64,000 nucleotides of DNA from Lachnospiraceae bacterium (GTDB lineage Bacteria; Bacillota; Clostridia; Lachnospirales; Lachnospiraceae), in assembly GCA_015056945.1 (NCBI GenBank), contig SVFH01000001.1, positions 62,001-126,000 on the forward strand, read 5' to 3'. The notes beneath the pieces are model-generated. The model made no database searches. It was given only the letters and a program-made list of their open reading frames with translations, and was not told the origin of the DNA. Both the position numbers and the translations under genes were made by a program. Of this stretch, positions 1 to 64,000 are shown in pieces (the stretch's first letter is position 1; every line of letters begins with the position of its first letter).

Positions 1-792
1 TTTTTTACCTTAAGTGTAGGCATTGGTTCAATGGCTATTTTCGGTAGTTATTTAAGCAAAGAACGTACTTTGGCAGGAGAAACAGTGAACATTATCTCTG
101 TGGATACCTTTGTTGCTTTGATGGCCGGTCTGATAATTATTCCTGCTTGTTTTTCGTTTGGGATTGAGCCGGGGGCAGGACCTTCTCTGATATTCATTAC
201 GTTGCCGAATATTTTTAACAGAATGGCAGGTGGATATATTTGGGGAACCCTATTTTTTGTTTTCCTTTCCTTCGCTGCTTTATCAACGGTAATTGCTGTC
301 TTTGAGAATATTATTTCTTTTGCAATGGATTTATGGGGTATTTCTCGTAAGAAGGCAGTTGTTATTAATATGATTTTGTTAAGTGTTCTTTCCCTGCCTT
401 GTGTGCTTGGATTCAATGTTCTTTCAGGGATAGAACCTTTAGGTCCGGGTACGAATATTATGGATTTGGAAGATTTTCTTGTTTCACAGAATCTTTTGCC
501 GATCGGGTCACTTGTATATCTTTTATTTTGTGTAAAAAATAACGGATTCGGATTTCAAAATTTTATTGCGGAAGCAAATACAGGTATGGGATTGAAATTT
601 CCTTTGTTTCTGAAAGGCTATATGACATATGTATTGCCGGTTGTAATTGTTGTAATATATTTGAAAGGTTACTGGGATTTCTTCTATCCGAAAGGAATAC
701 AGTATCTGATTCCGTGGATGATGATAGCATTTGGGGTATTGGGATTCTGTTCGTGGATTGTGTTTACTACAAAAAAGAAGAAAGAATCTTAG
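1..792 (+). CDS. Sodium:neurotransmitter symporter (NSS/SNF family), C-terminal part
   Basis: The reading frame is open from the first base, so this is the 3' part of a gene that begins upstream; the ATG at 31 is internal. It starts inside a conserved NSS segment (FFTLSVGIG...GSYL) and continues with the FSFGIEPGAGPSLIF-type segment typical of the sixth to eighth helices of this family. Several further hydrophobic helices follow, ending in a short basic tail (KKKKES). Family members are inner-membrane Na+-coupled importers of amino acids such as tryptophan, tyrosine or leucine; the substrate cannot be read here because the N-terminal binding-site helices are missing. A strong hairpin terminator follows within 10 bases, so this is the last gene of its transcript. 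Confidence 0.88.
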   Translation, partial: FFTLSVGIGSMAIFGSYLSKERTLAGETVNIISVDTFVALMAGLIIIPACFSFGIEPGAGPSLIFITLPNIFNRMAGGYIWGTLFFVFLSFAALSTVIAVFENIISFAMDLWGISRKKAVVINMILLSVLSLPCVLGFNVLSGIEPLGPGTNIMDLEDFLVSQNLLPIGSLVYLLFCVKNNGFGFQNFIAEANTGMGLKFPLFLKGYMTYVLPVVIVVIYLKGYWDFFYPKGIQYLIPWMMIAFGVLGFCSWIVFTTKKKKES

Positions 793-798
793 AATCAT

Positions 799-830
799 TA
801 AGGATTCGCTTATTCGGCGAATCCTTTTAG
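799..830 (+). terminator. Rho-independent terminator after the NSS transporter
   Basis: The arms AAGGATTCGC and GCGAATCCTT enclose a short loop and are followed by a brief T-rich stretch. The hairpin also lies downstream of the convergent PHP phosphatase gene, so it may act in both directions. Confidence 0.75.
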
Positions 831-877
831 TTTATCTTTGGGAAATCAATAGAAGATTAGGGTATAACAAACTTGTT

Positions 878-1693
878 TTACAGTTTTATAAACTCGGGCT
901 TTCTGTTTTGAAAAACGGTATAATAGCAGAAACCTGAATTTTTTAAGATTTCCTCGATTTGGTCAAAATTGTCAGCAAGGTCATGCGGAGTATGTGCATC
1001 GCTCGCTACCGTTATAATTTCGCCTCCGCATTCTTTGTAGAAGCGAATTATTTCAGGCGTTGGGTTTGGTACACCAAGTCCGCGTCTGTAACCGCCTGTA
1101 TTAATTTCAATACCTTTGCCGTTTGAGATCAGATGCTTAAAAATCGATTCAAAAATGTCTGCATAATCTTTAAAGAAGTATGATTTGTTAGTATCAGGAG
1201 CATAACGGACAACATAATCGAGATGTCCGTAAACATCAAAATCCTGAAATGCACGAATGTTTCTGTCGATGGATGTAAAATATGCATAAAAAGCCTCTTT
1301 GGAGGTCCTGTTTTCAAAGAAAGACTTGTCGTACGGATCCATCCGGTCACAAATGTGCGAAGAAGCAATGATAAAATCAAACGGATATTTGTTCGCATAA
1401 GCAGATAAATTATCTGCCAAATGTTCCTGAATACCAAGTTCCACACCATGTAAAACTTGAATTTTATCTGCATATTTGTGTTTGTATAAGGCTGCACTTT
1501 CTAAATATTTATCTGTGTTTAAGTCAAACATTCCTTTTTCTTCCGGAATGATATAAACGAAATCAGGATCGTTGTGCTCTGTGAAACAGATTCTTTCGAG
1601 TCCCTTATTAATGGCACCTTTAATCATTTCTTTCATCGGTGATTTGGAATCACCGGAAAAATCTGAATGTGTGTGAAAATCCGAACGTATCAT
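878..1693 (-). CDS. PHP-domain phosphatase, HisJ-type histidinol-phosphatase family
   Basis: A 271-aa protein of the polymerase-and-histidinol-phosphatase (PHP) fold. Metal-ligand motifs appear in the expected order: HTH at residues 7-9, FTEHND near 40, HGVELG, ASSHI, YGHLDYV and a final SDAHTP. The length matches HisJ/HisK-type histidinol-phosphatases (EC 3.1.3.15), which convert histidinol phosphate to histidinol in histidine synthesis. No other his gene lies nearby, so another phosphoester substrate cannot be excluded; the family call is firm and the substrate is inferred. The start is supported by a GGAAAG ribosome site about ten bases upstream. It is transcribed towards the NSS gene and divergently from gap. 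Confidence 0.78.
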   Translation of the reverse strand: MIRSDFHTHSDFSGDSKSPMKEMIKGAINKGLERICFTEHNDPDFVYIIPEEKGMFDLNTDKYLESAALYKHKYADKIQVLHGVELGIQEHLADNLSAYANKYPFDFIIASSHICDRMDPYDKSFFENRTSKEAFYAYFTSIDRNIRAFQDFDVYGHLDYVVRYAPDTNKSYFFKDYADIFESIFKHLISNGKGIEINTGGYRRGLGVPNPTPEIIRFYKECGGEIITVASDAHTPHDLADNFDQIEEILKNSGFCYYTVFQNRKPEFIKL

Positions 1694-2113
1694 AATTTAC
1701 CAACTTTCCGTACATCTGCATAAATATACATATATTTTGATTTAATTCGATTTAGGTGACGGTGTGTGTCTTTGTTTTGTCAATATATATGACTTGTCTT
1801 CCTAAAAAACTGATATTACAAAGTATATCTTCATAAAAATGATGAGTCAAGACATGAATTGTCGCATTTTGGGAGCGAAAAGCACGTAACAATCCTTCAA
1901 ATCTGTCCAAAAGGAGTTTTGACACTCTGATACTACATGAACAATCTGATTAAATGAATGTTTGAAACCTTTAATGTTTCACGGAAGAGAATAAGGTTTT
2001 TACTCTAATGATTTTGACAAACAATGATATAAATTACATTATTTTGTATACTTTTTCCCTAAAATTGAAAAAGCATCTTGAATTTTTCTGCAAGGTTATG
2101 TAAAATAAGGATG
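1694..2113. other. Intergenic region, divergent PHP phosphatase / gap
   Basis: About 420 bases of A/T-rich DNA with no convincing reading frame or RNA structure. A TTGACA at 2014-2019 is followed 17 bases later by only a poor -10 (CATTAT), so it is at best a weak extra promoter. The good gap promoter lies at 2114-2142. Confidence 0.5.
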
Positions 2114-2142
2114 CTGACAAAAATTTGACAATCATTTATAAT
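2114..2142 (+). promoter_or_regulatory. Sigma-A-type promoter of gap
   Basis: CTGACA (2114-2119), a 17-base spacer and a perfect TATAAT (2137-2142) lie about 40 bases before the gap start codon. No operator-like dyad was seen around it. Confidence 0.75.
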
Positions 2143-2184
2143 GATTTCATAAAAAGTTAAATTCATTTTAGGAGGAATTACAAA

Positions 2185-3198
2185 ATGGCAGTAAAAGTAG
2201 CAATTAATGGTTTTGGTCGTATCGGTCGTCTTGCATTCAGACAGATGTTCGGTGCAGAAGGATACGAAGTAGTAGCAATCAACGATTTGACAAGCCCTAA
2301 GATGCTTGCACACTTATTAAAGTATGACTCAGCTCAGGGTAGATATGCTTTAGCAGATAAGGTTTCTGCTACAGATGATTCTATCATCGTTGATGGTAAA
2401 GAAATTAAAATTTATGCAATGGCTAACGCAGCTGAGCTTCCTTGGGGCGAGCTTAACGTAGACGTTGTTCTTGAGTGTACAGGTTTCTATACATCTAAAG
2501 AAAAAGCATCTGCTCATATTACAGCTGGTGCAAGAAAGGTTGTTATTTCTGCTCCTGCAGGAAACGATCTTCCTACAATCGTTTACAATGTAAACCACGA
2601 AACATTAAAGGCAGAAGATACAGTTATTTCTGCAGCTTCTTGTACAACAAACTGCTTAGCACCTATGGCTAAAGCATTAAATGACCTTGCTCCTATTAAG
2701 AGCGGTATCATGACAACTGTACATGCTTACACAGGTGACCAGATGACTCTTGATGGTCCTCAGAGAAAGGGTGACTTAAGAAGATCTCGTGCAGCTGCTT
2801 GCAACATCGTTCCCAACTCAACAGGTGCTGCTAAGGCTATCGGTCTTGTTATCCCTGAATTAAACGGAAAGTTAATCGGTTCTGCACAGCGTGTTCCGAC
2901 CCCTACAGGTTCTACAACACTTCTTGTAGCTGTAGTTGAAGGTAACGTAACAAAGGATCAGATCAATGCTGCTATGAAGGCTGCTGCAACTGAATCCTTC
3001 GGTTACACAGAAGATGAACTTGTATCAAGCGATATCATCGGTATTACATACGGTTCACTCTTCGATGCAACTCAGACAATGGTTGCTCCTATGGATGATG
3101 GAAATACTCAGGTTCAGGTTGTTTCATGGTATGACAATGAAAACAGCTACACAAGCCAGATGGTTAGAACAATTAAGTACTTCTCAGAATTAGCTTAA
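2185..3198 (+). CDS. gap: Glyceraldehyde-3-phosphate dehydrogenase, type I
   Basis: A 337-aa cytoplasmic enzyme of glycolysis that oxidises and phosphorylates glyceraldehyde 3-phosphate to 1,3-bisphosphoglycerate with NAD+ (EC 1.2.1.12). The N-terminal Rossmann motif INGFGRIGR is at residues 8-16. The active-site block [13 protein letters not shown] places the catalytic cysteine at 153, and the catalytic histidine in [10 protein letters not shown] is residue 180. Length is normal for the family. A ribosome site AGGAGG lies just before the ATG. The codons are strongly biased (GGT, GCT, AAA), as expected for a highly expressed gene. A strong hairpin at 3258-3292 separates it from pgk, so downstream expression may depend on partial readthrough. 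Confidence 0.98.
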
Positions 3199-3257
3199 TT
3201 GTAAGTTGTTTCGTTTGAATCTCTATTTACAACAGAATAGAATGGAAACCGAATAAG

Positions 3258-3292
3258 TGGGTCCGGCCTTGTTGGGCCGGACCTTATTTATA
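3258..3292 (+). terminator. Hairpin terminator/attenuator between gap and pgk
   Basis: A GC-rich stem GGTCCGGCC / GGCCGGACC with a small loop is followed by TTATTTAT. No clear promoter was found between it and pgk, so it may be leaky and set the gap:pgk ratio. Confidence 0.75.
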
Positions 3293-3336
3293 TACAAACC
3301 TAAATAATAATTTATTTTAAACAGGAGGATTAAAAA

Positions 3337-4545
3337 ATGTCATTAAACAAGAAATCAGTAGATGATATTAACGTTAAAGGCTTAAGAGTTCTTTGCAGAT
3401 GTGACTTCAACGTTCCTTTGAAAGAAGGCGTGATCACAGACACGAACAGATTGACCGCAGCACTTCCTACTATTAAGAAGTTGATTGCAGATGGTGGTAA
3501 AGTTATTCTTTGTTCTCATCTTGGTAAACCCAAGGGAGAGCCGAAGCCTGAATTGTCTCTTGCACCTGTAGCTGCTAAATTATCTGAGTTACTTGGTCAG
3601 GAAGTTAAATTTGCTGCAGATGCAGAAGTAGTAGGTCCTAATGCAAAGGCTGCTGTTGAAGCTATGAAAGATGGTGATGTTGTTCTTCTTGAGAATACAC
3701 GTTACCGCGCAGAAGAAACAAAGAATGGTGAAGCATTCTCTAAAGAACTTGCTTCTCTTTGCGATGTATTTGTAAACGATGCTTTTGGTACAGCTCACAG
3801 AGCTCATTGCTCAAACGTAGGTGTTGCTGAACTTGTAGATACAGCTGCTGTTGGTTACTTAATGCAGAAGGAAATTGATTTCCTTGGAAATGCAGTAGAA
3901 AATCCTGTTAGACCTTTCGTTGCTATCCTTGGTGGAGCAAAGGTTGCTGACAAGTTGAATGTTATTTCTAATCTTCTTGAGAAGTGTGATACACTTATCA
4001 TTGGTGGTGGTATGGCATACACATTCTTAAAAGCAAAAGGTTATGAAATCGGAACATCACTTGTTGATGACGAGAAGATTGATTACTGTAAAGAAATGAT
4101 GGATAAGGCTGAGAAACTCGGCAAGAAGCTTTTGCTTCCCATCGATACTACAATTACCAAGGAGTTCCCGAATCCTATTGACGCAGAAGTAGCTATTTCT
4201 GTTGTTGATTCTGACAAGATTCCTGCAGACATGATGGGTCTTGATATCGGAACTAAGACAGCTGAACTTTATGCTGACGCTGTTAAATCTGCTAAGACTG
4301 TTGTTTGGAACGGACCTATGGGTGTATTTGAGAATCCCATCCTTGCAAAAGGAACTATCGCAGTAGCGAAATCTCTTGCTGAAACTGATGCTACAACAAT
4401 TATCGGTGGTGGTGATTCTGCCGCAGCTGTTAACCAGTTAGGTTTTGGTGACAAGATGAGCCATATTTCAACCGGTGGCGGTGCTTCCCTTGAATTTTTA
4501 GAGGGCAAGGAACTTCCCGGTGTTGCAGCAGCAAATGACAAATAA
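3337..4545 (+). CDS. pgk: Phosphoglycerate kinase
   Basis: A 402-aa glycolytic kinase (EC 2.7.2.3) that moves the acyl phosphate of 1,3-bisphosphoglycerate to ADP. Visible family signatures are [12 protein letters not shown] near the N-terminus (substrate-binding Asp and Asn), CSHLGKPKG, the inter-domain segment [23 protein letters not shown], and the nucleotide-binding GGGDSAAAV and [13 protein letters not shown] at the C-terminus. The length is close to the usual ~395-400. The ribosome site ACAGGAGG is well placed. Its last codons overlap the start of a small membrane-protein gene, which in turn overlaps tpiA, so the three genes look translationally coupled. Confidence 0.98.
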
Positions 4546-5053
4546 TTCAAAACAAATAAACGGTAAACATATATGTGGATTTGCTTTTTTGTATATTGGA
4601 TTTCATCTGTTAATTTCAGGCGTACTTGTGAGTCTTTTGCTTGGAGGTTTTGCCTTGGAACGAATGTATTTTATGAAAAAGTACAATCGGGAATATGAAT
4701 ATGAAACAAAAGGGTATGTATATGATGTTACTTCTCAGTATACTTATTATATGTACTTTGATGAAAATGGTGAAATTGTATATGACAAGAGTAAAATTCA
4801 TACGAATGAAGCCGGAATAGATTGTGAGATTACAATTCGATATGATGAAGGAAAAGAGTTTATTTATATTCCTGAGTTGATGGATTCATATCAGTATTTC
4901 CCCATTTTTTTAGGTATGATGATACTATTTATCGCAGTACCGTTTACGATAGTTGGGGTTGTATTATTGATATTTGGTATACGATTTGTTTCGGATTTCA
5001 TCAAAGCAAAACGTTCAAAAGAACAATTAAAAGGAGTAAATAATAATGGCTAG
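4535..5053 (+). CDS. Two-helix membrane protein of unknown function inside the pgk-tpiA operon
   Basis: A 172-aa protein not assigned to a family. One hydrophobic helix lies near residues 10-35 and another near 125-152; a polar domain rich in Tyr, Glu and Asp sits between them and the tail is basic, an arrangement like DUF3592-type proteins. A GTG at 4520 is in frame, but the ATG at 4535 is the more natural start. Either start lies inside the last codons of pgk (stop at 4545), and the stop codon at 5051-5053 overlaps the tpiA start at 5046. The codons are less biased than those of the flanking glycolytic genes (for example ATA and AGT), suggesting later insertion into the operon. Function unknown. 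Confidence 0.75.
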
Positions 5054-5795
5054 AAGAAAAATTATTGCCGGAAACTGGAAAATGAACATGACTCCCAGCG
5101 AGGCAGTAGAATTAATCAATACTTTAAAACCGTTGGTTGCAACTGAAGATGCAGATGTTGTATTCTGCGTTCCTGCAATTGACATTATTCCTGCATTGGA
5201 AGCTGCAAAGGGCAGCAATATTGAGATTGGTGCTGAAAACATGTATTTTGAAGAAAAAGGTGCTTTCACAGGTGAGATTTCTCCGGCAATGTTAACTGAT
5301 GTTGGCGTTAAGTATGTTATCATCGGTCATTCTGAAAGAAGAGAATATTTTGCTGAAACAGATGAGACTGTTAACAAGAAAGTATTAAAAGCTTTTGAAC
5401 ATGGTATTACACCGATTATCTGCTGTGGTGAATCTCTTACACAGAGAGAACAGGGTATCACAATTGATTGGATCAGACAGCAGATTAAGATTGCATTCCT
5501 CAATGTTACAGCAGATCAGGCTAAGACAGCAGTTATCGCTTACGAACCTATCTGGGCTATCGGAACTGGTAAGGTTGCTACAACTGAACAGGCACAGGAA
5601 GTTTGTGCTGCAATCAGAGCTTGTATCGCTGAAATTTATGATGATGCAACTGCAGCTGCAATCCGTATCCAGTATGGTGGTTCTGTTTCTGCAGCAAGTG
5701 CTCCTGAATTATTTGCACAGGCAGATATCGATGGCGGACTTGTTGGTGGAGCAGCATTAAAGCCGGATTTTGGTAAGATCGTTAACTACAAATAA
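5046..5795 (+). CDS. tpiA: Triosephosphate isomerase
   Basis: A 249-aa TIM-barrel enzyme (EC 5.3.1.1) interconverting dihydroxyacetone phosphate and glyceraldehyde 3-phosphate. The catalytic residues are all present: Asn10 and Lys12 in GNWKMN, His95 in IIGHSERRE and Glu167 in [12 protein letters not shown]. The phosphate-binding YGGSV and GLVGGAAL segments lie near the C-terminus. The ATG lies eight bases inside the end of the upstream membrane-protein gene, with AAAAGGAG as ribosome site. A strong terminator closes the operon. Confidence 0.98.
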
Positions 5796-5810
5796 TTTTT
5801 TGTATGATTT

Positions 5811-5842
5811 ATCAGGCAGAAGTAATTCTGCCTGATTTTTTT
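5811..5842 (+). terminator. Rho-independent terminator of the gap-pgk-tpiA operon
   Basis: The stem ATCAGGCAGAA / TTCTGCCTGAT with a four-base loop is followed by a run of seven T. Confidence 0.9.
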
Positions 5843-6229
5843 GTGTGGAGGATTGAGCCAAAGCAAAGTTGCGTAGCATTTAAATTAAGGAGTTTTATTC
5901 TGTAAAAATATAAAAATAAAATACTATATTTTGCAATAAAATGTATTGTTTTTTCTTGTATTTAAGATAAAATTATAGTAACTGAAGTTTTTTTGAGAAT
6001 GACCTGTTATGATTTGTAAATGAAGTTAGAGGTATCTATGTCCCATTCTGGGTTTTTGATATGATATATCTTATGCACCCCTCTGTTTAGTGTTCTTTTT
6101 TAGGAGTTATATATTTGGTATACTTTTAGCAATCACTTGCGGAGTGGTTTTTTCGTTACTATTTGCGTTGATGGTTGTCAGCATTCAGATATTTTTTTGT
6201 TGTTTGTGGTGAAAGGAGAAGGGAAAAGT
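5843..6229 (+). other. Intergenic region before the zinc-ribbon membrane protein
   Basis: About 390 A/T-rich bases with no convincing gene. TATAGT near 5975 could be a -10 box, but no well-spaced -35 accompanies it. An in-frame extension of the next gene runs back to 6137; it has no ribosome site and an unlikely composition, so it is treated as non-coding. Confidence 0.45.
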
Positions 6230-7444
6230 ATGATTTACAAATGTACCAATTGTGATGCGGCATTGAAATACAATCCATCATTAAGATTGTTGGAATGTGA
6301 TAATTGTTGCAGCGTGTTTAGAGTTGAGGATGTTACACCTTATGAAGAGGAAGGAGAGGTTGTGCAGACGTCACCTTCATCCACTGACGATTGGGATGAA
6401 TGGGATAACACTGATGATAGTGATACGATGGAATGCAATATTTATTCTTGTACGGCATGTGGGGCTGAATTGGCGGTAAATGGTGTGGAAGCATCTACTT
6501 TTTGTGCATATTGCGGTCAGCCTACCATTGTGTTTAATCGTGTATCGAAGGAAAAAAGACCAAAATATATTATTCCGTTTCAATTCGAAAAGGAACAGGC
6601 AATCGAAGCTATTAGAGAAAAGTTAAATAAAGGATTTTTTGTGCCGAAAGACATTAAGAATTTCGAAGTGGAACGAGTAAGAGGTATCTATGTACCTTTT
6701 TGGAAGTTTGATTTGTATTATCATGATAAGCAGTATTTGCGTGGTACTGTCGGTTCGGGAAAACATAGAAAAACCAGATATTTTTATCGTGAAGCGGAAG
6801 CAGATTTTAAAGGAATTACTGCAGATGCATCCAGACAGCTTTCAGATGAATCTTCACAACGTTTAGAACCATTTGATTTAACCAGATTAAGGCCATTTGA
6901 TGTAGGATACATGACCGGTTTTTATGCGGATACATATGATGTTGATCGGAATGAAACAGAGAAAATTGCTCTTAGCAGAGCGATGGAACTTTACAATACT
7001 GAAGTAAAGAAATCTGTTAGAGCTTCTAATATTTCTATTCTTTCAACTGCTCCTGAAACCAGAGTAAACAATGTGGAATATATTATGTTGCCGGTTTGGT
7101 TTATGACTTTCCGGTATTTGAACGAAGCTTATACCATTCTTGTTAATGGTCAGACCGGTAAAATTATTGGGGCTGTTCCTTATTTCAAACGTAAGGTGTT
7201 TGCGTTTATTATGTTGATTGGAACGATTCTTACTCCTGTTATTTCAGCGATTATGTATTTTCTTATTAATAGTGAATTTGCTGAGAATGGCGAAAACGCA
7301 TTGGGCTTTTTGACTATGTCAGTTTTTATTGCAGGAATTATGGGACTTTTTGCGTGGGGCAATTTCCATAAGGTATCAAAGAGCATTAAGCTTACGAAAG
7401 CTACCACGATGAATGATTTTGTAAAGAACAGACAGGAGGTATAA
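6230..7444 (+). CDS. Double zinc-ribbon membrane protein of unknown function
   Basis: A 404-aa protein with two N-terminal CxxC-type zinc ribbons: CTNC...CDNC within residues 4-27 and CTAC...CAYC near 70-95. A large soluble middle domain (about 110-320) follows, with a VPFWKFDLYY-type segment, and two helices lie near 325-350 and 358-378. The layout, ribbons on the cytoplasmic side of a membrane-bound domain, resembles a common class of uncharacterised Clostridia proteins; no catalytic motif is visible. The ATG at 6230 is chosen over the open frame beginning at 6137 because GAAAGGAGAAG lies directly before it. The next small membrane gene starts 7 bases after the stop, so the two probably work together. 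Confidence 0.8.
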   Translation: MIYKCTNCDAALKYNPSLRLLECDNCCSVFRVEDVTPYEEEGEVVQTSPSSTDDWDEWDNTDDSDTMECNIYSCTACGAELAVNGVEASTFCAYCGQPTIVFNRVSKEKRPKYIIPFQFEKEQAIEAIREKLNKGFFVPKDIKNFEVERVRGIYVPFWKFDLYYHDKQYLRGTVGSGKHRKTRYFYREAEADFKGITADASRQLSDESSQRLEPFDLTRLRPFDVGYMTGFYADTYDVDRNETEKIALSRAMELYNTEVKKSVRASNISILSTAPETRVNNVEYIMLPVWFMTFRYLNEAYTILVNGQTGKIIGAVPYFKRKVFAFIMLIGTILTPVISAIMYFLINSEFAENGENALGFLTMSVFIAGIMGLFAWGNFHKVSKSIKLTKATTMNDFVKNRQEV

Positions 7445-7451
7445 GAAATAT

Positions 7452-7694
7452 ATGTTTGAAATTTTTATTATTATTCTTATTATTTCGATTTTGTCCGGAA
7501 TTCTATTTAGTTTTTTGCTTGCATCTGTGATTGTGAGTGTTTGGTTATATAAGTCTAATGATAGCGGTAATTCGGTTGCCAGCTTTTCGGACTTTACCCA
7601 ACAAACACCTTTGTATATGCTCGAAGCGAGAGATAGGGTGTCTCTTCCGCCTGGCGTTTCATCTGTTAGTGCTTTGCTGAATAAATTGAAGTAA
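7452..7694 (+). CDS. Small single-pass membrane protein
   Basis: An 80-aa protein with one long N-terminal hydrophobic helix (about residues 2-30) and a polar C-terminal half ending in LNKLK. An AGGAGG overlapping the end of the upstream gene serves as ribosome site, and the gap to that gene is 7 bases. It is probably co-transcribed with the zinc-ribbon protein and may be its membrane partner. No family recognised. Confidence 0.65.
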   Translation: MFEIFIIILIISILSGILFSFLLASVIVSVWLYKSNDSGNSVASFSDFTQQTPLYMLEARDRVSLPPGVSSVSALLNKLK

Positions 7695-7733
7695 AAAATC
7701 CGCGAGATTGATATTAATCTCGCGGATTTTTGT
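7695..7733. terminator. Bidirectional terminator between convergent genes
   Basis: The stem AATCCGCGAGATT / AATCTCGCGGATT is flanked by an A run on the left and a T run on the right, so it can end transcripts from both sides. A second hairpin (AGAATGTGC / GCACATTCT, 7760-7780) lies between it and the end of the minus-strand gene. Confidence 0.85.
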
Positions 7734-7783
7734 TGTCGAGCAACACCGCTCACGCACGGAGAATGTGCTATGCACATTCTTTA

Positions 7784-8665
7784 TTACATTGATCTGTAAT
7801 GTTGATAGTATCTTTTGAATAAGTCGGCTGTTTTTTTCATATATATTAATTTTGCTATCATCAGCACGATACATAAAATTGCCATAATTACGAAGAATAT
7901 TGCGGATATTATTCCAAAAATTGGAATTAAAAAGATTAATACTAATGATACAATCAAGCCGATAATGAGGAGTGAAATGAAAAGGGAGAAGCGTTTGCCT
8001 AATGTTTCCCAGTTTCGAGAGAGATTTTTACTTAGGCCTGCTGTAAGTTCTGCGTAACCTTCAAACTCCTTTTTTAGGCAGATGAACATTAGAATCAAAA
8101 GTACAATTGCTGTTATAGTTGATAAAATAACAGTTATGTCACTTAAAAGTAAAAATATGATACTTAAGGCGATACTAATTAACCATAAAATAAAGATTTC
8201 TTTAAAGCAACTATTGTATTTTCCCATTTTACAAATGGCTACAATATATATGATACCGCTTATGCCGGAACAAAGAGAGAATATGCCCTGAAGTAAAATA
8301 TTATTTTCGCCGATAAATGAACTTATGAGTGTAATCACAAATGAGATGACGGATGTGATAAATATTATGTTAATAAGTTCGGCTAAATTTTTGTATTTTC
8401 TAAGTGTGCCCGCGTCTATATATTCATCATCTGAATCTTTGCTTTGCAGGCGTCTGTTTGGGATGTTATCCCTAATTTGAAATAATTCGCAGTTAGCGAC
8501 TCGTGTACAATTTTCACATGAGTTGCATCCTTCCGTCCGACAACAGGCGGCTATTGTACAGTCGCCATCGTTTTTTTGCCCCGGACCTTTTTTACATCCG
8601 GAACAATTTAATTGTTCTTTTGTTTCACATGCTTCACAACTTTTTCCACAATAAGAATCGTGCAT
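7784..8665 (-). CDS. Cysteine-rich N-terminal, polytopic membrane protein (DUF3795-like head)
   Basis: A 293-aa protein. The first ~65 residues hold about fifteen cysteines in CxxC and CxxxC patterns (CGKSCEACE, CSGCKKG, CRTEGCNSCENC), reminiscent of DUF3795-type metal-binding heads. A short polar linker follows, then about seven hydrophobic segments from residue 95 to 285. The head would lie in the cytoplasm if the first helix runs outward. A metal- or redox-sensing membrane protein is a reasonable guess but is not shown. The start ATG has only a modest ribosome site. It is transcribed on the minus strand after the hemolysin III-type gene, with 196 bases between them. Confidence 0.7.
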   Translation of the reverse strand: MHDSYCGKSCEACETKEQLNCSGCKKGPGQKNDGDCTIAACCRTEGCNSCENCTRVANCELFQIRDNIPNRRLQSKDSDDEYIDAGTLRKYKNLAELINIIFITSVISFVITLISSFIGENNILLQGIFSLCSGISGIIYIVAICKMGKYNSCFKEIFILWLISIALSIIFLLLSDITVILSTITAIVLLILMFICLKKEFEGYAELTAGLSKNLSRNWETLGKRFSLFISLLIIGLIVSLVLIFLIPIFGIISAIFFVIMAILCIVLMIAKLIYMKKTADLFKRYYQHYRSM

Positions 8666-8725
8666 TTGTTTTCCTTTTTACACGTTGATACGTGTCCCTT
8701 TCTTTGTAAAAATTTTATAAATAAC

Positions 8726-8756
8726 GATTCAGAAATGATTGATTTAATTCTGAATC
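8726..8756 (-). terminator. Possible weak terminator after the hemolysin III-family gene
   Basis: GATTCAGAA and TTCTGAATC form a nine-base stem. Read on the minus strand it is followed by an A/T-rich stretch without a clean T run, so termination is uncertain. It lies in the 196-base gap between the two minus-strand membrane genes. Confidence 0.35.
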
Positions 8757-8861
8757 ATTATGATTATTTTACGTAAGAGTTTAAAAGGGTTCAATTGTAT
8801 AATGTACAAAATAGAACTTGTAAAAATGGTATTTTCTGCGTAATAGTGGGAGCTTGTTTAT

Positions 8862-9518
8862 TTACGCAGATAAACAAAGATTATGAAAAACAAAAATAAA
8901 TTGCGGAATGCTTCCTGCTAAAACAAACAAATGCCAAATAAAATGCATGTATTTCGGGTGCTTCGCTTTAAAAAAAATTAATCCTGTTGTATAAAAAATT
9001 CCACCTAACAGAATAAGAATCCATCCATATAAAGGAATGATTTGGAATACTTTAAATCCACCAAGTACAATGGACCATCCCATAATGAGATAAAGTGCAA
9101 GTGAGAGTTTGCTCCATTTCTTCATGTTAACGGCATTTAAAGGAATACCTATTGCGGCGCAAAGCAGATTGATTCCGAGAATGGACCAACCCGGAACTCC
9201 GCCGATGATACTTAGGCAAATCGGGGTATAGGTTCCGACAATCAATACAAAAATCATACAGTGATCAAGAATTTGAAACACTTTTTTTCCTTTGTTTAAG
9301 CCTAATGCATGATAAATGCAAGAGGTTAAGTACAACAGAATTAAAGCGGCTCCGTAAATTGATACCGCAGTTATTGTGATAGCCGGTTTATGGTTGATAC
9401 ATGCAAATACAATCATAAAAACAGTTGCAGCAATAGCAAATAAGGCACCGACGCCGTGAGAAATTGCATTTGAGATTTCTTCGCCTAAGGTTTGATTATT
9501 GAAATTTTTAGGAGTCAT
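8862..9518 (-). CDS. trhA: Hemolysin III / PAQR-family membrane protein
   Basis: A 218-aa seven-helix integral membrane protein of the YqfA/HlyIII (PAQR-related) family. Recognisable segments are EEISNAISHGVGAL at the N-terminus, SCIYHAL after helix 2, LDHCMIF in helix 3 and IWHLFVLAGS near the end; these carry the conserved Ser/His/Asp residues that bind metal in PAQR proteins. Such proteins have been linked to membrane-fluidity homeostasis; haemolytic activity is a historical label. A start six codons upstream is possible, but the AGAAAGGGAA just before the second ATG makes 9518 the better start. It is divergent from gpmI. Confidence 0.85.
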   Translation of the reverse strand: MTPKNFNNQTLGEEISNAISHGVGALFAIAATVFMIVFACINHKPAITITAVSIYGAALILLYLTSCIYHALGLNKGKKVFQILDHCMIFVLIVGTYTPICLSIIGGVPGWSILGINLLCAAIGIPLNAVNMKKWSKLSLALYLIMGWSIVLGGFKVFQIIPLYGWILILLGGIFYTTGLIFFKAKHPKYMHFIWHLFVLAGSIPQFIFVFHNLCLSA

Positions 9519-9671
9519 GGGTTCCCTTTCTTTCATATTTATTACATCTAGGTTGTATTGAAAATATTATCACGTAGTAACTAATACTACATTAACACTT
9601 TCTGTAAACTTTGTAAAGCGGTTTAAGGAAGTTTATATAAAGAATCTTTTATTTGAAATATAAATCTATGC

Positions 9672-9700
9672 TTGTATCGTCAGATAAAAAAGTGTATAAT
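9672..9700 (+). promoter_or_regulatory. Sigma-A-type promoter of gpmI
   Basis: TTGTAT (9672-9677), a 17-base spacer and TATAAT (9695-9700) lie about 80 bases upstream of the start codon. Confidence 0.75.
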
Positions 9701-9781
9701 CGTAAACGTGTGAATGATAGAGGAATTAAGAAGTTTTATTCCTTTTTCGCGATAAATATAAAGTAGAATAGGAGCAAATGA

Positions 9782-11323
9782 ATGAGTAAGAAAACAACTG
9801 TATTAATGATTCTTGACGGTTATGGCTTGAATGAAACTACCGAAGGAAACTGTGTTGCTGCTGCAAAGACACCTGTTATGGATGCTTTGATGAAAGAATG
9901 TCCTTTTGTTAAAGGTAATGCAAGCGGTATGGCAGTGGGGCTTCCGGAAGGTCAGATGGGTAATTCAGAGGTTGGTCACTTAAATATGGGTGCCGGTCGT
10001 ATTGTATATCAGGAACTTACAAGAATTACCAAGGAAATTCAGGATGGTACATTTTTCGAAAATCCTGCATTGATAAAAGCAGTTGAAAATTGTAAAAAGA
10101 ATGATTCCGCACTTCATATGTTCGGACTTTTATCTGATGGCGGTGTACACAGCCATAATACACATCTTTACGGCTTGCTTGAACTTGCAAAGAAGAATGA
10201 TTTAAAGAAAGTATATGTACATGCCTTCCTTGACGGTCGTGATACACCTCCTGCAAGCGGTAAAGACTATATTGAACAGTTAGAAGCAGAGATGGCTCGC
10301 ATTGGTGTTGGTGAAATCGCTGTTATCAGTGGACGTTACTATGCAATGGACCGTGATAACAACTATGACAGAGTTGAGCAGGCTTATCTTGCTTTAACAG
10401 AAGGTAAGGGACTTGAAGCTGACAGTGCAGTTGCTGCAATCCAAGAGTCTTACGACAGAGAAGAAACTGACGAGTTTGTTAAGCCGACCGTTGTTAAGAA
10501 GAATGGCGCTCCTGTAGCAACGATTCAGGATAAGGATAGTGTTGTATTCTTCAACTTCCGTCCGGACCGTGCTAGAGAAATTACAAGAGCTTTCTGTGAT
10601 GATGATTTCAAAGGCTTTAACAGAGCAAAACGTCTTGACCTTTGCTTTGTTTGCTTTTCTGATTATGACCCTACCATTCCGAATAAAGACGTTGCATTCC
10701 ATAAAATCAGCGTAACCAATACTTTTGGCGAATGGCTTGCTGCAAACAATATGACACAGGCACGTATTGCAGAAACTGAGAAGTATGCACATGTTACATT
10801 CTTCTTTAACGGTGGTGTGGAAGAGCCGAACGAAGGTGAAACAAGAATTCTTGTGAATTCCCCGAAGGATGTTGCAACTTATGACTTAAAGCCTGAAATG
10901 AGCGCATATCAGGTGTGTGATAAGCTTACAGAAGCAATCAGAAGCGGTGAATACGATGTGATTATCATTAACTTTGCAAATCCTGATATGGTTGGTCATA
11001 CCGGTGTTGTTGATGCTGCAACAAAGGCAGTTGAAGCTGTGGATGAGTGTGTTGGTAAGGCTGTTGAAGCAATTAAGGAAGTTGGCGGCAGTATGTTTAT
11101 CTGTGCTGACCATGGTAATGCAGAACAGCTGGTAGACTACGAGACAGGTGAACCGTTTACTGCACATACAACAAACCCTGTACCTTTCATTCTTGTGAAT
11201 TATAAAGAAGGTGTGACGCTTCGTGAAGGTGGTTGCCTTGCCGATATCGTTCCCACATTGATTGAAATGATGGGTAAGGAACAGCCTGCTGAAATGACAG
11301 GTAAATCATTACTTGTAAAATAA
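9782..11323 (+). CDS. gpmI: 2,3-bisphosphoglycerate-independent phosphoglycerate mutase
   Basis: A 513-aa Mn-dependent enzyme of the alkaline phosphatase superfamily (EC 5.4.2.12), interconverting 3- and 2-phosphoglycerate. Asp12 in MILDGYG and the phosphorylated Ser62 in GQMGNSEVGHLNMGAGR are in place, as are the substrate-binding DGRDTPP and FFNFRPDRARE and the metal-binding CADHGNAE and TAHTTNPVPF segments. The length is the family norm (~510). It has its own promoter and is followed by a hairpin terminator, so it forms a single-gene unit separate from the gap-pgk-tpiA operon. No enolase or pyruvate kinase gene is in the window. Confidence 0.98.
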   Translation: MSKKTTVLMILDGYGLNETTEGNCVAAAKTPVMDALMKECPFVKGNASGMAVGLPEGQMGNSEVGHLNMGAGRIVYQELTRITKEIQDGTFFENPALIKAVENCKKNDSALHMFGLLSDGGVHSHNTHLYGLLELAKKNDLKKVYVHAFLDGRDTPPASGKDYIEQLEAEMARIGVGEIAVISGRYYAMDRDNNYDRVEQAYLALTEGKGLEADSAVAAIQESYDREETDEFVKPTVVKKNGAPVATIQDKDSVVFFNFRPDRAREITRAFCDDDFKGFNRAKRLDLCFVCFSDYDPTIPNKDVAFHKISVTNTFGEWLAANNMTQARIAETEKYAHVTFFFNGGVEEPNEGETRILVNSPKDVATYDLKPEMSAYQVCDKLTEAIRSGEYDVIIINFANPDMVGHTGVVDAATKAVEAVDECVGKAVEAIKEVGGSMFICADHGNAEQLVDYETGEPFTAHTTNPVPFILVNYKEGVTLREGGCLADIVPTLIEMMGKEQPAEMTGKSLLVK

Positions 11324-11368
11324 TTTTCGTTAAAAATATTTATTTTAAAAACTTTATATGATATGATG

Positions 11369-11409
11369 TTTAAGGTTGTGTATTAGGCGTGCACAACCTT
11401 AAATTTTTG
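11369..11409 (+). terminator. Terminator after gpmI
   Basis: The stem TTTAAGGTTGTG / CACAACCTTAAA is followed by TTTTT. RHS-related DNA begins immediately after it, so the hairpin marks the left edge of the accessory islet. Confidence 0.8.
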
Positions 11410-11415
11410 TAAAAG

Positions 11416-12600
11416 GTGAAGGAGAATCCGACCGTCATTTCCTATCAGGAACCGAGGAAAGAGACCGAAACCTATGAGTTTACCTACGCCAAGGACGGCC
11501 TCTTAACAAAGACCGTGGCACCGGATAAATCGTATAAGGAAATCAGCTATGATTCCTTAAGAAGACCGGCAAAGTATATATTTACACCAAAGAGCGGTGT
11601 TTCGGGAAGTAAAAAGCTGTATTCTTCCATGACATATCTTGGTGATACCATTACCACGGCAGACGGTAAAAGTAAAAAGGTTACATCAACACTGGTACAG
11701 AAATACGTAAATCAGTTCGGTTCCACCGGAGCAACCGTTTCAAGCTTTGAATACGGTTATGATGACTGGAATAACATCGTAAAGATAACAGATACCGCTG
11801 CTAAAGCAGACGGCAAATCGGAAAGTGTCAGAACGTACGCATACAACGATTACGGTGAGGTTACGAAAGTCGTTAAATCATACGGAAACGGTCAGAAGAA
11901 TACCTACACCTATACCTATGATGTGTGCGGACAACCCATTAACTATATGGGGGCAACCTGTAAGTGGGATGTATACGGAAATCTTGTTTCCTACAGCAAG
12001 GGAAATGATAAAATAACCTATACGTATACCTCTGACGGCAGACGAAGAAGTAAAACAGTAAATGGTGTTACAACCACCTACTGTTATCATAACGGCCTTC
12101 TGTTATCCGAAACCACGGGAGACGAAACACTTCGTTATTATTATGATAATACCGGTGCGGTTCTTTCCATTGGTTACATTAAGGGAAGTGCGGCAGAAAA
12201 TAAGTACTTCTTTACACGAAATGCACAGAATGATATAGTTTCTGTATACCGAAGCAGTGACTCGAAGCTAATCGGAACCTACGAGTATGATCTCTGGGGG
12301 AAACCAATCAGTATCAAAGAAGCAACCCAGGGTATCGATACAGACGGAATCTTAACAAAGAACCCTCTTCGTTACCGCAGTTACAGATACGATGCGGAAA
12401 CGGGATTCTATCACTTAAAGAGCAGATATTATGACCCGAACATCAGACGATTCATCAGTGCGGATACGGTGGCAGTATTAACCGTAGAAACAACATCTCC
12501 GGGCTTTAAGAACCTGTTTGCCTACTGTGAAAATAATCCTATTATCATGGAGGACAGCACGGGACAGGCAGGAGTTGTTATTTTCGGAGTATTTGTTTGA
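11416..12600 (+). pseudogene. RHS/YD-repeat protein, C-terminal core fragment (5' truncated)
   Basis: About 394 codons of RHS-repeat sequence with repeated Y-D and G-x-x motifs (YDSLRRP, YDDWNNI, YDVCGQP, WDVYGNL, YDNTGAV, YDLWGKP). It ends in the classical core-closing block YRSYRYDAETGFYHLKSRYY followed by DPNIRRFISADT and FAYCENNPI. Intact RHS proteins are much longer and begin with a secretion or anchoring region. Here an in-frame TAA at 11410 and the gpmI terminator stand directly upstream, there is no signal sequence, and GTG 11416 is only the first possible start. The codons are visibly richer in C and G than in the neighbouring genes. An in-frame TGA ends it just where the variable toxin tail would begin. 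Best read as a decayed polymorphic-toxin gene. Confidence 0.8.
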
Positions 12601-13190
12601 GTAGATGTTATCTTTGACTGGGGAGGACTTACAATCAGCGTCATTGATTTAGCCCATAATCTAAAAGATCCGTTAGCATATGCAGAATTGATATATTTTT
12701 CCTGGGATGTTATACAGGTGAAGCTGTCAATCTGGTTAAATATTCTGTGCGTCATGGTTCCGACATTGTAGTGTGGTTTGCAAGGAAGTTTGGCGATGAT
12801 GTTGCTGCGATGGCTGTAAAGCATAGTGATGAGGTACTCAAGGGTGGAACAAAGATTGCCGATTTATCAAAAACAGCATTAAAGCATCCATTAAATCGAC
12901 ATACACCAACCAGAGTAGCCCAACAGTTTAAACATATGGATAAAGTTTCAATTAATAAGTATTTGGATGAAGTCTCTTTTTTTAATAAGTCATGGACGGA
13001 AGAACAGATTACAGAAGCATTAAATTATGGATATAAAGAGGCACTTTCTAAAGGAGTAGTGAATGGAGAATATAGTTTCAAATATTTAGGTGATAATGTT
13101 ACGATATATGTAGAAGAAGGTGTCTTTAAATCAGGATATGGTGACTATATTTATTCATATGAAGAAATAATGAGTTCGTTATTCAATTAA
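12601..13190 (+). pseudogene. Polymorphic-toxin tail continuing the RHS fragment (stop plus frameshift)
   Basis: After the TGA at 12598-12600 the same frame continues with plausible junction sequence (VDVIFDWGGL...DLAHNLKDPLAYAE). Near 12690-12715 coding sense moves to another frame, which reads GEAVNLVKYSVRHGSDIV before the ATG at 12747 and runs on to 13190. The last ~100 residues, from KHPLNRHTP to a Tyr-rich end, look like a compact RHS C-terminal effector domain with clustered Arg/His; I could not assign it to a named toxin family. Because of the stop and frameshift the tail cannot be made as one protein with the RHS core. Translation of the last 147 codons from ATG 12747 remains possible. 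Confidence 0.65.
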
Positions 13191-13221
13191 TACTATGGAT
13201 TTGCAAGAAAGAGGTTTTAAT

Positions 13222-13689
13222 ATGATTAAAATGAATTGGATTATTACAGATGACCTATCAAGAATAAGTATAAAAGAATTTGAGAATGAATGGAATGGTA
13301 TTATATCTGGATATTTCGAATTAAATATTAATCAAAGTAAAGAAGGGTTTTGTCCACAAAGGGATTTACAGAAAGGCGAGGAAGGAAATGAGGATGTTTT
13401 ATTTTGGTTAAGTCATTTAAAAGAAGCTATTAGTAATCTAAAAGAAGGCAAAGATTATGAAATGATTCTTTTGACTATGAATAGATATAAGATTTATATG
13501 AAATATGATGATAGTGTTAATTTTTATTTTATTAATAGAAATAGCAATATTGTTAAATGGCATGAAAAAATTTCAATGCAAGAATTTGAAATTGAATTAA
13601 GCAAAAATATAAATGCGTTCTATCAAGTGTTAAAGGAGAACAACATAGAATTATTAGAATCAAAATGGATAATGAGGCTAAGAGAATAA
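13222..13689 (+). CDS. Probable immunity protein for the first toxin tail
   Basis: A 155-aa acidic, soluble protein with no signal peptide or membrane helix and no recognised family. It follows the toxin tail after 31 bases, the position in which RHS systems place the cognate immunity gene. The ATG at 13222 is preferred to one nine codons upstream because AGAAAGAGG lies seven bases before it. Base composition is very A/T-rich, unlike the RHS core and typical of immunity genes. Function is inferred from position only; the toxin itself appears broken, so this may persist as protection against related neighbours. Confidence 0.6.
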   Translation: MIKMNWIITDDLSRISIKEFENEWNGIISGYFELNINQSKEGFCPQRDLQKGEEGNEDVLFWLSHLKEAISNLKEGKDYEMILLTMNRYKIYMKYDDSVNFYFINRNSNIVKWHEKISMQEFEIELSKNINAFYQVLKENNIELLESKWIMRLRE

Positions 13690-13738
13690 TAACAGAGAGG
13701 TAGTTCTTGTTTTGTTGTAGAAGAAAAAATAACAATGA

Positions 13739-13957
13739 AATATTCCTATTGAAAGTACTGTTAGGAAAGGTAATTATGTACATTTTGATTTGACTAATAT
13801 GCAGGATGTGGATGGAATATTGAATGGAACAAGTCCGTATATTAATTCAATCACGTCAGGTGAGCTGATATACATCCGCAATAATTGGGATAGATTATCT
13901 CAAAATGTAAAATTTTATTATAATGGAATGGAGGTGGCCCCGCCATGGATACAATAA
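13739..13957 (+). pseudogene. Second polymorphic-toxin tail remnant (C-terminal ~72 codons)
   Basis: An open frame without a credible start runs from just after a TGA (13736-13738) to TAA 13955-13957. It reads KGNYVHFDLTNM, then ITSGELIYIRNNW, then FYYNGMEVAPPW, which looks like the conserved closing part of a secreted effector domain rather than a free protein. The next gene starts at 13945 within its last codons, the overlapping toxin-immunity arrangement usual for these systems. It has no RHS core of its own in front of it, so it is an orphan cassette left downstream of the first module. Confidence 0.55.
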
Positions 13958-14343
13958 GTTTAGATTCACATGGAAAGATTTTAGATTTAGTTATACATAA
14001 GAGAAGCTGGTGTGAGATATATTTACAAACAGAAGATGGTAAAATGGCTTTGGGTGGAAATAGTTTAGAATTGGTCATTACTAAATTGTTGTACTCATTT
14101 ATGTTCGAAAAAGATAGATCTTATTTTAGTTATCAAAATATGGAGTTATTTACAGTTGTTAATTTAATGGGACCACATGCAGTAGTTGCAGCTAGAGAAA
14201 TGGGTAATAATGAGATTGAATTTATGTTTCTCAGCAATAATGGAGAGATTATCCCTATGCTTACTCTTTCTGAAGAAAAGATGAAAGAGTGGATAAATAT
14301 TATAGTTTGTTTTTTAGTAAAAAGTAGTTGTTTTAACAAGTAG
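13945..14343 (+). CDS. Probable immunity protein for the second toxin tail
   Basis: A 132-aa soluble protein of unknown family, starting inside the end of the preceding toxin remnant (ATG 13945 against the toxin stop at 13955-13957), with GGAGG at 13930-13934 as ribosome site. The sequence has alternating hydrophobic and charged strands (LDLVIHKRSW, EIYLQTEDGKMAL) and no membrane segment. A terminator-like hairpin follows 50 bases downstream. The immunity assignment rests on the overlap and neighbourhood, not on homology. Confidence 0.6.
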   Translation: MDTISLDSHGKILDLVIHKRSWCEIYLQTEDGKMALGGNSLELVITKLLYSFMFEKDRSYFSYQNMELFTVVNLMGPHAVVAAREMGNNEIEFMFLSNNGEIIPMLTLSEEKMKEWINIIVCFLVKSSCFNK

Positions 14344-14394
14344 TTTTTATTTTTACATTGTTTTCTAATATTTTCGTATGATATAATCAAAAAT

Positions 14395-14443
14395 TTTCAG
14401 CGGTATTCTTGACTTATATAGTTTTGAAATACCGCTGATTTTA
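14395..14443 (+). terminator. Hairpin terminator after the second immunity gene
   Basis: CAGCGGTAT and ATACCGCTG form the stem around a loop of about 22 bases, with TTTT on one side and ATTTTAT on the other. It separates the toxin-immunity cassettes from the RHS remnant. Confidence 0.6.
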
Positions 14444-14447
14444 TATC

Positions 14448-14845
14448 AATGAGTATGCACCCAATAACGGAAGTCTTCTGAAGCGTACCTACGCGGATGG
14501 GGCTTATACGACAACCATGTATGATGAATACGGAAGAGTAATGGAAAACGGATTAAATGACATTATCATTAATAAATATGTATACAATAATGACGGATAT
14601 GTTGCAAGGCAGACAGACGTTCTTGGAAATGAAACAAGCACATTTGATTATAAAAGATTACGGTGAGGTAACGAAAGCCGTTGAATCATACGGAAACGAT
14701 CTTTTGTTATCTGAAACCATCGGAGATGAAGTTCTTCGCTATTATTATGATAATACCGGAGCAGCTCTCTCCATCTGATGTATTAAGGGAAATAATTCGG
14801 AAAAGATGTGCTTCTTTACACGAAACGCACAGAATGATATAGTTT
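14448..14845 (+). pseudogene. Internally deleted RHS-repeat remnant
   Basis: Translated piecewise, this reads NEYAPNNGSLLKRTYADGAY, YDEYGRVMENG and RQTDVLGNETSTFDY, then switches frame to DYGEVTKAVESYGN, then directly LLLSETIGDEVLRYYYDNTG, and ends at a TGA followed by FFTRNAQNDIV-like codons. Comparison with the larger RHS copy (11848-11890 and about 12096-12250) shows the two blocks at 14656-14698 and 14699-14845 are close homologues that lie ~200 bases apart in that copy, so a deletion joined them. Stops and frame changes make it non-functional. The block spanning both RHS copies and the two cassettes is probably an ancient toxin locus under decay. Confidence 0.75.
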
Positions 14846-14879
14846 AAATATGCAGAAAAAATTTGGAACCAAAGGTTTT

Positions 14880-14908
14880 TTGGCACTCAGATTTTAAACT
14901 ATTATAAC
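14880..14908 (+). promoter_or_regulatory. Sigma-A-type promoter of the GH36-GH43 pair
   Basis: TTGGCA (14880-14885), a 17-base spacer and TATAAC (14903-14908) lie about 20 bases before the alpha-galactosidase start. This gives a very short leader. No catabolite-response element was recognised. Confidence 0.65.
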
Positions 14909-14926
14909 TATAGGAGTATTACTTTA

Positions 14927-17158
14927 ATGAATATTCAATTCCTTTCGAAAGAGCGCTTATTTAAGATTGACACCATCCACTGTAGTTACGTAATGGCAAT
15001 TGCGGATAAAGAAGGGTTCCTGGGGCATGTATATTATGGTCCCGGGATTCATGATGATGATATTTCATATTTTACAAGAGTGAGTGAGTATCCGTTTTCT
15101 CCGGAGAAACTTGCACGTGAAAGATGTGCTTTTTTGGATACTTTTATGCATGAAGCACCGGGAAATCAGAACGGGGATTTCAGGGAAAGCAGTATTGTGA
15201 TAACGGATGAAGAGAATCATGAAGAAGTTTCGTTGTTTTACAAAGAACATAAGATTTATGCCGGAAAACCGGCATTAAAAGGACTTCCTGCAACTTTTTC
15301 CTCTGATAAAAAGAGCGGAACCAATGATTGTATGACACTTGAAATTACCATGAATGATCCCATTCTGGAACTGGATGTGATTTATGTATACAGTATTTTT
15401 GCGGATTCCGATGCGATTATGAAGAGTGTTCGTGTTATAAACAGAGGGTCTAAAAAGTTAATTTTGAATAAAATTATGTCTGTTACTTTTGATATGCCGG
15501 ACAAAGATTATCAGATGCTTACGCTTCACGGTTCCTGGGCAAGGGAGAGAAGAATGGAATACCGTACCATTGGACACGGCAAACAGTCTGTTGGTTCGAT
15601 TTGCGGTAAAAGCTCTGCCGCGGAGCATCCGTTTATCGGTATTACTTCCCCCAATATCACGCAGACGGAAGGTGAGATTTACGGATTTCACTTCGTATAT
15701 TCCGGCAATTTCCTCGCACAGGTTGAAAAAAACCAGCAGGACCACTTGCGTGTGGCAGTCGGAATACATCCCGAGAATTTCTCTTTTGTATTAAATCCTT
15801 CGGATGAATTTATTGCGCCGGAAGTTGTTATGGTGTATTCTGCAAGCGGATTGCGTTCAATGACACATATATTGCATGATTTATACAGAACACATTTAAT
15901 CCGTAGCCCATTCAAAGATTGTAAGAGACCGGTTTTAATTAACAATTGGGAAGCTACTTATTTTGATTTCAATACGGATAAACTTCTATCCATTGCCAAA
16001 GAAGCAAAGAACGCAGGCATTGAAATGCTTGTCATGGATGATGGGTGGTTTGGCAAACGAAATGATGACAATACTTCTCTCGGAGACTGGTTTGTCAACG
16101 AAGAAAAACTTCCGGGAGGGTTATCGTATCTTTCCGAGAAGCTTGATGAGATGGGAATGAAGTTCGGTATCTGGTTTGAACCGGAGATGGTTTGCAAGGA
16201 ATCGGAATTATACAGGAATCATCCTGGCTGGATGATTCATATTCCCGGTCGTGAACCTGCACCTTCCAGAAATCAGTATGTACTTGACATGAGTAATCCT
16301 GCGGTGGTTGATTATGTGTATGAAATGGTTGCAGATATTCTTCGTAATGCAAAGATTTCTTATGTGAAATGGGATATGAATCGTTCTCTTACGGATTTGG
16401 GTAGTACTTATCTTTCCAGGGAATCTCAGGGAGAATTAACACACCGTTATATGCTTGGTGTATATGAGTTACAGGAACGTTTGATTACAGAATTCCCCGA
16501 ACTTTTACTGGAGAACTGCTCAAGTGGTGGTGCTCGTTTTGACCCGGGAATGTTATATTACAGCCCTCAGATTTGGTGCTCTGATGATACCGATGCGATA
16601 GAACGGCTTGCGATTCAGGAAGGAACGGCACTTTTGTTTCCGTTATCAACGATGGGGGCACATGTATCTGATTGTCCGAATCATGTGCTTGGAAGAACGG
16701 TTCCTTTTGCGACCAGAGGACACGTGGCGTTGGCCGGTACCTTTGGCTATGAACTTGATGTAACTAAAATTACTAAAAAAGAATACGACTTGATTCCGAA
16801 ACAGATTGCGCAGTATCATAAATATAACGAACTGATTGTTTCCGGTGACTATTATCGTGTGGCTTCCTACAGAGAAAATCATTTATTTGATTTCTACGGA
16901 GTTGTTTCAAAAGAGAAAGACAAAGCGCTTTATACATATGTCCAGGTTTTAAACAGACCGAATTATAAAAGTCGCATGTTGCAGATCCCGGGATTAGATG
17001 TGAATACAAAATATCAGGTTCGAATTGTTGATTGGGAAACCGGAAATGAGATTCCGACATTTGTATTACATGGCGATACGTTGAAGAATGCCGGCATTAC
17101 ATTAGAAGCTGCAAAAGGAGATTTTGTTTCCTGTCTTATTGAGATTACAAAGGCATAG
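14927..17158 (+). CDS. Alpha-galactosidase, glycoside hydrolase family 36
   Basis: A 743-aa cytoplasmic enzyme (no signal peptide) that removes terminal alpha-1,6-galactose from raffinose-type oligosaccharides and melibiose (EC 3.2.1.22). The layout is the GH36 norm: an N-terminal beta-supersandwich, a TIM barrel with NNWEATYFDF, LVMDDGWFG and FGIWFEPEMV, and a small C-terminal beta domain. The nucleophile is Asp483 in YVKWDMNRS and the acid/base is Asp553 in WCSDDTDAIERL; the 70-residue spacing matches characterised bacterial enzymes. ATAGGAG precedes the ATG. It is followed after 15 bases by a GH43 gene. No sugar transporter or regulator is adjacent, so uptake must be encoded elsewhere. Confidence 0.95.
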   Translation: MNIQFLSKERLFKIDTIHCSYVMAIADKEGFLGHVYYGPGIHDDDISYFTRVSEYPFSPEKLARERCAFLDTFMHEAPGNQNGDFRESSIVITDEENHEEVSLFYKEHKIYAGKPALKGLPATFSSDKKSGTNDCMTLEITMNDPILELDVIYVYSIFADSDAIMKSVRVINRGSKKLILNKIMSVTFDMPDKDYQMLTLHGSWARERRMEYRTIGHGKQSVGSICGKSSAAEHPFIGITSPNITQTEGEIYGFHFVYSGNFLAQVEKNQQDHLRVAVGIHPENFSFVLNPSDEFIAPEVVMVYSASGLRSMTHILHDLYRTHLIRSPFKDCKRPVLINNWEATYFDFNTDKLLSIAKEAKNAGIEMLVMDDGWFGKRNDDNTSLGDWFVNEEKLPGGLSYLSEKLDEMGMKFGIWFEPEMVCKESELYRNHPGWMIHIPGREPAPSRNQYVLDMSNPAVVDYVYEMVADILRNAKISYVKWDMNRSLTDLGSTYLSRESQGELTHRYMLGVYELQERLITEFPELLLENCSSGGARFDPGMLYYSPQIWCSDDTDAIERLAIQEGTALLFPLSTMGAHVSDCPNHVLGRTVPFATRGHVALAGTFGYELDVTKITKKEYDLIPKQIAQYHKYNELIVSGDYYRVASYRENHLFDFYGVVSKEKDKALYTYVQVLNRPNYKSRMLQIPGLDVNTKYQVRIVDWETGNEIPTFVLHGDTLKNAGITLEAAKGDFVSCLIEITKA

Positions 17159-17173
17159 CAGAAAGGGATGATT

Positions 17174-18694
17174 ATGAAAAAAGTAATCAAATTAACAAAT
17201 ATGGATTTCCCGGATCCTGATGTCATCCGTGTCGGAGATACTTATTATATGATCAGCACAACGATGCATTTCTGTCCGGGCGCACAAATTCTATCGTCTA
17301 AAGATTTGGTGCACTGGCAGCATTCATCCTATGTCTATGACATTCCGGAAGTTACACCGGCCAGATGTCTTGAGAATTCTTCTCATATTTATGGAAAAGG
17401 TATGTGGGCTGCTTCGCTTCGTTTTTATAATGGCACATTTTATGTATGCTTTGTCGCAAATGATACCCATAAGACGTACCTTTACAGAAGTAATTCCATA
17501 CAGGGACCATGGAAAATGAATGAAATAGAAGGCTTCTATCATGACTGTTCCCTTTTGTTCGATGACGGACGCGTGTTCATTGTTTACGGAAATACGCAGA
17601 TATACATAACAGAATTAAATGATTCACTTACCGGTCCGAAAAAAGGCGGTTTAAACAAAATGATCATTGAAGATGGTGGAGATATCAGGCTGGGTTACGA
17701 AGGCGCACACCTTTATAAAATGAACGGAAAATATTATCTTTTCCTGATTCATTGGCCAAATACCGGTGAGGCAAGACGTACGGAAAGCTGTTTTGTTGCT
17801 GATTCTCTTGAGGGAGAATGGGTTGGTAAGGATATTTATGACTGGGACGGCGGTTTTCGTCATTCCGGTGTTGCACAAGGCGGCATTGTTGATACTCCGG
17901 AGGGTGATTATTATGCAATCATGTTTCAGGATAGCGGAGCAGTAGGACGTATTCCTGTACTGGTTCCGATGGAGTTTGTTGATGGTTGGCCCTGTTTGTG
18001 TACGACTCCTGAAGAAGAATATGGAAGCGTAATTCATCAAAAAAATGGCGAGGAACTTTATTGTTCCGGCTTTTCTTCCTTAGATAATCGCGAATTGCTG
18101 CATCCTCTATGGCAATGGAATCATATTCCGGATCCACAGCTGTATAAATTAAAAGAGGACAAATTGACCATACAGACCGGCAAAACGGTGAAGGCACTAA
18201 CGGCTGCCCGAAATATTTTAACACAACGCATGATTTATCCCGGGTGTGCGGCAGAAGTAACAGTAAATGCGCAAATGCTTCAGAATGGTGATTTGGCCGG
18301 AATTTGTGCATTGGAAGGGAGCTTTGGGCTTATTGCAATTACCAAACGTAAGGATCGATACTACCTTGTGATGCGTAAAAGAGCAGATAACGGCGAAGTG
18401 TGGGGCTATGAAGACCAGGAAGCGGCAGATGAACTTTGCGAAGAGATTTGCTATGATGGTGATACGGTTACATTTCGTTTAGAAGCCTCTTTTGAAGAGA
18501 ACGATGAAGCTTTATTTTATTATAAAAAGGACTCTGAATGGAGGATGCTTGGATGCAGACATAATCTGATTTTCAGACTGGATCATTTTACCGGATGCCG
18601 ATTCGGATTGTTTAGTTACGCTACAAAGGAATGCGGTGGCTCGGCAGAATTCAGCAATTTCCGATATGAATGCAGTTATGAAAAGAAACAATAA
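17174..18694 (+). CDS. Glycoside hydrolase family 43 (beta-xylosidase / arabinosidase type)
   Basis: A 506-aa intracellular enzyme: an N-terminal five-bladed propeller (about 1-300) and a C-terminal concanavalin-like beta-sandwich (about 310-505). The catalytic base is Asp14 in FPDPDVIRVGDTYYM, the pKa-tuning Asp lies in YHDCSLLFDDG, and the acid is Glu176 in YEGAHLYKMNGKYYLF. GH43 enzymes of this domain layout release xylose or arabinose from short oligosaccharides; which one cannot be decided from sequence alone. ATG 17174 is chosen over 17168 because AGAAAGGG ends six bases before it. It is co-transcribed with the alpha-galactosidase, which suggests use of mixed plant-wall oligosaccharides. 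Confidence 0.9.
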   Translation: MKKVIKLTNMDFPDPDVIRVGDTYYMISTTMHFCPGAQILSSKDLVHWQHSSYVYDIPEVTPARCLENSSHIYGKGMWAASLRFYNGTFYVCFVANDTHKTYLYRSNSIQGPWKMNEIEGFYHDCSLLFDDGRVFIVYGNTQIYITELNDSLTGPKKGGLNKMIIEDGGDIRLGYEGAHLYKMNGKYYLFLIHWPNTGEARRTESCFVADSLEGEWVGKDIYDWDGGFRHSGVAQGGIVDTPEGDYYAIMFQDSGAVGRIPVLVPMEFVDGWPCLCTTPEEEYGSVIHQKNGEELYCSGFSSLDNRELLHPLWQWNHIPDPQLYKLKEDKLTIQTGKTVKALTAARNILTQRMIYPGCAAEVTVNAQMLQNGDLAGICALEGSFGLIAITKRKDRYYLVMRKRADNGEVWGYEDQEAADELCEEICYDGDTVTFRLEASFEENDEALFYYKKDSEWRMLGCRHNLIFRLDHFTGCRFGLFSYATKECGGSAEFSNFRYECSYEKKQ

Positions 18695-18705
18695 TGTAAA
18701 AACAC

Positions 18706-18734
18706 TTGCAAAACAAGTATTCTTATGATAATAT
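18706..18734 (+). promoter_or_regulatory. Possible promoter of secG
   Basis: TTGCAA (18706-18711), a 17-base spacer and TAATAT (18729-18734). The -10 is imperfect. Confidence 0.45.
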
Positions 18735-18780
18735 AAAAAAGCTGATGTATTTTTATTGATTTGAATAGGAGTTGTTAAGA

Positions 18781-19020
18781 ATGGAAATCGTAAAGATTAT
18801 TATTACAATTGTTTTTATTATAATTTGTGTTGCTCTTGCAGCGTTAGTGTTAATGCAGGAAGGTAAATCCGCCGGACTTGGTAGTATCGCAGGTGCGGCA
18901 GAGACCTACTGGGGTAAGAATAAAGGACGTTCCATGGAAGGTATGCTGATTAAACTGACTACAGTTATTTCGATTCTTTTTATGGTACTTGCTCTTGTTT
19001 TAAACTTATCCTTCTTCTAA
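18781..19020 (+). CDS. secG: Preprotein translocase subunit SecG
   Basis: A 79-aa membrane protein with two transmembrane helices (about 3-22 and 55-77) and the conserved cytoplasmic loop LMQEGKSAGLGSIAGAAETYWGKN (split here by function: LMQEGKSAGL is the SecG signature). It stimulates SecYE/SecA protein export. The ATG at 18781 is favoured over an upstream TTG because ATAGGAG lies at the right distance. It heads the secG-rnr-smpB-ssrA group found in many Firmicutes; a small terminator follows it and may reduce readthrough into rnr. Confidence 0.93.
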   Translation: MEIVKIIITIVFIIICVALAALVLMQEGKSAGLGSIAGAAETYWGKNKGRSMEGMLIKLTTVISILFMVLALVLNLSFF

Positions 19021-19033
19021 GATGAAAGACATG

Positions 19034-19062
19034 AAAACACTCTTGCAAAAGAGTGTTTTTTC
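19034..19062 (+). terminator. Terminator/attenuator between secG and rnr
   Basis: AAAACACTCTT and AAGAGTGTTTT form a stem with a tiny loop and continue into a T run. rnr begins about 30 bases later without an obvious promoter, so readthrough is likely. Confidence 0.8.
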
Positions 19063-19092
19063 GTTCACGGGAAAATCGCCAGAAAGGAATAT

Positions 19093-21063
19093 ATGAAAAA
19101 GAATAAAAAGAAGAAAAAACCAACATATATAACCGGTGTTTTTTCGGCTTCAAACGGAGAATTCGGCTTTGTTGATTCGGATGAATTTAGTGAATCTGTT
19201 TTCATTCCCGGTAAATATTTAAACGGTGCCATGCATTCGGATACTGTAATGGTAGAAGTTACCGTGGAACATGCAGTAAAAGGTAAAAAGCCGGAAGGTG
19301 TAATTGTCAAAATTATAGAGCGCGGAATAAAGCGTGTTGTCGGAACTTATGAAAAGTCTAAGCACTTTGGTTTTGTGATTCCGGATAATCAAAAAATCGG
19401 AGAAGATATTTTTATCGCAAAAGAAAATGCCAAAGGTGCAATGGATGGACATAAGGTTGTGGCAGAGATTATTGAATATCCGCATAAAAGAAGAAGCGCG
19501 GAAGGAAGAATTGTTGAGATTCTCGGACATTTATCAGATCCCGGTGTAGATGTACTTTCCATCGTGGAAGGTCTTGAAATTCCTTCGGAATTTCCTCCTA
19601 AGGTTTTATCCCAGGCGGAACGGATTCCGGATGAGATATCATCGGCAGATTGTGAAGGACGACTGGATTTGCGTGATGTATGTATGGTAACAATTGACGG
19701 AGAAGATGCGAAGGATTTGGATGATGCTGTAAGTATTTCGTTTAAAGACGGTATCTATGAGCTTGGTGTTCATATTGCTGATGTAACCAATTATGTACAG
19801 CAAAATTCCGCTCTTGATAAAGAAGCGCTTAAACGAGGAACCAGTGTATATCTCGCAGACAGAGTAATTCCGATGCTTCCGCATCGCCTTTGTAACGGAA
19901 TCTGTTCATTAAATGAAGGTGTCGACAGACTTGCACTTAGCTGTTTGATGCAGATTGATGAAAATGGCGATATCATAGGGCATAAACTTGCCGAAACGGT
20001 TATTTGTGTTAATAAAAGAATGTCGTATACAAATGTAAGCGCAATTCTGAACCATACGGATGTCACTGTGACGGAAGAATATAAGGAATATATTCCTATG
20101 TTTGAGAGCATGGAACAATTATCGTCAATTCTGCGAAAAAAACGTTTCTCACGCGGTGCTATTGATTTCGATTTGCCGGAGACAAAAATTATTGTAGATA
20201 AAAATGGGATGCCGATTGACATCAAGCCATATGAAAGAAATGTTGCGACGATGCTGATTGAAGATTTTATGCTTGCAGCAAATGAAACGGTTGCGTCACA
20301 TTTTTTCTGGCAGGAGATACCGTTTGTTTATCGTGTTCATGATGCGCCGGATGCTGATAAAATAGAACAATTATCCATACTAATCAGAAATTTCGGCTAT
20401 TCATTCAAGGCTTCTAAAGAGAATATCCATCCCAAGGAGATTCAAAAACTGCTTGCCGGAATCGAAGGAACACAAGAGGAAGCCATGATAACCAGATTGA
20501 CGCTTCGCTCAATGAAGCAGGCACAGTATCATATGGAATGCAGTGGACATTTCGGTCTGGCATGTAAAGAATATTGTCATTTTACTTCTCCGATTCGACG
20601 TTATCCGGATTTACAAATTCATCGTATTATTAAAGATGAAATCAGAGGAAGATTGAATGCCGATAAACAATTACAGTATGCGAACAGGCTGCCTAATGTC
20701 GCATCACAATCTTCACGCACGGAACGTCGTGCGACTGAAGCGGAACGAGAAGTAAATAAGTTAAAAAAGGCACAATACATGAAACAGTTTATCGGAGAAT
20801 CCTTTGAAGGCATTATTTCCGGAATCACTTCGTGGGGGATTTATGTCGAGTTGCCTAACACCGTAGAAGGAATGATTCGCGTCAATTTACTTACCGATGA
20901 TTTCTATGCCTATCATGAAAAAGAACATGAATTAGTAGGAATTCAATTTGGTAAAACTTTTAAGTTGGGCCAGAAGGTGAAAGTGCTTGTGCATGATACG
21001 GATGAAGTTTTACGAACCATTGATTTTATTTTAGAAGAGGATTATGATGAAAATGAATCGTAA
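19093..21063 (+). CDS. rnr: Ribonuclease R (RNase II/RNB family 3'-5' exoribonuclease)
   Basis: A 656-aa cytoplasmic exoribonuclease. Domain order: a lysine-rich start, cold-shock-type RNA-binding domains (about 10-140), the RNB catalytic domain (about 200-540) with DGEDAKDLDDAVSI carrying the metal-binding aspartates, and a C-terminal S1 domain (FEGIISGITSWGIYVELP). It degrades structured RNA and, with tmRNA and SmpB, removes non-stop mRNAs. It is somewhat shorter than the usual 700-800 residues, mainly at the N- and C-terminal extensions. AGAAAGGA precedes the ATG. smpB starts 25 bases after its stop codon. Confidence 0.96.
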   Translation: MKKNKKKKKPTYITGVFSASNGEFGFVDSDEFSESVFIPGKYLNGAMHSDTVMVEVTVEHAVKGKKPEGVIVKIIERGIKRVVGTYEKSKHFGFVIPDNQKIGEDIFIAKENAKGAMDGHKVVAEIIEYPHKRRSAEGRIVEILGHLSDPGVDVLSIVEGLEIPSEFPPKVLSQAERIPDEISSADCEGRLDLRDVCMVTIDGEDAKDLDDAVSISFKDGIYELGVHIADVTNYVQQNSALDKEALKRGTSVYLADRVIPMLPHRLCNGICSLNEGVDRLALSCLMQIDENGDIIGHKLAETVICVNKRMSYTNVSAILNHTDVTVTEEYKEYIPMFESMEQLSSILRKKRFSRGAIDFDLPETKIIVDKNGMPIDIKPYERNVATMLIEDFMLAANETVASHFFWQEIPFVYRVHDAPDADKIEQLSILIRNFGYSFKASKENIHPKEIQKLLAGIEGTQEEAMITRLTLRSMKQAQYHMECSGHFGLACKEYCHFTSPIRRYPDLQIHRIIKDEIRGRLNADKQLQYANRLPNVASQSSRTERRATEAEREVNKLKKAQYMKQFIGESFEGIISGITSWGIYVELPNTVEGMIRVNLLTDDFYAYHEKEHELVGIQFGKTFKLGQKVKVLVHDTDEVLRTIDFILEEDYDENES

Positions 21064-21088
21064 TCTTTCTGTATGGAGGCTTTGACAT

Positions 21089-21553
21089 ATGGCAAAAGAA
21101 GCTATGAAACCGGTCGCCAATAATAAAAAGGCGTACCATGATTATTTTATAGAAGAGAAGTATGAAGCCGGGCTTGTGTTGCACGGCACTGAGGTGAAAT
21201 CCCTACGTCTTGGTAAATGCAGCATCAAAGAATCTTTTATCAGAATTGAAAACGGTGAAATGTTTATTTACGGAATGCATATCAGTCCGTATGAAAAAGG
21301 TAATATCTTTAATAAGGACCCGTTGCGTGTACGTAAACTTTTGCTCCATAAGCGAGAGATTATGAAATTACTTGGTAAAATAAAAGAAAAGGGATACACA
21401 ATTGTTCCGCTTCAGGTATATTTTTCAAACGGACGGGCTAAAATTGAAATAGGACTTGCTCGTGGTAAAAAACTTTATGACAAGCGCGAAGACATAGCGA
21501 AGAAGGACCAGAGACGAGAGGCAGAAAAAGATTTTAAAATTAAAAATCTATAA
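21089..21553 (+). CDS. smpB: SsrA-binding protein SmpB
   Basis: A 154-aa basic RNA-binding protein that carries tmRNA into stalled ribosomes for trans-translation. The family signatures are present: [40 protein letters not shown] and the basic C-terminal tail [18 protein letters not shown] that sits in the empty mRNA channel. Length is normal. It is directly followed by its RNA partner ssrA, with a separate promoter in the gap. Confidence 0.97.
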
Positions 21554-21607
21554 TATTAATTCTATTTTTGCCGATAAAAGAATTGAAAATCAAGTTGATA
21601 TGAGCAC

Positions 21608-21636
21608 TTGTTTTTCCTCTTGTTTTATCATATAAT
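21608..21636 (+). promoter_or_regulatory. Promoter of ssrA
   Basis: TTGTTT (21608-21613), a 17-base spacer and a perfect TATAAT (21631-21636) lie about 80 bases before the mature tmRNA 5' end, so a leader must be trimmed off. Confidence 0.75.
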
Positions 21637-21715
21637 ATTTATGTAAGAATTGTTTGCTATGACGTCACTGCAGTAATGTGGAGATTGTCAGAAGCACATT
21701 CCTTGCACTACACAA

Positions 21716-22053
21716 GGGGTAGTCAAGGTTTCGACAGGGGTACTGCAGCTGGAGAAGCTATCCGCAGGTGATGCGTCAAATCACAACCTAAATATAAACG
21801 CTGATAATAAATTAGCTTTAGCAGCCTAATTGCTGCTTGTCCTTCCTGTTACACCTGCATAACGGGGTAAGGGCATCATTAATTGCAGGAAACGACCGTC
21901 GCTAAGCTTTGCGCGCCGGGGCGTATCATGAAGCTACTAATACACAGAGGGTGATGATTCCCGCTGTGTGGAGGGAATGATAAAGAATCATCTATGATAG
22001 TAGAAGGACAGGGAATTTATCTTTGGACACGGGTTCGACTCCCGTCTACTCCA
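21716..22053 (+). ncRNA. ssrA: Transfer-messenger RNA (tmRNA)
   Basis: A one-piece tmRNA of about 338 nt. The 5' GGGGUAG pairs with the 3' CUACUCC to form the acceptor stem, followed by discriminator A; CCA is not encoded. The T-arm GGGTTCGACTCCC is near the 3' end, and the 5' D-like part holds GTCAAGGTTTCGACAGGGG. A short tag frame at 21800-21829 reads ADNKLALAA followed by TAA, matching the usual LALAA-type proteolysis tag; the resume codon is taken as GCT 21800, though in-frame codons upstream leave this slightly open. It tags proteins on stalled ribosomes together with SmpB. The ends are set from base pairing and are accurate to a few bases. Confidence 0.95.
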
Positions 22054-22064
22054 TTCCGGAGTTA

Positions 22065-22093
22065 TCCGAACTCTTTGAGTTCGGATTTTTTCG
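22065..22093 (+). terminator. Terminator of ssrA
   Basis: CCGAACTC / GAGTTCGG stem followed by ATTTTTT, 12 bases after the tmRNA 3' end. Confidence 0.88.
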
Positions 22094-22137
22094 ATTTATA
22101 GGAATGTTTATTTCGTTAATCATCGGAGGGATTTCGA

Positions 22138-22662
22138 ATGAAGAAAAATCAAGTTGGAGATTACTTGTTTCAGAATAGTGAAGATGCTTTGCTGGCTGAA
22201 AAAGAAGCGGAAAAAGTGATGCGTCTTGAAGAAAAAATGAAAGATGCAGATATTGAACTGTTGTATCGTCTTTATAATAAGAGTCTTGAAAAGCACACCT
22301 TCAAAACTCCTGTAGGTTATGATTTCATGAAAAGACTTAAATATATACTTGAATCAAATAATGAAACTCCGGGAGAAGTGTTGCCTGTTGTATTAGAGCA
22401 AAATTTTTTTTCTAAAGAACAACCTGTTGTTGAAGAAAAAGAGAAGGACACCGGAAGCCATCAGGAGAAAAGTCCTCTCTTTATCTGGTCTCTTGTTACA
22501 AATATTGTGTTGCTTATTCTTGTAATTGTAATGTTTTGGATTGTGTCTACAGGAGATAATCCAAACGTTATTAATTATGAGAATGCAGTTATCAACAAGT
22601 ATGCAGAATGGGAACAGGAATTGTCAGAGCGGGAAAGTTTGCTGAGAGAGGCAGGATATTAG
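22138..22662 (+). CDS. Single-pass membrane protein of unknown function
   Basis: A 174-aa protein without a recognised family. Residues 1-110 are polar and charged, with predicted helices and no signal peptide; one transmembrane helix lies at about 115-136; the last ~38 residues are acidic and would lie outside the cell. TCGGAGGG seven bases before the ATG fixes the start. It lies between ssrA and a two-component system, with 79 bases before the response regulator. A cytoplasmic domain on a single helix upstream of a two-component pair could suit an accessory or anti-sigma-like role, but nothing in the sequence proves this. Confidence 0.7.
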   Translation: MKKNQVGDYLFQNSEDALLAEKEAEKVMRLEEKMKDADIELLYRLYNKSLEKHTFKTPVGYDFMKRLKYILESNNETPGEVLPVVLEQNFFSKEQPVVEEKEKDTGSHQEKSPLFIWSLVTNIVLLILVIVMFWIVSTGDNPNVINYENAVINKYAEWEQELSERESLLREAGY

Positions 22663-22741
22663 ATCTGTTTTCACATTTTTATCACGATTTATGATTATAC
22701 TGTATGACATATTTAAATTTTTATGAAGTGAGGTCTTTTAA

Positions 22742-23416
22742 ATGAATAAATTAAAGATTTTAGTGGTTGATGATGAAAAACGTATGCGTATTCTTGTAAA
22801 AGATTTTTTGCTCAAAGCTGATTTTGAAGTAATTGAAGCTTCAAATGGAGGAGAAGCGCTTGATCGTTTTTATGAAGATAAAGACATTGCACTGATTATT
22901 TTGGATGTCATGATGCCTGTCATTAATGGATGGGATGTATGTCGTGAAATCAGAGAATCTTCCAAGGTCCCTATTATAATGCTTACGGCCTGCGGAGAAG
23001 AAAGAGATGAACTGCTTGGATTTCAGTTAGGCGTTGATGAATATATTTCAAAGCCGTTCAGTCCTAAAATTCTTGTCGCAAGAATTGAGGCGATTCTTCG
23101 AAGAACAAGTAAGCTTCCGGGGGAAGATGTGCTGGTTGCGGGAGGCATTGAAATTGATAAGTCGGCACATGAAGTACGTATCGATGGCGAATTGATCGAA
23201 TTGAGTTATAAAGAATTCGAATTATTAACATATTTTGTTGAAAATAAGGGAATTGCCTTGTCGCGTGAAAAAATACTGAATAATGTATGGAATTACGATT
23301 ATTTCGGCGATGCAAGAACCATTGATACGCATGTCAAAAAGCTTCGTTCCAAGCTTGGCCAAAAAGGTGAACTGATTAAAACCATTTGGGCGATGGGGTA
23401 CAAATTTGAAGCATAG
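22742..23416 (+). CDS. Response regulator, OmpR/PhoB family
   Basis: A 224-aa cytoplasmic transcription regulator. The receiver domain (1-120) has the acidic pair Asp10-Asp11 in VVDDEKRM, the phosphorylation site Asp55 in IILDVMMPVINGW, the switch threonine in LTACG and the lysine in YISKPFSP. The C-terminal winged helix (about 128-222) has the usual ELSYKEFELLTYFVENKG and DARTIDTHVKKLRSKLG segments. The partner histidine kinase gene starts 23 bases downstream, so the two form one operon. The target genes are unknown. Confidence 0.95.
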   Translation: MNKLKILVVDDEKRMRILVKDFLLKADFEVIEASNGGEALDRFYEDKDIALIILDVMMPVINGWDVCREIRESSKVPIIMLTACGEERDELLGFQLGVDEYISKPFSPKILVARIEAILRRTSKLPGEDVLVAGGIEIDKSAHEVRIDGELIELSYKEFELLTYFVENKGIALSREKILNNVWNYDYFGDARTIDTHVKKLRSKLGQKGELIKTIWAMGYKFEA

Positions 23417-23439
23417 ATTAGCGGAAACGGAGATTTGAA

Positions 23440-24906
23440 TTGAAAAAATCAATTACAATACAGTTTTCTTTCATTTTCATATCGATTTTAGCGGGAACCA
23501 TTCTATTGTGTCTGACTGCTAATGTGTTTTTTTTGAAAGACTTTTATATGGCAACGTTACGCAGCAGTTTTATTGATGCATACAATGATGTCAATAACAG
23601 TTTCGCCGATACAAAGTATGTTTCGGAATTGACGTTGTATGAGATTGCAGAAATAAGCAGACGTTATGATGTTGAAATATTGATTGTTGATTCTGCAGCC
23701 ACCGTGGTTCTTTCTGCCGGAATGGAAAGTGAAGATGAACGTGAACAGCTGTTGAATGTTATTCTTTCACAAAATGATACGTTGTTGTCTAATACAAAGT
23801 CTAAATATTATTTCCTTCATACGCAGGATGTTCGTGCAAACCAATCATATATGGAGATGCTTGGCGTGCTTGATAATGATTATCGATTTTATTTTAGGGC
23901 TCCGCTTGAAAATATTGAAAATCATGTTGCGGTGGCAAATCGGTTTTTGATTCAGGTGTCCGGTGTCGCAATTATCATTGGTGTTCTCGTAATTGTATAT
24001 ATGACAAGAAGGGTAACAACGCCGATTAAACAGCTGGCTCATATTTCAAACAGAATGGCAAATCTTGATTTCAGTGCGCATTATGAATCGTCCGGGGATA
24101 ATGAAGTAGATATGCTCGGCAGACATATGAATGTTATGTCCAATAAGCTCGAAAATACGATTTCCAAGCTGAAAACTGCCAATGTTGAGCTTCAAAAAGA
24201 CATTGAAAGAAAAAATAAAAACGAAGAATTGCGAAAAGAATTTCTGACAAATATCTCACATGAATTAAAAACGCCGATTGCGTTGATTCAGGGATATGCA
24301 GAAGGCTTAAAAGACGGAATTCAGGACGATCCCGAGAGTAGAAATTTCTATTGTGATGTAATTATTGACGAAGCAAACCGTATGAATAATATGGTTCGTA
24401 ATCTTATGAATTTAAGTGAGATTGAAGCCGGTAAAAACACGGCGAAACTCGAACGCGTAAATTTGACGGATCTGGTAGAAAATATTCTTCGTTCTCTGGA
24501 ACTTACGTTTGAACAGAAGGAAATCAAGTTGATTGTGCAATACGAAAAAGATACTTATGTCTGGGCAGATGCATTCCAGATAGAAGAAGTGGTTCGTAAC
24601 TATATTACAAATGCGATAAATCATATCGGAGGCGACAGGATTCTTTCAATTACATTTACGAAATTGGAGAAGAGAATCCGTGTTAATGTGTTCAATAGCG
24701 GACAACCGATTCCTGAAGAAAGCATTCCTTTGATTTGGGATAAATTCTATAAAGTTGATAAAGCAAGAACCCGTGAATACGGCGGCAGCGGCGTTGGCTT
24801 ATCCATTGTTAAGGCGATTATGGAATCTATGGATTGTAAGTATGGCGTTCATAATCATGATAATGGTGTTTCTTTCTATTTTGAGGTGGAATCCATCAAA
24901 GAATGA
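23440..24906 (+). CDS. Sensor histidine kinase with HAMP domain
   Basis: A 488-aa membrane kinase paired with the upstream regulator. Layout: transmembrane helix 1 (about 8-31), an extracytoplasmic sensor domain (32-169), helix 2 (170-188), HAMP (about 190-243), a coiled linker, a HisKA dimerisation domain with phospho-accepting His274 in NISHELKTPIA, and an HATPase domain with Asn391 in the N-box YITNAINHI and the GGSGVGLSIVK glycine-rich box. The start is a TTG preceded by ACGGAGA; no better ATG lies in frame. The following lipoprotein and PilZ genes may belong to the same functional unit, but there is a gap of about 80 bases. Confidence 0.94.
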   Translation: MKKSITIQFSFIFISILAGTILLCLTANVFFLKDFYMATLRSSFIDAYNDVNNSFADTKYVSELTLYEIAEISRRYDVEILIVDSAATVVLSAGMESEDEREQLLNVILSQNDTLLSNTKSKYYFLHTQDVRANQSYMEMLGVLDNDYRFYFRAPLENIENHVAVANRFLIQVSGVAIIIGVLVIVYMTRRVTTPIKQLAHISNRMANLDFSAHYESSGDNEVDMLGRHMNVMSNKLENTISKLKTANVELQKDIERKNKNEELRKEFLTNISHELKTPIALIQGYAEGLKDGIQDDPESRNFYCDVIIDEANRMNNMVRNLMNLSEIEAGKNTAKLERVNLTDLVENILRSLELTFEQKEIKLIVQYEKDTYVWADAFQIEEVVRNYITNAINHIGGDRILSITFTKLEKRIRVNVFNSGQPIPEESIPLIWDKFYKVDKARTREYGGSGVGLSIVKAIMESMDCKYGVHNHDNGVSFYFEVESIKE

Positions 24907-24985
24907 TTGACCTTTTGGTGGCGAATTGTTATGATGAAAAATAGAAGAAAACTTCATTTTCTTGTAACAGAAAGAGAGGCGAAAA

Positions 24986-25738
24986 ATGAAAAAACAACAT
25001 GTTGTAATTGCTCTTTTTTGTTTAGTTGTAATGATGTTTAGTGCATGTTATTCTGCAATACCTGATATGACTGCCGAGGAAGAGGCGCGTATTACACAAT
25101 ATATGGCAAATCTTTTACTTGAGTATGATACCAATTATCAATCGGCCTATTTGAAAGCAGATGAGAAAGCTGCCGCTTTGGCGAAAGAAGAGGCTGTTCG
25201 TCAAAAAGCTGAACAGATTCGTAAAGAAGAGGAAATGATTCGTAAAGAGAAAGAAGAAGCAAACAAACCGGATGACATCGAAGTGTCAGAAGGCAATGCA
25301 AATGCGGATGGTGATTTAGAATCTTTCAATGAATATCTTGGTTTTGATAAAATCGATATCAGTTATCTTGGTAAAACTTTCTGCATGAGATATCCGGAAT
25401 CCGAAGAGATTGTTTCTTTTGCAATGACACCGTCAGAAGGAAATGAATTTGTTATACTTAATTTTGAACTGAACAACACATCCGGTGCTGATTATTTTAT
25501 TGATATGATGGACGAGGGCAATTATTTCGTTCTTCGATTCAATGAAACAGAACAGAAAAGAGCTCTTACAACTTTGTTAGAAGAGGATTTATCTATCTAT
25601 TCTGATACGTTGTCGCCGGGAGATAAACGAAAAGTTGTTCTTGTATTTGAAAAACCGCTTGATTTAGAATTAGATTCTCCTGAACTTGAGGTGCGTTCTC
25701 TTGCCAGGGATATTTATAAAAAAATACCTTTAGATTAA
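24986..25738 (+). CDS. Lipoprotein with charged coiled-coil and a C-terminal beta domain
   Basis: A 250-aa exported protein. The signal peptide ends in a lipobox (FSAC) with the lipidated cysteine at residue 21. Residues 45-100 form a Lys/Glu/Ala-rich coiled coil, and residues 110-250 look like an immunoglobulin-like DUF4352/DUF5067-type domain (FVILNFELNNTSG; RKVVLVFEKP). It would be anchored to the outer face of the membrane. AGAGAGGCG precedes the ATG. It follows the two-component genes and precedes a PilZ protein by 28 bases. Role unknown; an envelope sensor or adaptor is a guess. Confidence 0.8.
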   Translation: MKKQHVVIALFCLVVMMFSACYSAIPDMTAEEEARITQYMANLLLEYDTNYQSAYLKADEKAAALAKEEAVRQKAEQIRKEEEMIRKEKEEANKPDDIEVSEGNANADGDLESFNEYLGFDKIDISYLGKTFCMRYPESEEIVSFAMTPSEGNEFVILNFELNNTSGADYFIDMMDEGNYFVLRFNETEQKRALTTLLEEDLSIYSDTLSPGDKRKVVLVFEKPLDLELDSPELEVRSLARDIYKKIPLD

Positions 25739-25766
25739 TTTAAAATGCATTTAGAAGGGAGCCGTT

Positions 25767-26105
25767 ATGGAAGAAAGAAGAAAGTACAAACGAATTGAAT
25801 TAGATGCTAAACTTATGGTTAAACGTCTTGATGATGGTAATAATGAAGAAGTCATTATTGAAGTCTTTGATATTTCTAAAGGAGGTATTGGCTTTTTCTG
25901 CAAGCGTCCGTTACAGATAGGATCTGTTTATGAGGCTTACCTCACACTTTGGACGAAGGAAGTGATTCATGCATTTGTGGAAATCATTCGAATCAATAAG
26001 ACAGAGAATTCCTTTTCTTATGGCGGTACATTTATCGGCATGCCGGAAATGGATCAGAAACGTATCGAGATTTACGAAACAGTTCAATCTGAATTGGGAG
26101 AATAA
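25767..26105 (+). CDS. PilZ-domain protein
   Basis: A 112-aa single-domain protein. It opens with EERRKYKRIELDA, which carries the RxxxR half of the c-di-GMP-binding motif, and continues with FDISKGGIGFFC, which supplies the D/NxSxxG half. Both binding motifs are intact, so c-di-GMP binding is plausible. Such stand-alone PilZ proteins relay c-di-GMP levels to motility, adhesion or envelope functions. Start supported by AGAAGGGAG. It is probably co-transcribed with the lipoprotein upstream. Confidence 0.85.
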   Translation: MEERRKYKRIELDAKLMVKRLDDGNNEEVIIEVFDISKGGIGFFCKRPLQIGSVYEAYLTLWTKEVIHAFVEIIRINKTENSFSYGGTFIGMPEMDQKRIEIYETVQSELGE

Positions 26106-26163
26106 TATTTTCCATAATTGTTCTAAATTTTCAAAAGTTTTTGTTTAATTTGCCACAAAAGCA

Positions 26164-26192
26164 TTGAAAAATCTGAAAAAAATTGGTAAAAT
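26164..26192 (+). promoter_or_regulatory. Promoter of the EF-G-2-like gene
   Basis: TTGAAA (26164-26169), a 17-base spacer and TAAAAT (26187-26192), about 75 bases before the start codon. Confidence 0.6.
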
Positions 26193-26268
26193 AAACAAGT
26201 GGAACAATAAAAGGGGTTACAACCAATGAATTGCGTGTTCCATAATTTGAAAATTTGGAGGAAACAAT

Positions 26269-28359
26269 ATGAACATTTACACAACAGACAAAATACGTAA
26301 CGTTGTTTTGCTTGGTCACGGTGGTTGTGGTAAGACCAGTTTGGCGGAAGCAATGGCGTATCTTGCAGGATTGACCTCACGAATGGGAAAAGTAACGGAT
26401 GGTAACACCGTTAGTGATTATGGCAAAGAAGAAATTAAAAGAGGTATTTCAATTTCGACATCCATTATTTCTATGGAATGGAATGATGTGAAGTTTAACA
26501 TTATGGATACACCGGGATTTTTCGACTTTGTTGGTGAAGTTGAAGAAGCTTGTTCTGCGGCAGATGCAGCGATTATCGTTGTTTCCGGTAAGGCCGGTAT
26601 TGAAGTCGGAACCGAACGCGCATGGGATTTATGTGAGAAGTATAAATTGCCGCGTATGTTTTTTGTTACGGAAATGGATATCGATAATGCTTCATATCGT
26701 CAGGTTGTAGAAGATTTAACCGAAAAGTATGGCAAAAAGATTGCTCCGTTCCATTTGCCGATTCGCGAAAATGAAAAGTTTGTCGGCTATGTAAATGTTA
26801 TTGCTGAGCAAGGCTATCGCTGGGAAGGTAAGGAAGTTGTAGAATGCGATATTCCTGATGCTAATAAAGAGTATCTTGATAATTATCGTGAAACGTTAAT
26901 GGAGGCAATTGCCGAAACCAGTGAAGATTTAATGGAGCGTTATTTTGCAGGAGAAACATTCTCTGAGAATGAAATCCGTGCTGCACTTCGTGTTTCTGTA
27001 AATGATTGCAGTATCGTTCCTATATCCATGGGTTCAAATGTTCTTTGTCAGGGTATTTATACTTTGATGGATGATATTATGAAATACATGCCTTCACCTG
27101 ACAACGAAACTGTTGCCGGCATTGATTTGAAGACGAATGAAGTATTTGAAGCTAATTATGATTTCTCCAAAACGAAATCTGCATATATTTTCAAAACGCT
27201 TGTTGATCCGTTTATCGGAAAGTATTCTATGATTAAGGTAATGTCAGGTGTACTTAAAACCGATGATTTGATGTACAACGATGAGAAAGACGTCGAGGAA
27301 AAGATTGGCAAGATTTACGTAATGCAGGGTAATAAACCGATTGAAGTTAACGAATTACATGCAGGTGATATTGGTGCCTTGGCTAAGATTACGGCAGCAA
27401 GAACCGGTAATACACTTTCAACGAAATCACATATTATTCGTTATGGAAAGGCAGAGCTTCCTGTTCCGTATACATACAAACGTTATCATGCAGTAAATAA
27501 GGGAGATGTTGATAAGATTGCACAGTCTTTACAGAAAATGATGCATGAAGATCAGACATTAAAAGCTGTAAATGATGCTGAGAATAAACAGATGCTTCTT
27601 TATGGAATGGGTGATTTACACCTTGATGTAGTGGTTAGTCGTTTGCTAAACGAATATAAAGTTGGCATCGAGTTGACTAAGCCGAAAATTGCGTTCCGCG
27701 AAACAATTAAGAAAAAATCCGATGTTGAATATAAGTATAAGAAACAGTCCGGCGGACATGGTCAGTATGGTCATGTAAAGATGCGTTTTGAATCATCAGG
27801 AGATATGGAATCGCCGTATGTATTTGAAGAATGCGTTGTTGGTGGTGCTGTCCCCAAAAACTTCTTCCCTGCTGTTGAAAAGGGCTTGCAGGAAGCAGTG
27901 CTTCGTGGACCTATGGCTGCATATCCGGTTGTTGGTGTAAAGGCTACATTATATGATGGTTCTTATCATCCCGTAGATTCCTCTGAAATGGCATTTAAGA
28001 TGGCTGCAAGTCAGGCATTTAAAAAAGGATTTATGGAAGCAGGACCGATTCTCCTTGAACCGATTGCTTCTTTGAAGGTTACTGTACCTGATAAGTATAC
28101 CGGCGATGTTATGGGAGATTTGAATAAGCGTAGAGGTCGTGTTCTTGGTATGAATCCTGTGGGCAACGGAAAGACTGTTGTTGAAGCTGATATTCCAATG
28201 ATGAGTCTTTTCGGATATTGTACTGATTTGCGTTCCATGACCGGTGGTCGCGGTGATTACATGTATGAGTTTGCACGCTATGAACAGGCTCCTTCTGATG
28301 TTCAGGATGCAGAAGTGAAAGCAAGAGCAGAGAAAGTTGCTGCAAGTAATGAAGAATAA
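26269..28359 (+). CDS. Elongation factor G-like GTPase (EF-G-2 type paralogue)
   Basis: A 696-aa translational GTPase with the full five-domain EF-G layout. G1 is GHGGCGKTS (16-24), switch I holds KRGISIS rather than the canonical ERGITI, G3 is DTPGFFDF (80-87), and the G4 position reads TEMD (134-137) instead of NKxD. VGTERAWDL and the C-terminal GGHGQYGHV are shared with EF-G-2 proteins such as that of Thermus. Canonical EF-G usually sits in the str operon with rpsL, rpsG and tuf; here it stands alone with its own promoter and terminator, which supports a paralogue. It may act on ribosomes under special conditions; the altered G4 raises the question of nucleotide specificity. Confidence 0.88.
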   Translation: MNIYTTDKIRNVVLLGHGGCGKTSLAEAMAYLAGLTSRMGKVTDGNTVSDYGKEEIKRGISISTSIISMEWNDVKFNIMDTPGFFDFVGEVEEACSAADAAIIVVSGKAGIEVGTERAWDLCEKYKLPRMFFVTEMDIDNASYRQVVEDLTEKYGKKIAPFHLPIRENEKFVGYVNVIAEQGYRWEGKEVVECDIPDANKEYLDNYRETLMEAIAETSEDLMERYFAGETFSENEIRAALRVSVNDCSIVPISMGSNVLCQGIYTLMDDIMKYMPSPDNETVAGIDLKTNEVFEANYDFSKTKSAYIFKTLVDPFIGKYSMIKVMSGVLKTDDLMYNDEKDVEEKIGKIYVMQGNKPIEVNELHAGDIGALAKITAARTGNTLSTKSHIIRYGKAELPVPYTYKRYHAVNKGDVDKIAQSLQKMMHEDQTLKAVNDAENKQMLLYGMGDLHLDVVVSRLLNEYKVGIELTKPKIAFRETIKKKSDVEYKYKKQSGGHGQYGHVKMRFESSGDMESPYVFEECVVGGAVPKNFFPAVEKGLQEAVLRGPMAAYPVVGVKATLYDGSYHPVDSSEMAFKMAASQAFKKGFMEAGPILLEPIASLKVTVPDKYTGDVMGDLNKRRGRVLGMNPVGNGKTVVEADIPMMSLFGYCTDLRSMTGGRGDYMYEFARYEQAPSDVQDAEVKARAEKVAASNEE

Positions 28360-28371
28360 ATTGTTATTTTT

Positions 28372-28402
28372 AGGGACACCACGTTAGGTGTCCCTTTTTT
28401 CT
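28372..28402 (+). terminator. Terminator of the EF-G-2-like gene
   Basis: AGGGACACC / GGTGTCCCT stem with a six-base loop followed by a T run. Confidence 0.9.
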
Positions 28403-28412
28403 TTGCATTATC

Positions 28413-28442
28413 TTGTGTTTTACCTCTGTTGTGTGTTATATT
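28413..28442 (+). promoter_or_regulatory. Possible promoter of the TIR-LRR gene
   Basis: TTGTGT (28413-28418), an 18-base spacer and TATATT (28437-28442), 45 bases before the start codon. Imperfect boxes. Confidence 0.4.
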
Positions 28443-28487
28443 AAATTAGTTGTATTGTTAAGATTTTTATCGAGAGGGAATTTTAGT

Positions 28488-30722
28488 ATGGCAGACGTTT
28501 TTATAAGTCACAGTTCAAAAGATAAGGAGATTGCAGACCGTTTGTGCGAGTATTTGGAACGTAATGGTTTGAAGTGTTGGATTGCACCGAGAAATATTGA
28601 ACCCGGGTGTGAATGGCCTGTTGCAATCAGTGAAGCAATTCAAAATGTTAAAATCATGGTTGTGATTTATAGTCATAATGCGGCTTCATCAACGCAGGTT
28701 CCTAAAGAATTAACATTAGCCGACAAAAGAAAGAAGAGGATCATTCCTTATAAAATTGATGATGCTGATTTGGAAGGTTCGTTTGACTATTTTTTGTCAA
28801 GTGCACATTGGATAATGGAAGATAAAGCAAATCCGGATGCATCATTTGCCGAATTACGCAAGGTTATTTGCAATTCCATCGGCTTTATAATGCCACAGGA
28901 ACTTGAGGCAGCTTCACATATATCGGAAGACAATATTCACCAAACTGTGATTACACAACCGGTATCTTCAAAAGAGGTCAAAACGGTTTCCGGTCCGGTG
29001 AAAAATAAGACCAAAAAGAAAAAGGCATGGTTACTTCCTGTTTGTATCGGAGGTGGTATCGTCGCTTTGGGGCTTCTTTTGTTCTTTGTTATAGGAATTG
29101 CGCTTATCGGCGTCGGATTAAGCAGTTCTTCCGGAACAAATAATATGAATGCTTCGTCTGATAAGGTTTCTCCGGCATCTGATTTTCAGTATTTGGTAGA
29201 CCCTGAAGGAGTTGTAATTACGAAATATATCGGAACCGAAGAAGAAGTAGTGGTACCATCGGAGATTTCCGGAACTTCGGTTGTAGAGATTTCTAATAAT
29301 GCATTTGCAAATAATACTGAAATTAAGACAGTATATTTACCGAATTCAATTCTTTTTATTGAATATGGGGCATTTTGTAACTCATCAGTTGAAAAAGTAT
29401 TTTTGCCGAAAAATCTTACACGAATATGTTCTTATGCCTTTTATGGTTGTAAAAATTTAAAGCAAATTACTTTTCCGAATACAATAGAACGAATAGAACC
29501 TTATGCATTTGGTGAGAGCGGTTTGGAGGAACTTGTATTACCGAATTCTGTACAGCATATTATGGAGTTTTCTTTTTATAATTGTACAAAATTAAAGAGT
29601 ATAACGTTCTCTGAAAATTTAAAAAGTATTGGAACAGGGGCTTTTGCTTTTACAGCAGTTGCAGAAGTAAACTTGCCTGATTCGATTCGTCATTTATCCG
29701 CTGAAGTCTTTATGGAATGTGATGAATTGGTTAGTATTAAGTTTCCCCGTGACATAACTTCTATTCCTTCGCATTTCCTGTATTCATGTTCGAAACTTAA
29801 AGATGTTACGTTCCCGAGCGGATTGCTTAAAATTGATTATTATGCGTTTGGATTTACAGCACTTGAAAAGGTTGATCTTTCGAATACTCCGTTGATTTCG
29901 ATTGAATATGGTGCTTTTGAATCTTGTATAAATTTGAATGAAGTAATATTTCCGAATTCGCTAATTGTTATTGAAGATAGGGCATTTCGGGCGTGTGCGT
30001 CTTTGTCGGATGTTTATTTGCCGGAGCGGTTTCAGTACCTTTATTCTACAGCATTTGAATTGTCTGATAAAATTAAGGTTTATTTTGAAGATAAAGAATT
30101 TTTGTATGATGAATTGTCCGGATTATCCGTTAAGATGAACGAAAAGCTTGCATCTAAATTTACATCTACCTTAACAGATGATGGTTTACGAATCGATTCT
30201 TACATTGGCACGGATATGTGTGTGGTTGTGCCGGAGACCATAAATGGAGTTTCGGTTACTTCGCTTGGAAGTAATGCATTTTTCAGCAATAAAGAACTGC
30301 TTTTTATTTTCTTGCCTTATACATTGCACACGATAGAAGCGAATGCATTTATGTATTGTTCTAATTTGCAGATGGTTTCGGGAGGAGAAAGTGTGACAAC
30401 TGTTGGTGATTCTGCATTTGCCTTGTCAGGTTTGATTGAACCATTCTTACCGTTAGGTGTTACAAATATTCCGATGAATATGTTTTATGGTTGCAATAAC
30501 TTGACGAATATATATGTACATAAGTATGTTACGGCTGTTTATCCTATGGCATTTGCTTATTGTGAATCTTTGGATACGATTAGTTTTACCGAAACAACGA
30601 AAGAGATTTCATGGGATGCTTTCACGGAATCTTTTGCGGTAAATGTATATGTACCATATTATTCCTATTCATATGAGCAATTAGAATTAATACCGAACCT
30701 TGTTGATTATCAGGGGTATTAA
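28488..30722 (+). CDS. TIR domain - transmembrane helix - BspA-type LRR protein
   Basis: A 744-aa protein. Residues 1-130 form a TIR domain: DVFISHSSKDKEIA, then CWIAPRNIEPGCEW, MVVIYSHNAASS and VPKELTLADKRKKRIIP, with Glu74 at the position of the catalytic glutamate of NAD-cleaving TIRs. A linker with a KKKK patch leads into one helix (about 181-210). The rest (about 230-744) is a string of ~23-residue LRR_5 repeats of the BspA/Treponema type (IEPYAFGESGLEELVLPNS and similar). By the positive-inside rule the TIR is cytoplasmic and the LRRs face outward, as in a Toll-like receptor with reversed domain order. ATG 28488 is preferred over an upstream in-frame ATG because GAGAGGGA precedes it. 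Ligand and effector activity are unknown. Confidence 0.9.
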   Translation: MADVFISHSSKDKEIADRLCEYLERNGLKCWIAPRNIEPGCEWPVAISEAIQNVKIMVVIYSHNAASSTQVPKELTLADKRKKRIIPYKIDDADLEGSFDYFLSSAHWIMEDKANPDASFAELRKVICNSIGFIMPQELEAASHISEDNIHQTVITQPVSSKEVKTVSGPVKNKTKKKKAWLLPVCIGGGIVALGLLLFFVIGIALIGVGLSSSSGTNNMNASSDKVSPASDFQYLVDPEGVVITKYIGTEEEVVVPSEISGTSVVEISNNAFANNTEIKTVYLPNSILFIEYGAFCNSSVEKVFLPKNLTRICSYAFYGCKNLKQITFPNTIERIEPYAFGESGLEELVLPNSVQHIMEFSFYNCTKLKSITFSENLKSIGTGAFAFTAVAEVNLPDSIRHLSAEVFMECDELVSIKFPRDITSIPSHFLYSCSKLKDVTFPSGLLKIDYYAFGFTALEKVDLSNTPLISIEYGAFESCINLNEVIFPNSLIVIEDRAFRACASLSDVYLPERFQYLYSTAFELSDKIKVYFEDKEFLYDELSGLSVKMNEKLASKFTSTLTDDGLRIDSYIGTDMCVVVPETINGVSVTSLGSNAFFSNKELLFIFLPYTLHTIEANAFMYCSNLQMVSGGESVTTVGDSAFALSGLIEPFLPLGVTNIPMNMFYGCNNLTNIYVHKYVTAVYPMAFAYCESLDTISFTETTKEISWDAFTESFAVNVYVPYYSYSYEQLELIPNLVDYQGY

Positions 30723-30870
30723 AAAATGAAAAAATGGATTTTCCTGCAGATGCACCCAAAGATGATGCAATGCTGCAGGAAAAGAAGAAGTTACTGATAA
30801 GTTTACAGGAATCATTGTAAAAAAATTATCATTCCGGAAGAAATGTTTCTGTTATTATGAAACCTTAATA
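30723..30870. other. Short gap between convergent genes
   Basis: About 150 bases with no credible gene. A direct repeat of CTGCAG-containing words (TCCTGCAGATG, GCTGCAGGAAA) is visible near 30742-30782 but forms no clear terminator. Confidence 0.4.
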
Positions 30871-31143
30871 TTATTCGATGTGATATTGTTTTAATATTTT
30901 TTGAATCAATACCTGTTCCTGGGGTGTTGCAGTTTGTTTGATTTGACTTGCAAGCAAGAGAATGTCTGCATTGCTGAAGGTAATGCCGGCGTCTCTTGCT
31001 TCTTTCATTTTTTTCTTCATGAATTGCATGCCTTCGGTTTTGTCTTTGAACTTAGATGCTTCTTCGGTAAAAGAAGCCATAAAAGCTTTCTTTTCTTCTG
31101 AAAGCGCTATTTTCTTACTTAAATCATCAAGATTGATACTCAT
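30871..31143 (-). CDS. Small acidic/basic helical protein of unknown function
   Basis: A 90-aa soluble protein, almost wholly helical and charged (KKKMKEARDAGITF), with no membrane segment and no family recognised. Its ATG overlaps the stop of the upstream minus-strand gene (ATGA), with GGAGGATAATGA as ribosome site, so the two are translationally coupled. Confidence 0.65.
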   Translation of the reverse strand: MSINLDDLSKKIALSEEKKAFMASFTEEASKFKDKTEGMQFMKKKMKEARDAGITFSNADILLLASQIKQTATPQEQVLIQKILKQYHIE

Positions 31144-31508
31144 TCATTATCCTCCTTCATGGACATCATTTCCTGATACATCTGCATTGTTTCCATCATT
31201 TCCTCCATTTGATTGATACTTTCACGTTGTTCAGGGGGAAGTTCTTCTTTTAATTTTTTGAGTATATTCTCCATTGACGGTTTTTCCGGCTCTTTTATGT
31301 ATCTGCCTGCATTTACTTCGTTTAGTAATTGTATGGATTGTCTTAATTCCATTACTTTAATAAGAAGCTCGACTTTGCAACGGAGCGAAGTGTCAAGAAA
31401 CTGGCAGAAAATACGAAGCATACATAGCTGTGTTTGCGAAAGTATTTCTGAATGATCTGAATTGTTTGGCTGGTTTGTATTGCAAGAATCTCTGTCAAAA
31501 ATTATCAT
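31140..31508 (-). CDS. Helical protein of unknown function, partner of the downstream 90-aa protein
   Basis: A 122-aa soluble protein. The N-terminal half has cysteines and hydrophobic helices (LCMLRIFCQFLDTSLRCKVE) and the C-terminal half is a Glu/Met-rich coiled coil (MEEMMETMQMYQEMMSMK). AGAGAGGGATTGATAG before the ATG is a good ribosome site. The coupling to the 90-aa gene suggests that the two products bind each other. Function unknown. Confidence 0.65.
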   Translation of the reverse strand: MIIFDRDSCNTNQPNNSDHSEILSQTQLCMLRIFCQFLDTSLRCKVELLIKVMELRQSIQLLNEVNAGRYIKEPEKPSMENILKKLKEELPPEQRESINQMEEMMETMQMYQEMMSMKEDNE

Positions 31509-31545
31509 CTATCAATCCCTCTCTTGTATAATCTATGCATACCGC

Positions 31546-31580
31546 AATAAAAAATGCCGGACACTTGCGTCTCCGGCATA
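31546..31580 (-). terminator. Terminator of the cysteine-rich protein gene
   Basis: On the minus strand ATGCCGGA and TCCGGCAT form a stem followed by TTTTTTATT. It separates the cysteine-rich gene from the two-gene unit transcribed in the same direction further left. Confidence 0.85.
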
Positions 31581-31587
31581 AATTTAA

Positions 31588-31878
31588 TTAGCAGCCAAAA
31601 CCGTTTTTGTTACCGCAGCAGCAAAGTAAGAGAAGGATCCAGATGATACTTTCGCATCCGTTGCCCATACCGCATCCGCTGTTCTGCTGAGAAGAACCAT
31701 TATTGCCGCAGCAGCACAGAAGAAGTAAAATCCAGATAATGGAAGAGCATCCGCCATTGTTTCTTGTCTGTGAACAGGAATTGCATCCGCATGTGTATGC
31801 AGGTGCTGCAGCACATCCGCAAGAATCATTGCAATCACATGCATTGTTGAAAGAACAGGAATTTGTAAAGTCACTCAT
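31588..31878 (-). CDS. Cysteine-rich small protein with a duplicated WILLLLCCCGN segment
   Basis: A 96-aa protein with about 20 cysteines. The first 45 residues hold spaced CxC and CxxC motifs (CDCNDSCGC, CGCNSC). Then the segment SIIWILLLLCCCGN occurs twice, joined by a glycine- and cysteine-containing spacer. Proteins of this type are common in Clostridia and are often labelled 'chorion class high-cysteine' proteins, a similarity of composition rather than function. The short hydrophobic stretches could insert in a membrane or coat layer. A TTG five codons upstream contains the ribosome site GGGAGG itself, so the ATG at 31878 is the start. Role unknown; metal binding or a spore/envelope structure is possible. 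Confidence 0.7.
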   Translation of the reverse strand: MSDFTNSCSFNNACDCNDSCGCAAAPAYTCGCNSCSQTRNNGGCSSIIWILLLLCCCGNNGSSQQNSGCGMGNGCESIIWILLLLCCCGNKNGFGC

Positions 31879-32021
31879 ATATGAGCCTCCCAAAAAGAAT
31901 TGTTATACTTTATCTTATGTATAAGGCTTGTTTTTTGTTACGATTAATTTATGAATTACCCAAAACTTTTAATTTTGACGAAATAAAACACATAAATAAT
32001 AGCAATATATTGTAAAAACAC

Positions 32022-32049
32022 TTGATAAAAATTCAATATATAGTAAAAT
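32022..32049 (+). promoter_or_regulatory. Promoter of the sortase-LRR genes
   Basis: TTGATA (32022-32027), a 16-base spacer and TAAAAT (32044-32049), 50 bases before the sortase start, in an A/T-rich divergent region. Confidence 0.5.
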
Positions 32050-32098
32050 ATATATGTAAAAGTGTACAATTTTCATGTAAAAGAAGGATAATAATCGG

Positions 32099-33277
32099 AT
32101 GAGCCGTTTTGTTTTGGGGAAATATCGATTTCTGACACAGGAAGAATATGAAACTGCGAAATTAGAATCAGATACTATTCGTAAAATTCGTTCAGAGACT
32201 GATATGAATTCATATGATGCAGTTAAAAAGCTATATGCAAGATTGTCTAACGGCGAATTGTCTTTTTCTTCTCAAATCGGTCGAGATTTTGATGATGAAA
32301 TATTCGAATTATATGAAAAATTGAAAGCGGAATCCGGTGGAAAAGAAAAAAACTCAGGCAAAAAGAAAACATCGATTACGTCGGATAAAGTTTCTAAATT
32401 GGAAGATTTTGATTCTGATATGCAAAAACAAATACTTTTAGAAATGAAGAAAAGAGAGCGCAATCGCAAAATCGTACTTTCATTGTGTGTATTTGTTCTG
32501 GTTTGCTGTATCGGATATCTTATTTTCTATCAGTATATGGCTTCCAGAACGCAACATCAGCTTGAACAATTGGCACATGTCCGTGAAGAATATCAGTCGT
32601 CATCCTTAAATGATACGAAAGAGGATGATGAAGCAAAGGAAGAGCATTATTATGCGAATCTTACTACCGGTTCTGATGAAAGCGGTATGCCGGATATTCT
32701 TCCGTTGTATGAAGATTTATATAATCAGAATAAAAGTCTAATAGGATGGCTTAAAATTGCCGATACAATAATTGACTATCCTGTTATGCAGTCACCAAAT
32801 AATGAATATTATTTGGATCATAATTTTTATCAGAAATATGACAAAAATGGTTCTATATTTCTTGATGCCGAATGTGATATTCATCCTCGAAGTGATAATC
32901 TGATTTTATACGGACATCACATGAAGAGTGGTAAGATGTTCGGAAGCCTTTGGAAATATGAAGATAAAAATTATTATCTCAAGCATAAACACATTGAATT
33001 CGATACCATTTATGAAACCGGTATTTATGAAGTGATGTATGTATTTAGGGACAGGGTCTATTCAAAAGAAGATGTAAACTTTAAATATTATGAATTTGTG
33101 AATGCAAATTCCGCAACGGAATTTGACTCATATATGAATGAAATGGCAACCATGTCTTACTATGATACAGGTGTGGTTGCTGAATATGGCGACAAACTTC
33201 TTATGTTATCTACTTGTGATTATGAACAAAGTAACGGGAGGTTTGTTGTTGTTGCACGTAAAATCACCTCGGATTGA
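32099..33277 (+). CDS. Class B sortase
   Basis: A 392-aa membrane-anchored transpeptidase. Residues 1-120 are a charged, probably cytoplasmic extension, unusually long for the family; one transmembrane helix lies at about 122-143, and the sortase barrel occupies the C-terminal 220 residues. The catalytic triad is visible: His273 in YGHHMKSGKMF, Cys373 in STCDYE and Arg in NGRFVVVARK. Class B sortases attach proteins carrying NPxTN-, SPxTG- or PPxTG-type signals to peptidoglycan. The next gene, 64 bases on, encodes a large surface protein with a TPKTG signal and is the natural substrate. Confidence 0.93.
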   Translation: MSRFVLGKYRFLTQEEYETAKLESDTIRKIRSETDMNSYDAVKKLYARLSNGELSFSSQIGRDFDDEIFELYEKLKAESGGKEKNSGKKKTSITSDKVSKLEDFDSDMQKQILLEMKKRERNRKIVLSLCVFVLVCCIGYLIFYQYMASRTQHQLEQLAHVREEYQSSSLNDTKEDDEAKEEHYYANLTTGSDESGMPDILPLYEDLYNQNKSLIGWLKIADTIIDYPVMQSPNNEYYLDHNFYQKYDKNGSIFLDAECDIHPRSDNLILYGHHMKSGKMFGSLWKYEDKNYYLKHKHIEFDTIYETGIYEVMYVFRDRVYSKEDVNFKYYEFVNANSATEFDSYMNEMATMSYYDTGVVAEYGDKLLMLSTCDYEQSNGRFVVVARKITSD

Positions 33278-33341
33278 GAGAATATAGGATTTTTAGTATG
33301 AACACCATATGTTTTTTGTTCAACTTGAAAGGGGAGGCATT

Positions 33342-36300
33342 ATGACAAAACAAAAAAAGAAAAGAAGACTTAGTGCACGTATGAAAAAAACAATTCGTTA
33401 TACAGTAGGCGGTTTATTACTGGTTACAGCACTTGTTGTGGCTTTAATACCTCAAAAGGGGATTGAAGCGAGTGGAGAAGAACCGCGTGTTACGGTTTCT
33501 GATTCGGAAAGCAGCATTCCTGTGATTGATGATAAGGATACGGTATATACCACAGGTGATGGTATGTTTCAGTTTGCTTATGTTGAGAAGGGGAGCGGCG
33601 GTGATAAGGTAGCGGTTATTGTCGGCTATGATTATGAACGTTCTCTTGAAGGCGGTGAACTTACAATTCCAAATACTGTGGACGCTTATGTAAAGTATAC
33701 ACATGCACAGGGAACTTCGGGCGGATATGTTGCTGTCGGTAAAAGCGGTAATATTTTATATTATCCTGTTTATCACGAAGTAGAAAAAGAAGTTGGTAAA
33801 GATGAAGATGGTAATCCGATTGTTGAAGTTGTAAAAGAAATCCTTCGCTATGATCCTTGCCTCTATTCAACCTATACTTCCTGGTATTATACAGATGACG
33901 GCAATGTTCGTGAACCGAAAGATTATTATTATGAAGATTCTTCTGCTCCGGAAGGTTATTCCCCGACATTACTTGAAATCTATCAGCGTATTCAGAATGC
34001 TTCCGTAGCATATATATCAAGTCAGCATGTTGTTAAAAATGAAGATGGAGAATGGGTGCTTGATCCGACACCGAATACCGGTATTTTCTCTAAGGCTACG
34101 AATATTCAGATATTAAAAACCGGTTCAAATCTTCTTGGTATCGGTAACTATGCTTTTTATGAATGCGCATCCCTCCGCGGAATTGATTTATCTGATGGTG
34201 CAAATACAATCGGTAATTATGCATTTGCAAATTGCGTAAACCTTGAGTATGCAAATTTTCCGATTAATTCAAGTGTAAAAGCTCTTGGTGATCATGTGTT
34301 TTATAATTGTCGCTCTTTAAAAGAGTTTGATATGCCTGTTGCAGTACAGAAGGTTGGAGATTCTGCTTTTGAAGGTTGTACAGGTCTTGTTGACTTGAAT
34401 CTTATGCCGCAGAGTAAAAATGTATTGCTTACTACACTTGGTGATAATGTATTTAAGAATTGTACAAAGCTTTCTAAGCTTGAACTTCCTGATACATACA
34501 ATGAAGATTTTGATATCTCATGGATTGAAGGCTGTTCTTCACTTGCATATATCCGTGTACCGAATCTTTCTCAGAGATTTGTGGCAAAAGGAAGTTTTGG
34601 ATTTGCGGAATTAATGGAACAGTTGCCGGAAGAATTCTATTTTGAAGGTGCTTCGGATTCCAAGATTCATGATATTTCCAAAACAAACAGTTTTGCGTTT
34701 AAATATCTTGATGAAGAGATTTATGAAAAGGTTGTTGTGGCCAGCGGTACAGCAGGTACAGGACAAACCGTGTTCAGGATTAATGATAAAAATGAATTGA
34801 TTTATTTCTATATGGACAAGACTGTTGCGGAAGTTGTACTTCCCGGCAAAATCGGTCCTTATGAAATCACAAGAATCGGTTCAACAAGTTTTAACGGAAA
34901 TCATCATATTAAGAAGATTTCCATTCCGGATAGTATTGTGGCCATTGAAGATAATGCTTTTTCGGGTTGTCATTGCTTACGAGATGTTATTTTTGAAGAT
35001 GCTTCCAAAATTGAAAAAATCGGTGCCGGTGCTTTTAATACACAGGTAGTTGATCCGATTATTGATGGCTGTAAACTTGATGACAAACCGGTATTGACTT
35101 TTACCGGCGTTGCAGAACCCGGTTCGGTTCCTTTTGAATATGCGATGAATCCGGCAAATAATATCAATCGCGGAAGTCAGCAGACTTCATTCATTACTTT
35201 CTACACAGGTTGGCCGTCCAACCTTACAATTCGATATAATGCGAATACGGATAAGAATGAATTGATTGATTATCCTTCTAATATGGAAGAGCTCGGAACC
35301 AAATATACTATGGCAAATTATCCGTATATCACACAGGAATGCGAGAACGCTGCTTCTAAAGCATATGCAAACTATAAGAGCGGCGCGCCTATGAGTCAGG
35401 ATGAAAAGGATATTATCGGAGCTGCATTAAACGTAAGAATCCCTGCGGGAGTAGAAAGCGTTAAAGAAGGTTTGTTCTCAGGCAAAACATCTGATGGTAC
35501 CGAAATCGGTATACCGAATACTTCTATCGAAACAATTACACTTGACGGATGTTCATCAATAACTCCGTATATGTTTTCGGGTTGTACAAACCTGATTGGA
35601 GCATATATCGGAGAGAAGACACAGGTTCTTGGTGATTATGCATTTGAAGGCTGTGCAAAGTTAGCAGATGTCGATGTTGCTTCCGGGTTAAATACATATG
35701 GTATCAGACCTTTTAAAGGCTGTAAAATTTTACAGGAAGTATCATTTATTGATAATCCTAATTTCACCTGTAAGGATGCGATTGTTTATGCTACCGTAAA
35801 CGGAGAAAAAACCAAACTTCTTGAAGTGCTTGAATCCAGAGGTGTATCTTATGGTACAGGTGCAATTACAGCTGCAGAATTAGAAGGTATTACAGAAATA
35901 GCGAAAGAAGCTGCAATGGATTGCGACGGTATTCTTTCTGTTGATTTCTCGAAATCTAAGATTAAAGAAATTCCGGAGTCCTGTTTTGAAGGTACAGATG
36001 GTTTGTATTCCATTATTTTACCTGATACTTGCCGAAATATTAATAAAAAAGCTTTCAAAGACAGTAATGTGCGTTATCTTGAAATACCTACCAGCGTTGG
36101 ATTTATTGATAATTCAGCATTTGAAAATGATAAACAGATTATTACTTTTTATTGTGAGCTTGACAGTCCTGCGGCAGTTTATGCAGATAATTATGAAAAC
36201 ATTGTTGTTTCCGAAAAAGCGGTTATATTTAAAGTTACATTTGCTGACGAAGACGGAACGGTTCTGGATACAGTATATGTTAATGCCGGTGCGGATGCGA

Positions 36301-37583
36301 CCACACATGTTATTCCGAAGAAGGAAGGATATGTCTTTAAAGCATGGCTTCCTGCTCCTGTTGGTGTAACGGCTGATATGACGACTTATGCGACTTATTC
36401 AGAAAGCAATGTGACATACCTTGTTCGTTTCATTGATTATGATGATAAGGTGTTAAGTGAACAGTATGTAAAAGAAGGCGGTACTCCTGTCACACCTGTA
36501 AGTCCTGAGCGTGAGGGCTATAAATTTACGGGCTGGAGACCTTCATACGAAAATATTACCAAAGATACGGATGTCTATGCTCAGTACGAGAAGATTGTTG
36601 ATGAGGATGAGGACAAGAAAGAAGAAGGTAAGGACGATTCCGATAAAGACAAAGATGATAAAGACGATAAAGATAACAGCAGTGATAAGGATAATAACGG
36701 TGGCGGAAATAATAACAACACCACATTATATACTTTGACTGTTGTAAACGGAAGCGGAGGCGGAAGTTATGTTGCCGGTGCGACTGTAATCCTTCTTGCT
36801 GATAATCCGCCTGCAGGAAAAGTATTTGATAAGTGGACAACAGATACGGAAGGGGTGACATTTTCCGGAAGTACTGTAGCTGCAACAACAATGACAATGC
36901 CTGCTAAGAATGCTACAGTAACTGCAACATACAAGAATTCGGCATCAGGTTCGGGTTCATCAGGAAACAACAGTGGTTCCAATAATAACGCAAACAATGG
37001 TTCCGGTTCATCATCTAATACGGAAGTTAGTGTTGATAAAGATGGCTGGTCAAATGGGCAGTTTTCTGCAACTGTTTCCGGTTCTTCAGATAATTTCGTA
37101 TTAAAGATTACTGACAGCGCATATGCCAAAAAAGAGATCGAAGCAGCGCTTGAAACGGAATATGGTTCATTGAATGATTTGAAATATTTCTGCATGGATA
37201 TTTCGCTTTATGATTCCACAGGAACCAAAAAAGTTGAAAATGCAAATGATTTACGGGTTACAATTACTTTGCCGATTCCGAATGACTTAGTTAAGTATGC
37301 CGGAAATAATCGGATTGCTTATGTTTCTAACGGTAAATTAATACCGTTGAGTCCTAAATTTACAACAATCAATGGTGTTCCGTGTATGACATTTGTTGCA
37401 ACACATTTTTCACCGTATACGATTTATGTTGATACAACGAATCTTTCAGCCGGCAGCATTATTGATACCACACCTAAGACCGGTGATGGCATTTCACCCA
37501 AATGGTTTGTATGTATCGGTATGGCGGCACTTGCGATTTTCCTCTTTGTTAAGAAAGACAAAAAAAGAGTGGTTGTTAAATAA
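33342..37583 (+). CDS. Large wall-anchored BspA-type LRR surface protein (TPKTG signal)
   Basis: A 1413-aa exported protein. A basic N-terminus and hydrophobic helix (about 19-37) form the signal peptide. Blocks of LRR_5 repeats (for example IGNYAFANCVNLEYANFP, LGDHVFYNCRSLKEFDMP) fill about residues 250-930. Two InlB-type B-repeats follow (about 965-1080; GYVFKAWLP, GYKFTGWRP), then an Asp/Lys-rich linker, a divergent B-repeat (GKVFDKWTTD), a Ser/Gly/Asn linker, a beta domain and the sorting signal TPKTG (1377-1381) with a hydrophobic helix and basic tail. ATG 33342 is chosen because GGGGAGG precedes it. It is likely an adhesin or sensor shown on the cell wall; the ligand is unknown. Confidence 0.92.
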   Translation: MTKQKKKRRLSARMKKTIRYTVGGLLLVTALVVALIPQKGIEASGEEPRVTVSDSESSIPVIDDKDTVYTTGDGMFQFAYVEKGSGGDKVAVIVGYDYERSLEGGELTIPNTVDAYVKYTHAQGTSGGYVAVGKSGNILYYPVYHEVEKEVGKDEDGNPIVEVVKEILRYDPCLYSTYTSWYYTDDGNVREPKDYYYEDSSAPEGYSPTLLEIYQRIQNASVAYISSQHVVKNEDGEWVLDPTPNTGIFSKATNIQILKTGSNLLGIGNYAFYECASLRGIDLSDGANTIGNYAFANCVNLEYANFPINSSVKALGDHVFYNCRSLKEFDMPVAVQKVGDSAFEGCTGLVDLNLMPQSKNVLLTTLGDNVFKNCTKLSKLELPDTYNEDFDISWIEGCSSLAYIRVPNLSQRFVAKGSFGFAELMEQLPEEFYFEGASDSKIHDISKTNSFAFKYLDEEIYEKVVVASGTAGTGQTVFRINDKNELIYFYMDKTVAEVVLPGKIGPYEITRIGSTSFNGNHHIKKISIPDSIVAIEDNAFSGCHCLRDVIFEDASKIEKIGAGAFNTQVVDPIIDGCKLDDKPVLTFTGVAEPGSVPFEYAMNPANNINRGSQQTSFITFYTGWPSNLTIRYNANTDKNELIDYPSNMEELGTKYTMANYPYITQECENAASKAYANYKSGAPMSQDEKDIIGAALNVRIPAGVESVKEGLFSGKTSDGTEIGIPNTSIETITLDGCSSITPYMFSGCTNLIGAYIGEKTQVLGDYAFEGCAKLADVDVASGLNTYGIRPFKGCKILQEVSFIDNPNFTCKDAIVYATVNGEKTKLLEVLESRGVSYGTGAITAAELEGITEIAKEAAMDCDGILSVDFSKSKIKEIPESCFEGTDGLYSIILPDTCRNINKKAFKDSNVRYLEIPTSVGFIDNSAFENDKQIITFYCELDSPAAVYADNYENIVVSEKAVIFKVTFADEDGTVLDTVYVNAGADATTHVIPKKEGYVFKAWLPAPVGVTADMTTYATYSESNVTYLVRFIDYDDKVLSEQYVKEGGTPVTPVSPEREGYKFTGWRPSYENITKDTDVYAQYEKIVDEDEDKKEEGKDDSDKDKDDKDDKDNSSDKDNNGGGNNNNTTLYTLTVVNGSGGGSYVAGATVILLADNPPAGKVFDKWTTDTEGVTFSGSTVAATTMTMPAKNATVTATYKNSASGSGSSGNNSGSNNNANNGSGSSSNTEVSVDKDGWSNGQFSATVSGSSDNFVLKITDSAYAKKEIEAALETEYGSLNDLKYFCMDISLYDSTGTKKVENANDLRVTITLPIPNDLVKYAGNNRIAYVSNGKLIPLSPKFTTINGVPCMTFVATHFSPYTIYVDTTNLSAGSIIDTTPKTGDGISPKWFVCIGMAALAIFLFVKKDKKRVVVK

Positions 37584-37617
37584 GTAATTTTACAGTAAAA
37601 AAGAAAGGATGAAAGAT

Positions 37618-39147
37618 ATGGTTAAGAAAAAACTTGCTTTAATATTAAGCAGTGCTTTACTCATGATATCAGTTTCCTTTCTTTTTTCTGTGGCATTAAA
37701 AGGTAAGGCAGAATCAACGGTCTTGTTTGAAATGAGCGGAACTACTTTGATGAGGTATAATGGAACCTCAAAGCATGTAACGGTTCCTGCAACGGTTAAA
37801 ATCATAGGAAAAGGTGCTTTTAACGGTAATAATGATATATTAAAGGTTACGATTCCTTCATCAGTAGAATTGATTGATTATGAAGCCTTTGCAGACTGTG
37901 ATTCACTTGTGGAAGTTGATATTCCGGACTCTGTTCTTGCCATCCGTTCCTCGGCTTTTGCAGATTGTGATGCATTGATGGATGTGTCAATTGGTACGGG
38001 GCTTAAAGAGTTAGGATCAGGTGTATTTGCCGGGTGCGATTCTCTTTCTGATATTAATATCAGTCCAAAAAGTGTGACGTTTACGTGTGTAGATGGTGTT
38101 TTATATGATGCGCAAAGAACAATCTGTTATCAGATCCTTGCCGGACGCGATAAAACATACTATATTATGCCGGATACCGTGACAGAGATAAAGCAATATG
38201 CCTTTTGGGGGAACGAAAATGTGAAACATATGGCTATGTCTGAAAATCTTTCGGTACTGACGGCATATTCCTGTTCAAATGCGTCTGCATTACAAAGCGT
38301 CACAATGAGTTTTAATGCGAAAGAAATTCAGATGAAAGCTTTCGAGGATTGTGTATCTTTAGAACAGATATATATTCCTGATTCTGTCCGGATGATTCAT
38401 GAAACTGCTTTTGATGGTTGTCCTAAACTTCAGATTTTTGCTAATTATTACAGCAAAGGAGCCACATTTGCTCAAAATAATGATGTGAAATGGATTGAGA
38501 AAGCTGAATTTGCATTGAATCAGGCCGAGCTTGAAAAGGAAGAATATTTTTTCAGAAAAGAAAAAGAAGCAGAGCTTGCTAAAGCAAAAGAAGAAAAAGA
38601 GTATGCAGATGCAATTGCAAAGAATGAAAAAGGCTTACTTGGTAAAACACAGATTGTCGGTGAGCATGCAGTTGTTTTGTTTAATCGTTATGATACAACG
38701 GTAAATTCAGGGGCGCAGGCTGCTTTTGAAGATAAATTAAAAAAAGGTATTTCGGCCGGCAAAGTGAAAGAGCATTTGTTTTTCATGGAAAAGGATTTGA
38801 TTCAGATTTCTTTACCTTCTGATATCAAAGAAATCGGTGAGCTTTCTTTTGCCAGAACTTCTTTGAAGGAAATAACAATACCTGAAGGAGTTACAACCAT
38901 TGGATATGGCGCTTTTTATCATTGTGAAAGTCTCGAGGAGGTTAGAATTCCCGATACTGTTTCATTTATTGATGCAAATGCTTTTGCTCATACTGCATGG
39001 CTTGAGAACTGGTATGAAAATGCAACAGAAGACTATTTGATTGTTGGTGATGGTGTTTTACTTGCGTATAAGGGAGAGGCAAACGCATATGTAAAACCGG
39101 ATGGGGTTAAATGTATAGCATGTGAAATTCCGACTGTATCATATTGA
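37618..39147 (+). CDS. Secreted BspA-type LRR protein
   Basis: A 509-aa protein with a signal peptide (about 1-33) and no sorting signal. LRR_5 repeats run from about 50 to 285 (IGKGAFNGNNDILKVTIPSS, IRSSAFADCDALMDVSIG). A Lys/Glu coiled coil follows (about 297-340), then a small mixed domain, then three more LRRs (about 400-475). It starts 34 bases after the wall-anchored LRR gene. ATG 37618 is chosen over 37609 because AAGAAAGG directly touches the latter. Its TGA stop lies inside the -35 box of the next promoter. It may bind the anchored protein or a host or community ligand; no catalytic domain was seen. Confidence 0.88.
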   Translation: MVKKKLALILSSALLMISVSFLFSVALKGKAESTVLFEMSGTTLMRYNGTSKHVTVPATVKIIGKGAFNGNNDILKVTIPSSVELIDYEAFADCDSLVEVDIPDSVLAIRSSAFADCDALMDVSIGTGLKELGSGVFAGCDSLSDINISPKSVTFTCVDGVLYDAQRTICYQILAGRDKTYYIMPDTVTEIKQYAFWGNENVKHMAMSENLSVLTAYSCSNASALQSVTMSFNAKEIQMKAFEDCVSLEQIYIPDSVRMIHETAFDGCPKLQIFANYYSKGATFAQNNDVKWIEKAEFALNQAELEKEEYFFRKEKEAELAKAKEEKEYADAIAKNEKGLLGKTQIVGEHAVVLFNRYDTTVNSGAQAAFEDKLKKGISAGKVKEHLFFMEKDLIQISLPSDIKEIGELSFARTSLKEITIPEGVTTIGYGAFYHCESLEEVRIPDTVSFIDANAFAHTAWLENWYENATEDYLIVGDGVLLAYKGEANAYVKPDGVKCIACEIPTVSY

Positions 39148-39176
39148 CATTCTTAATAAAAATGTTAAAATGATAC
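39136..39176 (+). promoter_or_regulatory. Promoter of the Re-citrate synthase-icd operon within a dyad symmetry
   Basis: TTGACA (39144-39149), a 16-base spacer and TAAAAT (39166-39171). The whole promoter sits in a split palindrome centred on 39156: outer arms GTATCAT (39136-39142) and ATGATAC (39170-39176), inner arms ACATT (39147-39151) and AATGT (39161-39165). This looks like an operator; the regulator is unknown. Transcription would start about 65 bases before the gene. Confidence 0.65.
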
Positions 39177-39244
39177 ACGAAAAAAAAGAAGAAAAAAGAT
39201 AAGTCCGGCTTTTCATTATTGTAAAGGCAAGACGGGAGGACAAG

Positions 39245-40669
39245 ATGAAAAAAGAAAACCCCAATGATTTATTCCAGAATCGTCCCGTGACGATGAGCGA
39301 AAAGAACAATCTTTTACAAATTGAAGAACATGTTTATATACTTGATGATGTTGAAAAACCCAATGTTTTCAGAAACATGTTCCCTTATTCCGAGGTTCCG
39401 AAGATTCCTTTTAATGACAGAATCGTACCGCACAATATGCCTCGTGAAATATGGATTACCGATACGACATTCCGTGACGGTCAGCAATCCAGAGCACCTT
39501 ATACAACTGATCAGATTGTTACAATTTATGATTATATGCATCGTCTTGGTGGGCCAAACGGAATGATACGTGCCTGCGAGTTTTTCCTTTACAGCAAGAA
39601 AGACAGAGATGCAGTATATAAATGTATGGAGCGCGGATACCGTTTTCCTGAAATTACAAGCTGGATTCGTGCAAGTGAACAGGATTTTAAGCTTGTTAAA
39701 GAAATCGGCATGAAAGAAACCGGTATTTTGGTAAGCTGCTCCGATTATCATATTTTTCTGAAACTTAAAATGACCAGAAAACAGGCGTTAGAGCATTATT
39801 TGAATGTGATTCGCCAGTGTCTTGATGAAGGAATCAGTCCAAGATGTCATATGGAGGATATTACCAGAGCAGATATTTATGGATTTGTTGTACCGTTCTG
39901 TATGGAATTGATGAAATTGATGGAAGAGTACAAGATTCCGGTAAAAATCAGACTTTGCGATACTATGGGATACGGTGTTAACTATCCCGGTGCAGTTATT
40001 CCTCGAAGCGTACAAGGTATCATTTATGCGATTCATGTGAACGCAGGTGTGCCGCATCATTTACTGGAGTGGCACGGTCATAATGATTTCTATAAAGCGG
40101 TATCTAACTCCACAACTGCATGGTTATATGGTTGTTCCGGCATTAATACTTCACTTTTTGGTATTGGTGAAAGAACCGGTAATACTCCGTTAGAAGCAAT
40201 GGTTTTTGAATATGCACAGTTAAAAGGCCATTTGAACGGAATGGATACTACTGTTATTACAGAACTGGCTGAGTATTATGAGAAAGAGCTTGGCTATGAA
40301 ATTCCTGCTATGACACCATTTGTTGGTAAGAATTTTAATGTTACGCGTGCAGGTATTCATGCGGACGGTTTGTTAAAGAATGAAGAGATTTATAATATTT
40401 TTGATACAGACAAATTTTTAAACAGACCTGTCATGTGTGCTGTTTCCAATACTTCCGGTCTTGCCGGAATTGCGCATTGGATGAATACCTATTATAGATT
40501 AAAGGATAAGAATATGGTGACCAAGAAGGACGAGATTGTTGTTAAAGTCAAGGAATGGGTCGATGTCCTTTATGAAGAGGGGCGTGTAACGGTTATGACA
40601 GACGAAGAACTTGATTCTCAGATCAAAAAATTCTGCGAAGAACTTCATATACCTGTATATAACAGATAA
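39245..40669 (+). CDS. Re-citrate synthase (homocitrate/isopropylmalate synthase-like)
   Basis: A 474-aa TIM-barrel enzyme of the HMGL-like family (DRE-TIM): [15 protein letters not shown] near residue 75 supplies the divalent-metal aspartate, and [13 protein letters not shown] supplies the metal-binding HxH. It resembles 2-isopropylmalate and homocitrate synthases but lacks the leucine-binding regulatory domain of LeuA. It is followed at once by icd. The same pairing (Re-citrate synthase, aconitase, icd) is known in Clostridium acetobutylicum, so the likely reaction is acetyl-CoA plus oxaloacetate to citrate (EC 2.3.3.3), feeding 2-oxoglutarate and glutamate synthesis. No si-type citrate synthase or aconitase is in the window. 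GGGAGGACAAG precedes the ATG. Confidence 0.8.
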
Positions 40670-40688
40670 TAATCAGGAGGAAATAGTG

Positions 40689-41897
40689 ATGGATAAGATT
40701 AAAATGACAACTCCCCTTGTTGAAATGGACGGAGATGAAATGACAAGAATTCTTTGGAAAATGATTAAAGATGAATTGTTATTACCTTTTATTGATTTGA
40801 AAACAGAGTATTACGACCTTGGTCTTGAATGCAGAAATGAAACAAATGATCAGGTTACCGTAGATTCTGCAAATGCAACCATGAAATATGGTGTTGCCGT
40901 AAAATGTGCAACCATTACACCTAATGCAGCAAGAATGACAGAGTATAATTTAAAAGAAATGTGGAAAAGTCCGAATGGTACAATTCGTGCCATGCTTGAC
41001 GGAACCGTTTTTCGTGCACCGATTTGCGTGAAAGGCATTGACCCTTGCGTGAAGAACTGGAAGAAGCCCATTACACTTGCAAGACATGCATATGGTGATG
41101 TTTACAAAAATACTGAAATGAAAATTGATGGTCCGGGAAAAGCAGAAATTGTATTTACTGCCGATGACGGAAGCGTAACACGTGCGACCATTCATAATTT
41201 TGATGGACCCGGTATTGTACAGGGTGTGCATAACATGGATCGATCTATTGATAGCTTTGCAAGAGCTTGTTTCAATTTCGCTCTGGATACCAAGCAGGAT
41301 TTGTGGTTTGCAACCAAAGACACCATTTCCAAGAAATATGATCATAATTTCAAGGATATTTTCCAGGAAATATTCGATAAGGAATACAAAGAGAAATTTG
41401 ATGCCGCAGGCATTACATATTTCTATACTTTGATTGATGATGCTGTTGCCCGTGTTATGAAAGCGGAAGGTGGTTTTATCTGGGCTTGTAAAAATTATGA
41501 CGGTGATGTAATGTCCGATATGGTTAGCTCAGCATTTGGTTCACTTGCTATGATGACTTCGGTATTGGTATCCCCGAGCGGCGTGTATGAATATGAAGCA
41601 GCACACGGAACAGTTCAGAGACATTACTATAAGCATTTAAAAGGTGAGGAAACATCAACTAACTCAGTTGCGACTATTTTTGCATGGACCGGAGCTTTGA
41701 GAAAGAGAGGAGAGTTGGATAATATCCCTGCACTTTGCACATTTGCAGATAAGCTTGAAAAAGCAACTCTTTCCACAATTGAAGGCGGTAAAATGACAAA
41801 GGATCTTGCTTTGATTACCTCTCTTGAAAATGTTACTACATTAAACAGTGCTGATTTCATTAAAGAAATCAGAAAGAATTTAGAAGCATCCTTATAA
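40689..41897 (+). CDS. icd: NADP-dependent isocitrate dehydrogenase, dimeric eukaryote-like subfamily
   Basis: A 402-aa cytoplasmic enzyme oxidising isocitrate to 2-oxoglutarate and CO2 (EC 1.1.1.42). Length and motifs match the subfamily II (eukaryote-like) enzymes: [13 protein letters not shown] at the N-terminus, [28 protein letters not shown] for substrate binding, and [12 protein letters not shown] for the cofactor site. The ATG at 40689 has AGGAGG before it; an in-frame extension back to 40611 overlaps the upstream gene and is not used. It is the second gene of the Re-citrate synthase operon, 19 bases after it, and ends at the large inverted repeat. Confidence 0.95.
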
Positions 41898-41905
41898 GAT
41901 TGATA

Positions 41906-41965
41906 TAGCGGATAATATTAAAACAGCACTTCGGAACTGAAGTGCTGTTTTAATATTATCCGCTA
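41906..41965. terminator. Perfect 27-bp inverted repeat, bidirectional terminator
   Basis: The arms 41906-41932 and 41939-41965 are exact reverse complements of 27 bases with a GGAACT loop. The centre reads AAAACAGCACTTC / GAAGTGCTGTTTT, so the upper stem plus T run works as a terminator in both directions between the convergent icd and ABC-F genes. The extra A/T base-paired extension (TAGCGGATAATATT) is longer than needed for termination. Confidence 0.9.
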
Positions 41966-41987
41966 AGGATGCAAACTAGCGATAAAC

Positions 41988-43931
41988 TTATAATTCCGTA
42001 AAAGCTTCCAATTCAGCCCCGGTTTCTTCCCATTCTTCATATAAAGAATCAAGTCTGCTTTTGACTTTATCAGCCTCAAGACAGATTTCTTGTAATTTAA
42101 CAGAATTTGATGCAATTTCCGGTTTTGACATTTCTTTTTGAAGTGCTTCAAGTTTATCTTCAAGTTCTGCTATTTCTTTTTCTGCTTTTGCAAGTTTATT
42201 TTCAAGCTTGCGTTTGGCTGCCTGAAACTCCTTTTGTTTGGCCCAGTCGTTTTTGCCTTCGGAGGCTTTGGCGCCTGTAGTGTCAGAGGTTCCTTTGTTT
42301 GTATAATTGGCTGCGGAGTTGATATTAACGGAAGTTTTTTCGAGGTAATAATCATAATTTCCGGGATATGAAGTAATATTTCTGTTATCCAATGCCATTA
42401 CACGGCTTGCGGTTCTGTTTATGAAATATCGGTCATGACTTACATATAAAACAGTTCCTTCGTAAGCATTTAATGCTTCTTCGAGAACTTCTTTAGAAAC
42501 CATATCAAGATGGTTGGTAGGTTCGTCAAGAATCAAAAAGTTTGCTCCGGAAAGCATTAATTTAGATAATATAACACGTCCTCGTTCTCCACCGCTTAAG
42601 GAATGAATCGGCTGAAAGACATCATCACCCGTAAATAAAAAAGCAGCAAGAATATTTCTGATTTCTGTTTGTGTAAGCGTCGGATATTCATCTGATAATT
42701 CTTCAAAAATCGTTTTGTTTTCATCTAAAACCCTACTTTGCTGATCGAAATATCCGATAGTTACGTTTGTACCGAATTTGACGCTTCCTTTGTCGGCAGG
42801 AATGAGATCGTTTATAATTTTTAAAATGTTTGTTTTGCCGGTACCGTTTCTTCCAATAAGTGCAATGTGTTCACCGCGTCTGATTTGAAAAGAAATGTTA
42901 TCAAATAAAACACGCTCCCCGTAAGATTTTTTTAATTCATGAACTTCAAGTACATCATTTCCGCTGATAACAGAAGGCGAGAGTGTGAACTGCATATCGC
43001 TTTTCCCGGTTGTAGGCTTGTCTATTCTTTCGATTCGTTCGAGCATTTTTTGTCGGCTGTCAGCACGACGAATGGATTTTTCACGATTAAATGAACGTAA
43101 TTTCCTGATGACTTCTTCCTGGTGTTTGATTTCGCGCTGTTGGTTTTCGTATGCAGCGGTTTTTTGTTTTATATAGGCTTCCTTTTTTTCTATGAAATCA
43201 TCATAATTCCCCTCATAACAAAGAGAAGAAGCCTGGTCAATTTCAATGACTTTAGTAACAATCCTGTTTATGAAATAACGATCATGCGATACTACAAGAA
43301 CAGCACTTTTTACATTGAGAAGATAAGTTTCAAGCCAACGAACAGATTCAATATCTAAATAGTTTGTAGGCTCGTCAAGAAGAATTATGTCGGGTTTTTC
43401 GAGGAGAATACGTCCGAGAAGAAGTCGTGTGCGTTCTCCGCCGCTTAACGTTGTGACCGGTTTATTAAATTCTTCATCTTTGAATTGTAATCCGCGTAAA
43501 ATACCTTGGATATCACTTTTGTATGTATTTCCGCCCAAAAGATCAAAGGTGTGTATGCGTTCGTGATAGAGCTTCATGAGTGAATCAAGCTCGTCGGGTG
43601 AAACAGTTTTCATTTGTTCTTCCATTTGACGCAGATTGTTCTCTAATTCAATAACATTTTTTTTCACTGCAAGTAATTCTTCGTATACGGAATTCGAAGA
43701 AGTATAGTCGTGATGCTGTGATAAATATCCGATGGTTGAATCCTTTTTCTTTGTGACTTCGCCTTTGTCCGGTGTCAGTTCGCCGGTAATAATACGAAAA
43801 AGTGTTGTTTTGCCGGCACCGTTATTACCGATCAGTGCAACTTTTTCATGTTCGTTTATATGAAAGGAAATATTTTTTAAAATATCTTTTTCTGAAAATG
43901 CTTTACTTATGTTTGTACAGGATAAAATCAT
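41988..43931 (-). CDS. ABC-F family ATPase (Uup/YdiF type)
   Basis: A 647-aa soluble protein with two ATP-binding cassettes and no membrane helices. Cassette 1 has Walker A GNNGAGKTT, signature LSGGERTRL and Walker B IILLDEPTN; cassette 2 has GRNGTGKTN (Asn in place of the usual Thr/Ser), LSGGERGRV and LILDEPTNHLD. The linker between them (about 240-320) is the P-site tRNA interaction motif helix pair, and residues ~550-647 form a C-terminal coiled coil (LAKAEKEIAELEDKLEALQKE). Such proteins act on ribosomes as translation factors or antibiotic protection factors. The short linker and terminal coil fit the housekeeping YdiF/Uup group rather than a resistance factor. GGAGGCGAC precedes the start. 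Confidence 0.93.
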   Translation of the reverse strand: MILSCTNISKAFSEKDILKNISFHINEHEKVALIGNNGAGKTTLFRIITGELTPDKGEVTKKKDSTIGYLSQHHDYTSSNSVYEELLAVKKNVIELENNLRQMEEQMKTVSPDELDSLMKLYHERIHTFDLLGGNTYKSDIQGILRGLQFKDEEFNKPVTTLSGGERTRLLLGRILLEKPDIILLDEPTNYLDIESVRWLETYLLNVKSAVLVVSHDRYFINRIVTKVIEIDQASSLCYEGNYDDFIEKKEAYIKQKTAAYENQQREIKHQEEVIRKLRSFNREKSIRRADSRQKMLERIERIDKPTTGKSDMQFTLSPSVISGNDVLEVHELKKSYGERVLFDNISFQIRRGEHIALIGRNGTGKTNILKIINDLIPADKGSVKFGTNVTIGYFDQQSRVLDENKTIFEELSDEYPTLTQTEIRNILAAFLFTGDDVFQPIHSLSGGERGRVILSKLMLSGANFLILDEPTNHLDMVSKEVLEEALNAYEGTVLYVSHDRYFINRTASRVMALDNRNITSYPGNYDYYLEKTSVNINSAANYTNKGTSDTTGAKASEGKNDWAKQKEFQAAKRKLENKLAKAEKEIAELEDKLEALQKEMSKPEIASNSVKLQEICLEADKVKSRLDSLYEEWEETGAELEAFTEL

Positions 43932-44004
43932 AGAGTCGCCTCCTATTAAGTCTTACAAAAATCTATTATAATTTATTTCACCAAAAAAAGCAAAGCCAAG
44001 AAGA

Positions 44005-44033
44005 TTGACACGTTTTTCACAAAGTTTTATAAT
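44005..44033 (+). promoter_or_regulatory. rex promoter with a possible Rex half-operator
   Basis: TTGACA (44005-44010), a 17-base spacer and TATAAT (44028-44033), a near-ideal promoter. The window 44005-44022 (TTGACACGTTTTTCACAA) matches the Rex operator TTGTGAAnnnnTTCACAA well in its right half and only at TTG in its left, so autoregulation is possible. Confidence 0.7.
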
Positions 44034-44082
44034 GATTGTGGAATATACTACTGAAATCCATCTGTTTTATGGAGGATAAAAA

Positions 44083-44730
44083 ATGAGCGATAAAGAAATC
44101 TCACAGGCAGTGATTATCCGCTTGCCGAGATATTTCAGATACTTAGGTGAATTAATAGATGAAGGCTATGAACGTATTTCCTCGAAAGAACTGAGTGAGC
44201 GTATGCATATTACGGCATCTCAGGTACGCCAGGACTTGAATCTGTTTGGCGGTTTCGGTCAACAGGGATACGGGTATAACGTCAAGGAACTTCACGAAGA
44301 AATCGGCAAAATTCTCGGGCTTGATCGGAAGCATAATTTGATTATAATAGGTGCAGGTAACTTAGGACAAGCACTTGCAAATTATATGAATTTTGAAAAA
44401 AGAGGATTTCTCATCAAGGGAATATTCGATCAATATCCGGAGCGATGTAATGTGAATGTCCGCGGTTTGCAAATTCATTCCATGAATGAGCTTGAAACTT
44501 TTATCGCAGATAATGCAATCGATATTGCAGTATTAACAATTCCCAAAAGTGCGGCATTGGAAACCTCCAAAAGACTTGTTGCATGCGGTATTGGAGCAAT
44601 TTGGAATTTTGCCCATGTTGACTTGGATGTTCCTGAAAATGTTGTTGTTGAAAATGTTCATTTGTCTGATAGTTTAATGAAATTATCGTATCGTTTTCAT
44701 TGTATGAAAGAACAAAATGAGGATTTATAG
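44083..44730 (+). CDS. rex: Redox-sensing transcriptional repressor Rex
   Basis: A 215-aa homodimeric repressor that leaves its DNA sites when NADH rises. The N-terminal winged helix (about 5-80) contains RYFRYLGELID, ASQVRQDLNLFGGFGQQGYGY, the diagnostic Rex recognition segment; the Rossmann domain has IIGAGNLGQALANY (about 88-101) for NADH, and the C-terminal swapped helix ends in SLMKLSYRFHC. TGGAGG before the ATG. In anaerobes Rex controls fermentation and NADH-recycling genes. It is followed after 22 bases by a coiled-coil protein and then the NAD(P)HX repair gene, so NAD homeostasis genes appear grouped. Confidence 0.97.
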   Translation: MSDKEISQAVIIRLPRYFRYLGELIDEGYERISSKELSERMHITASQVRQDLNLFGGFGQQGYGYNVKELHEEIGKILGLDRKHNLIIIGAGNLGQALANYMNFEKRGFLIKGIFDQYPERCNVNVRGLQIHSMNELETFIADNAIDIAVLTIPKSAALETSKRLVACGIGAIWNFAHVDLDVPENVVVENVHLSDSLMKLSYRFHCMKEQNEDL

Positions 44731-44752
44731 TGAATGATATAAGGGGCAGTGT

Positions 44753-45355
44753 ATGGAACAGAAAGAAAATTCCTTTGTTTCGGCAATAACCGGTAAAAAA
44801 TTACCAATTTTAACACTGGACCACAAGTGGCATCAGTTGTTTACACAGGTTAATGTGACGCCTGAAATCAAGGCGGGAGAAGAAAAGCTTAATACCTTGT
44901 TAAAAAGACAAGGGAAAATTAACACCGAAACAAAAGAAATTAAAAAAATCAAATCAAGACTTATGGATGAGATTGTTTCAATGATGGATGAACAGGATTC
45001 TCCTGCTACTATTAAAAAATCCGAAGAAAACAAGCGACTTATCGAGGAATGTAACGAGAAACTCGAAGCGTATTCAGATGAAATGCTTGATTTGCCAAGA
45101 GAAATCGATCAGGCGAACAAAGAATTAATGCTTGCAACGATGGAAATATGTTATCGCGATATCAAATCTAATGCAGCTGAGCTTGAGGAAATAACACAAT
45201 GGATTAACAATATGAGGGTTGAACTCAAGAAAAATGTTGTACGCAAAGAAGAAATGCAACGAAGAAATAATGATTTGTATGTTTATATGCATGATATCTT
45301 TGGTGCGGATGTAATTGAGCTCTTTGATATGAAATTCAAAAAGGATGAAAAGTAA
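44753..45355 (+). CDS. Coiled-coil protein of unknown function
   Basis: A 200-aa soluble, strongly charged protein made almost entirely of heptad-like helices (KAGEEKLNTLLKRQGKINTE, LPREIDQANKELMLATMEI). No signal peptide, membrane helix or known domain was recognised. It sits between rex and nnr; its end (45353-45355) lies just before the chosen nnr start, so all three are probably one transcript. Because it is compact and conserved in form it may be a structural or regulatory adaptor; the function is unknown. Confidence 0.7.
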   Translation: MEQKENSFVSAITGKKLPILTLDHKWHQLFTQVNVTPEIKAGEEKLNTLLKRQGKINTETKEIKKIKSRLMDEIVSMMDEQDSPATIKKSEENKRLIEECNEKLEAYSDEMLDLPREIDQANKELMLATMEICYRDIKSNAAELEEITQWINNMRVELKKNVVRKEEMQRRNNDLYVYMHDIFGADVIELFDMKFKKDEK

Positions 45356-45356
45356 T

Positions 45357-46859
45357 ATGTATGTGTTAACAGCTTCTCAAATGCAGTCAGTAGATGATTA
45401 TACAATAAATACTCTTGGTATTTCTCAAGAGGTTTTAATGGAAAAGGCTGCATTATGCAGTGTAGAAGAAATTGTGAAAATGAAACCGAAACGCGTTTTG
45501 TGCGTTTGCGGGAACGGTAATAATGGTGGTGATGGGATAGCTGTTGCGCGTATTCTTTTTATGCAAGGGATACAAGCAGCAGTTTATCTGTGTTTTGAGC
45601 CGTCATTGTGTAAGGAAAGTGTACAATATCAACTTTCTGTATTTCATAAAATCGGCGGCGAACTTGTAACCGAAATTGACTTTTCGAAATATGATATTAT
45701 TGTAGATGCGATTTTTGGAATTGGATTAAATCGCATTGTTTCGGGAAGTTATGCCGAATTAATCGCAGAAATTAATTCGGCCCGGGATAATTTGGGATTG
45801 AAAGTAATTTCTCTTGATATTCCTTCGGGCATACATGCTGATACGGGATGTGTTATGGATGTGGCTGTGTCGGCTGATGTTACGGTGACATTTTGTTATG
45901 CGAAAAGGGGACATTTGCTATATCCCGGCAGAACACATTGCGGGATTCTTAAGATCAAAGATGCCGGAATGTATATTTCGTTTTCGCCTCTTAAATACGA
46001 TAATATCGGTTTTTCTTATTTTGATAAAAGCGAATGTGTATTGCAGAAGTTATCAAGTACTTCACATAAAGGAAATGCAGGCAGAATTTTAATAATCGCG
46101 GGAAGCACCGATATGTCAGGAGCCTGCTATTTAGCGGCCTGTTCGGCATTTCGTATGGGAAGCGGGCTCGTTGATGTATATACGGTTTCTGAAAATCTTG
46201 AAATCCTAAAAACAATGTTGCCCGAGGCGATTTATCATAACCGCTCCGCGGATTCTGATTTTGTACGTCTTTCTCAATTGATGGAGCAGGCGGATTGTGT
46301 TGTATTAGGCCCCGGTCTTTCCGTAAATGAAAACACGAACAAATTGGTATCCTATGTTTTAGAACATTGCAATAAAAAACTTATTATTGATGCGGATGCG
46401 ATTAACTGTATTGCGCAAAATCCTGTTTTACTATACAATCATACAAGTAAATGCAAAGAGAAGGTTGTGTTAACACCGCATCCGAAGGAGTTATCAAGAT
46501 TTCTTTCTGTTCCGGTTAGTGAAATATTGAAAGATTATGCCGAAATATCTGTGAAAACCGCAAAGGAATACGGTATTATTATTGTTGCAAAAGGTGCTTC
46601 AACCATAGTAACAGACGGTGATTCTTTTTATATTAATACCTCCGGTAACGAGGGAATGGCTACGGCCGGAAGCGGTGATGTTTTAACCGGAATGATTGCT
46701 TCAATTGCAGCAAGAGAATCCTCTCTTTTTGAATCTGCCTGTAAAGGTGTATATTTACACGGGCTATGCGGTGATTACAGTGCCAAACGTATTGGTAAAG
46801 CATCCTTGATGGCGCGTGATTTACTTGACGGAATTATATATTTGAATAAAAACGATTGA
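45357..46859 (+). CDS. nnr: Bifunctional NAD(P)H-hydrate repair enzyme (epimerase/ADP-dependent dehydratase)
   Basis: A 500-aa fusion. The N-terminal YjeF_N domain (about 1-210) carries VCGNGNNGGDGIAVAR and the catalytic Asp in IIVDAIFGIGLNR and epimerises damaged NADHX/NADPHX. The C-terminal ribokinase-like dehydratase domain (about 225-500) has KGNAGRILIIAGS, LTPHPKELSRF and NEGMATAGSGDVLTGMI and restores NAD(P)H using ADP. The ATG 45357 is used; an earlier in-frame ATG at 45345 leaves no room for a ribosome site. Its TGA (46857-46859) overlaps the extended frame of alr. Linkage to rex fits an NAD(H) theme; the nnr-alr order is frequent in Firmicutes. Confidence 0.93.
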   Translation: MYVLTASQMQSVDDYTINTLGISQEVLMEKAALCSVEEIVKMKPKRVLCVCGNGNNGGDGIAVARILFMQGIQAAVYLCFEPSLCKESVQYQLSVFHKIGGELVTEIDFSKYDIIVDAIFGIGLNRIVSGSYAELIAEINSARDNLGLKVISLDIPSGIHADTGCVMDVAVSADVTVTFCYAKRGHLLYPGRTHCGILKIKDAGMYISFSPLKYDNIGFSYFDKSECVLQKLSSTSHKGNAGRILIIAGSTDMSGACYLAACSAFRMGSGLVDVYTVSENLEILKTMLPEAIYHNRSADSDFVRLSQLMEQADCVVLGPGLSVNENTNKLVSYVLEHCNKKLIIDADAINCIAQNPVLLYNHTSKCKEKVVLTPHPKELSRFLSVPVSEILKDYAEISVKTAKEYGIIIVAKGASTIVTDGDSFYINTSGNEGMATAGSGDVLTGMIASIAARESSLFESACKGVYLHGLCGDYSAKRIGKASLMARDLLDGIIYLNKND

Positions 46860-46891
46860 TGTTCCAAGAATATCTCAGACGGAGGTTTGAC

Positions 46892-48067
46892 GTGAATTGT
46901 TATGACAGAGTTTGTGCATCCGTAGATTTGGATGCAATTTCTTCAAATGTACAATCTTTATATGATAATATGAAACATCCCTGCAAGCTTCTGGCAGTTG
47001 TTAAATCAGACGGATATGGTCATGGTGCATTGCCGATAGCAAGAAAACTTGAAAAGATGGATTGCGTCGGCGGATTTGCAACGGCAACAGCAGAAGAAGC
47101 TTTAATCTTACGAAGATGTGGGATTTTGAAACCGATTATGATTCTCGGATATACATTTCCTTATGCTTATCAGGAGTTAATTGAAGAAGAGATTGAACTG
47201 ACTGTTTTTCGCGAAGATACGCTCGAAACATTATCAGAGCTTGCAGAAAAACTGAATAAAAAAGTCAAAGTTCATGTAAAGCTTGATACCGGAATGAATC
47301 GAATCGGAATTACGCCGGATGATTATGGAAAATCATTTGTTGCTAAAATTCTTTCGGATTCCAACTTCATTTTAAACGGTATCTTTACGCATATGGCTAC
47401 TGCAGATGAAACTGATAAAACCAAGGCATATAAACAGGTCTTGGCGTTTGAAACTTTTGTGAATCAGATTGAAAAAGAATACAATATGTGTGTTCCTTAT
47501 AAACATTGTTTTAACAGTGCAGGTATAATGGATATGGATTCAACTGTTGCAAATATTGCAAGAATCGGCATTTCAATGTACGGAATCATGCCGTCAGATG
47601 AGATGCTTTCAACTCAAATCAAACTTAAACCTGCATTGTCGCTGAGAAGCCATGTTGTTTTTTGCAAAGATGTTCCGGAAGGGAAAGAAATCAGTTACGG
47701 CGGAACTTTTGTAACAGACCGAATGACCAGAGTTGCTACAATTCCTGTTGGTTACGGAGATGGGTATCCCCGCGGTTTATCCGGTTGCGGTTATGTTCTG
47801 ATTCATGGCCAAAAAGCCCCGATACTCGGTCGCGTTTGTATGGATCAGTTTATGGTGGATGTAAGTGGCATCAATGTAAAAGAAGGAGACGAAGTGACAC
47901 TTATCGGTTCTGACGGAGACGAAATAATCACAGTAGAAGCACTTTGTGATTTGTATAACGGTTTCCGTTATGAAATGATTTGTGATATCGGCAAACGTGT
48001 GCCGAAAGAATATATCGAAAACGGAATTGTTGTATATACCAAAGACTACCATGATGATTTAAAATAA
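46892..48067 (+). CDS. alr: Alanine racemase
   Basis: A 391-aa PLP enzyme (EC 5.1.1.1) making D-alanine for peptidoglycan. The PLP lysine lies in LLAVVKSDGYGHGA, the barrel motif HVKLDTGMNRIG follows, and the catalytic tyrosine is in EISYGGTFVT; the C-terminal beta domain has LGRVCMDQFMVDVS. An earlier in-frame TTG/ATG (46856/46859) has no ribosome site, whereas GGAGG ends seven bases before GTG 46892, which also gives the usual Alr N-terminus; GTG is therefore chosen. It is followed after 90 bases by a MazF-type toxin gene, the Bacillus-like alr-toxin order, but with no antitoxin in between. Confidence 0.95.
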   Translation: MNCYDRVCASVDLDAISSNVQSLYDNMKHPCKLLAVVKSDGYGHGALPIARKLEKMDCVGGFATATAEEALILRRCGILKPIMILGYTFPYAYQELIEEEIELTVFREDTLETLSELAEKLNKKVKVHVKLDTGMNRIGITPDDYGKSFVAKILSDSNFILNGIFTHMATADETDKTKAYKQVLAFETFVNQIEKEYNMCVPYKHCFNSAGIMDMDSTVANIARIGISMYGIMPSDEMLSTQIKLKPALSLRSHVVFCKDVPEGKEISYGGTFVTDRMTRVATIPVGYGDGYPRGLSGCGYVLIHGQKAPILGRVCMDQFMVDVSGINVKEGDEVTLIGSDGDEIITVEALCDLYNGFRYEMICDIGKRVPKEYIENGIVVYTKDYHDDLK

Positions 48068-48157
48068 TTCCTTTTCGCAAAAAGTACCTTGTTTTTGAAT
48101 ACAACCTGACAAAATGGTAATTCTATTTGTAAAGAAAAATGAAATGAAGGTGTATGC

Positions 48158-48499
48158 ATGAGACGAGGAGATATATATTATGCGGATTTAAGACCTGTTA
48201 TCGGCTCTGAGCAAGGAGGAGTCAGACCTGTTTTAATTATTCAGAATGATATCGGAAATAAATACAGCCCAACTATAATTTGCGCTGCAATTACAAGTAA
48301 AATGAACAAGGCTAAGCTTCCTACGCATATAGAAATTCAGGCTTCAAAATATAAAATGGTCAAAGATTCCGTTATTTTACTTGAACAGCTAAGAACCATT
48401 GACAAGAAAAGGCTCCATGATCAGATTTGTCATTTGGACGAAGATATTATGGAAGAAGTGAACCGTGCTTTAAAAATCAGTCTTGAACTGCATACATAG
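48158..48499 (+). CDS. MazF/PemK-type mRNA endoribonuclease (NdoA/EndoA family)
   Basis: A 113-aa toxin-family protein with the SH3-like barrel signatures [21 protein letters not shown] and [11 protein letters not shown], followed by ICAAITSK and [12 protein letters not shown]. All are close to Bacillus NdoA, which cuts UACAU. The conserved Arg, Ser and Thr active-site residues are kept, so it should be active. In Bacillus the antitoxin (NdoAI, CopG type) is encoded directly upstream between alr and ndoA; here the 90-base gap has no such frame. The short start region has GAAGGTG as ribosome site. Neutralisation could come from an antitoxin encoded elsewhere. Confidence 0.93.
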
Positions 48500-48539
48500 A
48501 TTTAAGACTGTAAAGTACGAAAGAAAGGAAGAAACAAAT

Positions 48540-49892
48540 ATGAATCACACGCTAATCGGCATTTATTTAGTAGGATTTTTAATCCTTATGCTGATTAATA
48601 TGTTTTTTTACATGTTTTTAACACTTTTGCATGAAATCAGTGCAAATGACATTGATAAAAACGAAGACAAATTAAAGGAAAAGGTAATCAAACGCTTGCG
48701 ATATGTGGAAGAACACAAGACAAGCTGTGAGAATCGTGCTCTTATCGCAATATACATAATGACTTTTGTGGGAGGCAGTTTGTTTTTACATGCAACCTAT
48801 GCATTGTATTGTGAATATATTGCATGTGTTGCAGAAGTGATTTTAAAACAGATTACAATGCCTGAATATGTGATGGCGATTGGATGTTCGTTGTTGTATA
48901 TTTTGATTTTATGTTTATTTTTTATATTATTGCTTGCTTTCTTTGTTTTGATTCCAAGGCGTCTTGCCGTAAGAATGCAATTTCTTTCCAAAGCAAATTT
49001 TATTTCTTTTGTTATGGGAATTTCCGCTGTTTTACGACCGATTACTTTTATTACCAATAAGCTTGCAAAAGGAATATTGTATTTATTCGGGATCAAAAAG
49101 CATCCGGAAGAAAATGATGTTACGGAAGAAGAAATCATTTCGATGGTTAATGAAGGACATGAACAAGGTGTTCTAGAAGCCAGCGAAGCGGAAATGATTC
49201 ATAATATTTTTGAATATGCTGACAAGGAAGCGCAGGATATTATGACGAAACGCAATCATATTATTGCGATAGATGCCAATATGCCGCTTTCGGAAGCAAT
49301 TGAGTTTATGATTCATGAGAATAACAGCAGATTCCCTATTTATGAAGAAAATCTTGATAATATTGTAGGTATTGTGAATCTGAAAGATGCGATACGCTTT
49401 TCAGCAGTGTCTAAAAAGGCAAGAGGGTGTATGAAAAACTATCCCGGTATTATCAGAAAAGCAGAATTTGTACCGGAAACCAAAAATATTGATGATCTTT
49501 TTAAACAAATGCAGTCACAGAAACTGCAAATGGTAATTGTCCTGGATGAATACGGACAAACTTCCGGTCTTGTTGCAATGGAAGATATTCTTGAAGAAAT
49601 TGTCGGTAACATTCTGGATGAATACGATGTTGAAGAAGAATATATCGAAGAACGTTCCGATAATGTGTATGAAATAGATGGATTAACACCGCTTTCAGAA
49701 GTGGAAGACGAACTCGGAATCGAATTTGATACAGAAGAGTTTGACACTTTAAACGGATTTATGATTTCTAAGCTTGAACATATTCCGGGTGAAAATGAAA
49801 TTTTTGTTCTTGATTACAAAGGCTATGTTTTTGAGATTTTGGAAGTGGAAAACCGAATCATCAAAACGGTACTTGTAACAAAGAGTAAATAA
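48540..49892 (+). CDS. CBS-pair / CorC-HlyC domain membrane protein (DUF21 family)
   Basis: A 450-aa protein: an N-terminal DUF21-type membrane domain with about four helices (8-32, 68-95, 105-145, 155-185), a CBS pair (about 215-340; EAQDIMTKRNHI, NSRFPIYEENLDNIVGI, VIVLDEYGQTSGLVAMED) and a C-terminal CorC/HlyC transporter-associated domain (about 365-445). Relatives are implicated in Mg2+/Co2+ transport or its control, although often labelled hemolysins. ATG 48540 is used because AGAAAGGAAGA precedes it; the frame extends upstream to 48483 within mazF. The polar second half is cytoplasmic and probably binds adenosyl nucleotides. Confidence 0.9.
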   Translation: MNHTLIGIYLVGFLILMLINMFFYMFLTLLHEISANDIDKNEDKLKEKVIKRLRYVEEHKTSCENRALIAIYIMTFVGGSLFLHATYALYCEYIACVAEVILKQITMPEYVMAIGCSLLYILILCLFFILLLAFFVLIPRRLAVRMQFLSKANFISFVMGISAVLRPITFITNKLAKGILYLFGIKKHPEENDVTEEEIISMVNEGHEQGVLEASEAEMIHNIFEYADKEAQDIMTKRNHIIAIDANMPLSEAIEFMIHENNSRFPIYEENLDNIVGIVNLKDAIRFSAVSKKARGCMKNYPGIIRKAEFVPETKNIDDLFKQMQSQKLQMVIVLDEYGQTSGLVAMEDILEEIVGNILDEYDVEEEYIEERSDNVYEIDGLTPLSEVEDELGIEFDTEEFDTLNGFMISKLEHIPGENEIFVLDYKGYVFEILEVENRIIKTVLVTKSK

Positions 49893-49934
49893 TGATAAAA
49901 TAAATAAGTTAAAGATATTACATAGGAGGCATTT

Positions 49935-50675
49935 ATGTCAGGACATTCTAAATTTGCAAATATTAAACACAAAAAAGAAAAAAACGATGCTGCAAAGGGT
50001 AAAATTTTCACTATTATCGGTCGTGAAATCGCAGTTGCGGTTAAAGAAGGCGGACCCGATCCGGCAAATAACTATAAACTTGCTACCGTTATTGCGAAGG
50101 CAAAAGCCAATAATATGCCGAATGATACTATTGAAAGAGGAATCAAAAAGGCTTCCGGTGAAGACGGAAATGTTACATATGAGCATGTGACTTATGAAGG
50201 TTATGGACCTAATGGTATTGCAATCATTGTAGAGGCTCTTACTGATAACAAAAACAGAACCGCTGCAAATGTAAGAAGTGCTTTTACCAAAGGAAACGGA
50301 AGTATCGGTACCCAGGGTTGTGTATCCTTTATGTTCGATGAAAAGGGTCAGATTATTATCGACAAAGAAGAATGTGAAATGGATGCAGATACACTCATGA
50401 TGCTTGCTCTTGATATGGGAGCTGAAGATTTTACGGAAGAAGATGACAGCTATGAAATTCTCACAGCACCTGATGCTGAGGTGTTTTCAACCGTTACCAA
50501 AGGGTTGAATGATGAAGGCATTAGTTTTGTTAGTGCAGAAATTACCATGATTCCTCAGAATTATGTTTCCCTTACAGAAGAGACCGCAGTAAAGAATCTG
50601 CAAAAAACACTTGACCTGTTGGATGACGATGATGATGTTCAGAATGTTTATACCAACTGGGAAGAGGGAGAATAA
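49935..50675 (+). CDS. yebC: YebC/PmpR family protein
   Basis: A 246-aa cytoplasmic protein with the family opening [39 protein letters not shown] and [21 protein letters not shown]. Proteins of this family were annotated as DNA-binding regulators; more recent work links YebC-type proteins to translation of difficult sequences such as polyproline. AGGAGGC precedes the ATG. It is followed after 23 bases by a Cys/Met enzyme gene. Confidence 0.96.
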
Positions 50676-50698
50676 TCAGCAAAAAGGAGATAAACAGA

Positions 50699-51967
50699 AT
50701 GAATAAAGAAACAACATGTGTACAGGGCGGATGGAAGCCTTCTAAGGGAGAGGCCAGAGTGCTTCCGATTTATCAGAGTACTACTTTTAAGTATGACACC
50801 TCTGATCAGATGGGAAGATTGTTTGATTTAGAGGACAGCGGATATTTTTATACACGTCTTCAGAATCCCACAAATGATTTTGTTGCGCAAAAAATTTGCG
50901 AGCTTGAGGGTGGCGTTGCAGCAATGCTTACTTCTTCAGGACAGGCAGCAAACTTTTATGCTGTTTTCAATATTTGTGAAGCAGGAGATCATATGATTAT
51001 TTCTTCTGCACTTTATGGCGGTACATTTAATTTATTAACTGCTACAACCGCTAAGATGGGAATTGAAACAACGGTTGTGGATCCTGATATTTCTGCAGAA
51101 GATTTACAGAAGGAAATCAGAACGAACACGAAATTGATACTTGCTGAATCTATTTCTAATCCTTCTCTTGTTGTTTTGGATTTTGATAAATTTGTTTCTG
51201 TTGCTCATGCGAATGGAATTCCTGTTATTGTTGATAATACGTTCCCGACACCGATTAACTGTCGTCCTTTCGAATATGGTGTAGATATTGTTACACATTC
51301 TACCACCAAATATATGGATGGACATGCAGTTGCCGTAGGAGGTGCAATTGTAGATTCCGGTAATTTTGACTGGATGGCACATGCAGATAAATTCCCCGGA
51401 CTTTGTACTCCGGATGAAACTTATCACGGTATTACTTATGCAGAGAAATTCGGCAAAGGAGCTTTTATTACCAAAGCTACTGCTCAGTTGATGAGAGATC
51501 TTGGTTCTATTCAGTCTCCGCAAAATGCATTTTTGTTGAATATCGGTCTTGAAACTTTACATCTTCGTATGAAGCAGCATTGCGATAATGCTTTGAAGGT
51601 TGCTACATGGTTAAAGAATAACGATAAAATTGCGTGGGTAAATTATCCCGGTCTTGAAGGTGACAAATACTATGAGCGCGCACGTAAATATATGCCGAAT
51701 GGTACATGTGGTGTTGTAACATTTGGGTTAAAAGGCGGAAGAGATGCAAGTATTCGTTTCATGGATCAATTGAAGATGATTGCTATCGTAACACATGTTG
51801 CTGATGCAAGATCCTGCGTATTGCATCCTGCCAGCCATACGCATCGTCAGATGAGCGATGAACAGTTACTGGCAGCCGGTGTACAACCTGACTTGATTCG
51901 TTTTTCTATTGGTATAGAAAATGCAGATGATATAATTGCTGATTTGGAACAGGCTTTAAATCACTAG
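50699..51967 (+). CDS. metY: O-acetylhomoserine sulfhydrylase-type PLP enzyme
   Basis: A 422-aa PLP enzyme of the Cys/Met metabolism family. The PLP lysine lies in DIVTHSTTKYMDGH, PLP contacts are in TSSGQAANFYAVFN and IVDNTFPTP, and the C-terminus has HVADARSCVLHPASHTH. The length (about 420-430) and this C-terminus fit O-acetylhomoserine aminocarboxypropyltransferase (EC 2.5.1.49), which makes homocysteine or methionine from O-acetylhomoserine and a sulfur donor; cystathionine-type activities are possible. AAAAGGAGA precedes the ATG. No SAM riboswitch is seen, the gap to yebC being only 23 bases. Confidence 0.88.
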   Translation: MNKETTCVQGGWKPSKGEARVLPIYQSTTFKYDTSDQMGRLFDLEDSGYFYTRLQNPTNDFVAQKICELEGGVAAMLTSSGQAANFYAVFNICEAGDHMIISSALYGGTFNLLTATTAKMGIETTVVDPDISAEDLQKEIRTNTKLILAESISNPSLVVLDFDKFVSVAHANGIPVIVDNTFPTPINCRPFEYGVDIVTHSTTKYMDGHAVAVGGAIVDSGNFDWMAHADKFPGLCTPDETYHGITYAEKFGKGAFITKATAQLMRDLGSIQSPQNAFLLNIGLETLHLRMKQHCDNALKVATWLKNNDKIAWVNYPGLEGDKYYERARKYMPNGTCGVVTFGLKGGRDASIRFMDQLKMIAIVTHVADARSCVLHPASHTHRQMSDEQLLAAGVQPDLIRFSIGIENADDIIADLEQALNH

Positions 51968-51990
51968 AATTTGAAAGAGGTTATTTTCCC

Positions 51991-52956
51991 ATGAAGAGAC
52001 TTGCTATTGTTGTTCCCTGTTACAACGAAGAAGAGATGTTGCAATTTACTTCTGTTGAGTTGCAGAAAGAAATGAACCGTCTGATACAATTGAATAAAAT
52101 TACCAAAGACAGCTTTATTCTTTTTGTTGATGACGGAAGCAAGGATCGTACATGGGAATTGATTTCTGCTGAACATGAAAAGAATCCTGTTAATGTTTTT
52201 GGATTGAAATTGGCCGGAAATGTCGGACATCAGTATGCTTTAACTGCAGGTTTACTGACTGCTATGCAATGTTGTGATGTAACTATATCAATTGATGCTG
52301 ATTTGCAGGATGATATTGGTGTGTTCGAAGAAATGCTTGATAAATATCATGCAGGAGCAGATATCGTTTACGGTGTCAGAAACAACCGCAAAAAAGATAC
52401 TTTTTTCAAGCGTACAACCGCGCAAGGCTTTTATAAAGTAATGGAAATTATGGGCGTGAAAACTGTTTATAATCATGCGGATTTTCGCCTTATGTCCCAA
52501 AGAGCAGTGAAACATTTTGCTGAATTTAAAGAAAGTAATTTATATATCAGAGGTATGATTCCGCTGATTGGATATCGTACGGAATGTGTTTACTATGAGA
52601 GAAAAGAGCGCATTGCCGGAACTTCTAAATATCCTTTGAAAAAAATGCTTGCATTAGCGATTGAAGGAATTACTTCTTTTAGTGTTAAACCGATAAGTCT
52701 TATTACCATAATGGGATTTATCATAGTGTTTTTCAGTTTTTGTGCCTTGATTTATGTTCTGGCCTCATTCTTTTTCGGTAATGTTGAGCCGGGATGGGCT
52801 TCACTTATGCTTTCGCTTTGGTTTTTGGGTGGTGTACAGTTGATTTCCGTAGGCTTAATCGGACAATATATCGGTAAAATATATATCGAAGTGAAACATC
52901 GTCCGAGATATAATATAGAAACATTTCTTACAAATGAAAATGAAGCTTTAAAATAA
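51991..52956 (+). CDS. Family 2 glycosyltransferase, polyprenyl-phosphate sugar synthase type
   Basis: A 321-aa inner-membrane enzyme. The cytoplasmic GT-A domain (1-225) has AIVVPCYNEEEML, FVDDGSKDRTW and the metal-binding ISIDADLQDD, and two transmembrane helices lie at about 228-262 and 266-295. Such DPM1/GtrB-like enzymes move glucose or another sugar from a nucleotide donor to undecaprenyl phosphate. The following gene encodes a large multi-pass membrane protein that could use the lipid-linked sugar, so the pair may glycosylate an envelope polymer or protein. Confidence 0.93.
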   Translation: MKRLAIVVPCYNEEEMLQFTSVELQKEMNRLIQLNKITKDSFILFVDDGSKDRTWELISAEHEKNPVNVFGLKLAGNVGHQYALTAGLLTAMQCCDVTISIDADLQDDIGVFEEMLDKYHAGADIVYGVRNNRKKDTFFKRTTAQGFYKVMEIMGVKTVYNHADFRLMSQRAVKHFAEFKESNLYIRGMIPLIGYRTECVYYERKERIAGTSKYPLKKMLALAIEGITSFSVKPISLITIMGFIIVFFSFCALIYVLASFFFGNVEPGWASLMLSLWFLGGVQLISVGLIGQYIGKIYIEVKHRPRYNIETFLTNENEALK

Positions 52957-52993
52957 AAGCGTTTTGGGTTACTAACTAAGAAAGGGTATACTG

Positions 52994-55273
52994 ATGAAGA
53001 TTCAAAAAACTTGGGTTGGATATATTGTTTGGGGTCTTTTTTCCATTGTATTATTTTCAAATATTGGTTTTTCAGCTTTGAAACTTGTTGAAAACGGTAC
53101 AAGTACTTTTTCTCCGCTTGTGACAATTGCAATGTCTTTTGCTATTGTTATAGGAGGTTCTGCGCTTCTGTGTGTTTTATATCATTTATTTATGAAATAC
53201 CTTTATGATAAAATATTTACGGAACAACAGGAAGCTTCGGGCGAAAAAAATATTATTGAGATTATTTTGTTTGTGTTTGCAATATTTACTGCTATTTTGA
53301 TTCGGTCTATTGTTCTTGTTGCAATTGGTGGTGAATATACCGGAGATGATACATATTATCGTTTGTCGATGGGTGTTCTTACACATTCAGCTGCAGGTTT
53401 GACTACAAACGGAACTTATATCTATTCTGAATTATTAAGTTTGATTTTTGGGATTCTCGGCAAAAAATTTATGGCCGGTTTGATTATGCAATGTATCTTA
53501 CAAATCGGTATAATTATATTTGCATTTTTGGGAGTAAAAAAAGCTTTTGGTAAATTTAGTGCTTGGATTACCTTGTTTGCGTTAGCTTTTATGCCGGGTA
53601 ATTTTATGGCTGTAAATACGATGAATCCTGCACTGTTTTTTCTTTTTTTCTTTGCATTGTTTTTCTGGATTCTGACATTAAGTGTAAGTGAGAACTATGT
53701 AAAACCGTCAAATCAATTTATTCATTGCTGTAGCTATGTTGTTTTAGGATTGATTTCTGCTTTTTTATGCTTTTATGATATTTCAGGATTCATTTCTGTT
53801 GTGATTGCAATTATCTTTTTGTTGCATAAAGAAAAAAAAGATGATGTTGAATATACATTTGAACAAAAAAGCTCAACCAGAATTTTTTTGTATTTGGTTG
53901 CATTTTTACTTTGTTTATTTATGTTATTATTTTTTGTATCTCCAAATGGTACAATTGGTTTTAATGCAATAAAAGAGTTTGCTTATCAATTTGTTCCGAA
54001 CAATGGTTTTGATTTTTATCTGATTACACCAAGTGCATTATACTGGGATGTTCTGATTCCTTTGTTTCTTGGTGCAATTTGGTTTTATTCTTATCCCAAA
54101 TCAGATTCTGCAAATGGTATTCCTTTTGCGCTTGCAATCATTGTTATATTTGCATTTAGTATATTAAAGTATGATGTGTATTCTTATGATTTGCTTAATA
54201 ATCTGTTGTGGGCTGTTCTTTCCGGAATTGGTTTTAGAACAATTGTCTTGTTCGGAGCAAATCAGGAAGAACAGGAAAAGGCAAAAAAGAAACGTCAATC
54301 CAGAAAAGCACAAAAGGAATTAAAAAGGTCCTTTGAAGCCGGTGAAAAGAGTATTCAGTTAAATAATTTGGATCCTTTGAAGGTTGATCCTCCTGCGCCG
54401 CGCTTGGAGTCTGATGAATCACCCAGAAGTTATGGAATCGGACGAAAAGAAGATATCCCGATGCCGAGTCAGGTTCCCCCGGTTAGTACGGCACTGCCCG
54501 AAGATCATAATAAAGAGAAAGAAGCTGAGTCTGCGCCTGCAGTCACACCTGCGGCATCTGTTCCTGCTAAGGCTAAAGTTGCACAGGTACCGGTACTTCC
54601 GAAAGATATTATTCCGGCGCAGCCACCAAAAAGTAATATGAATATGATACAGTCAAATAATAACACTACACAAGTGAATCAGGTGCCTTCCGATAATATT
54701 ACAGAGAAAAAGGTTGAAGATAATGCAATTGTTCAAAATACTGTTGTAAAACAAAACGCTCCTATGAGACGTGGTTACAGAACTCCTTCAAAGAGTACAT
54801 TTTCTCCGGAAGAGCTTGAACGAATCAGACAACATACAAATGGTGAATTTGCATATCATTCCAAAGAAGAAATGTTGCAAACCGGTTCGGGAGCTAAACA
54901 GGAAACGATATTGAAGAATAATTTTATTCATGTGATACCGGACAGCAGGGAAGAAGATGCCGCAAAAACAAATGAGGTCTTGAAAGAAAGTTCATCACCG
55001 TATATTGCGCCATCTGCACCTGATGTTTCAAAGGCAGAAAATGCAGTTTTACAATCCGCCGAACAGATTCCGGCAAATCAACAACCCGTACCGTCGTTAC
55101 CTCCCTTGGTAAAAGATAAATTTACGGAAGAAAAGCCGAAATTAATCAAGAATCCTTTGCCGGGTCCGAAACCTCATGTTTCACGCGAATTGTCTTATGA
55201 TTATATTCCGAAAGAAACAGAGATGGATTTTGACCTTAAAGATATGTCTGGCAAAGATTATTACGATGTTTAA
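52994..55273 (+). CDS. Large multi-pass membrane protein with Pro/Ala-rich tail (possible GT-C glycosyltransferase)
   Basis: A 759-aa protein. Residues 1-420 form about 11-12 hydrophobic helices; the extracytoplasmic first loop contains GGEYTGDDTYYRL, a DxD-like acidic motif in the place where GT-C enzymes such as PMT/ArnT carry theirs. Residues 420-759 are a long low-complexity cytoplasmic tail rich in Pro, Lys, Glu, Ala and Gln (KEKEAESAPAVTPAASVP). No PMT signature is certain, so the enzyme call is inference from the acidic loop and from the preceding polyprenyl-phosphate sugar synthase. A strong terminator follows at 55302-55335. Confidence 0.55.
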   Translation: MKIQKTWVGYIVWGLFSIVLFSNIGFSALKLVENGTSTFSPLVTIAMSFAIVIGGSALLCVLYHLFMKYLYDKIFTEQQEASGEKNIIEIILFVFAIFTAILIRSIVLVAIGGEYTGDDTYYRLSMGVLTHSAAGLTTNGTYIYSELLSLIFGILGKKFMAGLIMQCILQIGIIIFAFLGVKKAFGKFSAWITLFALAFMPGNFMAVNTMNPALFFLFFFALFFWILTLSVSENYVKPSNQFIHCCSYVVLGLISAFLCFYDISGFISVVIAIIFLLHKEKKDDVEYTFEQKSSTRIFLYLVAFLLCLFMLLFFVSPNGTIGFNAIKEFAYQFVPNNGFDFYLITPSALYWDVLIPLFLGAIWFYSYPKSDSANGIPFALAIIVIFAFSILKYDVYSYDLLNNLLWAVLSGIGFRTIVLFGANQEEQEKAKKKRQSRKAQKELKRSFEAGEKSIQLNNLDPLKVDPPAPRLESDESPRSYGIGRKEDIPMPSQVPPVSTALPEDHNKEKEAESAPAVTPAASVPAKAKVAQVPVLPKDIIPAQPPKSNMNMIQSNNNTTQVNQVPSDNITEKKVEDNAIVQNTVVKQNAPMRRGYRTPSKSTFSPEELERIRQHTNGEFAYHSKEEMLQTGSGAKQETILKNNFIHVIPDSREEDAAKTNEVLKESSSPYIAPSAPDVSKAENAVLQSAEQIPANQQPVPSLPPLVKDKFTEEKPKLIKNPLPGPKPHVSRELSYDYIPKETEMDFDLKDMSGKDYYDV

Positions 55274-55301
55274 GTATAAAAATCATGTTTTTTCTAATAA
55301 T

Positions 55302-55335
55302 AAAAAAGAACTCTGAATAAGAGTTCTTTTTTTAC
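55302..55335 (+). terminator. Terminator after the glycosyltransferase pair
   Basis: AAAAAGAACTCT / AGAGTTCTTTTT stem with a five-base loop and a T run. Confidence 0.88.
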
Positions 55336-55380
55336 TTCATAGAAAACTCATATGACGTAAAACTCTTTAAGGAGGCAGAA

Positions 55381-55995
55381 ATGGGCGAGATGGAAAAAAA
55401 TATACATGAGAATGAAATCGAAGTACTTTATATTATTGGAGAAATAGAAGGGCACGATAGTTTGGGCTCAAGTGTAAAATCAACAAAATACGAGGAATTA
55501 ATACCGAGACTTGCAAAAATTGAAACAGAGCCTTCCATAAAAGGTATTTTAGTTATTCTGCATACTATGGGAGGCGACGTCGAAGCAGGTCTTGCCATTT
55601 CAGAGATGATTGCTTCTTTGTCTAAACCAAGCGTTTCACTTGTTTTGGGCGGCAGTCATTCGATTGGAGTTCCGATAGCAGTAAGTACGGATTATTCTTT
55701 TATCGTAGAGTCCGGAACAATGGTGATTCATCCTGTCAGGATGAACGGTACTGTAATTGGAGCAAGTCAGACTTTTACCTATTTTAGACAAATGCAGGAT
55801 AGAATAACTGATTTTGTCTGCGCGCACAGCAACATGAAAAAAGAAAGATTTATGGAGCTTATGACGGAAACAGAACAATTAAGTAAAGATATCGGTAGTA
55901 TTTTAATAGGGGTACAGGCAGTACGTGAAGGCTTGATTAATGAATCAGGCGGTATGAAAGAAGCGTATCATAAGTTGAAATCAATGCTTGAATAA
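55381..55995 (+). CDS. tepA: ClpP-like serine protease, TepA type
   Basis: A 204-aa cytoplasmic protease of the ClpP fold. The catalytic serine is Ser94 in GGSHSIGVPIAV and the histidine is His117 in VIHPVRM; the glycine-rich LHTMGGDVEAG binds substrate. It lacks the acidic LGR-type features of classical ClpP and sits directly before ftsK, the same order as tepA (ymfB) and spoIIIE in Bacillus, which supports TepA, a protease linked to spore small acid-soluble protein degradation and protein export. AAGGAGGCAG precedes the ATG. It acts without a visible ATPase partner here. Confidence 0.85.
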   Translation: MGEMEKNIHENEIEVLYIIGEIEGHDSLGSSVKSTKYEELIPRLAKIETEPSIKGILVILHTMGGDVEAGLAISEMIASLSKPSVSLVLGGSHSIGVPIAVSTDYSFIVESGTMVIHPVRMNGTVIGASQTFTYFRQMQDRITDFVCAHSNMKKERFMELMTETEQLSKDIGSILIGVQAVREGLINESGGMKEAYHKLKSMLE

Positions 55996-56046
55996 ACAAA
56001 TAATTACACTAGATAGTGTTTTTTTAAAAAAACAAGATACAATATA

Positions 56047-56075
56047 ATGACAAAAAAATAAAATAGTGCTATAAT
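56047..56075 (+). promoter_or_regulatory. Promoter of ftsK
   Basis: ATGACA (56047-56052), a 17-base spacer and TATAAT (56070-56075), about 40 bases before the ftsK start. Confidence 0.65.
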
Positions 56076-56115
56076 TTACTTTAATTGTAAACTTTGGAAA
56101 GGAGGACGTTTGATT

Positions 56116-58890
56116 ATGGCGAATACTTCAGGGAATAAAAAAAGACAAACATCAAAAAACAGTACAAACAGCAACCGACGAAGTACAAATTCCGGCAGAA
56201 AACGAACTTCTTTAGCACAAAGCAACAAAAGAAATACATCACAGAAGCAGCCAGAACCTTCTGTGAGTTACATAGATGAAATTATTTTGATTTTGAGTTT
56301 TGCGCTTGTTATTTTTTTGTTTCTTTGTACAGTTGGTATTATTGGAACGAAAGCAGGTGCCGACCATATGAATTTCGGCGATTATGTGCAACAGTTTATG
56401 CTTGGTTTATTTGGTATTACGGCATATATTGTACCGCTTGTTACAATTTTTCTTATGGCTTTGGGTATTGCAAATAAAACAAACATTGCTGTCTGGTTCA
56501 AAATCGGTTCTGCAATTATTTTAATTGGTATAATAGGTGTATTTGCACATTTACTTGTATATAAAGATTTATCTGTTTATTCCGGAAGTGCTGAGTGGGT
56601 TAAAACTTTTTACCTTGACGGAAAAGGTGGCGGAGTAATCTGGGGAGCTGTTTCTTTGGGATTAAATGCCTTAATCGGTAAAGTCGGCACAATTTTTCTG
56701 TTAATTGTTACAAGCATTATTTCTTTGGTAGTGCTTACCGGCAAATCTTTTATTAAAGGCACGAAAAATGTCGGTAAAAAGATATATGAGGTTTCTAAAG
56801 AGGAGACCAGAAAACAAAAAGAATATCGCATAGATAGATATGAGCAGAGAAAAGCAGAAATTAAAGAACAGACTGAAGAAGAGAAATCTCCCAGAAAAAT
56901 GAGAGGTGTAACAACGGATACGCTACTTGCAGTTCCTGATCATAATGAAACTTCTCTGGAAATAAAAAATACTGTAGAAGAAAGTATACAGGTGCAAGAG
57001 GAACCGGAAGTTCTTACCCTGCAACACGAAGAGATTGTTGATGCAGTTCCCGAAAGAGAAAAGAATGATATACACAGAATTATATATGAAGAATCTGAAG
57101 AAAATGTTGTTTCTGAGCCGGCAATGACTTTTTACGGAAATTCACAGGATGATGAAGATTTTCTTAAACCGGTATCTTTTATAAATGAAGAACCGAAAAA
57201 AATCAATGAAATTCCGATTTTGGAAGAGAAGAATATTGTTAACGAACCTCAGAAAGAACCCGTTGTTCTTTCTCTTTCCAAGGAATCTGAGCCTGATGTG
57301 AATACGAAAGAAGATGTTTCGGTTTCAGATAAACCGGTGGCACATTTGCGTTCAAGAGATAAAGCAGGACTTAGTGAATCTCTTACTACTCCCGTGAAAG
57401 AGCAAATGAAACCAAAGATAAAAAAACCGTATCAATTCCCTTCGCCAGCTTTGTTAACCAAAGCATCTGCAAATGCGAAAGGTTCTGATGCAAATGACAT
57501 GGAACAGACTGCGAAGCATCTGGAAGAAACGCTTGAAACTTTTGGTGTACATGTTAAGGTTACTGATTATAGCAGAGGTCCTTCTGTTACAAGATACGAA
57601 TTACAGCCTGAACAAGGTGTTAAGGTCAGCAAAATATTGAGTTTGTCAGATGATATCAAATTAAATCTGGCCGCTGCAGATATTCGTATTGAGGCACCAA
57701 TTCCCGGTAAAATGGCAGTTGGTATTGAAGTTCCAAATAAAACAAGCAGTGCCGTTTGTTTCCGTGAATTGATTGAAAATCCTGATTTCAAAGCGTTTCC
57801 TTCAAATTTGGCTTTTGCTGTCGGAAAGGATATAGGCGGAAAGGCAGTTTTTACCGATATTGCTAAAATGCCGCATGTCTTGATTGCAGGTGCGACAGGA
57901 TCCGGAAAATCAGTTTGTATCAATACATTAATTATGAGTATTTTATTTAAAGCTCATCCTGATGATGTAAAAATGATTATGATTGATCCTAAGGTTGTAG
58001 AACTTAGTGTATATAACGGACTTCCGCATCTTTTAATTCCGGTTGTTACAGACACCAGGAAAGCAAGTGCTGCTTTAGCATGGGGTGTTGCCGAAATGAC
58101 TGAGCGATACAAAAAATTTGCAGACAATGGCGTTCGTGATTTAAAAGGATATAATCATAAAGCCGAGCAGGGAGAAAATGACCCTGATGGTAATCCAATA
58201 AAGAAGATGCCACAGATTGTTATTATTGTGGATGAATTGGCTGATTTAATGATGGTTGCAGCGAAAGAAGTCGAAGAATCCATCTGTCGACTTGCTCAGC
58301 TTGCAAGAGCTGCCGGTATTCATTTGATTATTGCTACACAGCGACCTTCTGTCGATGTAATTACCGGCTTGATCAAAGCAAATATGCCGAGCAGAATCGC
58401 TTTCAGTGTAACAAGCGGTGTGGATTCAAGAACAATTCTTGATACGAACGGAGCCGAAAAGTTATTAGGAAAAGGAGACATGCTCTTTTTTCCGCATGGA
58501 TATTCTAAGGCGGTACGTGTGCAAGGTGCATTTGTCTCTGATGATGATGTATTAAATGTTGTAGATTTTATTAAGAATCAATCTATTTCAAGCGATTACG
58601 GCGACAGAATTGAGGAGGCTATTTCTTCAGGAGCTGTTGGCGAAAGTACCTCTTTTACCGGTGGAGATGAACAGGATATTTACTTTGTCGATGCCGCTAA
58701 GTTTGTTGTCGAAAAAGAAAAAGGCTCTATCGGAATGCTTCAAAGAGTATTCAAAATTGGTTTTAACCGTGCCGCAAGAATTATGGACCAGCTTGAAGCT
58801 GCAGGCATTGTCGGACCCGAAGAAGGTACAAAACCCAGACGTATTCTAATGACGTCGGAAGAATTAGATACATATTTATCAAATCATTAA
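56116..58890 (+). CDS. ftsK: DNA translocase FtsK/SpoIIIE
   Basis: A 924-aa septum-associated DNA pump. N-terminal low-complexity basic stretch (about 1-50), four transmembrane helices (about 55-215), a long acidic linker (220-450), then the RecA-like motor (about 455-830) with Walker A GATGSGKSVCIN and Walker B IVIIVDELADLMM, and the C-terminal gamma winged helix (about 860-924) with GMLQRVFKIGFNRAARIMDQLE that reads oriented DNA (SRS/KOPS) sites. ATG 56116 is preferred over the in-frame TTG at 56110 for spacing to AAAGGAGG. In an endospore former it would serve as SpoIIIE; TepA upstream matches that setting. Length is close to family norms. Confidence 0.95.
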   Translation: MANTSGNKKRQTSKNSTNSNRRSTNSGRKRTSLAQSNKRNTSQKQPEPSVSYIDEIILILSFALVIFLFLCTVGIIGTKAGADHMNFGDYVQQFMLGLFGITAYIVPLVTIFLMALGIANKTNIAVWFKIGSAIILIGIIGVFAHLLVYKDLSVYSGSAEWVKTFYLDGKGGGVIWGAVSLGLNALIGKVGTIFLLIVTSIISLVVLTGKSFIKGTKNVGKKIYEVSKEETRKQKEYRIDRYEQRKAEIKEQTEEEKSPRKMRGVTTDTLLAVPDHNETSLEIKNTVEESIQVQEEPEVLTLQHEEIVDAVPEREKNDIHRIIYEESEENVVSEPAMTFYGNSQDDEDFLKPVSFINEEPKKINEIPILEEKNIVNEPQKEPVVLSLSKESEPDVNTKEDVSVSDKPVAHLRSRDKAGLSESLTTPVKEQMKPKIKKPYQFPSPALLTKASANAKGSDANDMEQTAKHLEETLETFGVHVKVTDYSRGPSVTRYELQPEQGVKVSKILSLSDDIKLNLAAADIRIEAPIPGKMAVGIEVPNKTSSAVCFRELIENPDFKAFPSNLAFAVGKDIGGKAVFTDIAKMPHVLIAGATGSGKSVCINTLIMSILFKAHPDDVKMIMIDPKVVELSVYNGLPHLLIPVVTDTRKASAALAWGVAEMTERYKKFADNGVRDLKGYNHKAEQGENDPDGNPIKKMPQIVIIVDELADLMMVAAKEVEESICRLAQLARAAGIHLIIATQRPSVDVITGLIKANMPSRIAFSVTSGVDSRTILDTNGAEKLLGKGDMLFFPHGYSKAVRVQGAFVSDDDVLNVVDFIKNQSISSDYGDRIEEAISSGAVGESTSFTGGDEQDIYFVDAAKFVVEKEKGSIGMLQRVFKIGFNRAARIMDQLEAAGIVGPEEGTKPRRILMTSEELDTYLSNH

Positions 58891-58926
58891 GCGAATTTTA
58901 TATTAAACTAGGAGGAATGGGGTAAC

Positions 58927-60597
58927 ATGAAAACAGATATTCAAATTGCACAGGAAGCCAAACTGGCTCCGATTACTGAAATTGCCGAAAAGCTTGGGAT
59001 AACCTATGATGATTTGGAATTGTACGGTAAATACAAGGCTAAAATATCTGATCATTATCTGGAACAAATCAAATCAAATCAGGATGGTAAATTAATTCTT
59101 GTAACTGCCATTAATCCTACACCTGCAGGTGAAGGCAAAACAACAACCACAGTCGGATTGGGTCAGGCATTTGGTAAGTTAAACAAAAAAGCAGTGATTG
59201 CTTTAAGAGAACCTTCATTAGGACCTTGTTTCGGTGTAAAAGGTGGTGCAGCCGGAGGCGGTTATGCACAGGTTGTACCGATGGAAGATTTGAATCTTCA
59301 TTTTACAGGTGATTTTCATGCAATCACATCTGCTAACAACTTGCTTGCGGCAATGCTTGATAATCATATGCAGCAAGGGAATGCTTTAAACATCCATCCG
59401 AGACAAATTGTATGGAAACGTTGTCTTGATATGAATGACAGAGCACTTCGTAATATTGTTGTGGGACTTGGTGCGAAATCTGATGGTATTGTAAGAGAAG
59501 ATCATTTCGTTATTACTGTTGCTTCAGAAATAATGGCTGTTCTTTGCCTTGCGCAAGACATGCAGGATTTGAAGAAAAGACTGGCACAAATTGTTGTTGC
59601 TTATGATTACGAAGGAAAACCCGTGACAGCAGGACAGTTAGAAGCTGTTGGCGCAATGGCGGCATTGCTGAAAGATGCAATGAAACCCAACCTGATTCAA
59701 ACACTTGAACATACGCCTGCGATTGTACACGGCGGACCTTTTGCCAATATTGCTCATGGTTGCAATAGCGTCCGTGCTACGAAAGCAGCACTGAAAATGG
59801 CGGATTATGTAATAACAGAAGCCGGATTCGGAGCTGATTTGGGCGCAGAGAAATTCCTTGATATTAAATGCCGTAAAGCCGGTTTAAAGCCGGATGCAAT
59901 AGTTTTAGTTGCAACTATACGTGCTTTGAAGTATAATGGTGGGGTTGCAAAAGCTGATTTAAACGAAGAGAATCTTGATGCACTGCGTTTAGGTATCGTA
60001 AATTTGGAGAAGCATATAGAAAATTTACAGAAATATAAAGTACCTGTCGTAGTGACTTTGAATTCTTTTGTGACTGATACGAAAGCAGAAACGGAACTTG
60101 TTTCTGAATTATGCCAAAAAACCGGTTGTGCATTTGCTTTGTCAGAAGTTTGGGAGCATGGTGGTGAAGGCGGTATTGCACTTGCAGAAACAGTTTTAGA
60201 AGTATTGGAAACAAAAGAAAGTAACTTTGAACCTATTTACAAAGATGAACTTTCATTGACAGAAAAAATCGAAACTGTTGCAAAAGAAATTTATGGTGCA
60301 GATGGTGTAAATTATTCTGATGCAGCCAAAAAGCAATTAGCAAAGCTTGAAGAACTTGGTTTTGGTAAGTTCCCTATTTGTATGGCAAAAACACAATATT
60401 CTCTGTCAGACAACCCTGCATTACTCGGAAGACCTCGTAATTTTAGAATTGATGTCCGTGAAGTATATGTTTCTGCCGGCGCAGAATTTGTGGTTGTTAT
60501 TACGGGAACCATTATGACAATGCCCGGCTTACCTAAAAAACCGGCTGCTTGCATGATTGATGTTGACAATAACGGTATGATTACCGGTTTATTTTAA
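58927..60597 (+). CDS. fhs: Formate-tetrahydrofolate ligase
   Basis: A 556-aa cytoplasmic enzyme (EC 6.3.4.3) that makes 10-formyl-tetrahydrofolate from formate, tetrahydrofolate and ATP. The P-loop [18 protein letters not shown] is near residues 63-80, and [15 protein letters not shown] and [11 protein letters not shown] are conserved. The full ~556-residue length matches bacterial Fhs. It is the first gene of a one-carbon pair with folD (23 bases apart) and supplies formyl groups for purine synthesis and initiator formylation, or the methyl branch of the Wood-Ljungdahl route if the organism has one. AGGAGGAATGG precedes the ATG. Confidence 0.97.
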
Positions 60598-60620
60598 TAA
60601 AATATACGAAGGAGAATACT

Positions 60621-61463
60621 ATGTATCAGATTATTGACGGTAAAATGATTTCTACGCAAATCAAAGATGAATGTAAAGAACGTGTTGCTGCATATAAAGA
60701 ACAAGGTATCGACATTTGTCTTGCTGTAATTCAGGTCGGAAATGACCCTGCTTCCAGTGTTTATGTGAATAATAAGAAGAAGGCTTGTGAATATATCGGC
60801 ATTCGTTCATTGTCTTATGAACTTCCGGAAGAAACAACTCAGGAAGAATTGATTTCTTTGATTGAGAAATTAAATGCTGATGATAGTGTAAACGGAATTT
60901 TAGTACAGTTACCTGTGCCGAAGCATATTGATGAAGATATAATTATCAGCACAATCAGTCCGAAAAAGGATGTTGATGGTTTCCATACGCAAAGTGTCGG
61001 TGCATTATGTATCGGACAGCCCGGTTATGTTTCCTGTACACCGGCAGGCATTATTGAATTGTTAAAAAGAAGTAACATTTCTATAGAAGGCAAAGAATGT
61101 GTTGTGATCGGACGTTCCAATATTGTAGGTAAGCCGATGTCCATTCTTATGTTAAGAGAAAATGCAACGGTTACAATTGCACATTCACGCACCAAGGATT
61201 TGAAAGATATTTGTAAGCGTGCAGATATTTTAATTGTTGCAATCGGAAGACCAGAGATGATTACTTCTGAATATATTAAAGACGGTGCTGTTGTAATTGA
61301 CGTTGGAATTCATCGCAGAGAGAATAATAAACTTTGTGGGGATGTCCTTTTTGATGATGTTGCACCTCATTGCAGCGCAATCACCCCGGTTCCCGGTGGT
61401 GTTGGTCCTATGACAATTGCAATGCTTATGAAGAATTGTGTGGATTCGGTATCGTTAACGTAA
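60621..61463 (+). CDS. folD: Methylenetetrahydrofolate dehydrogenase / methenyltetrahydrofolate cyclohydrolase
   Basis: A 280-aa bifunctional enzyme (EC 1.5.1.5 / 3.5.4.9). The signatures VQVGNDPASSVYVNNKKKAC (catalytic Tyr and Lys in YVNNKKK), GILVQLPVPKHID and GRSNIVGKPMS (nucleotide site) are all present, and the end PGGVGPMTIAMLM is the usual C-terminal block. It works with Fhs to move formyl to methylene-tetrahydrofolate. AAGGAGAA precedes the ATG. Confidence 0.97.
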   Translation: MYQIIDGKMISTQIKDECKERVAAYKEQGIDICLAVIQVGNDPASSVYVNNKKKACEYIGIRSLSYELPEETTQEELISLIEKLNADDSVNGILVQLPVPKHIDEDIIISTISPKKDVDGFHTQSVGALCIGQPGYVSCTPAGIIELLKRSNISIEGKECVVIGRSNIVGKPMSILMLRENATVTIAHSRTKDLKDICKRADILIVAIGRPEMITSEYIKDGAVVIDVGIHRRENNKLCGDVLFDDVAPHCSAITPVPGGVGPMTIAMLMKNCVDSVSLT

Positions 61464-61494
61464 ACCTTGATTTGTATTCAGAACGGAGATTTGT

Positions 61495-63102
61495 ATGAAG
61501 TGTCCTAAATGTGGCGTTGATATACAGGAAGGGAAGTTGCTGTGTGAATCCTGTGGCGAAGAGATTCATATAGTACCTGATTTCGAGCCGGAAATCGAAA
61601 ATAAAATAGAAGAGAGCCTGCTAAATGTTGCCGAAGTAATTGATGAAGCTGATGAAGAAAGCATTGAAGCTGATCCGGAAGAATTTAATGTTTTTTCAAC
61701 ACGTGAAATTCGCAAAAAAAATCTTTTGATTGATGAAAATCCAATTGATGATGAATTTGACGATATTGAAGATGAAGATTTACCGGATGAGGATTTTTGG
61801 GATGTTGAAGAAGTAATTAATAAAGAAGGCTTAAAGAAAATGATTCGTTCTTTTTTCGGAAAAGGACTTCTTTCAAAAATTCTTCTTTTAATTCTGACTG
61901 TTTTGATTCTTTGTTGTATCGGTATGGTTGCATATAAGATTAGTTCTTCTGTCAAAGAGAACTCATTTCATTATCAATTTTCCAAAGCGCAGGAAGCAGC
62001 ACAGTCCGGAAATTATTCGCTTGCAATCAAACATCTTGAAAAAGCATGTGATTTAGAATCTTCAAATGTTGATGCACGTTATCTTTTATGTGATTATTAC
62101 TGCAAAAATAACAAACAGGAAAATGCTATTCTTACCTTAAAAGGAATGATTAGCGGAAATTCGCAGAAAGATTTGATTACGTATCAGAAAATATTTGATA
62201 TCTATTCAAAGATGGGGAATATTTCCGAAATTAATCAGATCCTAAATGAAACGACTGATGTGGAAATTCGAGAACAATTTAAGCAATATCTTGCAATTGA
62301 ACCCGAATTTAGTGTTGAAGAAGGCAGTTATGAAGATGTTATTCATTTAAAATTGACCGGCAATACAACCGGAAAAATTTATTATACACTTGATGGTTCC
62401 ATGCCTGATTCTACAAGCACAGAATATACATCACCCATTTATCTTGAAAATGGATTTTACACCGTAAAAGCTATTTTTGTGAATTCATTTGGATTAATGA
62501 GTGAAATTGTTACAAAGAAATATGAAATTAATGTTTTGATGCCTGAAGCACCTGTTGTATTACCGGCATCCGGAACATTCCGGTCTCCGGAAAAGGTAGT
62601 TGTGGAAGTTCCTGTCGGATGTAATATTTATTATACAACAAACGGGGAAGATCCCACAATCGACAGCAATTTATACAATGGTCCGATTTGTATGCCACTT
62701 GGCAAATCAAAACTTAAGTTTATTTCATATAGTGAAGAAAATCGCATTTACAGTGAAGTTACAGAAGTTGAATATAGTTTACAGCTTCCTGAAATGCCTG
62801 TTTCTGCTGCAATGGCAGCAAATATTATTACGGAATACAGATATTCTCTTGGTGGTATGGAAAGTACCACAGGTGAGTTATCAACTATTTCAGGTAAATT
62901 ATTATTTATGTGCGAAAGTGCAGTGAATATTAATAATGAGCTGTTTTTTGTAATTTGTGAATATTATGAAGACCCCTCTGCAGGAATCCGAACAAAAACA
63001 GGATTGGTTTATTGCGTTTCCATGAGCGATCCTGACAGGTTTGGTACCTTAGAGCTTGATGCAAACCAGGAATTTTATTGGGTTGATCATATTCGACAGT
63101 GA
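61495..63102 (+). CDS. Zinc-ribbon, single-helix, TPR and chitobiase-C membrane protein
   Basis: A 535-aa protein. A zinc ribbon with Cys3, Cys6, Cys17 and Cys20 opens the cytoplasmic part; residues 28-110 are very acidic; one transmembrane helix lies at 127-147. Outside the cell a tetratricopeptide-like helical region (about 155-255) is followed by two CHB_HEX_C-type beta domains (about 275-345 and 350-425: GKIYYTLDGSMPDSTSTEY, CNIYYTTNGEDPTIDSNLY), the carbohydrate-binding module-like repeats seen in chitobiases, and a final domain. The combination suggests a membrane sensor or scaffold that binds wall glycans. It is in the same direction as folD with a 31-base gap. Unnamed function. Confidence 0.8.
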   Translation: MKCPKCGVDIQEGKLLCESCGEEIHIVPDFEPEIENKIEESLLNVAEVIDEADEESIEADPEEFNVFSTREIRKKNLLIDENPIDDEFDDIEDEDLPDEDFWDVEEVINKEGLKKMIRSFFGKGLLSKILLLILTVLILCCIGMVAYKISSSVKENSFHYQFSKAQEAAQSGNYSLAIKHLEKACDLESSNVDARYLLCDYYCKNNKQENAILTLKGMISGNSQKDLITYQKIFDIYSKMGNISEINQILNETTDVEIREQFKQYLAIEPEFSVEEGSYEDVIHLKLTGNTTGKIYYTLDGSMPDSTSTEYTSPIYLENGFYTVKAIFVNSFGLMSEIVTKKYEINVLMPEAPVVLPASGTFRSPEKVVVEVPVGCNIYYTTNGEDPTIDSNLYNGPICMPLGKSKLKFISYSEENRIYSEVTEVEYSLQLPEMPVSAAMAANIITEYRYSLGGMESTTGELSTISGKLLFMCESAVNINNELFFVICEYYEDPSAGIRTKTGLVYCVSMSDPDRFGTLELDANQEFYWVDHIRQ

Positions 63103-63125
63103 TATATTTGAGGAGGATGAAGAAA

Positions 63126-64000
63126 ATGTACGAAATTTTAGAAGCAAAGGAATTAGCGGACAGCATATACAAATTTGTTGTAAAAGCTCCCCGTTGCGCT
63201 GCATCATGTGAACCGGGACAATTTGTTATTGTACGTACACATGCTGATAGCGAGAGAATTCCTTTAACCGTATGCGATTATAATCGCGAAGAGGGAACTG
63301 TTACCATCGTAGTTCAGGTAATAGGCGCATCAACTTTTATTATGAAAACTTTAAAGAAGGGCGATTTTTTCCATGATTTTGTTGGACCCTTAGGAAGAGC
63401 TTCGGAATTTCTTGAGGAAGAAATTGATGCACTGAAGAACAAAAAAATTCTTTTTGTTGCCGGCGGTCTTGGTACTGCCCCTGTTTATCCTCAGGTGAAA
63501 TGGCTTCATGAACATGGCGTTGATGCTGATGTTATTGTGGGCGCAAAAACTAAGGATATGTTGATTATGGAAGAGGAAATGCGTGCAGTTGCCGGAACTC
63601 TTTATATTACAACTGATGACGGTTCTTATGAAAGAAGCGGTATGGTTACCAAAGTTATTGAAGATTTATATGCCGAAGGCAAGAAATATGATGTATGTGT
63701 TGCAATCGGTCCTATGATTATGATGAAATTTGTATGTCTTTTAACCAAGAAGCTTGATTTACATACCATTGTAAGTATGAATCCCATTATGGTTGACGGA
63801 ACCGGAATGTGCGGAGCTTGTCGTCTTACCGTTGATGGCCAGGTTAAGTTTGCATGTGTTGACGGACCTGAGTTTGACGGACATCTTGTTGATTTCGATG
63901 AGGCAATGAAGCGTCAGCAGATTTACAAGACCAAAGAAGGTCGTGCATACTTAAAAGAAAAAGAAGGCGATACACATCATGGCGGATGTGGACATTGCGG
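63126..64000 (+). CDS. NfnA-type FAD/NAD- and [2Fe-2S]-binding reductase subunit (3' cut by window end)
   Basis: About 291 codons are visible and the frame is still open at the end. The N-terminal FAD-binding barrel (about 1-100) has IPLTVCDYN, the NAD-binding half begins with FVAGGLGTAP, and a [2Fe-2S] cluster is bound by the cysteines of GTGMCGACRLTVDG and FACVDGPEF. This is the PyrK/SudB/NfnA family ('sulfide/dihydroorotate dehydrogenase-like'). In anaerobes its partner, a GltD-like subunit, normally follows at once and the pair forms the electron-bifurcating NADH-dependent ferredoxin:NADP+ oxidoreductase; that gene lies outside the window. GAGGAGGATG precedes the ATG. Confidence 0.85.
   Translation, partial: MYEILEAKELADSIYKFVVKAPRCAASCEPGQFVIVRTHADSERIPLTVCDYNREEGTVTIVVQVIGASTFIMKTLKKGDFFHDFVGPLGRASEFLEEEIDALKNKKILFVAGGLGTAPVYPQVKWLHEHGVDADVIVGAKTKDMLIMEEEMRAVAGTLYITTDDGSYERSGMVTKVIEDLYAEGKKYDVCVAIGPMIMMKFVCLLTKKLDLHTIVSMNPIMVDGTGMCGACRLTVDGQVKFACVDGPEFDGHLVDFDEAMKRQQIYKTKEGRAYLKEKEGDTHHGGCGHC

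Follow-up and report, generated by a model that had tools for sequence, protein, structure and literature searches.

The window, that is, the whole stretch of 64,000 nucleotides of Lachnospiraceae DNA analysed here, carries a gene on the plus strand (28488..30722) between the genes for EF-G and a sortase. It begins with an ATG at 28488, its stop codon ends at 30722, and it encodes 744 amino acids. A purine-rich stretch, GAGAGGGA, lies just 5' of the ATG, and a terminator-like hairpin (28372..28395, plus strand) is located 3' of EF-G. The hairpin is weak evidence alone, because two such sites were found in the region and 2.2 were expected in shuffles. Together, the hairpin and the purine-rich stretch suggest that the gene may form its own transcription unit. 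The GC content of the gene is 0.362 and that of the window is 0.372, and therefore composition gives no mark of foreign origin.

The protein starts with a TIR domain (residues 1–130; 28488..28877), recognized by Pfam, a structural model and conservation, which contains Ser7, CWIAPR (30–35), Gln70 and Glu74. The Pfam family TIR_2 (PF13676) matches residues 4–121 with an E-value of 1.3e-21 and 77.8 bits, the curated cut-off being 28. The domain is followed by a disordered linker, predicted to be cytoplasmic (residues 131–179; 28878..29024; pLDDT below 50 over 135–191), that ends in KKKK (176–179). Then comes a single predicted membrane helix, residues about 191–211 (29058..29120), called from hydropathy and flanking charge; its core of 21 residues has a mean hydropathy of 2.9, and the model shows a helix at 191–207. 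About 20 residues beyond it begins the ectodomain, a BspA-type LRR portion of about 510 residues, in which LRR_5 (PF13306) matches five stretches (E 5.2e-129, 424.4 bits, curated cut-off 27.7). According to the model, this portion consists of two modules with a helix (540–555) in between. Module 1 (residues about 233–540; 29184..30107), predicted to lie outside, was defined by Pfam, the model and the fold match, and module 2 (residues 556–728; 30153..30671) by the model and the alignment of relatives; among five aligned relatives, only L042 has module 2. All these parts are read on the plus strand. The earlier note, made from the DNA letters alone, had proposed a layout of TIR, one helix and LRR_5 ectodomain, and Pfam domains, hydropathy and the model agree that this layout is real. 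The motifs that it had named were all found in their places: FISHSSKD from residue 5, WIAPRN from residue 31, VPKEL with Glu74 from residue 71, and the KKKK patch. Its single helix was also found; the note had given its span as 181–210, and the core is that given above. The two-module split of the LRR part was absent from that note.

The TIR domain was modelled with 75 aligned TIRs as input (mean pLDDT 93.4). The comparison of this model with NADase TIRs, which had been proposed as a check, gave the SARM1 TIR as the top Foldseek match in the PDB (9mw2; E 1.8e-7, TM 0.78/0.83). MyD88 stood at rank 5, plant RPP1 at rank 6, SPARTA at rank 14 and AbTir at rank 15 (7uxu, E 6.3e-7). Judged from this model, the Foldseek scores do not separate enzyme TIRs from scaffold TIRs. 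The full-length model, for which only six sequences served as input, has a mean pLDDT of 82.6 and is disordered over 135–191. The best structural matches of the LRR part are bacterial cell-surface LRR proteins, for example 4gt6 (E 3.2e-15). Its fold is common to the BspA-type proteins 4gt6, 4fs7 and 4h09, which are described as surface LRR proteins; unlike the window protein, their matched parts carry no TIR.

Relatives were collected by a scan with the TIR alignment. We used the best 80 of at least 534 confirmed loci, which together with the window protein gave 81 proteins; seven shorter than 230 amino acids were left out, and the topology set comprised 74. Helices were called not by a trained predictor but by a hydropathy rule (a mean of 1.9 in a stretch of 21 residues). 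It turned out that a hydrophobic helix follows the TIR in 63 of the 74 proteins, and these span 12 phyla, among which L102, a Methanocella bin, represents an archaeal one. In L065 and L115, which are included in the count, the best helix is close to the C-terminus, so that they do not share the plan. In eleven proteins no helix passes the threshold; two of these, L045 and L053, belong to the 20-row TIR clade of the window protein, and L096, L105 and L109 miss the threshold narrowly. Lys and Arg residues in the 15-residue flanks are more numerous on the TIR side in 55 of the 63 proteins, fewer in 4 and equal in 4 (binomial 1.7e-12, calculated on sequences that are related and not independent). 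The bias is reversed in L042 (3 v 4), L043 (4 v 5), L089 and L119. Among the matches listed, none is nearer than L042 and L043, whose net charge still favours the TIR inside. In a control without motif selection, 118 class-level genomes were searched with TIR_2, and 29 loci from among the matches, besides the window's, were read, 7 of them running off the locus. Of 5 CWIAPR-like proteins, 4 have a helix after the TIR, versus 6 of 24 others (one-sided Fisher 0.036); because the control set is small, the association of CWIAPR with the helix is only a hint. Against it, seven other genomes of the family have eight loci with a strong TIR match, five with a helix and three without (L125, L128, L129).

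It is very probable, as these sequences go, that the TIR of the window protein lies in the cytoplasm and its LRR ectodomain outside. The positive-inside topology and the receptor-like plan, both put forward earlier, are supported computationally by the gene, the charge statistics of the 63 proteins, the exchange of ectodomains and the recurrence of the architecture. One could suppose that the membrane is not really crossed and that TIR and LRRs are both cytoplasmic, since in L045 and L053, which belong to this protein's clade, the TIR is followed by no helix that passes the threshold. The highly hydrophobic core after KKKK and the recurrence of the helix in most relatives make this scarcely credible.

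Pfam was run on 40 proteins beyond the window's own genes, and two of the 40 are the other TIR proteins of the window genome. A second domain over the cut-off was found in 25 of them and none in 15. This domain is LRR_5 in L042, L043, L046, L050 and L056, MORN in L044, L045, L057, L058, L059, L060 and L061, NPCBM in L052 and L055, Sel1 in L033, L035, L041, L073 and L088, DUF4189 in L062 and L063, DUF6273 in L034 and L112, LRR_4 in L024 and a WD40 family in L032. NPCBM, by its name presumably a carbohydrate-binding domain, replaces the LRRs in two proteins whose TIRs are nearly identical. In other proteins, MORN, Sel1 and WD40 repeats often lie in the cytoplasm, and the MORN protein L045 has no helix over the threshold. 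In a tree of TIRs (91 rows, 134 columns), the LRR_5 carriers form one group (support 86/90, 84% of 200 bootstrap trees), which nests within the 20-row clade (100/98) with MORN, NPCBM and unlabelled forms; L024 falls with a distant TIR class. Some labels in the tree were assigned by reading or by regular expression: Sel1 for L005, L006, L008, L011, L015, L082 and L037, and DUF4189 for L072. L006 had no hit. The remaining labels come from Pfam, apart from that of L036, which was labelled DUF6273 by its likeness to L034, and that of L051, whose MORN match is below the cut-off. L054, L068, L074, L075, L094 and L109 were left out of the TIR alignment, two as contig-end cuts and the others as near-copies or for masked letters, the latter exclusions being made without a formal test.

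In all 15 pairs of six LRR_5 proteins, the identity of the TIRs (44–76%) is higher than that of the ectodomains (28–52%). Going by the domain matches, the relatives keep the TIR and swap the ectodomain between LRR_5, MORN, NPCBM, Sel1, DUF4189 and DUF6273. The opposite would be expected of an LRR_5 surface protein, an adhesin or wall binder, held in the membrane by a TIR that is a mere inner anchor. In favour of this idea, the window genome has 50 LRR_5 stretches listed, and a sortase gene is followed by two LRR_5 genes at 32099–39147 (Pfam), but the invariance of Glu74 also speaks against an anchor, and we regard this explanation as very improbable. A search for the TIR-TM-LRR_5 architecture in relatives, another proposal of the earlier note, showed that it recurs: it is present in at least 4 of the 31 genomes of the genus (30 of 55 match rows were made into loci) and in further Lachnospiraceae (L042, L043). 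Of 378 evenly sampled genomes from the family, eight, with the window's included, match the TIR at E 1e-22 or better, and a regular expression found LRR_5 in none of the other matching loci from the seven other genomes; close relatives are therefore rare in this sample.

We also considered whether the TIR is an enzyme or a scaffold. Glu74 was said in the earlier note to occupy the catalytic position of NADase TIRs; the alignment agrees, and this residue is present in all 75 aligned TIRs, from 14 phyla. Ser7 is present in 74 of the 75. A chance Glu74 was considered as well and dropped: the scan patterns contain neither Glu74 nor Ser7, and the rows are unselected for those residues. The search pattern itself accounts in part for the conservation of CWIAPR. 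The window TIR shares with the NADase TIRs AbTir, TcpC and SARM1 the fold, the strand A serine (Ser7 is AbTir Ser140 by alignment) and the helix C glutamate. It differs from them in the membrane anchor with an ectodomain, in Ala33 at the position of AbTir Asp167 and in Gln70, which replaces the Trp of WxxxE. At this position, four residues before Glu74, the 75 TIRs have Gln in 56, His in 8, Asp in 4, Glu in 3, Trp in 3 and Pro in 1. The profile aligns Glu74 with a glutamate of TLR6, Cat1 and a metazoan TIR-STING. TLR6 is not known to be an enzyme, and the glutamate alone therefore makes no enzyme. According to the accessible part of PMC11374754, AbTir needs Ser140, Asp167, Trp204 and Glu208, the equivalent Trp is dispensable in TcpC, and the Trp is linked to cyclic products (Manik et al., as cited there). 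Since AbTir and TcpC differ in this requirement, the loss of the Trp is not decisive.

NADase activity of the window TIR is plausible from its residues, and we see the chances of an enzymatic TIR as about even. If it is an enzyme, its product is more likely to be linear ADP-ribose than the cyclic isomer, because the WxxxE Trp is replaced. The same replacement in 56 of 75 TIRs and the aligned glutamate of TLR6 are also what a receptor without catalysis could have. Such a scaffold receptor would cluster its TIR on ligand binding and recruit a second TIR protein, such as a membrane TIR-Sel1, in the style of Toll-like receptor adaptors. The invariance of Glu74 is stricter than a scaffold seems to need, and we consider this explanation rather unlikely; enzymatic output is somewhat more likely than pure scaffolding.

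The neighbourhood of the gene bears on the same question. In the congeners G015, G005 and G014, the TIR-TM-LRR_5 gene lies between ABC-F and rex, 36–51 bases downstream of a TIR-TM-Sel1 gene. No such TIR gene is located between ABC-F and rex in the window. Thus, the earlier statement that no partner stands beside the gene holds within the window and fails for the congeners, since all three with the architecture have a membrane TIR gene directly upstream. This arrangement favours the scaffold receptor. Against it, TIR_2 matches number only three in the window genome (88% complete), and no Sel1 fusion is among them. The second TIR protein of this genome (L031:4615-6952, minus strand) joins a TIR to a zinc-ribbon-like part, which matches TIGR03826 (YvyF) below the cut-off, and its gene lies beside a nucleotide-cyclase-like gene. 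The third (L032:1862-9353) has 970 amino acids, with a TIR and WD40-like repeats; its gene is downstream of two two-component systems, named by reading.

When conserved neighbours were looked for, the flanks turned out to differ between the window, the three congeners and L042/L043. In G015 and G005, leuS occupies the place between EF-G and the sortase, where it is absent in the window (28360–32098), and in L042 and L043 a pth-mfd-like pair lies downstream of the TIR-TM-LRR_5 gene. The gene names ABC-F, rex, NAD(P)HX repair, leuS, pth and mfd were assigned by eye, on the likeness of the sequences to these families. A link to the nearby rex and NAD(P)HX-repair-like genes was dropped, because both are in place in the window while the TIR gene sits elsewhere. 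The window TIR shares 67% identity with the TIR of L042 and 44–52% with those of the three congeners. The Mfd-like proteins of L042 and the window genome, however, share only 60%, and EF-G of the window is 93% identical to that of G015 or G005. This mismatch suggests that the history of the gene may include horizontal transfer or differential loss.

The variable position of the gene within the genus and the faster divergence of the ectodomain are also compatible with an anti-phage sensor, in which the ectodomain would detect a phage part at the envelope, the TIR would deplete NAD+ and the cell would stop. TIR enzymes are bacterial defence effectors, as described in the accessible text of PMC13142454. 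However, no defence gene was recognized by reading among the ORFs of the window. A PADLOC scan, applied within the window to the TIR-TM-LRR_5 protein only, gave a best match of 3.3e-10 that covers TIR residues 2–76 only. For TIR defence in bacteria, triggering at the surface would be unusual. An anti-phage role is thus improbable, and the caution of the earlier note on this point was justified. Thoeris ThsB, SAVED-TIR, retron TIR and similar systems were rejected: the PADLOC matches are TIR-only (the retron-TIR match has 29.8 bits, the cut-off being 600), and no partner was recognized in the window ORFs. A plant-type TIR-NLR was rejected too, as the Pfam matches include no NB-ARC between TIR and LRR.

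In animal Toll and Toll-like receptors, as here, one helix stands between the LRRs and the TIR, with the LRRs outside and the TIR inside, both of which are predictions for the window protein. The order LRR-helix-TIR of these receptors is reversed to TIR-helix-LRR, so that the TIR is N-terminal and not C-terminal, and the LRRs are BspA-type LRR_5 instead of TLR-type. Toll-like receptors signal through adaptors, and we know of no adaptor pathway for the window protein. The resemblance is likely to be convergent. TIR-TM-Sel1 and TIR-TM-LRR_4 proteins of the genus have the same succession of TIR, linker, one helix and repeat part; however, the three Sel1 neighbours and the LRR_4 protein belong to a distant TIR class, in which WYD-x-GI replaces CWIAPR, and other Sel1 forms have CWYAPR. 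The LRR_4 gene of a congener (L024:1453-3300) thus apparently represents an independent TIR-TM-LRR. Amoeba TirC, as far as PMC13142454 is accessible, also ties a TIR to a single predicted membrane helix, but this helix is N-terminal, no ectodomain is described, and the TIR is of the TIR-STING (CBASS/Pycsar) kind.

Bacterial TIRs have been studied mainly as cytoplasmic defence enzymes or secreted effectors. The best reading of our data is that TIR-TM-LRR_5 is a real and recurrent protein type that would belong to a wider membrane TIR class with exchangeable ectodomains. A sensor role is reasonably likely. That the window protein is a stand-alone single-pass sensor, built on the Toll-like receptor plan in reverse order, we hold to be an even prospect. 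The proposal draws on sequence features: the domains, the hydrophobic helix, the charge bias in relatives, the constant TIR with swapped ectodomains and the varied gene position. The N-terminal TIR would stay in the cytoplasm, held by one signal-anchor helix, and the C-terminal LRR_5 ectodomain would be exposed outside. There it might bind a ligand in the wall zone; candidates are a peptide, a polymer of the envelope, part of a phage or a further LRR protein of the surface. Binding would cluster the TIRs, which may become active on clustering, and the output may be NAD+ cleavage through Glu74.

More tentatively, and with somewhat less than even confidence, we propose a widespread class of single-pass TIR receptors in Bacteria and at least one archaeal genome bin, with a cytoplasmic CWIAPR[ND]I TIR, a helix and exchangeable sensor ectodomains. 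Within one genus, the TIR-TM-LRR plan would have arisen at least twice (CWIAPR TIR with LRR_5; WYDDGI TIR with LRR_4), convergent with Toll-like receptors, and such proteins would translate what is sensed at the surface into a local signal, either NAD+-derived or based on TIR assembly. Searches of an open-access library and the accessible portions of PMC7075850, PMC7159879, PMC8195603, PMC9092222 and PMC13142454 showed neither a bacterial TIR-TM-LRR protein nor such a membrane TIR class; this absence is not proof, because most subscription papers are outside the search scope. Bacterial TIR groups typically contain proteins of differing architectures, according to the accessible part of PMC7075850. 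If the proposal is true, TIR signalling is a form of general bacterial envelope sensing, alongside histidine kinases, and a convergent Toll-like design becomes testable in simple cells. The TIR with Gln for Trp raises the question of whether it is an enzyme, a scaffold or both.

Other features were observed at and around the locus. A small Cys-rich ORF with a repeated S-IIWILLLLCCCG lies at 31588–31893 on the minus strand, and G015 and G005 have a similar small ORF in the interval from EF-G to the sortase (L161, L162). The C-terminal end of the first LRR_5 gene product after the sortase is presumably a PKTGD-type sorting signal, and the sortase and both LRR_5 genes have counterparts in congeners. 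By reading, an RHS/YD-repeat-like fragment was recognized at 11416–13689; the two short ORFs after it may represent a variable tail and an immunity-like gene. The Mfd-like frame of the window genome (G000:C14:88638-92165) has one in-frame TAG, which could be an assembly error or a sign of a damaged gene. A tmRNA gene with the tag ADNKLALAA is located at 21716–22053.
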